Assembly (NCBI GenBank): GCA_021797675.1
Contig: JAJZZH010000131.1
Location: 1 to 33,359, forward strand
From: Bacillota bacterium
GTDB taxonomy: Bacteria > Bacillota > Sulfobacillia > Sulfobacillales > Sulfobacillaceae
DNA length: 33,359 bases
Direction of reading: 5' to 3'
Shown here one piece after another: positions 1-33,359 of this stretch (position 1 is its first letter; each line of letters opens with the position of its first letter). A program made the position numbers and the translations under genes. The notes under the pieces are model-generated. The model was not told the DNA's origin. It searched no databases and saw only the letters and a list, made by a program, of their open reading frames with translations.

Positions 1-2
1 TG

Positions 3-251
3 TTGTCCATCACTGAAACGAGGATACTTGGAAAGCCAACCCGTCCACGGCACAACCGTTCAAATAAGCATACATCCGTTCTCACTCTGGTCACGCAGCA
101 GTCTTTGGGCAAGAGCCCCACCTATGGAAAGCACTGGGGCGACAAACTGCTGGGAACCTTGGATTATGAGAGCGGCGAGATCCCTTGCCGGCATGCGACC
201 CAATATGCCGCCATGGAATTCCCGCTTGACAGGCTGGCTGGCCCCGATTAG
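3..251 (+). pseudogene. possible DDE (IS630-like) transposase fragment
   Basis: An open frame runs from the window edge to a stop at 249-251. Its middle part, around GKHWGDKLLGTLDYESGEI, resembles the segment of IS630-type DDE transposases just before the second catalytic Asp, where a 'lGaldy.sGe' strand is typical. No DDE residues can be confirmed, and the frame stops soon afterwards, so at best this is a decayed piece of a transposase that begins outside the window. It lies directly upstream of, and partly overlaps, the promoter candidate for the trp leader. It could equally be a chance frame; the assignment is recalled family resemblance only. Confidence 0.3.
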
Positions 252-254
252 AGT
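226..254 (+). promoter_or_regulatory. candidate sigma-A promoter for the trp leader
   Basis: TTGACA (226-231) is followed after 17 bp by TAGAGT (249-254; 4 of 6 to TATAAT). Transcription would begin near 261, about 120 nt before the recognisable T-box stem I. That is longer than the roughly 20 nt seen at the second T-box in this window. No better -35/-10 pair was found closer to the leader. Confidence 0.45.
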
Positions 255-379
255 AGAAACCGGAGGAGCGGTAGGCTGGCAAAGAACCCATGGCTGTGGA
301 TACCGCAAATTTATGTATTTGTTCATCGGCTGTGGACTGGTCGGCCGAGCAGTACAGAAAAATTGCAGATATAGCAACA

Positions 380-651
380 GGCAATGACCGGGAAGAGTAC
401 GCGGAAAGGTCAGGCTTCAGAGAGACGGCCGGACGGTGTGAGGCCGTAGCCTTGGTCTCCGGGGAATGGGCCCGTGAGCTACCAACCGAAATTTCAGTAG
501 GCTTGGTCGGAGTCTTCCGCCGTTAACCAGGAAGGCGATATCGGACCGTGGCAGACGTTCCCGTATCGGTTAAGTGAGGCCGTTATCGGTCTAAGTGGGG
601 TGGCACCGCGGAGAACTACCTTCGTCCCTTGGGGAAGAAGGTTATTTTTTT
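380..651 (+). promoter_or_regulatory. T-box riboswitch, tRNA-Trp specific, upstream of trpE
   Basis: This leader RNA binds uncharged tRNA and controls read-through into trpE. Stem I begins near 382 with the AATGACCGGGAAGAGTA-type sequence. The apical AG-bulge/GNUG-type region follows, with CAGAGAGACGGCCGG near 418. The specifier region GGGAA-TGG-GCCCGTGAGC gives codon TGG (Trp) at 467-469. The T-box proper, GGGGTGGCACCGCGG, lies at 597-611. Its TGGC bulge would pair with a tRNA end GCCA, matching the G discriminator of bacterial tRNA-Trp. A terminator hairpin follows at 614-651. The specifier identity, the bulge base and the downstream trp genes all agree. Confidence 0.93.
614..651 (+). terminator. 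T-box intrinsic terminator of the trp leader
   Basis: ACCTTCGTCCC (618-628) pairs with GGGGAAGAAGGT (631-642), followed by TTATTTTTTT ending at 651. The left arm overlaps the 3' side of the T-box, as expected for the terminator/antiterminator switch. The trpE ribosome site starts at 652. Confidence 0.85.
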
Positions 652-665
652 CGGAGGTGTTCCTG

Positions 666-2096
666 ATGGACGATACGGCCGTGTGGCAAAGCGACGATTG
701 CCCGTATCTGGCTGTGGTCAAACAGTTTACGGTCGATCAGCTGACCCCGATTGGCGCGTTTTTGCGTCTGCGCCCACTGGGCGCGCGCGTGTTGTTGGAG
801 AGCGTCGAGGGAGACCTCAAGATTGCCCGCTACTCGTTTATCGGCGTCGGCGCCTTGGCCACCATGGGCCACCGTGACGGAAAGGCGGTGGTCGAGGGAC
901 CGGGCCTGGCCCTGACAGACCCTTCGCCGGTTGCCTTGCTTCGACAGGTCAACCAGGCGTTGCGAGTGCCCGTTCCGGATACGCTGGAGTTGCCCTATAT
1001 GGGCGGGGCGGTGGGATACTTTGGCTATGATTGGATTCGCCAGTTGGAACGTCTGCCTGCATTGCACCCGCATCCCGAGCCTAATTGGGAATGGATGTGG
1101 CCGGAAGTGGTCGTGGCCTTTGACCATCATCGCCATGTGGTGACCTGCATTGTGCAGGCTCCGAGCAGCGATTACGGCAGGGCACAGGCACGGCTGGCCG
1201 CCATCAGCGCACGGCTGCGCGAACCCTTTTCCTGGCCGGCGCCGGCCATTGAGCGCTTGACACCGGTGCAATCCAATTTGGACCGTGACGCCTACTATGC
1301 CATGGTTGAGCGGGCGCGTGAGTACATCTTCGCCGGCGACATCTTTCAGGTCGTACTGGCTCAAAAATTGACGACCCGCGTGGTCGGCGATCCCTTCCAA
1401 ATCTACCGGCGGCTGCGCCTGTTGAATCCCTCGCCGTACTTATTTTATTTCGAAGGCCAGGCGCGAACGCTGGTGGGTGCGTCACCCGAAGCGTTAATCC
1501 GCGTGCAAAACGACACGGTGGTGAACCGGCCAATCGCGGGTACGCGTCCGCGTGGGGCCAATCCTGCCGAAGATCTGCTTTTGTGGAAAGACCTCATCGA
1601 AGATCCCAAGGAACGATCGGAGCACACCATGCTGGTCGATTTGGCCCGCAACGATTTGGGGCGAGTCAGCCAGTTTGGTACCGTCCAGGTTTCCGAATTG
1701 ATGGTGCGCGAAAACTATTCGCATGTGATGCACATCGCATCGGAGGTGCGCGGACGGCTGCGACCGGAGTTCGATGCCTTAGACGCCCTGTCGGCCAGCT
1801 TTCCGGCGGGTACCCTGAGCGGGGCGCCAAAGGTGCGCGCGATGGAGATTATCGAGGAATTAGAGCCGGAGGCGCGTGGGGTGTATGGTGGGGTGGTCGG
1901 ATATTTCTCATACCGGGGCGACTTGGACACCTGTATTGCCATCCGGACCTTGGAGGTGGTGGGCGATCAAGTTACCGTGCAGGCAGGCGGCGGCGTGGTC
2001 GCCGACTCCATCCCGGAGGCCGAACGGCAGGAATCGTTTAAAAAGGCGGCGGCCCCGATTACCGTTCTGGATCCAAAGGGGGCGCCGTGGCTATGA
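666..2096 (+). CDS. trpE: anthranilate synthase component I
   Basis: TrpE converts chorismate plus ammonia (delivered by TrpG) to anthranilate, the first step of Trp synthesis. The product is 476 aa, a normal length. The N-terminal region carries the LLES motif (about residues 40-43) that in the family forms the Trp feedback site. The C-terminal chorismate-binding domain shows [20 protein letters not shown] and the [14 protein letters not shown] block. The frame is open upstream to 600, but that part lies inside the T-box. ATG 666, preceded by CGGAGGTG at 652-659, is the supported start. The stop overlaps the trpG start (ATGA), so the two subunits are likely translationally coupled. It is regulated by the T-box immediately upstream. 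Confidence 0.97.
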
Positions 2097-2674
2097 TTCT
2101 AATGATTGACAACTACGATTCCTTCACCTATAACCTGGTGCAGTATCTAGGGATGCTGGGGCAAACCTTGCAGGTGGTCCGCAATGACCACATGGCTCTC
2201 TCCCAACTGGAGCAACTTGGCGCCGAACGGCTGGTGATTTCGCCCGGACCAGGCCGCCCGCAGGATGCGGGCGTGGTGATTCCGTTGATCCGGGCGATGG
2301 CACCCAAGATTCCCATCCTCGGCGTCTGCCTTGGCCACCAGGCAATCGTCGAAGCCTTCGGCGGCCGCGTGGTACCCGCCGTCCGCTTGATGCACGGGAA
2401 GGCTGACCGAGTCTATCATGGTGGCCGGGGCCCGCAGCTCTTTCAGGGGATCGAGGACGGCTTTTGGGCTGGGCGGTATCATTCGCTCGCCGTAGAGGTG
2501 CCCCCCGCGATTCCGATCGAAGTTCTGGCCGAATCGCGTGACGGAACGATTATGGCGGTGCGTCATACCCGCTACCCAACCTATGGAATTCAGTTTCACC
2601 CCGAATCCATTTTGTCCCCGCAAGGGATGAAGATCCTGGAAAATTTCCTCGGCATTGAGGCGCCCGTGAGCTAA
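2093..2674 (+). CDS. trpG: anthranilate synthase component II (glutamine amidotransferase)
   Basis: This class I glutamine amidotransferase subunit supplies ammonia to TrpE. Counting from ATG 2093 it is 193 aa. The nucleophile is Cys79 in GVCLGHQ, and the remaining triad residues are His169 and Glu171 in FHPES. The oxyanion strand SPGPGRP is present. The start [15 protein letters not shown] is the typical family N-terminus. GTG 2087 would add two residues and is the alternative; ATG 2093 overlaps the trpE stop as ATGA. The sequence does not show whether it also serves p-aminobenzoate synthesis; its place in the trp operon argues for the anthranilate role. Confidence 0.96.
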   Translation: MILMIDNYDSFTYNLVQYLGMLGQTLQVVRNDHMALSQLEQLGAERLVISPGPGRPQDAGVVIPLIRAMAPKIPILGVCLGHQAIVEAFGGRVVPAVRLMHGKADRVYHGGRGPQLFQGIEDGFWAGRYHSLAVEVPPAIPIEVLAESRDGTIMAVRHTRYPTYGIQFHPESILSPQGMKILENFLGIEAPVS

Positions 2675-2747
2675 CCGAGGGCGACGCCCCCCTGGGCGAA
2701 TTCGAGGTATGGTATGGAAAGATTACCGGAAATTGGGAGGTGGAATC

Positions 2748-3770
2748 ATGGGCCGAGCGACCGAGGAGGCGCTAAAGGTGGTGGCCGACGGCGGAATTTT
2801 GGAGGAATTCGCGGCCGAGGCGGTGATGGACGACATGATGACCGGCGAGACGACGCCGGCACAGATGGGAGCGCTGCTGATGGGGCTTCGGCTGCGCGGA
2901 GAAACCGCGCCCGAGCTGGCCGGATTTGCGCGTTCGATGCGCCGGCATGCGGCCGCGGTGGAAGTTTCCCGCCGACCCTTGTTGGATACCTGCGGGACCG
3001 GGGGCGACGGCTCCCATAGCTTCAATATCTCGACCGTGGCTGCCTTGGTGGCGGCGGGGGCGGGAGCCACGGTGGTCAAACACGGCAATCGGGCAGCCAC
3101 GTCGACCAGCGGCAGCGCCGATGTGTTGGAGGCGCTGGGCGTCTCCCTGGAGCCCGGCCCTGAGGTCCTGGCGGCCATGGTGGAAGAGGCCGGATTTGCC
3201 TTTTTGTACGCGCAAAGCGTGCATCGGGCGATGCGGTTTGCCGCCCCCGTACGGCGGGAAATGGGGATTCGCACCATATTCAACCTGTTGGGCCCGCTCA
3301 CCAACCCGGCTGGACCGGAGCGCCAACTGTTAGGCGTGTATGACGCAAGGTACCTGGGACTGATGGCAGAGGCGCTCCAGCGGTTGGGCGTAGATCACGC
3401 GATTGTCGTGCACGGTGACGGGCTCGATGAGGTGACCCTGGCCGGGGTGACGCAATATGTTCGGGTGGACGGTGATTATCTGGAGAGCGGCCAATTGACC
3501 GCCGCCGATCTGGGCCTGCCCCCCTACCCCAAGGACGCCATCGTCGGCGGGAGCCCCGCCACCAATGCGGAAATTTGCCGGCGCGTCTTAGCGGGGGACC
3601 ACGGGCCTCATCGTGACGTGGTGCTGGCCAATGCCGGGATGGCGCTATGGGCAGCCCGACTGGCGACCACTCCGGCGAGCGGGGTGGCGTTGGCTCGGGG
3701 GTCGATCGATAGCGGGCGGGCCAACGCCGTCCTGGAGCGGCTTTGTCAATTGTCCCGAGCGACATCATGA
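2748..3770 (+). CDS. trpD: anthranilate phosphoribosyltransferase
   Basis: TrpD transfers phosphoribose from PRPP to anthranilate. The product is 340 aa, the usual size. The PRPP-binding glycine loop DTCGTGGDG and the following NISTVAALVAAGAGATVVKH segment are intact. KHGNRAATSTSGSADVLEALG and the RTIFNLLGPLTNP block identify the family. An upstream in-frame ATG at 2709 exists. ATG 2748 has GGGAGGTGG at 2735-2743 at good spacing and begins MGRATEEALKVV, the usual start. It is the third gene of the operon, separated from trpG by a 73-bp gap. A 34-codon frame starts on its stop codon (see 3767). Confidence 0.96.
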   Translation: MGRATEEALKVVADGGILEEFAAEAVMDDMMTGETTPAQMGALLMGLRLRGETAPELAGFARSMRRHAAAVEVSRRPLLDTCGTGGDGSHSFNISTVAALVAAGAGATVVKHGNRAATSTSGSADVLEALGVSLEPGPEVLAAMVEEAGFAFLYAQSVHRAMRFAAPVRREMGIRTIFNLLGPLTNPAGPERQLLGVYDARYLGLMAEALQRLGVDHAIVVHGDGLDEVTLAGVTQYVRVDGDYLESGQLTAADLGLPPYPKDAIVGGSPATNAEICRRVLAGDHGPHRDVVLANAGMALWAARLATTPASGVALARGSIDSGRANAVLERLCQLSRATS

Positions 3771-3871
3771 AGGCGGCGAGGGTTGCCTGGCAAGGGCGGA
3801 GGGCACCGCGTGGGCTGACGGGCCAAGACCGGACCGGCGAGTCCGCACGGGGCCGGGATAGGAGGGGCTAG
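3767..3871 (+). CDS. possible 34-aa coupling ORF between trpD and trpC
   Basis: An ATG overlaps the trpD stop as ATGA (3767-3770) and opens a 34-codon frame that ends with TAG at 3869-3871, two bases before trpC. The peptide is Arg- and Gly-rich, resembles no family I know, and has no ribosome site of its own beyond the coupling overlap. It would carry terminating ribosomes across the only sizeable gap (103 bp) in the operon. The trpC ribosome site GGAGGGG lies inside its end. It may be a chance frame in GC-rich DNA. Confidence 0.3.
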   Translation: MKAARVAWQGRRAPRGLTGQDRTGESARGRDRRG

Positions 3872-3873
3872 GG

Positions 3874-4638
3874 ATGTTTTTAGAAACGATCGTGGCGGCG
3901 GCGGACCGCCGGGCTGCCGCCTGGATGGCCGAATTTCCAACTATTCGCTCCCGGGCCGAGGAAGCGCCGCCGCCGCGCGCGTTGCGCGAGGCCTTGCTGG
4001 AGGCCACGCCGCCGGTGGGAGTGATCGCCGAGTGCAAGCATCGTTCGCCTTCCAAGGGCTGGCTCACGTCGACGTATGATCCGGTCGCTCAAGCACGCAG
4101 GTACGAGGCCGAGGGCGCCTCGGCGATCTCGGTACTGACGGAACCGGAATTCTTCGCGGGCGCCATGGAGCATTTGCGAGCCGTGCGCGATGGCGTGAGC
4201 TGTCCGGTCTTGTGCAAGGACTTCGTGCGTCGCCCGGTGCAGGTGTGGCAGGCACGGAGCCACGGTGCCGACGCCGTGCTGCTGATAGTTCGCATCCTCG
4301 ATGATCCCGCTCTGTTTGCGGATCTCTACGCGCTGGTCGCCGACTTGGGCATGCAAGCCCTGGTCGAAGTGCATTCCGCAGTCGAACTGGAACGGGCGTT
4401 GCGCGTCGATCCTGGCTTGGTTGGCATCAATAATCGGGATCTTGACACGTTTGCCACGCGGTTGGAGTTTTCCCGCGAGATGGCGACGCACATTCCCCCG
4501 ACGGTGACGGCGATCAGCGAGAGCGGCATTCAGAGTGCCGCCGAGGTGCATTGGTTGCGGAGCTTGGGCTACCGCGGGGTATTGGTGGGCGAAAGCCTGA
4601 TGCGGGGTGGACACCTGCTGGAGGAATTGCGGGCATGA
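3874..4638 (+). CDS. trpC: indole-3-glycerol phosphate synthase
   Basis: TrpC closes the indole ring, turning CdRP into indole-3-glycerol phosphate. The product is 254 aa, a monofunctional TIM barrel. The family motifs are in order: VIAECKHRSPSKG (catalytic Lys and substrate-binding Ser), ISVLTEPEFF, PVLCKDF, GINNRDLDTF and AISESGI. The start ATG 3874 follows GGAGGGG at 3861-3867. The stop overlaps the trpF start (ATGA at 4635-4638). There is no fusion to TrpF, unlike in enterobacteria. Confidence 0.96.
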   Translation: MFLETIVAAADRRAAAWMAEFPTIRSRAEEAPPPRALREALLEATPPVGVIAECKHRSPSKGWLTSTYDPVAQARRYEAEGASAISVLTEPEFFAGAMEHLRAVRDGVSCPVLCKDFVRRPVQVWQARSHGADAVLLIVRILDDPALFADLYALVADLGMQALVEVHSAVELERALRVDPGLVGINNRDLDTFATRLEFSREMATHIPPTVTAISESGIQSAAEVHWLRSLGYRGVLVGESLMRGGHLLEELRA

Positions 4639-5207
4639 ACGGACCCGTGGTCAAGATTTGCGGAATTCAAAGGCCCGAAATGGCCCGTTCGGCATGGGCG
4701 GCCGGCGCTGACTTCCTGGGATTGGTACTGACCCCGAGCCGCCGCCAGGTGACCGTGGAGCAAGCGCGAGAAATCGTTGAAGGGGCACCTGGGCGGTACA
4801 TTGCCGTGTTCGACGACGCGCCGATGCTGACGACCGCGGAGCGGATTATTGCCGAGGTGCCGCTTTATGGTGTGCAGTGGCACGGAAGTGCGGCCCCGGG
4901 CTGGCCGCGATGGCTTCACGATCATGGTCTCCTCGCGGTGACCACCGATCTCACGGTGGCAGATGCCGACGTCTGGCTGCTTGACAACCCGCAACCCGGC
5001 TCGGGGCAAGTCTGGAGTTGGCGGCTGCCCAAGACCGGCGGCCCATATTGGCTGGCGGGAGGACTTCGACCGGACAACGTCTGCGAGTTGGTGGCCCGCC
5101 TTAAGCCGGCGGGGGTGGATGTGTCGAGTGGAGTCGAGCGTAATGGGGAGAAGGCGGTCGACTTAATCGAACAATTTGTCAGGGAGGCCAAGAGATGCAA
5201 TCCTTGA
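4635..5207 (+). CDS. trpF: phosphoribosylanthranilate isomerase
   Basis: TrpF catalyses the Amadori rearrangement of PRA to CdRP. The product is 190 aa from ATG 4635 ([11 protein letters not shown]). The catalytic Cys lies in VKICGI, and the general-acid Asp in GVDVSSGVE near the C-terminus. [11 protein letters not shown] and [10 protein letters not shown] are the phosphate-binding family blocks. The open frame extends upstream to 4551, but that part lies inside trpC. The ATGA overlap with trpC and the family N-terminus decide the start. The last 13 bp overlap trpB. Confidence 0.95.
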
Positions 5208-6394
5208 AACGGGTTCCTGACGCCAAAGGGCGGTTTGGACCCTTCGGTGGCCGCTATGTGCCGGAGACACTGATTCCCGCTTTGGACGAGTTGGAGCAGG
5301 CCTACTCGCGGTGGCGGAACGACCGCGAATTTACGGCGGAACTGCGCGAATACCTGGTCAACTACGTCGGCCGGCCGACGCCGCTTCGGCGGGCCGACCG
5401 GATGAGCGCGGCGCTCGGTTTTGACGTCTACTTGAAACGCGAAGATCTCAATCACACCGGGGCGCACAAGATTAATAACACCTTGGGACAAATCCTGTTG
5501 GCCCGGCGCATGCAAAAGCATCGGATCATTGCGGAGACCGGCGCCGGCCAGCACGGCGTGGCGACAGCCACGGCGGCCAGCCTGTTTGGGCTCTCGGCGG
5601 AGATTTTTATGGGCGAGGAAGATGTGCGGCGCCAGGCACTGAACGTCTACCGGATGCGCATTTTGGGGGCCAAGGTGACGGCGGTGGCCAGTGGCAGCAA
5701 GACGCTCAAAGATGCCACCAATGAAGCCATCCGCGACTGGGTCACCAATGTGCGCACGACGTTTTACGTCATCGGCTCCGTGGTCGGACCTCATCCGTAT
5801 CCCATGATGGTTCGCGACTTTCAGTCGGTGATCGGACGCGAAGCGCGGCGCCAGCTCAAAAAACTGATCAACGGCCTGCCGACCCACATCGTGGCCGCCG
5901 TAGGCGGCGGGTCTAATGCCATGGGGATCTTTCATCCCTTTCGCCATGATCCGGTAGAATTGGTCGGCGTGGAAGCCGCTGGGGAGGGCATCGAAACCGG
6001 TCGCCACGCGGCCAGCATCGCCGTTGCCGAGCCGGGCGTGCTGCACGGCGCGATGAGCTATCTGCTGCAGGACGCCGATGGCCAAATCCAGCCGGCGCAC
6101 TCCATATCAGCCGGCCTCGATTATCCCGGCGTCGGTCCGGAGCACGCGTATCTGCATTATTCGGGCAGGGCCCGCTACGAGACGGTGACCGATCGGGAGG
6201 CGCTGGCGGCGTTTCATCAGTTAGCCGAATGGGAGGGTATCATCCCCGCTTTGGAGAGCGCCCATGCGATAGCCTGGGTATTGCAGGCTCGCGAGCACCT
6301 CAAAGCGGTCGGAGCTCGGGTCTTGATCAATCTTTCGGGACGCGGTGACAAGGACGTGGACACGGTCTATCAACTGGAGGAGGAGAAAGGATAA
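5195..6394 (+). CDS. trpB: tryptophan synthase beta chain
   Basis: TrpB is the PLP enzyme that condenses indole with serine in the alpha2-beta2 complex. The product is 399 aa, the usual length for TrpB1. It begins with the conserved [15 protein letters not shown]. The Schiff-base Lys lies in [11 protein letters not shown], the phosphate loop is GGGSNAMG, and the C-terminal NLSGRGDKD is intact. The ribosome site AGGGAGG lies within the end of trpF. The stop TAA overlaps the trpA ATG by one base, consistent with stoichiometric production of the two subunits. Confidence 0.97.
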
Positions 6395-7221
6395 TGGCTG
6401 TGCCCTCGGGACGAAGTATCCAAGGTGTTGCCGCGGTTGCCGAGACCTTTCGGCGTGCCCACGATGAGGGGCGGGCCGCCTTGATTCCATTTTTTACCGC
6501 CGGCTACCCATCACTGGCGGTTCTGCCGGAATTGCTGCGTGCTGCTGAGGATGCCGGTGCGGACCTGGTCGAGGTGGGCATACCCTTTTCCGATCCCTTA
6601 GCTGACGGCCCGATGTTGCAAAAGGCGGCGGCAACAGCGCTGGCTGGGGGGGTGCGGGTGGATGCGATCCTGGACATCCTGGCCCGCACCAAGACCGAAA
6701 TACCTCGGGTATTCTTGACCTATGTCAATCCGGTGTTGCGGCGGGGATTTGACCGGTTTGCCGACAACGCCGTGGCCTCCGGGATGGCGGGCGCGATCGT
6801 GCCAGACTTGCCCTGGACGGAGGCGCGAGCACTGCGCCGCGCATTTTCCGCCCGGGGACTCGCGGTCATTCCCCTGGTGGCCCCCACGTCTACCGACGCC
6901 CACCTCGCCGCCCTGCGCTCCGCCGACGGTTTTGTGTACGCCGTGTCGGTGACCGGAGTGACGGGAGCCCGGCAATCGGTCGCTGGCGATCTGGAAACTT
7001 TGGTGGCGCGTATTCGCCAAGCGGTTCCGTTGCCCGTGGCCGTCGGTTTCGGTATCGCCACGCCCGAGCATGCTCAGGCCATCGGCCAGTTCGCCGATGG
7101 CGTGATCGTAGGCAGCGCGCTCACCGAAGCGATTATGCGACGCCCGCAAGCGCCGGCGGAGGCCACCTACGCGTTCTTGCGGCCCATGGCCGAGGCCTTG
7201 GCTCGAGCCCGGGGGGACTGA
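6394..7221 (+). CDS. trpA: tryptophan synthase alpha chain
   Basis: TrpA cleaves indole-3-glycerol phosphate to indole, which is channelled to TrpB. The product is 275 aa, a TIM barrel. The catalytic Glu and Asp lie in DLVEVGIPFSDPLADGP. LTYVNPVLRRG, GAIVPDLPWTEA and VAVGFGIATPEHA are the other family blocks. It is the last trp gene. I see no intrinsic terminator in 7222-7268, so transcripts may run into the following T-box leader. Confidence 0.96.
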   Translation: MAVPSGRSIQGVAAVAETFRRAHDEGRAALIPFFTAGYPSLAVLPELLRAAEDAGADLVEVGIPFSDPLADGPMLQKAAATALAGGVRVDAILDILARTKTEIPRVFLTYVNPVLRRGFDRFADNAVASGMAGAIVPDLPWTEARALRRAFSARGLAVIPLVAPTSTDAHLAALRSADGFVYAVSVTGVTGARQSVAGDLETLVARIRQAVPLPVAVGFGIATPEHAQAIGQFADGVIVGSALTEAIMRRPQAPAEATYAFLRPMAEALARARGD

Positions 7222-7268
7222 TCGGATGTTGGCGGCCGCGTTGGAATCGCCCAATCACCACGAAGGTC

Positions 7269-7297
7269 TTGACACTGCCTCTGCGGCGTTGTAGTAT
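7269..7297 (+). promoter_or_regulatory. candidate sigma-A promoter for the aro leader
   Basis: TTGACA (7269-7274), a 17-bp spacer and TAGTAT (7292-7297; 4 of 6 to consensus) lie about 20 bp upstream of the T-box stem I. This has the same architecture as the trp promoter candidate. Confidence 0.6.
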
Positions 7298-7317
7298 GCG
7301 GTTCAACTGAATAACTT

Positions 7318-7578
7318 GAAAGCGATGACCGGGAAGGCGTCGGATGGCAAGAGCCGAAGAGAATCGGCGGTGGGTGCGAGCCGTGCCTTGTGTCCTGACC
7401 GTACGCCCGGGAGTGCGCGTTGAACCTCAATACCATGAGCAGTAGGCAAGCCGGTGCTTCCCGTTATGAAGAGCAGTCCAGCATTGATGGACTGACCGAG
7501 TGGCTGTGAACGCACGGCCAGTAGGGTGGTACCGCGGAGAGAAGGCCTTCGTCCCTAAGTGTGGGAGGGGGCCTTCTC
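7318..7578 (+). promoter_or_regulatory. T-box riboswitch, tRNA-Tyr specific, upstream of aroF-tyrA-aroA
   Basis: Stem I starts with AAAGCGATGACCGGGAAGG at 7319-7337. The specifier region reads CCG-TAC-GCCCGGGAG, aligning with the TGG position of the first T-box, so the codon is TAC (Tyr) at 7402-7404. The T-box AGGGTGGTACCGCGG lies at 7523-7537. Its TGGT bulge would pair with an ACCA end, matching the A discriminator of bacterial tRNA-Tyr. The genes controlled are DAHP synthase and prephenate dehydrogenase, so a Tyr signal makes sense. The terminator-like hairpin at 7539-7578 has no U-run. Confidence 0.92.
7539..7578 (+). terminator. terminator-like hairpin of the Tyr T-box, lacking a U-tract
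   Basis: GAGAAGGCC (7539-7547) pairs with GGCCTTCTC (7570-7578), with further TCCC/GGGA pairing inside. The bases after the stem are CGTTACCCTCC, with no run of T. The hairpin is typical of T-box terminators, but U-dependent release would be weak. Confidence 0.6.
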
Positions 7579-7704
7579 CGTTACCCTCCGACCGTTTCAG
7601 CCTCGGCCCATGCGAACGGGATGCCGGAAGATCATAAGTAGTCGGCACAGACATGGCTCGCCATAAAAACGCGTGCATACACGATACAAGGGGGTAAGAC
7701 AACG

Positions 7705-8715
7705 ATGATTGTAGTCATGCGGCATGATGCCACCCCGGACGAAGTTGAAGCCATTCGGGCGCGTCTGATCGACGACGGGTTCCGCGTGCATCTTTCGCCG
7801 GGCGTGGAGCGCACCATTATCGGCGTTATCGGGGAAAATACGGAAAGGGTGTATGGCGTGTCAGCCATGGCAGGTGTGGAGCAGGTGGTGCCTGTGCATC
7901 GACCTTACAAGCTGGTGAGCCGGGAGTTCCATCCCGATCCGAGCGTAATTCACGTGGGGCCGGTGGCCGTGGGCGGCAATCGGGTCGTGGTGATGGCTGG
8001 CCCCTGCGCCGTGGAGTCCCGGGAGCAGGTGATGGAGGCGGCCGGCGTCGTCAATGGCCTTGGTCTGTCGGTCCTGCGGGGAGGCGCCTACAAACCGAGG
8101 ACGTCCCCATACAGTTTTCAGGGGATGGGGGTAGAAGGACTCAAAATCTTGGCCGAAGCCCGTGAACGCTACGGCCTGATGATCGTAACCGAGGCCGTGG
8201 ACCATGAAAGCCTGCGTCAGGTTGCCGAATGGGCCGATATCGTGCAGGTCGGCGCGCGCAACATGCAGAACTTCGAGCTGTTGAAGGCGGTGGGGCAGAC
8301 GGCGAAGCCGGTCTTGTTGAAGCGGGGAATGTCGGCGACCATTGATGAGTGGCTGCAAGCGGCCGAATACATCGTGGCGCACGGGAATCCCAACGTGATT
8401 CTCTGTGAACGGGGTATCCGCACCTATGAGTCGAAGACGAGAAATACGCTGGATCTGAGCGCAATTCCCGTGGTGAAAGAACTGTCGCACTTGCCGATCG
8501 TCATCGACCCCTCGCATTCTACCGGACACTGGAATTGGGTGGCGCCGATGGCCCGGGCGGCGGTGGCCGCCGGGGCCGACGGGCTCATTATCGAAGCGCA
8601 TCCGGATCCCTCCCGGGCGCTGTCTGATGGACCGCAAAGTCTGAATCTGCCCCACCTGGAGGAATTGGTGCATTCGCTGAGGACGCTGGCCGAAGTGGTT
8701 GGACGGACGCTCTGA
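7705..8715 (+). CDS. aroF: 3-deoxy-7-phosphoheptulonate synthase with N-terminal regulatory domain
   Basis: This DAHP synthase condenses PEP and erythrose 4-phosphate, the entry step of the shikimate pathway. The product is 336 aa. Residues 1-70 form the small ferredoxin-like domain of type I-beta enzymes (as in Thermotoga), which mediates feedback inhibition by Tyr or Phe in that family. The catalytic barrel shows [62 protein letters not shown] and [11 protein letters not shown], covering the PEP- and metal-binding residues. The start ATG 7705 has AAGGGGG at 7688-7694. The stop overlaps the tyrA start by one base. Two layers of Tyr control are likely: the T-box and the N-terminal domain. Confidence 0.95.
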
Positions 8716-9575
8716 TGTGTGCCCGTCCTTGCGTCGGCGTGATTGGACTAGGTCTGATCGGAGGGTCGGCGGCCAAGGCATTTTGCCGTGCAGGGTTTCG
8801 AGTCAAAGGTTACGACCGCAACCCAACCACGATGCGGCAGGCGTTTTTGGACGGTGTGATTGAGAACCGAGAGTCGGGGTGGCAAGCGTGGGCGGAGAGC
8901 GTAGATTGGGTCGTCATGGCGCCGCCCTTGGCTCGGGTTGGAGAATGGCTGGCCGCGTGGGCAGCCGTCGTCCACCGAGAGCAAGTCGTCGTCGACGTCA
9001 GCTCTGTCAAATTGCCGATCGCCGGCGAACTCGCTGCCCTACCTGCACACCTGACCCCGCTATGTTTGCATCCCATGGCTGGACGCGAACGCACGGGATA
9101 TGGAGCATCCCGCGCCGATCTGTTTGACGGTCACGTTTGTGCGGTGATTCCCGTGCCAGGGCGCGGTGAGCCGCCCCAGTCTGTGGTTGACGGGGTGCTC
9201 GGCGCATGGCGCATGCGTGCCGTACCGATGGATGCCTCCACGCACGACCGGGTGGCCGGGTTGGTCAGTCACTTGCCGTACTTGGTGTCGGCGGCGCTCC
9301 TGGTGGCGGCTGACCGCGAGGGAAGTGATCTCGGCCAGTGGCCGACTATGGCCGGGCCGGGGTTTATGGATACCAGTCGCGTAGGGAGTTCGGACCCGAG
9401 CTTGTGGAACGAAATCTTGCAGGCCAACCGCGACACCGTGGTTCCCGTCCTGGAGGCCTATCGACAGGTCATCGAAAGCTGGCTGAGCGCTCTGCGCCTG
9501 GGCTGTGCACTGGATGGCATCGACCGTGCCCCTGCGGTACGGGCGCGTGCAGAAAGGGGAAAGTCATGCAACTGA
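8715..9575 (+). CDS. tyrA: prephenate dehydrogenase
   Basis: This NAD(P)-dependent enzyme oxidatively decarboxylates prephenate to 4-hydroxyphenylpyruvate, the Tyr branch. The product is 286 aa. The Rossmann motif GLGLIGGS lies near the N-terminus. VVDVSSVKLPI and HPMAGRERTGYGASRADLFDG are the prephenate-binding blocks. The C-terminal helical domain includes DRVAGLVSHLPYLVSAAL. It is short and has no C-terminal ACT domain, so feedback inhibition would not act through such a domain. ATG 8715 overlaps the aroF stop (TGATG). The 3' end overlaps aroA by 10 bp. Confidence 0.93.
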   Translation: MCARPCVGVIGLGLIGGSAAKAFCRAGFRVKGYDRNPTTMRQAFLDGVIENRESGWQAWAESVDWVVMAPPLARVGEWLAAWAAVVHREQVVVDVSSVKLPIAGELAALPAHLTPLCLHPMAGRERTGYGASRADLFDGHVCAVIPVPGRGEPPQSVVDGVLGAWRMRAVPMDASTHDRVAGLVSHLPYLVSAALLVAADREGSDLGQWPTMAGPGFMDTSRVGSSDPSLWNEILQANRDTVVPVLEAYRQVIESWLSALRLGCALDGIDRAPAVRARAERGKSCN

Positions 9576-10876
9576 CGCCGTGGCACCGACCGATCGACGC
9601 CCGGATGCGGGTCCCGGGGGACAAATCGATTACCCATCGTGCGATTTTATTTTCTGCGTTGGGCGGTGCAGAAAGTGAGGTGCGGGACTGGTTGGTGGCG
9701 GCAGACACGGAGGCCAGTCTGCGGGTGGCTGAGGCGTGGGGCGTGCAAGTGGTTGAGCGCAGCACCCGCCGCCTGGTCTTGAAGGGGCCGGGGGGCCGCG
9801 AGGCGTGGCATGAGCCGGACCAGCCGATCGACTGCGCCAACGCGGGCACCACCATGCGCTTGGCCATGGGTCTAGCGGCGGGTGCGCCAACCGGTTTGCT
9901 CACGGTGCTGTTTGGCGATGCATCGTTAAGCCGTCGGCCGATGGCCAGGGTGGCCGATCCGCTGACCCAATTGGGAGCGGAATTATGGACCCGGCGCGGC
10001 GGGCTGGCGCCGGTGGCCGTTCGCGGACGCCACCTCACCGGCGGCACGGTTGCGCTGGCGGTGGCTTCAGCGCAGGTCAAGTCGGCCTTGCTGCTGGCTG
10101 GGCTGAACGCAAAGGGCCGGGTCACGGTCGAGGAACCTATACCTACGCGGGATCACACCGAGCGCATGCTGACCGCCATGGGAGCTCGGCTCACCTCGGA
10201 GATGGCGGGCCGGGTGCGGAGGATCACGATCGAGCCGCACCCCGAGGCGTTGCGAACGGTTGACGTCCAGGTCCCCGGGGACCCATCTTCGGCCGCCTTC
10301 TGGGCGACATTGGCCGCGCTCTGGCCCGGGGGGAAAGTGGTGCTGGAAGGCGTCAGCCTCAACCCGGAGCGGTTGGGCTTTTATCACCTGTTGGCTTCGA
10401 TGGGGGCCAAGGTAGGCTACCACGAGCGCGGGTCGGACCCGGAGCCCTGGGGAGACATCACCGTGCAGGGGGGGGCCTTAACGGCGGTTAGCGTGGAAGC
10501 GGACCAGGTACCGGCGATGATTGACGAATTGCCCCTGGTGGCTTTGCTGTCCACCCAGGCCGAAGGAGAGAGTGTCGTTCGCGGGGCGGCAGAGTTGCGC
10601 GTCAAGGAAAGCGATCGCATTCGAGCCACGGTACAGGGCCTTTCCCGCATGGGTGCGGCGATTTTGGAAACCGGCGACGGATTTCGGATTCACGGCCCGC
10701 GCCCGCTCAGCGGGGCGGTGGTGGATGCGCAACGTGATCACCGCATCGCGATGATGTTGGCGATTGCTTCGACGGTGGCCCAGGGAGCGACGGAACTTCT
10801 GGGAGAGGGCTCGGTGGCGATCAGTTACCCGGAGTTTTTCGATACGTTTTCCCGGGTGCGGCAAGAGGCGGAATAA
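9566..10876 (+). CDS. aroA: 3-phosphoshikimate 1-carboxyvinyltransferase (EPSP synthase)
   Basis: AroA transfers enolpyruvyl from PEP to shikimate 3-phosphate. The product is 436 aa from ATG 9566, with ribosome site AAAGGGGAAAG at 9553-9563. The frame is open further upstream, but that part lies inside tyrA. Motifs are VPGDKSITHRA, DCANAGTTMR, ASAQVKSALLLAG, PTRDHTERML, MIDELPLVALL and VKESDRI. The GDKS, SAQxK and RxHxE signatures match the class II type, the group that includes glyphosate-insensitive enzymes; the fourth signature NxTR reads NPER here. The stop TAA overlaps the next start. Confidence 0.96.
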   Translation: MQLTPWHRPIDARMRVPGDKSITHRAILFSALGGAESEVRDWLVAADTEASLRVAEAWGVQVVERSTRRLVLKGPGGREAWHEPDQPIDCANAGTTMRLAMGLAAGAPTGLLTVLFGDASLSRRPMARVADPLTQLGAELWTRRGGLAPVAVRGRHLTGGTVALAVASAQVKSALLLAGLNAKGRVTVEEPIPTRDHTERMLTAMGARLTSEMAGRVRRITIEPHPEALRTVDVQVPGDPSSAAFWATLAALWPGGKVVLEGVSLNPERLGFYHLLASMGAKVGYHERGSDPEPWGDITVQGGALTAVSVEADQVPAMIDELPLVALLSTQAEGESVVRGAAELRVKESDRIRATVQGLSRMGAAILETGDGFRIHGPRPLSGAVVDAQRDHRIAMMLAIASTVAQGATELLGEGSVAISYPEFFDTFSRVRQEAE

Positions 10877-11820
10877 TGGACGGTGAAGGTTATTATGTCG
10901 GCCTGGACGGCGGCGGCACGTCCACGCGGCTGGCCGTGGCTGACGCCCAGGGTACCATTATTCGGCGCGTCGCTGCCGGCGCCAGCAATGTGCTGGCGGT
11001 GGGTTGGCAACGCGCCGAGGCGTCGGTGGCTGAGGTGTGGGAGCAAGCGGGAATCCAGGCGTCCGACGTCTCCGGCATGGTGGTGGGCCTGGCCGGATCC
11101 GACCGCGACGACGTGCGCGGTCCTTGGCGCCAGTATTTGACGCGGATGGGAATCCGTCGTTTTTGGCTCGTCGGCGACTATCGCTTGGCCTGGGCCGCGC
11201 TCACCGGGGGGGCGCCGGGCGCGGTGGCGGTCGTAGGAACGGGGTCGGTCGTCTATGGTGAGGACGGCAGGCGGTCGTTGCGGGCCGGCGGCTACGGCTG
11301 GCAATTGGGCGACGAAGGCTCAGGATTCTGGCTCGGCCGACAGGCCGTACGCGCCTGTCTGGCCGATTGGGAAGGCGTGGGACCGGAGACGAAACTCAGC
11401 GTCCTGATTGAACGCAAATGGGGAGTCGCCACGCCCGCCCAACTCTTGGCCTACTGGTATGCTCCCGATTTTGATCGCCGCGGCGTGGCGGATTTGGCGG
11501 TTGACGTCATTCAGCTGGCGGCCGCGGACTTTGTCGCCCAAGGCCTAGTCGGGGATGCATGCCGCACGCTGGCTGCATTGCTGGCCGCGGTGGTGGACAG
11601 GCTGGCGTGGCAGCCGGGATGGCCGGCGGGCCTGGCGGGCGGTCTGGCGCCGTGGCTGATCCCCTATCTAAAGCGGGAATGGTGGAGCTTGGCGCGGATG
11701 CCGGCGATACAGATCGTGCCCGCGGCACCGGTTGAGGGAGCGGTGCGGCTGGCCCGACAATGGGTGAACGAGAGGAGAGCGGGCGATGGACAAGTGGACG
11801 GAAGAAATCCCCGGGGGTAG
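10876..11820 (+). CDS. BadF/BadG-type ATPase, probable N-acetylglucosamine kinase
   Basis: The product is 314 aa of the ASKHA fold. The phosphate-1 loop YYVGLDGGGTSTRLAVAD is at the N-terminus, and VVGLAGSDRDD and AVAVVGTGSVVYG follow. GGYGWQLGDEGSGFWLGR is the block typical of BadF-family sugar kinases such as mammalian NAGK. The gene starts on the aroA stop (TAATG) and overlaps nagA by 35 bp. A kinase making GlcNAc-6-P next to a GlcNAc-6-P deacetylase is a sensible pair, perhaps for recycling cell-wall amino sugar. The substrate is inferred from the neighbour, not from binding residues. Confidence 0.8.
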   Translation: MDGEGYYVGLDGGGTSTRLAVADAQGTIIRRVAAGASNVLAVGWQRAEASVAEVWEQAGIQASDVSGMVVGLAGSDRDDVRGPWRQYLTRMGIRRFWLVGDYRLAWAALTGGAPGAVAVVGTGSVVYGEDGRRSLRAGGYGWQLGDEGSGFWLGRQAVRACLADWEGVGPETKLSVLIERKWGVATPAQLLAYWYAPDFDRRGVADLAVDVIQLAAADFVAQGLVGDACRTLAALLAAVVDRLAWQPGWPAGLAGGLAPWLIPYLKREWWSLARMPAIQIVPAAPVEGAVRLARQWVNERRAGDGQVDGRNPRG

Positions 11821-12934
11821 GCGGATAAACGGGCAGATTTGGGATAGTCGTGAACGACGGTTCAAGGCCGGGGAGATCACGTGGAATCGCGAGGGCGTGA
11901 TCGATGGCGTGCGTCCCCGCTCGTCCGTCGAACGACAATGGATTGTGCCCGGATTTCTGGATCAGCACGTCCACGGCGCTGGCGGGGCCGATACCATGGA
12001 CAGCAACCACGACCGGCTGGCCACCATGGCGGAAGAACTCGCTAAATATGGAGTTACCGGGTTCTTGGCGACGACTTTGACCGCGAGCCCGGCGGCGTTG
12101 CGGAAGGCGGTGGCCGCCGCCGCGGACTATGCCGGCGACCGCGGGGCGGAACTGCTGGGAATTCACCTCGAAGGACCGTATCTGGACCCCGAGCATCGTG
12201 GTGCGCAGCCGCCGGAGTGGATTCGCCCGGCCGACCGCGGGGAACTGGAACAGCTCATCGAGCGCGGCCGCGGGCGTATCCGGTTGATTACGGTTGCGCC
12301 TGAACGTCCTGGGGCAGAAGACACCATCGCGTGGCTGGTCAAACAGGGAATCCGGGTGAACATGGGTCACAGTGGCGCGGATTTCGCTGCCGCCATCCGC
12401 GGAGCCGACGCCGGTGCTGACGGGATCACCCACCTGTTTAACGGAATGCCTTCGTTGCATCACCGCGCTCCGGGACTGGTCGGACTAGCGCTTTCCGACC
12501 CGCGCATCCGGGTCGAAGTCATCGCCGACGGGGTGCACCTTCATCCGGCCGTGGTCCGCATGGTGTGGTCGGCTGCCCAAGGACGCGTGATCGCGGTGAC
12601 CGACGGCATTTCCGCCGTCGGCCTGGGGCCGGGGCGTCACCATCTGGGGGAGCTCGAGGTTGAGGTTGACGACCGCGCCGTCCGCTTGCCGTCGGGTACG
12701 CTGGCGGGCAGCAAACTGACATTGGCGCAGGCCTATCGCAATTTACTGACATGGAACGTGGACGAAGATCAAATCATCGACGCGTTGTCAACCCTGGTCG
12801 CCGAACGTTTTGGCTGGGAGGACCGCGGTCGCTTAGCTCCCGGCTGCCGCGCCGACGCCGTGGTGTTGGACGCGGACAGAAATGTGCTGCAAACTCTGCG
12901 GGGCGGCCGCGTGATTTATGCGAAAGAGTCATAG
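11786..12934 (+). CDS. nagA: N-acetylglucosamine-6-phosphate deacetylase
   Basis: NagA hydrolyses GlcNAc-6-P to GlcN-6-P and acetate. The product is 382 aa of the amidohydrolase superfamily. The metal and substrate motifs are in order: FLDQHVHGAGG, GIHLEGPYLDPEHRGAQ (metal Glu), VNMGHSGADF (His), GITHLFNGMPSLHHR (His), IADGVHLHP and the catalytic Asp in AVTDGISAVG. The C-terminus LAPGCRADAVVLDAD is typical. The start lies within the end of the kinase gene, so the two are probably coupled. It ends the long forward operon; the mobile element follows within a few bases. Confidence 0.94.
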   Translation: MDKWTEEIPGGRRINGQIWDSRERRFKAGEITWNREGVIDGVRPRSSVERQWIVPGFLDQHVHGAGGADTMDSNHDRLATMAEELAKYGVTGFLATTLTASPAALRKAVAAAADYAGDRGAELLGIHLEGPYLDPEHRGAQPPEWIRPADRGELEQLIERGRGRIRLITVAPERPGAEDTIAWLVKQGIRVNMGHSGADFAAAIRGADAGADGITHLFNGMPSLHHRAPGLVGLALSDPRIRVEVIADGVHLHPAVVRMVWSAAQGRVIAVTDGISAVGLGPGRHHLGELEVEVDDRAVRLPSGTLAGSKLTLAQAYRNLLTWNVDEDQIIDALSTLVAERFGWEDRGRLAPGCRADAVVLDADRNVLQTLRGGRVIYAKES

Positions 12935-12939
12935 ACCCG

Positions 12940-13202
12940 ACGGCTGAAACCGGGGGCTTGTAAGTCCACCCTATGATCAGCCTTGGCCGCCGGGACCTTG
13001 GGGGCGAGCGGCTCCGTTCCTTCGATGCAGGCCCGGGAATGCTTGTCCAGTTCCCGGCTCTCTGGTCCTCCGCTAAACGCAAGCTCGGGGTAGTGCTAGC
13101 GGTGCGGAGGGATGGTGCGACACGTTGGAACCCTGGGCGAGGAGAGCGATTCGCAAGAGTCCGTTACCAGCCCCTTACGGGGCTCCGAAAGGAGATCGCA
13201 TC
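12940..13202 (+). ncRNA. probable omega RNA (HEARO) of the iscB element
   Basis: This 260-bp non-coding stretch directly precedes the iscB start, where IscB elements encode their guide RNA. It is rich in paired segments. The stretch CGGGGTAGTGCTAGCGGTGC with following GGAGGGATGGTGC (near 13087-13118) resembles the conserved TGCATAGCGGATGC...GATGGAGC part of known IscB guide RNAs as I recall them. A hairpin AGCCCCTTACGGGGCT and then CCGAAAGGAG (13187-13196) close it, the latter doubling as ribosome site. The guide segment would be at the 5' end, near 12940. Both ends are approximate, and the call rests partly on position. Confidence 0.6.
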
Positions 13203-14715
13203 GTGGTTTTGGTCTTGGATAAGCACCCGAAGCCTTGGATGCCCTCTGTACCGAAAAACGGGCTCTTGCGCATCGACTGATGGACGCCCACACCGAGTTG
13301 TTGCTTGTTTAAGGAGTCTTGGCTTACAGAAGCATTGGGAGGGTGTATTGTATATCCAAGGCCGAACCAATTCGTTCCAGCACCACACCAAACGGAAGCC
13401 TCCATGCGCTACCAAAGTGACCTACCAGTCGGCACCAATATCAGTCGATGTGCAAGAGCCGAAAAACGCGCCCGGTTGTTGTTGAAACGCCGGCGCGGTC
13501 GTCCACACCATGGCCCCCTTCACGATTCGCATGAAGGATCGAACCGGCGAGACCTCGCGTTTTCAAGCCCTTCGAGTAAAGTTTGACCCCGGCCGCAAGC
13601 AAACCGGGGTTTCTGGGATGGCGCGCAAGGATCCCAAGCCGTCTATTGCGGGATTGTCGTGTACCGCACGAACCTCAAAGCGCGGCGGGATAGGTGACGG
13701 GCCGGGCGGCACAAGCGGCGCTATCGGAAGACCCGGTATCGGCCGGCCCGCTTGCAAAACCGCCGGCGCAAGGCGGGGTGGCTGCCGCCGTCGCTGGCAG
13801 CCCGGGTGGATCAGACCTTGCATGCCCTGGCCACACTCTGCCAACGCCTGCGCATCACCGCGCTGAGCGTCGAGCACGTCAAGTTCGACACCCAAAAGTT
13901 GCAGAACGCCGAAATCTACGGCATTCAGTACCAACAGGGCGGCTTGCTGGACTAGGAGATACGCCAGTGATACTGCGATACCACGGATGTGCCGCTGCCC
14001 GTCGAGCACATCCTGGCGAAGAGGCCCGGGGCGGGGTCGGATCGCGTCTCCAATCTGACCTTGGCCTGCGAGGCGTGCAACCAGCGCAAGGGCACGCTGC
14101 CCTTGGACGGGTTCCTGACCCCCGCTCGGTGGGAAGCCGAACGCCTGGAACGCATTCAGTCTCAGCGCAAAGCTCCGTTGCGCGACGCCGCCCTAATGAA
14201 CACGGTACGCTGGCGCCTTGATTGGGGCCTGCGGGATACCGGCTTGGCTGTCAAAAGCGGATCTGGCGGCCGGACCCAATTCCAGCGCATTGCCCGCGCC
14301 CTGCGCAAAGAGCACTACTGCGACGCGCTCTGCGTCGGGGAAAGCACGCCGGCATCCTTGACCCATCTCGCGGCCTATGTGGCGATCTGGACGGCCACCG
14401 GACGGGGCAACCGGCAAATGGGCGGGACGAACCAGAATGGGTCTCCGATCTGGCATCGATCCCGCCAAAAGACCCCTTCGGCTTTCGCACCGGCGACCTC
14501 GTCGCAGCGCACGTAACCTGTGGCAAATATGCCGGCGTATGGACCGGCCGGGTATCCATCCGTGCGTCAGGTTCCTTCGATATTATCGCCGGCGGCCGAC
14601 GTGTGGCCCAAGGCATTTCCCCTCGGGATTGTCGAATTTTGCAACGCGGCGGAGGATGGCACGATGAGCAAAAACCGCTTTCCTCCCCAGGCCTGAAGGC
14701 CTGGGGAGGAAAGCG
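13203..14715 (+). pseudogene. iscB: iscB, RNA-guided HNH/RuvC nuclease, disrupted
   Basis: The pieces read in order as IscB. They are: PLMP-type N-terminus VLDKHPKPWMP from GTG 13203; the basic helix EKRARLLLKR (13461 on); TIRMKDRT and RuvC-I KFDPGRKQTG (13530-13610); the arginine-rich bridge HKRRYRKTRYRPARLQNRRR; Ruv[33 protein letters not shown] with [14 protein letters not shown]; Ruv[14 protein letters not shown]; and the C-terminal domain TGDLVAAHV...VSIRASGSFDI. Catalytic Asp, Glu, His and Asp codons survive. The frame is broken by an indel near 13245, the MITE at 13261-13460, indels near 13488 and 13620-13630, TGA 13695, TAG 13953, TGA 13968 with loss of about ten codons before YCD, and a shift near 14430-14470. 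It cannot make a full protein. Confidence 0.9.
13261..13460. mobile_element. 200-bp MITE inserted in iscB (21-bp TIRs, 8-bp TSD)
   Basis: The left end starts GGCTCTTGCGCATCGACTGA (13261 on). The right end, read in reverse from 13460, starts GGCTCTTGCACATCGACTGA. The terminal inverted repeats match at 20 of 21 positions (13261-13281 and 13440-13460). GAAAAACG occurs directly outside both ends, at 13253-13260 and 13461-13468. Deleting the element plus one copy of the repeat joins TGTACCGAAAAA to CGCGCCCGG and restores the IscB segment CTEKRARLLLKR. It has no coding capacity. TIRs beginning GGCTCTT and 8-bp duplications are known of the ISL3 family, so mobilisation by an ISL3-type transposase is the best guess. 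Confidence 0.88.
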
Positions 14716-14716
14716 G
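14675..14716. repeat. perfect 19-bp hairpin at the right end of the iscB element
   Basis: The arms 14675-14693 and 14698-14716 (CCGCTTTCCTCCCCAGGCC and its complement) are perfectly complementary around a TGAA loop. Such CCCCAGGC-type hairpins are common near the ends of IS200/IS605 elements. It also lies between the convergent nagA and ppc genes and could act as a barrier to transcription from either side, although there is no T-run. Confidence 0.75.
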
Positions 14717-14796
14717 GCGTTTGGTGAATCCTCGTTCAGAGCCGCCCTGGCGAAACAGCAAAAATCGCGGGTCGACTCTGGACTTTGCCGACCGAC

Positions 14797-17418
14797 TCAG
14801 CCCGTATTGCGCAGGCCCAAGGCGATACCCTCCATGGTTTGCGCGATCGGTTCTAGCCACAGGGGATCACCCGAGCTCCGGTACTGACTCAGGAGATGGA
14901 TCTGCAGATAATTCAAGACATCCACGTGGGGGTTTCTCCACTCGACGGCCCGGTGCAAGCGGGGCTGGTTGGAAAGCAGGGTCTGGTGCCCGCTAATCAG
15001 CATGACGCTGTCGTAAAGACGGTGATACTCCCCTTCGATGAGCGGCCAAAACCGACGCACGAGGTCGGGGTTGGATAAGCGCTGGTAGGCCTCGCCCACC
15101 CGCAGGTTGCTCTTTACCAGCGCCAGCTCCAGGTTGTGCAGCAATGTGGTTATGAAGGGCCAGGTCTGATACAGATCACGCAGCAGGGCCAAGTCTTCTT
15201 CGGATTGCGTGACCTGTGAAAGGGCCGTGCCCGCTCCATACCAGCCCGGCAACAGCAGCCGGTTTTGACTCCAGGAAAACACCCAGGGAATGGCTCTCAG
15301 ATCCTCCCAACGGAACTGCTCACGCCAGGAAGGGCGCGATCCCCAGTTGAGGGCGGACATTTCGCTAATCGGGGTGACGCTCAAAAAATAGTCCCAAAAC
15401 TTGGGGTCGTCGATGAGGGATCGATACGTCCGATGGGCCATATCGGCCAGCCGATTCATCAGATCGATGGCCCGAGGCCCTGGATCGACGGGAGGAAACA
15501 GCTGAACCGAGGCCTGCGCCTCCGACATGAGCTCCAGGCTGCGCCAGGCCATGTCCGGGAGGAGAAACTTCTGCGAGAGCACTTCGCCTTGATGCGTCAT
15601 GCGCAGGGGGGCTTGCGCGCTTTCGGCGGGCTGACCCAAGATAGCATAGGAACTCGGCCCGCCGCCGCGCCCGAGCGCTCCCCCCCGACCATGAAAGAAT
15701 CCAATCTGGATACCTTGCGTTTGACCCCAGCGGGCCAAATTCCGCTGGGCCTGGAAAATCGCCCAAGAGGCGGTCATGGTGCCGGCGTCCTTGGTGCTGT
15801 CGGAAAAACCTAGCATAATCTCTTGATAGCGGTTGCGGGATTCCAAGTGGCGGCGATATGACGGCGAGGCGAGCAAATCCGAAAAAATCTCGGGAGCGCG
15901 GGTCAGATCATCGAGCATTTCCAACACCGGAATCAGATCGAACGATAACTGGGGGTCGACGGACTTCATGATAGCCAAGACGCTGAGCAAGTCACTGGCA
16001 CCGTGGGCCATGGAGATCAAATAATGGGGACAACTCTCCGATCCCCACTGGCGCTGCTGAGATGCTGCGAGCAAAAGCGTTTCCTTCAAGTCTCGGACTT
16101 CGGCCGTTGCGGGAATCAAGGCGCGGGGATGCTGGATTAAGTCCTCAAGCACCGCCAGTCGTTGCCGTTCTTCCAATCCCCGGAATTCTTCGCCGATCAT
16201 CTGTACAATGGCTTCTTCGTGGATGCGCCGGTGCTGGCGCAGGTCCAGCGCCAGCAGATGCCAGCCGAACAGGTCGATCTGACCAAGCAGGCGATGGAGT
16301 TCATCGGGCCACAGCGCGGGGTCGTCGGCCCACAGGCGGCCCAACGCGTCTACTTCCTGGCGAAAGGCGTTGGCATGCGGATATCCGCCTACCAGGCGAC
16401 GCTGGCTAAGGTCCAGTTTAACCTTCATCAGGCCGACCAGTTGGCGTAAGGGTTCTAGCGGATAGCGCTTGGCAAGGTCCCGGCGGGCTTCCCCGAGGGG
16501 TTCCTCGTCCGTCGAGCTGAGCCAGTGTTCGACCAATTTGGGATGGGCGAGGTAGCGTTCCGCCGAACTTAGCGTGCGCTCAAGATCGTCAAGACTTTGG
16601 CGATAGAGACGAAACGCTTCCTCGCGCTGCCGTCTAAACGTATAGGCCGTGACTTCGGCGTCGACAAACGGGTGACCATCGCGGTCGCCGCCAATCCACG
16701 AGCCAATGGTCCAGCGGGCGGGGGGGAGCTGGTGATCGGCTAACACGTGGTTTAAATGTTTCAATACGTCGGGTAGGATTTGAAACAGCGTCGTCGTCAC
16801 GTACATGAGCCCGAGCTCCACCTCGTCGAGGACGGTAGGCCGGTTGGGGCGCAGGCTGGGTGTACGCCACACCACATCAACCATGCGGCGGACACTTTGA
16901 CGCCACAAGGTCTCGGCAATGACGCCTTGCGGACGCTGGCTGAGCACACTGGCGAGCTTGCGCATATGCTGCAGCACGGTCCGTCGGGTACTTTCGGTCG
17001 GGTGGGAGGTCAACACCACGGTTGCCGGCGACATCTGGTCCGGTCGCAACGCGGATTCGCGGTGAAGTCGACGATCCAGCACTTCAAAGGACCCGCGCGG
17101 CGGGTTGCTGGCATCGCCACGGCGGTCGGCCACGGTCTGGATGCGTGCCAAGTCTTCGGCCAGATTTTGCAGGCGAAGGCGCTCGGTAAAATACCGCGCC
17201 ATGAGGCGGGAACTTTCCGGGGAGTCGACCCCGAGTTCGCCCACCAGGGCGGGGTCGAAGGATTGCGGCCGTTCGCGCCACACCGAACCAAGTTCCAACC
17301 AACGCGGTACAAAGTCGCCGATCGCGTTGTGTTCGTTGGCGCTGACGGCCTGATCGAGAGCTTCCCACAAAACGTCTACGGTCTCTTTCCAGAGATCGTG
17401 TGTCTCTGCTTCTGTCAC
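14797..17418 (-). CDS. ppc: phosphoenolpyruvate carboxylase
   Basis: Ppc adds bicarbonate to PEP to give oxaloacetate, an anaplerotic step. The product is 873 aa, the usual bacterial length. The catalytic His block LTSHPTESTRR, the substrate loop GSWIGGDRDGHPF, and LGFSDSTKDAGTMTASW with FFHGRGGALGRGGGP are intact. The C-terminus GIALGLRNTG is the conserved end. The start is GTG 17418, preceded on the reverse strand by AGGAGGTAAC, a near-perfect ribosome site. It is monocistronic and converges on the iscB remnant. A reverse-strand TATAAT lies at 17502-17507, without a convincing -35. Confidence 0.97.
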   Translation of the reverse strand: MTEAETHDLWKETVDVLWEALDQAVSANEHNAIGDFVPRWLELGSVWRERPQSFDPALVGELGVDSPESSRLMARYFTERLRLQNLAEDLARIQTVADRRGDASNPPRGSFEVLDRRLHRESALRPDQMSPATVVLTSHPTESTRRTVLQHMRKLASVLSQRPQGVIAETLWRQSVRRMVDVVWRTPSLRPNRPTVLDEVELGLMYVTTTLFQILPDVLKHLNHVLADHQLPPARWTIGSWIGGDRDGHPFVDAEVTAYTFRRQREEAFRLYRQSLDDLERTLSSAERYLAHPKLVEHWLSSTDEEPLGEARRDLAKRYPLEPLRQLVGLMKVKLDLSQRRLVGGYPHANAFRQEVDALGRLWADDPALWPDELHRLLGQIDLFGWHLLALDLRQHRRIHEEAIVQMIGEEFRGLEERQRLAVLEDLIQHPRALIPATAEVRDLKETLLLAASQQRQWGSESCPHYLISMAHGASDLLSVLAIMKSVDPQLSFDLIPVLEMLDDLTRAPEIFSDLLASPSYRRHLESRNRYQEIMLGFSDSTKDAGTMTASWAIFQAQRNLARWGQTQGIQIGFFHGRGGALGRGGGPSSYAILGQPAESAQAPLRMTHQGEVLSQKFLLPDMAWRSLELMSEAQASVQLFPPVDPGPRAIDLMNRLADMAHRTYRSLIDDPKFWDYFLSVTPISEMSALNWGSRPSWREQFRWEDLRAIPWVFSWSQNRLLLPGWYGAGTALSQVTQSEEDLALLRDLYQTWPFITTLLHNLELALVKSNLRVGEAYQRLSNPDLVRRFWPLIEGEYHRLYDSVMLISGHQTLLSNQPRLHRAVEWRNPHVDVLNYLQIHLLSQYRSSGDPLWLEPIAQTMEGIALGLRNTG

Positions 17419-17578
17419 AGTTACCTCCTGATATTGTGTCGACTGGATGCAGGGGAACGATCCTCGGTGAAGAGGCTTGCCGGAACTTTCATGGTAAACC
17501 TATTATAGCTATCTTAGCGGATTGTGCTCTCGTCGACAAATCATATTCCGTCCCTGCCGGACGTTTTAGGGAGGGTCG

Positions 17579-17758
17579 ATGTCGAACGGCAATCCGGATG
17601 CGTTCCTGTCGCGGGACCGCAAGCAACGAGGATTGCCATCCGGTGCGCGGGCGAGGTCGCCACCAATCATCCGTCACGGGGCAACTGGAGGTATGCCCAG
17701 GCATAGACATAACCAGACGCCGCGGTGCCGAACCCGAACCGGAGTGGACGATGGCTAG
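17579..17758 (+). CDS. hypothetical 59-aa Arg-rich protein
   Basis: ATG 17579 follows AGGGAGGG at 17569-17576, a strong ribosome site, and opens a 59-codon frame ending at TAG 17756-17758. The peptide begins MSNGNPDAFLSRDRKQRG, is rich in Arg, Gly and His, and has no membrane segment. It resembles no family I can name. A GGATT-N18-CATATTC pair (17519-17548) upstream is loosely like forespore sigma-G promoters. That would fit a small basic spore protein, but this is speculation. It may be a chance frame. Confidence 0.35.
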   Translation: MSNGNPDAFLSRDRKQRGLPSGARARSPPIIRHGATGGMPRHRHNQTPRCRTRTGVDDG

Positions 17759-17832
17759 GGCGGCAAGGTGTTGCGGGTGGACAGGGCGCGTCTGGTTTTA
17801 GCGCGGAGAAAAAAGGGCCATTCTAGCAATGG

Positions 17833-17875
17833 GCGCTTGCCGGTGACCAGCCTGCGCCCCACGCGTGGCAAGCGC
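17833..17875. repeat. inverted repeat upstream of the hspR promoter
   Basis: GCGCTTGCC (17833-17841) and GGCAAGCGC (17867-17875) form a perfect 9-bp inverted repeat with a 25-bp spacer, 40-80 bp upstream of the -35 box. It could be a regulator site or the terminator-like end of an upstream transcript; no T-run follows. Confidence 0.45.
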
Positions 17876-17911
17876 ATTACCAACAAAGTTATGCTGATTT
17901 TACCATAATTA

Positions 17912-17940
17912 TTGAAAGCTGGTCAGGTCCATACTATTAT
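17912..17940 (+). promoter_or_regulatory. sigma-A promoter of the hspR-dnaK operon
   Basis: TTGAAA (17912-17917), a 17-bp spacer and TATTAT (17935-17940; 5 of 6 to consensus) lie 36 bp before the hspR start. The start of transcription would be near 17947. The surrounding 60 bp is AT-rich relative to its neighbourhood. Confidence 0.75.
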
Positions 17941-17948
17941 AAGACCTG
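17924..17948. promoter_or_regulatory. candidate HspR operator over the -10 box
   Basis: CAGGTC (17924-17929) and GACCTG (17943-17948) form an inverted repeat with a 13-bp spacer that contains the whole -10 box. Outer bases CTGG and CCAG extend the symmetry loosely. A repressor bound here would block the promoter. The sequence is not the actinobacterial HAIR consensus CTTGAGT-N7-ACTCAAG, so if HspR binds, its site has diverged. Confidence 0.5.
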
Positions 17949-17976
17949 GAGATTGGCCAGAGGTGGTGGTTGGAGC

Positions 17977-18258
17977 ATGCAGGTGCTAGGGCCTGACGAA
18001 CCGGTCTATACCATAGGAGTCGTGGCCCGTTTGCTAGGGTGTTCGACCCAGACCCTGCGGATCTGGGAGCGGCAGGACTTGATTCGTCCATTCCGAACCG
18101 ACACCAACAATCGTCTCTACTCGGACTCCGATTTTCGACGGTTGACCGAGATTCACCGATTGACCCAGCAGGGAGTCAATCTGGCAGGAATTCGTGCCAT
18201 TTTAGGCACGGTGGGCGACACGATGGCGCCCACCGAAGAGCTCAACGACAGGAAATAA
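17977..18258 (+). CDS. hspR: HspR-type MerR-family regulator
   Basis: The product is 93 aa, a DNA-binding repressor of the MerR fold without a long C-terminal effector domain. VYTIGVVARLLGCSTQTLRIWERQDLI forms the winged helix-turn-helix. The segment RLTQQGVNLAGIRAIL matches the Q-x-GVNLAGIk.Il signature of HspR, the repressor of dnaK and clpB in actinobacteria. TTG 17953 is an in-frame alternative, but it would lie only about 6 bases from the expected transcript start. ATG 17977 has AGGTGG and GGAG upstream. It is the first gene of the operon, 18 bp before dnaK. Autoregulation with DnaK as co-repressor is known for the family and plausible here. Confidence 0.85.
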   Translation: MQVLGPDEPVYTIGVVARLLGCSTQTLRIWERQDLIRPFRTDTNNRLYSDSDFRRLTEIHRLTQQGVNLAGIRAILGTVGDTMAPTEELNDRK

Positions 18259-18276
18259 GATGGGGGAAATTCCATT

Positions 18277-20190
18277 ATGGCCAAAGTGGTAGGGATCGAC
18301 TTAGGAACCACCAATTCGGTGATTGCGGTGATGGAGGGAGGGCAGCCGACCGTCATCTTGAATGCCGAAGGCAGTCGCTTAACGCCGTCGGTGGTGGGGT
18401 TTAGCAAAACGGGGGAGCGTTTGGTTGGACAGTTGGCACGTCGGCAGGCTGTGCTCAATCCGGAGAATACCGTGTTTTCGATCAAACGGTTTATCGGACG
18501 CCGTTTTGATGAGGTGCAATCCGAGCGCCAAAGAGTGCCGTACGCCGTGGTGGGCGGCAACAATCAGCAGGTATTGGTTAACCTGCCGAACTCCGGAAAA
18601 CAACTGACGCCGGAGGAGATTTCTTCGATGATTTTGGCCAAGATGAAAGCTGACGCAGAAAAATACCTGGGTGAAGCCGTTGCCCAAGCGGTGATCACCG
18701 TCCCGGCGTATTTTAATGATGCCCAGCGTCAGGCCACCAAGGACGCCGGTAAGATTGCGGGCCTGGAAGTGCTGCGCATCATCAACGAGCCGACGGCCGC
18801 CGCTTTGGCATATGGATTAGACAAGAAACAGAACGAGACCATTTTGGTCTGGGACCTGGGTGGCGGCACGTTCGACGTCTCGGTGCTGGAAGTGGGCGAA
18901 GGCGTCTTCGAAGTGAAATCCACCTCGGGGGACACCCACCTCGGCGGCGACGACTATGACATGAAGCTGGTGGACTTTATCGCGTCGGAGTTTCAGCGCG
19001 AGCAGGGCATCGATCTCCGCAAGGACCGCCAGGCTTTGCAGCGCCTCATCGAGGCATCGGAAAAGGCCAAGATTGAGCTTTCCTCGGTGACCGAAACACA
19101 GGTTAGCTTGCCCTTCATTACGGCCGACCAGACCGGCCCCAAGCATCTGGAAACGAAGATTACCCGGGCCAAGTTTGAGGAGCTGACGGCCGACCTTACG
19201 GAGCGGACCGTCATCCCCTTCAAGCAGGCATTGCAGGATGCCAAACTGAGCGAACGGGACATCAACGAGGTGATCTTGGTTGGCGGTTCTACCCGCATGC
19301 CGGTGATTCAGGAACTCGTCAAGCGCCTAACCGGCAAAGAACCGCATCGCGGCGTCAACCCTGATGAGGTGGTGGCAGTCGGAGCGGCAATCCAAGGCGG
19401 TGTGCTGGCAGGCGAAGTCAAGGATGTGATTTTGCTCGATGTCACGCCGCTTTCCTTAGGCATTGAGACGCTGGGTGGCGTATTTTCAAAATTGATCGAG
19501 CGGAACACGACGATCCCTACGCGCAAAAGCCAGGTGTATACCACCGCCGGCGACAATCAAACCAGCGTTGAAATTCACGTGCTGCAAGGCGAGCGACCGA
19601 TGGCCAAGGACAACCGCACGCTGGCGCAGTTTCATTTAGAGGGCATTCCGCCTGCTCCGCGCGGTGTCCCACAGATCGAAGTGACCTTCGATATTGATGC
19701 CAACGGAATCGTGAACGTGTCGGCCAAGGATCTGGGAACCGGCAAGGAGCAGCGGGTGACCGTAAGCGGAACGACCCAGCTGAGCAAAGAAGAAGTCGAG
19801 CGGATGGTCCGCGAGGCTCAGGAGAAGGCGCAGGAGGACGAGCAGGCTCGCGAGTTGGCTGAAGCCAAGAACCATGCGGAATCGTTGGTCTACGCGACCG
19901 AGAAGTCGCTCAAGGACCTCGGCGATCGGGTGAGCGAGGAGGACAAGAGTGCCGCCGAAAAGGCGATTCAAGACGTGCGCGAGGCGATGAGCAAGAACGA
20001 CAAGTCGGCGCTAGACTCGGCGCTGGCCAGCTTAGAGTCGGCTTCGCACAAACTCGCGGAGGAGTTATATAAGAATACGGGGGCAGACGGTGCCAGCGGC
20101 AGCGGTGACCAAACCCCGCCGCCTCCGCCACCGGGCAGCGGCGGACCCGACGACGACGTAATTGACGCCGACTTCAGAGCAACGGACTGA
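18277..20190 (+). CDS. dnaK: molecular chaperone DnaK (Hsp70)
   Basis: This ATP-driven chaperone binds exposed hydrophobic peptides in the cytoplasm. The product is 637 aa. The nucleotide-binding domain shows [67 protein letters not shown] and [11 protein letters not shown]. The linker [19 protein letters not shown] leads to the substrate domain, a helical lid, and a Pro/Gly-rich tail ending [10 protein letters not shown]. The ribosome site is GGGGGAAA before ATG 18277. No grpE gene lies near; the exchange factor must be encoded elsewhere. Confidence 0.98.
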
Positions 20191-20199
20191 CACGGATCG

Positions 20200-20225
20200 G
20201 ACCAGGCGGGGCTACTCGCCTGGTC
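20200..20225 (+). terminator. hairpin between dnaK and dnaJ
   Basis: GACCAGGCG (20200-20208) and CGCCTGGTC (20217-20225) form a perfect 9-bp stem with an 8-nt loop, followed by GTTTA rather than a T-run. It probably acts as a partial terminator or a 3' stabiliser that keeps dnaK more abundant than dnaJ and clpB; this role is inferred. Confidence 0.5.
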
Positions 20226-20242
20226 GTTTAGGGGAGTGGCGC

Positions 20243-21196
20243 ATGGCAGGTCCGAAGGATTACTACAAGATTTTGCAAATTGACCCGCATGCGGATGAAA
20301 AGACGATTAAGCGCGCATACCGCAAGCTTGCCCGCCAGTATCACCCGGACGCGGGGGGCAAGGGCAACGAAGAACGCTTCAAGGAAATTAACGAAGCGTA
20401 TCAAGTGCTGTCCAATCCGCAAAAACGGGTGGAGTATGATCGTTTGCGCATAGGCTATGCGAATCGCGCCTCCCAGAGCTGGGGCCCCGGCTTTCGGCGT
20501 GTGCGCACCGAACAGACGCGCTCCAAGGACGATACAGATGATTGGGCGAGTTTGTTCGAAGACCTTTTTGGGGCGGGCGGGTGGACGTCAACCACCGGGA
20601 CGGCGACGACCGGATCGGCCCAAGTTCCCGAGCATCAGGTCTCCATCGGGCTGGAAGACGTGGCCCGGGGAAGTCAGGTCACCTTGACGGTGGAGAGCTT
20701 GGAACCGTGTCCCAACTGCCGGGGAACCAGCCGGGAATGCCCGCGGTGCGGGGGCATGGGGAGTATTGCCACCCCCAAAACTTTTACGGTAAAAATTCCG
20801 CCCGGGGTGCCTGACGGCGCCACGTTGCGAGTCGGTGAGCACGCTCGCCTGCGGGTGACGGTTCGTGATCATCCGCGATTCGTTCGCCAAGGCAACGACT
20901 TGCGGGGCCGATTGCGGGTCGCGGTGCCCTTGGCCGCGATCGGCGGCGAGATTGCGTTTAAGCCCCTCGTGGGTGAGCAAGTGTCGGTGAAGATTCCATC
21001 GCACACCAATGCTGGCAAGGTGTTGCGGCTTCGCGGATTGGGGTTGCCCGCAAGGGGCAAGAACGTGCGCGGGGATCTCTTGCTTGAGGTCGAACTGATG
21101 TTTCCGGAGCCATTTCGTCCAGAAGACGACCGTCTATACCAGCAGTTGCTGAAGGGACACCATGATACCGGGGGTGAAATTTATGCGCCTCGATAA
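20243..21196 (+). CDS. dnaJ: DnaJ-family co-chaperone with a single zinc site
   Basis: This co-chaperone stimulates the DnaK ATPase. The product is 317 aa from ATG 20243 (GGGGAG at 20231-20236); the open frame upstream to 20162 overlaps dnaK. The J domain is at residues 5-70 with the HPD motif in QYHPDAGG. A Gly/Ser/Thr-rich linker follows. The central region has only CPNC (Cys156, Cys159) and CPRCGGMG (Cys166, Cys169), that is two CxxC motifs instead of the four of classical DnaJ. The C-terminal beta domains ([28 protein letters not shown]) are complete. It is intermediate between DnaJ and CbpA types. Its 3' end overlaps clpB by 14 bp. Confidence 0.92.
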
Positions 21197-23762
21197 ATTT
21201 ACCGTCAAGTCCCAGGAGGCGTTGGCCCAGGCGCAGGACCTGGGGCGCCGCGAAAACCATCAGGCCATCGGGTCAGCCCACCTGTTGATGAGCCTGTTGG
21301 AGCAAAAGGAGGGGATTACGCGGCCGATCTTGGAACGGTTGGGGGTGCCCTTGGGCCCGCTAGAGGAGGCATGCCGGCGGGAAATCTCGCGGCAGCCTTC
21401 GGTCCAGGGGGCACCGACGGGGTCCTACATGAGTCCCGAACTCAGCCGGGTGTTGGACCGGGCCGACGAGGAAAGCCAAGCTCTGAACGACGAGTTCATC
21501 TCCACGGAGCATCTGTTGCTGGCCATGGTCTCCGAGGCTGACTCGGTAGGCGGTCGCCTGCTCCAGCAACAGGGCGCCACGCGCAACGGCCTCTTGCAGG
21601 CCTTGAAGAGCGTACGCGGCAACGCGCGGGTAACCGATCCCAGCCCGGAAGACAAATACCAGGCCCTGTCGCGTTACACCCAAGATCTTACCGCCTTGGC
21701 TCGGCACGGTAAGCTCGATCCCGTCATCGGGCGGGACGAGGAGATTCGCCGGGTGATTCAGGTGTTGTCGCGGAGGACGAAAAATAATCCGGTGCTGATT
21801 GGTGAACCGGGAGTGGGCAAGACAGCAATTGTGGAAGGATTAGCCCAGCGCATCGTGGGCAACGACGTGCCCACCAGCCTCAAGGACAAGCGGGTGTTGG
21901 CGCTCGATATCGGGGCCTTGGTGGCTGGCAGCAAATATCGCGGGGAGTTTGAGGACCGATTAAAAGCCGTATTAAAGGAAATCCAAGGGGCGGCCGGAGG
22001 CGTCGTACTTTTCATCGACGAACTCCACACCTTGGTCGGCGCGGGCAATGCCGAGGGCTCGGTGGACGCGGCGAACTTACTGAAACCGGCCCTGGCCCGC
22101 GGAGAGTTAAAAGCTGTCGGGGCGACTACGCTTAACGAATATCACAAATATATCGAAAAGGATGCCGCCTTGGAGCGCCGATTCCAGCCCATCTACGTAG
22201 GCGAGCCGTCGGTCGAGGACACCATTGCCATTTTGCGAGGATTGCGCGAACGCTATGAGGTCCACCACGGAGTTCGCATCCGCGACGGTGCGCTGGTGGC
22301 GGCGGCTGTCCTCAGCCACCGCTATATCGCCGACCGCTTTCTACCGGACAAAGCCATCGATTTGGTGGACGAGGCGGCTTCCCATCTGCGGGTCGAGATG
22401 GACTCACTACCGGAAGAACTGGACGAACTTGAGCGTCGGCGATTGCAATTGGAGATTGAGCGCCAAGCACTGAGCAAAGAGGACGACCCGGAGTCATCCC
22501 AGCGGCTGGAACGCGTGCAACAGGAGCTGGCCGAGCTCGGCGAACGGCGCGACGCGCTGATGACTCGTTGGGAACGGGAGAAATCGCTCGTGCAGCGCGT
22601 CGGTGAATTAAAGGCGGCGATTGAAGACGCGCGCACCCGCGAAGCGCAGGCGGAGCGGGAAGGCGATCTGGCCAAGGCCGCGGAGTTGCGGTACGGTACC
22701 TTGCTCAGCTTGCAAAAGGAATTGCCGGTGGCCCAGGCCGAAGTTGAGCGGTTGGAAGCGGAAGCCAACGGGCGACTTTTGCGCGAAGAGGTCGACGAAG
22801 AGGACATTGCCGCCGTAGTGGCGAAATGGACCGGGGTGCCCGTACATCGGTTGCTAGAAGGGGAACGGCAAAAGTTGACCCATATGGAAGAGCGTCTCGG
22901 CCAACGGGTGGTGGGTCAGGAGGAGGCCATTGCAGCGGTTGCCAACGCCGTCCGGCGCTCCCGCGCAGGCCTTTCGGATCCTAAACGGCCGCTGGGGTCC
23001 TTCCTGTTTCTCGGCCCGACCGGCGTAGGCAAGACGGAACTGGCCAAAGCCTTGGCCGAATTTTTGTTTGACGACGAGAACGCGCTGGTGCGCATTGACA
23101 TGTCGGAGTATATGGAGCGCCATGCGGTTGCCCGCCTGGTCGGCGCACCGCCGGGATACGTGGGCTACGAGGAAGGCGGACAATTGACCGAGGCCGTCAG
23201 GCGCCGCCCGTATTCCGTGATTTTGCTCGACGAAATGGAAAAGGCCCATCCCGAAGTGTTCAACATTTTACTGCAAACCTTGGACGATGGTCGATTGACC
23301 GACGGACAAGGTCGTGTCGTCGACTTTCGCAACACGGTCATCATTATGACGTCGAACCTGGGCAGCGACATTATTCTGGAAGAGTCGGACCATGCCCGCC
23401 GCCAGGCCTTGGTGCAGTCCCTTTTGCGGGAAACCTTTCGTCCAGAGTTTCTCAACCGCATCGACGAAGTGGTCGTCTTCTTGCGTCTGACTGCTGAGGA
23501 ATTGGGTCAGATCGTTCGCTTACAGCTGGAAGAACTGACGGAACGCCTGAAAGAACACCACATCCAACTGGCGGTAACCGATGCCGCGCTGAAGTACTTG
23601 GGCGAGCGAGGCTATGACCCTCAGTTTGGTGCCAGACCCCTAAAACGCCTGATCCAGCGCGCGGTGCAGGATTCCCTGGCTATGCGGTGGTTGAACGGGG
23701 ACATCCCGGAGGGCAGCACGGTGACGGTGGACGCCGATCAGAAGGGAATCATAATCCGTTGA
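21183..23762 (+). CDS. clpB: ATP-dependent disaggregase ClpB
   Basis: This hexameric AAA+ machine extracts proteins from aggregates together with DnaK/DnaJ. The product is 859 aa. The Clp N domain covers about 1-145. NBD1 has Walker A GEPGVGKT (207-214) and Walker [11 protein letters not shown]. The coiled-coil middle domain (about 400-520) distinguishes ClpB from ClpA/C. NBD2 has Walker A GPTGVGKT (611-618) and [19 protein letters not shown] 21162 is an in-frame alternative, but [14 protein letters not shown] from 21183, with GGGGGTGA upstream, is the family N-terminus. Co-transcription with hspR and dnaK fits the HspR regulon of actinobacteria. Confidence 0.97.
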
Positions 23763-23814
23763 CTGGACTTCGCCGCGCGGCCTCCCGGTTGAAAATCTCT
23801 TCCGCGGTGGCCGG

Positions 23815-24312
23815 GTAGACCGGAGGAATTTCACCTCCAGTCCCCCACAGATTCCGGACGTGAACCTCTCAGCTCATCCGGCTCGTGCAAACCTTTCCTC
23901 GGCGGCATTGCCGCCGCCGGCCACCGTGAGAACCACCGGACCTCTCCGAAGGTTGGCCAGGGTTTCGTTGAGTTCACCCATCCTCTTCGCTCCACACGCA
24001 TTACACGTGCTTCGTCACTCATACGGGATGGTCCGCCCCTATTCGATTCGTCGCGGCTTTCTCCTTTCGTGCGCTATCCTTGTAGGGCTTTCGCTTCGCA
24101 TACCCGGACAGGTTCCCACGTTCCACGTAGTGCGGCTCTGTCGCCGACGCGTCGGGGTTGCAGTTCTCCCCTTTTTTCCCACCCGCCACCTTTGACCTAC
24201 GCGGATGATTGACGATGGCCGAGTGCAATCCTGCCGGCCTGTCTTCGGCTTGCGGAATCGCGCCGACGAGCGACATCCCTTGCTGGTCCGGCGAATCCGG
24301 CCGTCCGCACAC
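23815..24312 (-). mobile_element. group II intron without ORF, reverse strand
   Basis: On the reverse strand, domain V (23884 to 23850) reads GAGCCGGATGAGC-TGAGAG-GTTCACGTCCGGAATC in pieces. That is a 35-nt hairpin with the catalytic AGC near its 5' end. Domain VI follows (GACTGGAGG...CCTCCGGTC) and the intron end CTAC at 23818-23815. Upstream, TGGAACGTGGGAACC and ATGCGAAGCGAAAGCC resemble conserved domain I segments. A GTGTG (consensus GUGYG) at 24312-24308 is a possible 5' end, giving about 498 nt. No reverse transcriptase is encoded, so splicing or mobility would need a protein in trans. The 3' end is well supported, the 5' end only tentatively. Confidence 0.7.
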
Positions 24313-24327
24313 CGAAGGCCGGATTCG
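24292..24327. repeat. 11-bp inverted repeat at the proposed intron 5' end
   Basis: CGAATCCGGCC (24292-24302) and GGCCGGATTCG (24317-24327) are perfect complements with a 14-bp loop that contains the proposed GTGTG intron start. It may be a domain I stem spanning the junction or a pre-existing hairpin used as target; some group II introns insert next to hairpins. Confidence 0.5.
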
Positions 24328-24393
24328 GGCGGCACGGGTATTGCCCAGGCCGTTTGCGTGAATACTAGCGAGAAGAAACCCAGACGGTAAACG

Positions 24394-24993
24394 GTGGGAT
24401 GCAGATTGCGGCGGCTGGTTGGTCTCATAAGTGGCATGCTGGTCCTATGGGCGGGAGGGAGTTCAGCGTTCGCTGTCCACCCCGATCCGCCACCCTGGGT
24501 TCCCTTGGCTACGGGTAACAAAGCCCCCCGGTTTGTCTTGACCACGCTGACCGGGGGCAGTTGGTCCCTGGCGGCTGCCCATGGGCACGTGATCTGGCTG
24601 ATATTCCTCACTTCCTGGTGTTCGTGGTGCGGCGCTCAGGCGCGTTGGCTGGTTGACGCAGGGAAGCGCAGTCCTCACCCGCCAACCATCGTGGTGGTCG
24701 ACGAAAGCGAATCGCGGTGGCGGGCGGAGTACGGGCTGGAGACCGCGCACGCTTGGCCGGCGGCGGTGCCGATCGTCCTCGATCAGCAGGGGGAGGTGGC
24801 GCGCCGCTACGGGGTGCAGGCGTATCCCACTTCTTACTTCATCGCGGCCAACGGAACCATTCGCGGGGTTTATCTGGGTCCGATTTTGCGCTGGCGGCTG
24901 CTTACCCCGTATCTGCATCGCGCAGGCTGGCCCGCTGACGCTCAAATTAGGCGCGACCAGCGAAAGCCGGCCAAGCGCAACGCGATGAGGTAA
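24394..24993 (+). CDS. exported thioredoxin-like (TlpA/ResA-type) protein
   Basis: The product is 199 aa from GTG 24394. Residues 5-27 form a signal peptide or membrane anchor (Arg-rich start, hydrophobic core, AFA near 25-27). The thioredoxin fold then shows GNKAPRFVLTTLTGG, the redox motif CSWC (Cys76, Cys79) and a cis-Pro segment YPTSYFI. Such proteins reduce or exchange disulfides outside the membrane, for example in cytochrome c maturation; the substrate is not evident. No strong ribosome site is seen before GTG 24394, and TTG 24406 or ATG 24436 are alternatives. The last 52 bp overlap the 3' end of the convergent spoVB gene. Confidence 0.8.
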   Translation: MGCRLRRLVGLISGMLVLWAGGSSAFAVHPDPPPWVPLATGNKAPRFVLTTLTGGSWSLAAAHGHVIWLIFLTSWCSWCGAQARWLVDAGKRSPHPPTIVVVDESESRWRAEYGLETAHAWPAAVPIVLDQQGEVARRYGVQAYPTSYFIAANGTIRGVYLGPILRWRLLTPYLHRAGWPADAQIRRDQRKPAKRNAMR

Positions 24994-26441
24994 AGACCGC
25001 CGGCAAGGCCTAGTCCGGCAGCCAAGTTGAAGGAGCGACTGAAATGCTGGATGAGCGCCCAATGCTGCCAGAGCGGGACGGCCAACAGCAGGGGAACGGT
25101 AGCGACGGCAGGCTTGCGCCAGATTTGCGTCCATTGTAGGCGGATGCCGGTCAGCCGCTCGGTCGCCATCGCATTGAGCCACCATGATATGAAAAAACCC
25201 GCGGCTAGCGCCGCCGACACGCCTGCGGGAGACCCGAATACCAGGATGATGGCGACTTCCACCGCGCTCGCAATCAAGTCGTTCTTGAGCGGCAGGTCGG
25301 TGCGGCCGAGTCCACGCAAGATCCCCGAGAATGCAATGTCAAAGTACAGGAAGAAGGCGCCTAGGGCTAGGGGAGTGAATACCGTCGGTGGCAGTCGGGT
25401 GCGGAAGATCCAATCGTCCAGCGCGGTGCCCATTAACAACATGATCACGGTCACGGGCACGGTCAGGTACGCCGTGGCGGACAGACTTTCGGTAATCAAA
25501 CGGGTGACTTGAAGACGGTCCTGACGAGCGTCGGCTTGAGCTATGGCCGGAATGAGATTGGTCGAGAGCGACACGGTGAGGGCGGTGGGAAAGAGGATGA
25601 GGGGCAAGGCCATACCAGTCAGCTTTCCGAAAAAGGCCACCGCGACGACTTCACTCAAGCCAAAACGGCGGAGCTGTCGGGGAATCAAAGCCGCTTCTGC
25701 CACACCGACCATTGACCCGAGCAGTCGACCAAACATGATGGGCAGCGATAGCTTGAGGATGGTGCGAGGGTATCCCGTGGACGGTGGACGGAGGGAACGG
25801 GGGTTCGCGGCCTCGCGACGGCGCCAGCGATAGAAACCCAGGGCGAGGATGGCCAAACTGATTCCTTCGCCAACAGAGATCAGGGTGGTCGCAACGCCTA
25901 GGCGATAGGATAGGAGGTGGTTGGTCGACCAATTTAACAGTTCCCAGATGATGAGGACGCGTACCACTTGCTCGACCACCTGGGCAATCGAGGGGATTTC
26001 CATTTGCTGACGTCCCAAAAAGAATCCGCGCAAAACGGCAGAAAACGCGATCGCAAGAAGAGCCGGAGTCAAAAGCGCTAGCAGCGGGCCTAAGCGACTG
26101 TCATGGTATAGCTGCATCGCGATGGGCCGTGCAGCTAGCAACAAGATAGCGATAATGGGCACGCTGATGGCCAAAATGATGAACTCTGCCGCGCGTAACC
26201 AGGGCATGGGATCTCTGCGGTCGTCGGCGACGATTTGTGAGATAGCGACCGGAGTGCCGGCTACCGAGAGGGTGACCAGCGCAATGAAAAGCGGGAAGAG
26301 CATTTGATAGAGTCCCAATCCCTCGGCTCCCAGGAATCGGGCCAAGAGCACCCGGTAGACCATCCCCAGGCTGCGGGAAATCATCGCCGCCCCTGTCAGG
26401 GTGAGCGTCCCCGCCCAAATTGAGCGCCTTCGTGATGGCAT
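24942..26441 (-). CDS. spoVB: SpoVB-type polysaccharide flippase (MATE/MOP superfamily)
   Basis: This integral membrane protein of 499 aa has about 14 hydrophobic segments. SpoVB proteins are needed for spore cortex synthesis, probably flipping lipid-linked peptidoglycan precursor. The N-terminus reads WAGTLTLTGAAMISRSLGMVYRVLLARFLGAEGLGLYQM, quoted here by its ends, as in the family. SVAGTPVAISQIVA and LRGFFLGRQQM are further family blocks. The frame is open to 26507, but ATG 26441 is preceded on the reverse strand by GGGAGGGG. It diverges from the spore protease gene gpr, which supports a sporulation role. Other MOP flippases cannot be fully excluded. Confidence 0.85.
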   Translation of the reverse strand: MPSRRRSIWAGTLTLTGAAMISRSLGMVYRVLLARFLGAEGLGLYQMLFPLFIALVTLSVAGTPVAISQIVADDRRDPMPWLRAAEFIILAISVPIIAILLLAARPIAMQLYHDSRLGPLLALLTPALLAIAFSAVLRGFFLGRQQMEIPSIAQVVEQVVRVLIIWELLNWSTNHLLSYRLGVATTLISVGEGISLAILALGFYRWRRREAANPRSLRPPSTGYPRTILKLSLPIMFGRLLGSMVGVAEAALIPRQLRRFGLSEVVAVAFFGKLTGMALPLILFPTALTVSLSTNLIPAIAQADARQDRLQVTRLITESLSATAYLTVPVTVIMLLMGTALDDWIFRTRLPPTVFTPLALGAFFLYFDIAFSGILRGLGRTDLPLKNDLIASAVEVAIILVFGSPAGVSAALAAGFFISWWLNAMATERLTGIRLQWTQIWRKPAVATVPLLLAVPLWQHWALIQHFSRSFNLAAGLGLAGGLYLIALRLAGFRWSRLI

Positions 26442-26552
26442 GGTACCGCCCCTCCCTGCACTCGCCCTTCCGTACGTCTTATGATGTTGGCTCCAAAAAA
26501 TTGCCAAGCCCTTGTCGAATTCCGATTCGGCCGGGCGGCAAGGCAGGCGTCG

Positions 26553-26582
26553 GTATATTGGAAGCCGTCATCGAGCAAGCTA
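26553..26582 (+). promoter_or_regulatory. candidate forespore (sigma-G/F) promoter of gpr
   Basis: GTATA (26553-26557) fits the sigma-G -35 consensus GHATR. After exactly 18 bp comes CAAGCTA (26576-26582), one mismatch from CATNNTA. It lies 33 bp upstream of the gpr start. In Bacillus, gpr is transcribed in the forespore by sigma-F and sigma-G. Confidence 0.55.
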
Positions 26583-26614
26583 CCGAAAGTCATTGAAAAG
26601 ATGGGGGATACACG

Positions 26615-27595
26615 GTGAACGCCTCTCCAGGGTCTGATTTTCGTCCCATTCAGGTTCATACGGACATGGCTATCGAAGCGCGCGACATCGTCCGTGGCGC
26701 GGCAGATCAGGAGATTCCCGGCGTCCGGGTCGATGAACACAACCTGGGAGCGGTGCGAATTACCCAGGTTGAGATTTTGGAAGCCGAAGCCGAGCAACTG
26801 ATGGGAAAGCCGCGGGGACACTATATCACCTTGGACGTGCCCACGTTTAAGGAACGGGACCCCGACCTCAAACAAGAGTTGATTCGCGCCATTGCCGAGG
26901 AGATGACGGGAATGATCCCCTCAGCGCTGGATCATTCGGTGCTCGTGGTGGGACTCGGCAATTGGAACGCCACGGCGGACGCGCTGGGCCCGCGGACCGT
27001 GGAACGGCTTTTGGTCACCCGCCACCTGGAGGCGGTCGTCCCCGCCGACCTCCGTGCCCGCATGCGCCCGGTGGCAGCCATAGCGCCCGGGGTGCTGGGC
27101 ACCACGGGCATCGAAACCCTGGATATTATCCGTGGGGTGGTTAAAGAGGCCAAGCCGGACCTGGTGATTGCCATCGACGCCTTGGCCGCTCGCAAACTCG
27201 AGCGCCTGGTGGGGAGCGTGCAAATTGCCGACACGGGCATTCGCCCGGGTTCCGGGGTAGGCACCCAATTAAAGGGACTGACGGAAGAGGCCGTTGGCGT
27301 GCCGGTGGTCGCGGTCGGCGTCTGCACGGTGGTACAGTCGATTAGCATTGCTCAGGAGGCCGTCGGCCTCTTGGCCAATCAACTGAAGGGGTCGGCCAAA
27401 TTCTACGATATCTTGCGAGAATTCAACGGGGATGAACAACGTGACCTGATCAACGAAGTCCTGGGCAGTCGTCTGGGCGACCTCATGGTGACTCCCAAAG
27501 AGATTGATGTGCTGGTCAATGACATGGCCGACGTGCTGGCGGAGGCCCTGAACCGTGTTCTACAGCCCCGGTTGGATCCCGAGGAATGGCGATAA
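26615..27595 (+). CDS. gpr: germination protease GPR
   Basis: GPR degrades the small acid-soluble spore proteins at germination. The product is 326 aa from GTG 26615 with GGGGGA at 26604-26609. It is made as a zymogen. HTDMAIEA (residues 15-22) matches the autoprocessing site of the family, TD-LAxEA. The body shows GHYITLDVP, LVVGLGNWNATADALGP, APGVLGTTGIET, DLVIAIDALAARK, IADTGIRPGSGVG and GVPVVAVGVCTVV, the core blocks of peptidase family A25. Its presence indicates an endospore former. In many relatives spoIIP follows; here only a 29-codon frame does. Confidence 0.95.
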   Translation: MNASPGSDFRPIQVHTDMAIEARDIVRGAADQEIPGVRVDEHNLGAVRITQVEILEAEAEQLMGKPRGHYITLDVPTFKERDPDLKQELIRAIAEEMTGMIPSALDHSVLVVGLGNWNATADALGPRTVERLLVTRHLEAVVPADLRARMRPVAAIAPGVLGTTGIETLDIIRGVVKEAKPDLVIAIDALAARKLERLVGSVQIADTGIRPGSGVGTQLKGLTEEAVGVPVVAVGVCTVVQSISIAQEAVGLLANQLKGSAKFYDILREFNGDEQRDLINEVLGSRLGDLMVTPKEIDVLVNDMADVLAEALNRVLQPRLDPEEWR

Positions 27596-27631
27596 GACTT
27601 AAATGGTTGGCTATTTGCAAGAGGTGGTGGA

Positions 27632-27721
27632 ATGAGCGATAGACGTATCGGGTGGATCTGGGACCGTTTTGTGCAATATCGGGTGAAATTCTCTTCGAAG
27701 CACGGGTGCCGTGTTGTGTAA
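27632..27721 (+). CDS. 29-aa ORF after gpr, possibly a truncated gene start
   Basis: ATG 27632 follows AGAGGTGGTGG at 27620-27630 and opens MSDRRIGWIWDRFVQYRVKF and a few more residues before TAA at 27719-27721. The good ribosome site and the position after gpr suggest the beginning of a former co-transcribed gene whose remainder was lost when the accessory region arrived. I cannot identify it. Confidence 0.35.
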   Translation: MSDRRIGWIWDRFVQYRVKFSSKHGCRVV

Positions 27722-27800
27722 AACATGATTGGATCGGCCGTCCTGAATAGTGGTCCATAATGCATTAACGGGCAGGATAGTGATTCAGCCCAATATTCCG

Positions 27801-28169
27801 TCAATTTAGGTCCGGGGTGGCCCGATAATACATTTCGGAGCAGATGTCCGGCAAGCACTGCCGGAACGCAGTATGCGTGGTAAGCAGTGCTTGGTCGAGC
27901 AGGGCGACTGCATCCGGATCGAAAATTACTCGGTGCAAAAAAACTCGTCGAATTTCTTCGTCGGTCAGATAGTTTGCAGCTTGGCGGGCAATGGCACGGA
28001 TTGTTCCGGTGTCCAATAATGAGTGATTGGGGACAACCAGGATTTGGCGTCCGGATGGCGTTGAACGCACCAACTTCATATGGCTTCCTCGCTGGCGATC
28101 AACGGCAAAGCCCAACGGCTGCAATGAAGCGACCAGCGCCGCGCCGGAGCATCGACGGAGTCTAGGCAT
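27801..28169 (-). CDS. hicA: HicA-type mRNA interferase toxin with C-terminal extension
   Basis: HicA toxins cleave mRNA through a double-stranded RNA-binding-like fold. Residues 1-77 match the family: KLR-like start MPRLRRCSGAALVASLQPLGF, split here only in description, then RQRGSHMKLVR with the catalytic His30, ILVVPNHSLLDTGTIRAIARQA and YLTDEEIRRVF. The remaining 45 residues are an unusual extension, since HicA is normally 60-85 aa. It may be read-through into former non-coding DNA after loss of the original stop. ATG 28169 overlaps the hicB stop by 8 bp, so antitoxin and toxin are coupled. Confidence 0.88.
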   Translation of the reverse strand: MPRLRRCSGAALVASLQPLGFAVDRQRGSHMKLVRSTPSGRQILVVPNHSLLDTGTIRAIARQAANYLTDEEIRRVFLHRVIFDPDAVALLDQALLTTHTAFRQCLPDICSEMYYRATPDLN

Positions 28170-28395
28170 AATCGGGTTCCAGCTCGATCATCACGACAAT
28201 CGAGGGATTAGGCGCAAGGTTCCAAGCGGCCAAATCCTCACCGTCTAGCATCAATCCCACGGCCTCGCGCAAGTTACTCAAACTTTCCTCGACGGTGGCA
28301 CCCTGCGTGACGACCGGAAAATCCACGCACTCGGCCACGTAACCCGATTCGTCACCAGACCGAATCACCGCTTGAATGGTATGCCGGGGTTTCAT
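28162..28395 (-). CDS. hicB: HicB-type antitoxin
   Basis: The product is 77 aa with the partial RNase H-like fold of HicB: HTIQAVIRSGDESGYVAEC, FPVVTQGATVEESLSNLREA and a C-terminal acidic tail. There is no added HTH or ribbon-helix-helix domain, so autoregulation would need another route. The frame is open to 28476, but ATG 28395 has GGAGGGAG just upstream on the reverse strand. It precedes hicA, the common order when both are coupled, and follows the S33 peptidase gene by 19 bp on the same strand. Confidence 0.87.
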   Translation of the reverse strand: MKPRHTIQAVIRSGDESGYVAECVDFPVVTQGATVEESLSNLREAVGLMLDGEDLAAWNLAPNPSIVVMIELEPDYA

Positions 28396-28414
28396 AACGC
28401 GCTCCCTCCTCTCT

Positions 28415-29419
28415 CTAATTATGCCACCAAGGGTCGCCGTTCCCAAGTTCCCGCAGAAGATATCCAGCCTCATCATTATCGCTTACGGGGGCGTATGTCC
28501 CGCGGGCCATGCTGGCATCATGAACAGATCGGGACCCAAACCGTATCGTCACTCCGTGGGTGCAACCCAGTTCCACATGGACGAAATGGCCGCTCTCGTA
28601 GGCAATCAGGAGCTTGGATTCAGGTTTTGCTTCAATGTAGCTGTTGATTTGATCCAGTCCAAACACGGCATCATGGTAACCCCGAATCAACAATGCGGGA
28701 TGGGTGACCTGAGAAAATCGGAACATCAGCGGTTCAAAGATCGCGCCTTCTTCGTACAGTGCGGACTGGTGGTCCACACCGCGGGACCACAGCTCATCCC
28801 CGAAACGGGACTCACGAACCAGTCGCTGGAAAAACTGTTTGTCGGGACCGTAGATATAGAGGTTGTCACGCTGCTCGTCCAATCCGTGGGACAGCACGCT
28901 AAAGCCATCCCACACCGAGCGGTCGTCGAGCGTGTCATCATAGGCGATCGCCAAACACTTACGCGCGTTCTCTTGATTTCCCAGCACGCCATATTCCAAC
29001 GCCGCGCGCCGCAACAATGAGCGAGCGGACGATGCGAGGTCGAACGTCGGATTTTCGAAGACTAGTCGGTTAATAGCCGCCGGATAGGTGACCGCGTACA
29101 GGAGGCCCACGTATCCGCCAAATGAATGCCCGATCAAAGACCATTGGGCGATGCCTAGATGGCGGCGCAGGGCTTCCGCATCCTCCACTAAATCGCTGAG
29201 GCTGAGCGAGTGATCACCAAGGGGGTCCTATCGAAGAACCCCTCGCTGGTCGACCGCGATCAGCCGGACCGAGGCTGCCAATCGCTGACCCTGATGCAAC
29301 ACAAAGTCATAACATCCGGATCCGGGACCGCCATGCAGATAGAGGACCGCCGGCCGTTCCGGATCTCCGAGGTCGTCCACCCATAAATGCGTGCCGCGGA
29401 CCGATACCACTTCACCCAT
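28415..29419 (-). pseudogene. proline iminopeptidase-like alpha/beta hydrolase with one in-frame stop
   Basis: The frame reads as a 334-residue S33-type hydrolase from ATG 29419 (reverse-strand ribosome site GAGGTGA), except for a TAG at codon 64 (29230-29228). The motifs are HGGPG (29-33), VDQRGVLR just before the stop, DPLGDHSLSLSDLVEDAEAL after it, nucleophile GHSFGG, a late Asp in RGYHDAVF and His in ESGHFVHVE. Relatives usually have Ser at the stop position (RGVLRSDP), so TCG to TAG explains it. Both halves are in the same frame. It is either a very young pseudogene, a sequencing error, or read through by amber suppression. The last 50 residues appear to extend past the usual family end. 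Confidence 0.85.
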
Positions 29420-29803
29420 GCCGGCTCACCTCACGAGGAATGCGTTAATGTGGTCGTTATATCAAGGGAGGAGTTGGGTGATAGGGAACTATAGGGGGCG
29501 TTTGTGCCGTAGCGCTTACGGTATGAACAGACAGAGGAGTATGCCCCACCCATGAAAAGCCAGCACGGTGCTAGAAATGAAACCAAACGGCTCTCGGTGG
29601 CGTTGATATCATAGGAGGCCTATAGGGCCCGGGAGATCCTAAGGAGACGTCCATGCCCCGGGTTCGGGGCACCCACAGGAATGAAAAATGGGGACGGCCA
29701 CCCCGGAAGGTAGCGTGGTCGCGATCGGGATATTGTGGTGGTCAGGATCGGGCCGTCTAGATATGGTGGTCGGCAAGGATTTTTCAGAGGAGGTTTTCCT
29801 TTG
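29420..29803. other. intergenic region upstream of the secreted protein gene
   Basis: This 384-bp region lies between the divergent hydrolase and the secreted protein gene. I see no conserved protein or RNA gene. A 7-bp hairpin, TGCCCCG-GGTT-CGGGGCA, lies at 29654-29671 without a T-run. GAGGAGG at 29787-29793 is the ribosome site of the next gene. No convincing promoter pair was found on either strand. Confidence 0.4.
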
Positions 29804-30832
29804 ATGTTACGCAAATCGAGTGCGATCATTGGTGTGTCGGCGATGGTGGCCTTGATCTTCGCTACGGGTGCCGACTTCGCGGCGCGTCCGATCCCGACCG
29901 TCTTCAACCCAACCATTGTGCAAGCCATGGATGCTATCGCCGGGCATACGAGCCTGGCGTTAAATGCGCCCACGCTATTGCCCCATCGGTCATCGGGTTA
30001 TCTGACCGCGATGACGGCGGCACTGCCCGACGCCTATCAAGTGACGGTTTGGGATACCCGGCAGCCCTTACATGTCAATAATGCTACCATCGTATCGGAG
30101 CGGATGTCAGGAGGCAACGTGGCTCGCTTTGGCGCGATACGCCTCTCCCATCCTATGCCGCCCCAAGGTGCCCCGAACTATCTCACAGCGTTAGAACAGC
30201 ATAACCCGCTCTGGGCGGGAGGCCCCGCTACTGTAGAGCGAGGCACGGTGAACCTCGGCGATGACATCCATGCCGTTCGTTATCAAAAAGCCGCGCAAGT
30301 ACAGTTGGAGTGGATGGAAGGCGATTGGAGCATCGAAGTGGCAGGCCGGTCCCTGGCGATGGCAGAAAAGGCCGCGGTTCCCGTCGTCCACTTGCTGAAC
30401 GCCTATTATTTGCCCCCCTATCCGGGAATTTATGCGGTACGGCTCCAAGATGGAGGCCGTACGGCCATAACGAGTATTGATTGGATGCGCGGCAAGGTGT
30501 TGTCGTATGTGACCAACGACCACGCGTCGGCCACCAATCCCGTCGTCACCGGGGGCATGGCGGTCTCTTGGCGACGTGTTACCCAGCCTACCTTAGCCCC
30601 TCAACATCTAATCGGCGCAGTGTTGGGGTGGAACAATGCGCTTTATAAACTGACCGCTTCCGCAAACGCCAAGGCCATTGGCAAGAAACTGGGTAGCGTA
30701 TTTTATCATGGACCGATATCCGGCGACTTTACCGTGTTCCAGCAGCTAGGCACCAACCCAGCCAACGAGGTTATTTTTAAATCATCGGGTGGACATTATT
30801 TCAAAGCGGTCGTTACGCAACGCAATCCATAA
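29804..30832 (+). CDS. orphan secreted protein, function unknown
   Basis: The product is 342 aa from ATG 29804 with a strong ribosome site GAGGAGG. Residues 1-26 form a signal peptide (MLRKSS, hydrophobic AIIGVSAMVALIFATG, cleavage perhaps after ADFA). There are no further membrane segments, no Cys pair and no cell-wall anchor. The mature part is rich in Ala, Thr, Asn and Pro, with aromatic pairs such as YYLPPYPGIYAVRLQDGG that suggest beta structure. I recognise no catalytic motif or family. An alternative start TTG 29801 is adjacent. It stands alone between a hydrolase pseudogene and a methyltransferase remnant, which gives no functional hint. Confidence 0.75.
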   Translation: MLRKSSAIIGVSAMVALIFATGADFAARPIPTVFNPTIVQAMDAIAGHTSLALNAPTLLPHRSSGYLTAMTAALPDAYQVTVWDTRQPLHVNNATIVSERMSGGNVARFGAIRLSHPMPPQGAPNYLTALEQHNPLWAGGPATVERGTVNLGDDIHAVRYQKAAQVQLEWMEGDWSIEVAGRSLAMAEKAAVPVVHLLNAYYLPPYPGIYAVRLQDGGRTAITSIDWMRGKVLSYVTNDHASATNPVVTGGMAVSWRRVTQPTLAPQHLIGAVLGWNNALYKLTASANAKAIGKKLGSVFYHGPISGDFTVFQQLGTNPANEVIFKSSGGHYFKAVVTQRNP

Positions 30833-31025
30833 GGGGAAACATTCTCTTTCTGAAACATCGGTTGTCATGCGACAGGGAAATTGCAAAAAATGTTGAACGA
30901 AGAGTCGCGGAAGTCGCGAAGCGGTACCCTATCGTTTTTCGCGCCTTCATTGCCTGGCATGGGTCACGGAGCAGGACACTTGCGCATCCATTGCTCGGAC
31001 GATTTTATTCTAGGGAGAGACCCCG

Positions 31026-31496
31026 ATGGCTGAATACGATGCCATCGCCGCCGACTATGCCGCGCTGGTCGACGGCGCAGAACCCATTGTGGAACTGAGT
31101 GATACCTGGATTCGCTCGGTGATGGGCCCAGTCGATGGGCAGAGAATTTGTGACTTCGGCTGTGTCCCGGAGGAGTTGAGTCGCCGATTGGCTCGGGAAG
31201 GTGCCCACGTCACCGCGATGGATGTAAGCCCTCGACTCATCGCCGCGGCCTGAGATCGCGAGAGTTCCGGGATGATTACGTGGCTGATGCCACCCAACCC
31301 GGGATGCCGTCGGGATCGTTTGGCCCCGTGGTGGCCAGCTTGATACTGATGGACGTGCCAGATTTTCCCGCAGTCTTTGCGGAAGCTTGAAGACTCCTCA
31401 AGCGTGGAGGCCGCATGGCATGGACGATTATGCACCCGTGTTTTCAATCTCCCTCAGCACAGGGCTTACGGATGATTCGGGAGCGATTGTTCCGGG
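31026..31496 (+). pseudogene. SAM-dependent methyltransferase, frameshifted and truncated
   Basis: ATG 31026 (AGGGAG at 31012-31017) starts MAEYDAIAADYAALVDG and reaches motif I ICDFGCVPEELSRRLAREG with AMDVSPRLIAAA, then stops at 31251. The family continues in another frame from about 31256: DDYVADATQP, SLILMDVPDF (motif post-II), an in-frame TGA at 31388, then RLLKRGGRMAWTIMHPCFQS. Homology ends near 31490, where tnpB sequence begins. It is a class I methyltransferase of the UbiE/Methyltransf_11 type, inactivated by a frameshift, a stop and loss of the 3' end. TTGCGC-N17-TTTTAT at 30980-31008 is a weak promoter candidate. Confidence 0.82.
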
Positions 31497-31993
31497 TTTA
31501 AGGCCGATGTGAACCACCGAATTGCCAAAACTATTGTGGAGCCTGGTTTCCTGATCGGTCTGGAGGACCTGACGCATATCCGTGAACGCACCAAAACCCA
31601 AGGCAAGAAGCATCCCCGTAAACGAGCGAAGGGGGGGCCTTGGCGGAACTCGGTGCGTTCGTAGCCTACACGTCACCAATTGCAGGAGGGTTAGCCGTCC
31701 GTGGGGATGCGGATTACACCTCCCAGGGTTGCCCGAATTGCGGCAACGTCGATGTTAAGAACCGTCCAAAGCAGGGACTGGTGTTCCGCTGTACCCTCTG
31801 TGGGTTTACCCTCCACGCCGATCTGGTGGGTGCCCGCAATGTCACCCTACGAACGCTCCTTATCCGGCAGGACTGGATGGGGACGGGCTGTTTGTCAACC
31901 AGCCTTGATGGGTCGGAGGTTGAAGCCAAAGCTAAGCGCCTGAAAAGGTTCTTAGCGTTGCGGTGGAGTCCGGATCCAAGCTTCGGCCTTTAG
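31494..31993 (+). pseudogene. tnpB: tnpB (IS200/IS605) C-terminal fragment, frameshifted
   Basis: The sequence reads FKADVNHRIAK...GLEDLTHIRERTK (RuvC-II Glu) to about 31636. After a one-base shift next to a run of seven G (31631-31637) it continues AELGAFVAYTS, then the zinc ribbon CPNCG...CTLCGF, then RuvC-III HADLVGARNV. The N-terminal half with RuvC-I is missing, so the protein cannot be a nuclease. TnpB is the RNA-guided ancestor of Cas12. The stop TAG 31991-31993 lies inside the right-end hairpin, as is usual where the omega RNA overlaps the 3' end of tnpB. No tnpA is present. Confidence 0.9.
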
Positions 31994-32008
31994 GCCGGGG
32001 TAGTTGAC
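31984..32008 (+). repeat. right end of the tnpB element
   Basis: CGGCCT-TT-AGGCCG (31984-31997) is the hairpin typical of IS200/IS605 right ends, followed by GGGTAGTTGAC to 32008. In known tnpB elements the 3' part of this region is the omega-RNA scaffold and the next 16-20 bases outside the element act as guide. Here the neighbouring sequence is an IS1595-type transposase gene. Confidence 0.7.
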
Positions 32009-32011
32009 TGG

Positions 32012-32197
32012 ATGAATACGGTCATTAGTCTCGCGAAAACGTTTATTGATGGCACCTATCACGGGCGCGGACGCGCCCGGCAACTGTATTTGGAAGAGTT
32101 TACGTATCGATTTAATCGTCGGTACATGGGAACCCGGATCGCCAACCGCTTACTTATGGCGTGTGTGACGAGTCAACCGCATCCGTACGCCAGATAG
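32012..32197 (+). pseudogene. IS1595-type (ISXO2-like) transposase C-terminal fragment
   Basis: The segment VISLAKTFIDGTYHGRGRAR followed by YLEEFTYRFNRRYMGTRIANRLLMAC matches the C-terminal end of ISXO2-like DDE transposases, which carry visNaK.fl.GtyHG...YLdEF.yRFNRR. The part before it is replaced by the tnpB element right end at 32008. The stop is TAG 32195-32197. The catalytic core is absent, so it is dead. Confidence 0.8.
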
Positions 32198-32512
32198 TGC
32201 GACAACGCTGTTGCCGGTGAGGCCACCGTAATCGAATATTCAGGGTAAAATGAGGTCCGCAAGGTCGTCATGCTTGGGGAGCGGGGGTTTTTATTGTCTC
32301 CGTGTGTGTCTTCCAATCCACTAGACCACCAAATCTAATGCTTCCTGTCCCTCGTGCGAAGCTTCGTCCTATCCAATCAGCCTCCTGAATCACATATGTA
32401 TGACGAAAAAATCGGTCGGATCGGCGAATTTGCTTGAAGGGAATACGCTTCCTTAAAGTAAGCCGATGGAGGCTCATCCCTACAACCTGACTGACCTGGG
32501 GATGTATGTATA
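32198..32512. other. non-coding stretch after the IS1595 remnant
   Basis: I see no conserved gene, terminator or clear IS end in this 315-bp stretch. It is less GC-rich than the operons upstream. A reverse-strand frame of 69 codons at 32268-32477 resembles nothing I know and is probably chance. Confidence 0.4.
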
Positions 32513-32653
32513 GATAAGCGATTCGAGCAAGTAGATAGGCGGTTCGATCAGATGGACGCCCGGTTTGCCTATCGCATGCGTATCTGGGTCGCGGTCATTC
32601 TGTCGGCTTTAACGGCACTATTGGGTTATGCTACGGCCCACGGGCATCTCTGA
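32513..32653 (+). pseudogene. remnant of a coiled-coil protein with C-terminal membrane anchor
   Basis: A 46-codon frame reads DKRFEQVDRRFDQMDARF and then a single membrane helix IWVAVILSALTALLGYATA before TGA at 32651-32653. Seven-residue repeats of the type D-x-R-F-x-x-V ending in a membrane helix are common in small bacterial coiled-coil proteins. There is no start codon upstream of the repeats in this frame (a stop precedes), so the 5' part is lost. An internal ATG (32552) would leave little but the anchor. Confidence 0.5.
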
Positions 32654-33359
32654 ATACGATGGTGACGAACGCTACCGGATCCTTGCCTGTGAGGATGTTG
32701 TCACGGGCATCGAAGGTCACGTTGAGGTTGAGCCCCAATCCTCGTTATATCACATGTGGTGCCACGTCGGCTTTGAGGGGGATCTATTCGGATAGCGGGA
32801 TAACGGTGCGTCGGACCGCGACCGATCCAATCCATGAATATCACAAATCGGCCCAACAAAAAACGCCAGTCGCGTGACGCCATAGAGTTAGCACAAATGT
32901 TTCCACCGTGCCGATAGGCAGGTTGAACAGCTAGAGGCCAGCGCCAAAGCACGCCAGTCCTTGAAACCCGACCGTTAGTTCGGCAGTAGCCGTTGAGATC
33001 CGGCTTCAAAAAGACGAAATGTACCCTGGCCGATCGTCGATGGGCTGAGGTCAAGACGTCGCAAAAGGAAACTGGGTCGGCAGTTCCGTGCTGTCCAGAC
33101 CCATCCGGATCGTGTAGGAAGTGACACGCCTGTCATATGCGAAGCGGGAACCGCTAATAGCCGACCGTGGTTCGGAGCCTGGCACGACGCAACCCATTCG
33201 TCACCGGGCTCACACGAGCCAGCCAGCTGCCAGCTAGGAGCTTGTCCATTTATTACCTAGAGTGGATAAATATTCAAAGCTTGTGCAAGAATATCACCCG
33301 CTTGGTAGGCTGAACTCTGCGTGGATGGGAGTTTTGTCGCATTTTCGACGGCCTGGGGG
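32654..33359. other. decayed terminal region, no intact gene seen
   Basis: The last 706 bp carry no frame with recognisable conservation. A short frame from ATG 32834 to TAG 32917 reads RDAIELAQMFPP, weakly like the N-terminus of ISXO2-type transposases, followed after a shift by an acidic/basic helix-like stretch to about 32980. TTGTCC-N17-GATAAA at 33242-33270 is a weak promoter-like pair that could serve a gene beyond the window. The composition and short broken frames fit old mobile-element debris. Confidence 0.35.

What the first reader, a model, noticed from the sequence alone, without database searches (positions are those of the whole stretch)
23815..24312. ORF-less group II intron of about 500 nt
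Domains V and VI and the 3' splice end are clear on the reverse strand, domain I-like segments are present, and a GTGTG start lies at 24312. There is no reverse transcriptase, so it would depend on a protein from another intron. It sits in a gene-free spot downstream of clpB.
Basis: partly seen in the sequence, partly recalled or inferred. Interest (0 to 1): 0.58.

Follow-up and report, generated by a model that had tools for sequence, protein, structure and literature searches.

The report
Broken remnant of ORF-less intron
The spot downstream of clpB holds the back half of a small self-splicing-type (group II) intron that has lost its front half and sits next to a scrap of a transposon gene, so it looks like ordinary mobile-element debris and not a working intron.

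Summary
The proposed 500-nt intron is not there. A profile of nine relatives (633 columns) matches the window only at 24129-23811, profile positions 313-633 (273 bits, E 2e-83). The front half, with the Rfam domain I segment found in 10 of 17 relative loci, is absent even at E<=10. The "GTGTG start" at 24312 and most of the "domain I-like" stretch are not recognisable intron: 24277-24169 reads in frame as a scrap of an IS607-type tnpB gene. A sister species has the same clpB-redoxin neighbourhood without either piece. So this is a 5'-truncated, almost surely inactive copy of a real ORF-less intron lineage, about 630 nt long when complete, found in related genomes of the Sulfobacillus clade. 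Truncated copies among mobile DNA are the common fate of bacterial group II introns (PMC4424553, passages read). The parent lineage shows two oddities worth a separate look: a UUGYG 5' end and an altered domain V strand.

The parts
23811..24129 (-). 3' half of an ORF-less group II intron (profile positions 313-633 of 633); 5' half missing
   Evidence: nhmmer profile of nine relatives, 273.5 bits, E 2e-83
23850..23884 (-). domain V with AGC triad and GAGA loop; 3' strand reads GGAATC in place of the usual GGTTC
   Evidence: RF00029 match 23886-23810; comparison of relatives; exact ends counted by hand
23813..23845 (-). domain VI hairpin with an unpaired A on its 3' side, the place of the branch point in group II introns
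   Evidence: RF00029 match; consensus fold; exact ends counted by hand
   Evidence: DNA match to G021:C114; translated match 18 of 46 identical, E 4e-5 in a 2.5-kb target; profile 6.4 bits
24308..24312 (-).
   Evidence: lies 183 nt upstream of the first intron-like base
21162..23762 (+). clpB, the gene on one side
   Evidence: Pfam
24394..24993 (+). redoxin-like gene on the other side
   Evidence: Pfam AhpC-TSA / Redoxin

Best explanation
A dead, 5'-truncated copy of an ORF-less group II intron, lying beside a scrap of an IS607-type tnpB gene in the clpB-redoxin intergenic region. Shown: only the 3' half of the lineage consensus is present; the sister genome lacks both pieces at this place. 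Inferred: the ancestor was an intron of about 630 nt, moved in trans by the reverse transcriptase of a related intron. Its 5' half was lost either because target-primed reverse transcription, which starts at the 3' end, stopped early, or by a later deletion that also cut the tnpB relic. The remnant cannot splice in cis and most likely does nothing today.
For: Profile match confined to positions 313-633. Rfam domain I family RF01999 in 10 of 17 relative loci, absent here at E<=10. Upstream stretch matches tnpB in DNA (E 4.5e-9 in 34 family genomes, next hits 0.003 and above) and in frame. Syntenic sister locus without intron profile match. No copy of this lineage that I saw in the own genome is intact: C97 lacks part of domain V, C28 lacks domain VI, C167 starts at profile position 440. 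[quoted passage not shown]
Against: The 319-nt remnant is well preserved: domain V still scores above the Rfam gathering score and the consensus pairs near it are mostly kept, so it may be recent or, less likely, under selection. The tnpB assignment rests on one good DNA match; the protein profile score is low (6.4 bits) and a plasmid search with the translation found nothing. No 3' continuation of tnpB could be shown, so the order of events is open.
Confidence: 0.88

Rival explanations
1. One reading: a complete ORF-less group II intron of about 500 nt (24312-23811) with a diverged, shortened domain I, spliced and moved by a protein supplied in trans.
For: GTGTG at 24312 resembles the usual 5' end, and two other relatives (L069, L077) start GTGTG. 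One short ORF-less relative of about 550 nt exists (L077, profile hits 1022-1569).
Against: No profile match upstream of 24129; no Rfam D1-D4 match at E<=10; 24277-24169 matches tnpB in frame; no better fold than shuffles upstream; the 181-nt stretch 24315-24135 has no intron match in 34 family genomes.
Confidence: 0.05
2. The remnant is the 3' piece of a split, trans-splicing intron whose 5' half is encoded elsewhere in the genome.
For: Domain V/VI are well preserved; trans-splicing group II introns exist in organelles (PMC4424553, passages).
Against: In the own genome the 5' half matches only C28, C97 (both with their own 3' part) and a 49-nt piece on C180. The clpB stop is 48 nt downstream on the other strand, so there is no evident 3' exon gene.
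Confidence: 0.02
3. A circularly permuted group II ribozyme, with domains V/VI in front of domain I.
For: Such RNAs exist in bacteria and appear to hold no ORF (PMC8637638, passages read).
Against: The order here is the usual one for the part that is present (profile 313-633 in order), and no D1-D4 family matches downstream of domain VI (23700-24450 at E<=10).
Confidence: 0.01

Closest known systems
Truncated / inactivated bacterial group II intron copies (PMC4424553, passages read)
   Same: Partial copy, 5' part missing, other mobile DNA next to it, outside housekeeping genes.
   Different: Nothing of note.
ORF-less group II introns of Thermosynechococcus elongatus, TeI3 family (PMC2882425, passages read)
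   Same: Intron lineage without ORF in genomes that hold related RT-encoding introns; some copies nested in other group II introns.
   Different: The window copy is truncated. The lineage here has a UUGYG 5' end (7 members read) and a changed domain V strand; I did not compare it with TeI3 sequences.
IS607-type transposon with tnpA (serine recombinase, MerR-type domain) and tnpB, G021:C114
   Same: Window 24277-24169 matches its tnpB in DNA and reading frame.
   Different: Only about 46 residues are left; no tnpA was seen in the ORF list around it.

Membership tests
Group II intron | Domain V | tested here: met
   RF00029, 44.0 bits, above gathering score
Group II intron | Domain VI with unpaired branch-point A | tested here: met
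   RF00029 alignment and consensus fold
Group II intron | Domain I | tested here: not met
   profile positions 1-312 absent; no D1-D4 family at E<=10
Group II intron | 5' end GUGYG | tested here: not met
   GTGTG at 24312 lies outside the homologous part, which starts at 24129
Group II intron | EBS/IBS pairing with the 5' exon | not testable with these tools
   the part of domain I that would carry it is missing
Group II intron | 3' end ...AY | tested here: inconclusive
   reads CTACCCGG; the exact 3' end of the lineage was not settled
ORF-less intron lineage described here | No ORF between the domain III-like part and domain V | tested here: met
   profile 313-633 is continuous in the window
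ORF-less intron lineage described here | Full length of about 630 nt with RF01999 domain I segment | tested here: not met
   319 nt and no RF01999
IS607-type tnpB (upstream scrap) | DNA and in-frame similarity to TnpB | tested here: met
   weak in the profile, 6.4 bits
Circularly permuted group II ribozyme | Domain I downstream of domain VI | tested here: not met
   no D1-D4 family in 23700-24450

The most novel reading that the evidence does not exclude
[quoted passage not shown] The window copy would be one of its fossils.
Probability: 0.25. Interest if true: 0.45.

Novelty: new member of a known kind. Interest (0 to 1): 0.15.

Why it matters
For the window it matters little: it corrects a 500-nt intron call to a 319-nt remnant plus a tnpB scrap. 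The parent lineage may matter more. The review PMC4424553 says (passage read) that few ORF-less bacterial introns should have been overlooked unless their domain V is unlike the known ones; this lineage has an unusual domain V strand and occurs in several related genomes.

Tried and rejected
A diverged domain I in 24312-24130: tried by multiple alignment, by a profile of nine relatives and by Rfam at E<=10; none supported it. In the multiple alignment I at first saw short resemblances to the relatives' 5' part by eye; the profile did not recover them and they lie inside the tnpB-like frame.

The 3' flank (23810-23775) as a continuation of tnpB: the only match is not significant, and one search shows no second stretch. 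Left open.

A free 5' half in the own genome: not found. Plasmid search with the intron: 96 of 72,556 records, none covering 80% of the query, the 20 records listed all matching only the 3' end of the query (domain V/VI). Plasmid search with the tnpB-like translation: no match.

The helix next to domain V in the parent lineage was only seen in the consensus fold: of its seven pairs (columns 15-18 and 20-22 with 265-272) one shows a change on both sides, in one sequence. Too thin to claim.

One relative (G001:C249) sits in an ORF whose two sides are in the same frame under some boundary choices; more than one phasing fits and a distant homologue points to another 3' end, so the exact splice points were not settled.

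Full report
What is there. Rfam RF00029 (group II domains V and VI) matches the window once, at 23886-23810 on the minus strand, 44.0 bits against a gathering score of 40, E 1.2e-5. Domain V has the AGC triad and a GAGA loop, and domain VI an unpaired A near its 3' end. The stretch lies between clpB (+, stop at 23762) and a redoxin-like gene (+, from 24394). It contains no reverse transcriptase. The own genome has 13 RF00029 matches, 12 over the cut-off, and 9 stretches with reverse transcriptase similarity.

How far the intron goes. A DNA search of the own genome (4.06 Mb, 242 contigs) with 23700-24450 found relatives on C97, C28 and C167 and short matches on four more contigs. A search of 201 genomes (the own one included) found matches in 35, many of them only to domain V. 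In the relatives the similarity to the window begins near 24127, while their own introns go on for about 300 nt upstream. I cut nine relatives from a 5' motif chosen from the alignment to the end of domain VI (553 to 637 nt; G003:C172 has an internal deletion, C97 and C28 are damaged) and built a profile of 633 columns. It matches the window at 24129-23811 only, positions 313-633, 273.5 bits, E 2e-83; the next hits in the window have E 1.2 or more. The Rfam domain I family RF01999 is at or above its gathering score in 10 of the 17 relative loci given and absent in window 23700-24450 at E<=10. The 319-nt part folds better than most shuffles (z -2.46), the 183 nt upstream of it does not (z -0.44). 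So the copy is the 3' half of an intron of about 630 nt.

What the upstream part is. Window 24277-24185 matches the tnpB gene of an IS607-type element in genome G021 (L094): 73% over 101 columns, E 3e-12 pairwise, E 4.5e-9 in a search of 34 family genomes, where the next hits have E 0.003 or more. The reading frame agrees: 18 of 46 positions identical, E 4e-5 in a 2.5-kb target. A profile of ten tnpB proteins gives 6.4 bits, E 0.001, for that frame of the window and negative scores for the others reported. L094 carries a serine recombinase with a MerR-type domain next to tnpB, which is why I call it IS607-type (the name is from established knowledge). The protein score is modest and a plasmid search found nothing, so I hold this at about 85%.

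When it arrived. In G001, the only other genome of the same genus in the set, clpB and the redoxin gene are neighbours too: window 23600-23762 and 24337-25000 align at 80% and 72%, with 487 nt between them. Those 487 nt hold no match to the intron profile at E<=10 and no tnpB-like frame, but other unrelated sequence. So the region turns over quickly, and the intron and tnpB pieces are particular to the window's lineage or were lost in G001. I looked at this one genome only.

How it most likely came about. Shown: a sharp 5' border inside the intron and tnpB-like sequence upstream. Inferred: either reverse transcription from the 3' end stopped early during insertion, or a later deletion removed the 5' half and part of the tnpB relic. 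These could not be told apart, since the 3' flank could not be assigned to tnpB. Without domain I and a 5' splice site the copy cannot splice in cis. The 5' half of the lineage hits only C28, C97 and a 49-nt piece on C180 in the own genome, so there is no sign of a free 5' half that could act in trans.

The parent lineage. Eight copies run from profile position 19 or lower to 607 or higher: L079, L080, L081, L086, L087, L091, L031 and L032 (other rows of that table are second fetches of the same places). They hold no ORF of intron-protein kind, since the profile runs through without a large gap. Four records that hold the exact domain V/VI pattern are named Bacillota or Sulfobacillus metagenome bins, hence 'Sulfobacillus clade'. 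Related RT-encoding introns match the profile in two pieces with the ORF between, for example C187 of the own genome, whose reverse transcriptase is split into 219 and 221 aa in different frames. C42 has a reverse transcriptase with YADD and a maturase domain that runs off the contig end, 287 aa seen. A helper protein may thus exist in this genome, but I did not see a complete one.

Two oddities of the lineage. First, among 37 distinct relatives with a readable end of domain V, 17 have the usual GTTCTG strand and 20 do not; 13 of the 20 read GAATCTGT and seven are other variants, one of them with part of domain V rearranged. The window copy reads GAATCTGT. One relative without room for an ORF (L077) has the usual strand, so loss of the ORF alone does not explain the change. 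Second, seven members start TTGYG while two other relatives start GTGTG (L069, L077); G000:C97 and G001:C209 are damaged at that end. These could mean altered or lost splicing; nothing here decides it.

Nesting. In L086 and L087 domain VI is followed at once by a different domain I family (RF02001, 120 and 90 bits), and in L032 the truncated end is followed by RF02005 (60.5 bits). That is the arrangement expected of introns inserted in other introns, described in Thermosynechococcus (PMC2882425, passages read) and reviewed in PMC4424553 (passages read).

Comparison with what is known. [quoted passage not shown] the window feature fits. A search for 'group II intron' with 'Sulfobacillus' found two papers (listing only), and one for domain V, catalytic triad and ORF-less found two (listing only). 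So I found no description of this lineage in the open library, which lacks most subscription papers.

Verdict. Domains V/VI are right, the extent and the 5' end are wrong, and the thing is an ordinary, inactive remnant: interest 0.15.

Noticed in passing
37 relatives (rows) and 5' ends of L081, L086, L087, L080, L091, L032, L088: Parent lineage has a changed domain V 3' strand (20 of 37 relatives not GTTCTG; 13 of these GAATCTGT) and a TTGYG 5' end; meaning for splicing unknown.
   Followed up: partly
L086 1965-1727 (-), L087 1908-1673 (-), L032 1790-1962 (+): The lineage's domain V/VI is followed at once by domain I of a different group II intron family: likely introns nested in introns.
   Followed up: partly
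L079, L083, L089, L031, L088, L082, L084, L085 just after domain VI: 8 of 17 relatives share a conserved 3' flank (..GTACGGAATTTTA..) although their 5' flanks differ: part of an outer intron, or a 3' extension of the intron.
   Followed up: no
L080 437-546 and 1172-1300 (+): One full-length copy sits in an IS66-like ORF whose two sides can be in frame; the exact splice points could be settled with an uninterrupted homologue.
   Followed up: partly
L035 1931-3252 (-): Reverse transcriptase of the related intron on contig C187 is split between two frames, so that intron is probably inactive too.
   Followed up: partly
window 375-632 (+): T-box leader, RF00230, 117 bits, overlapping the start of a 498-aa ORF at 600-2096.
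   Followed up: no
L128 about 1370-1456: The sister genome's clpB-redoxin gap carries a short tandem repeat (..GGTTACCTGTGACCACGCATACCC.. three times) absent from the window.
   Followed up: no
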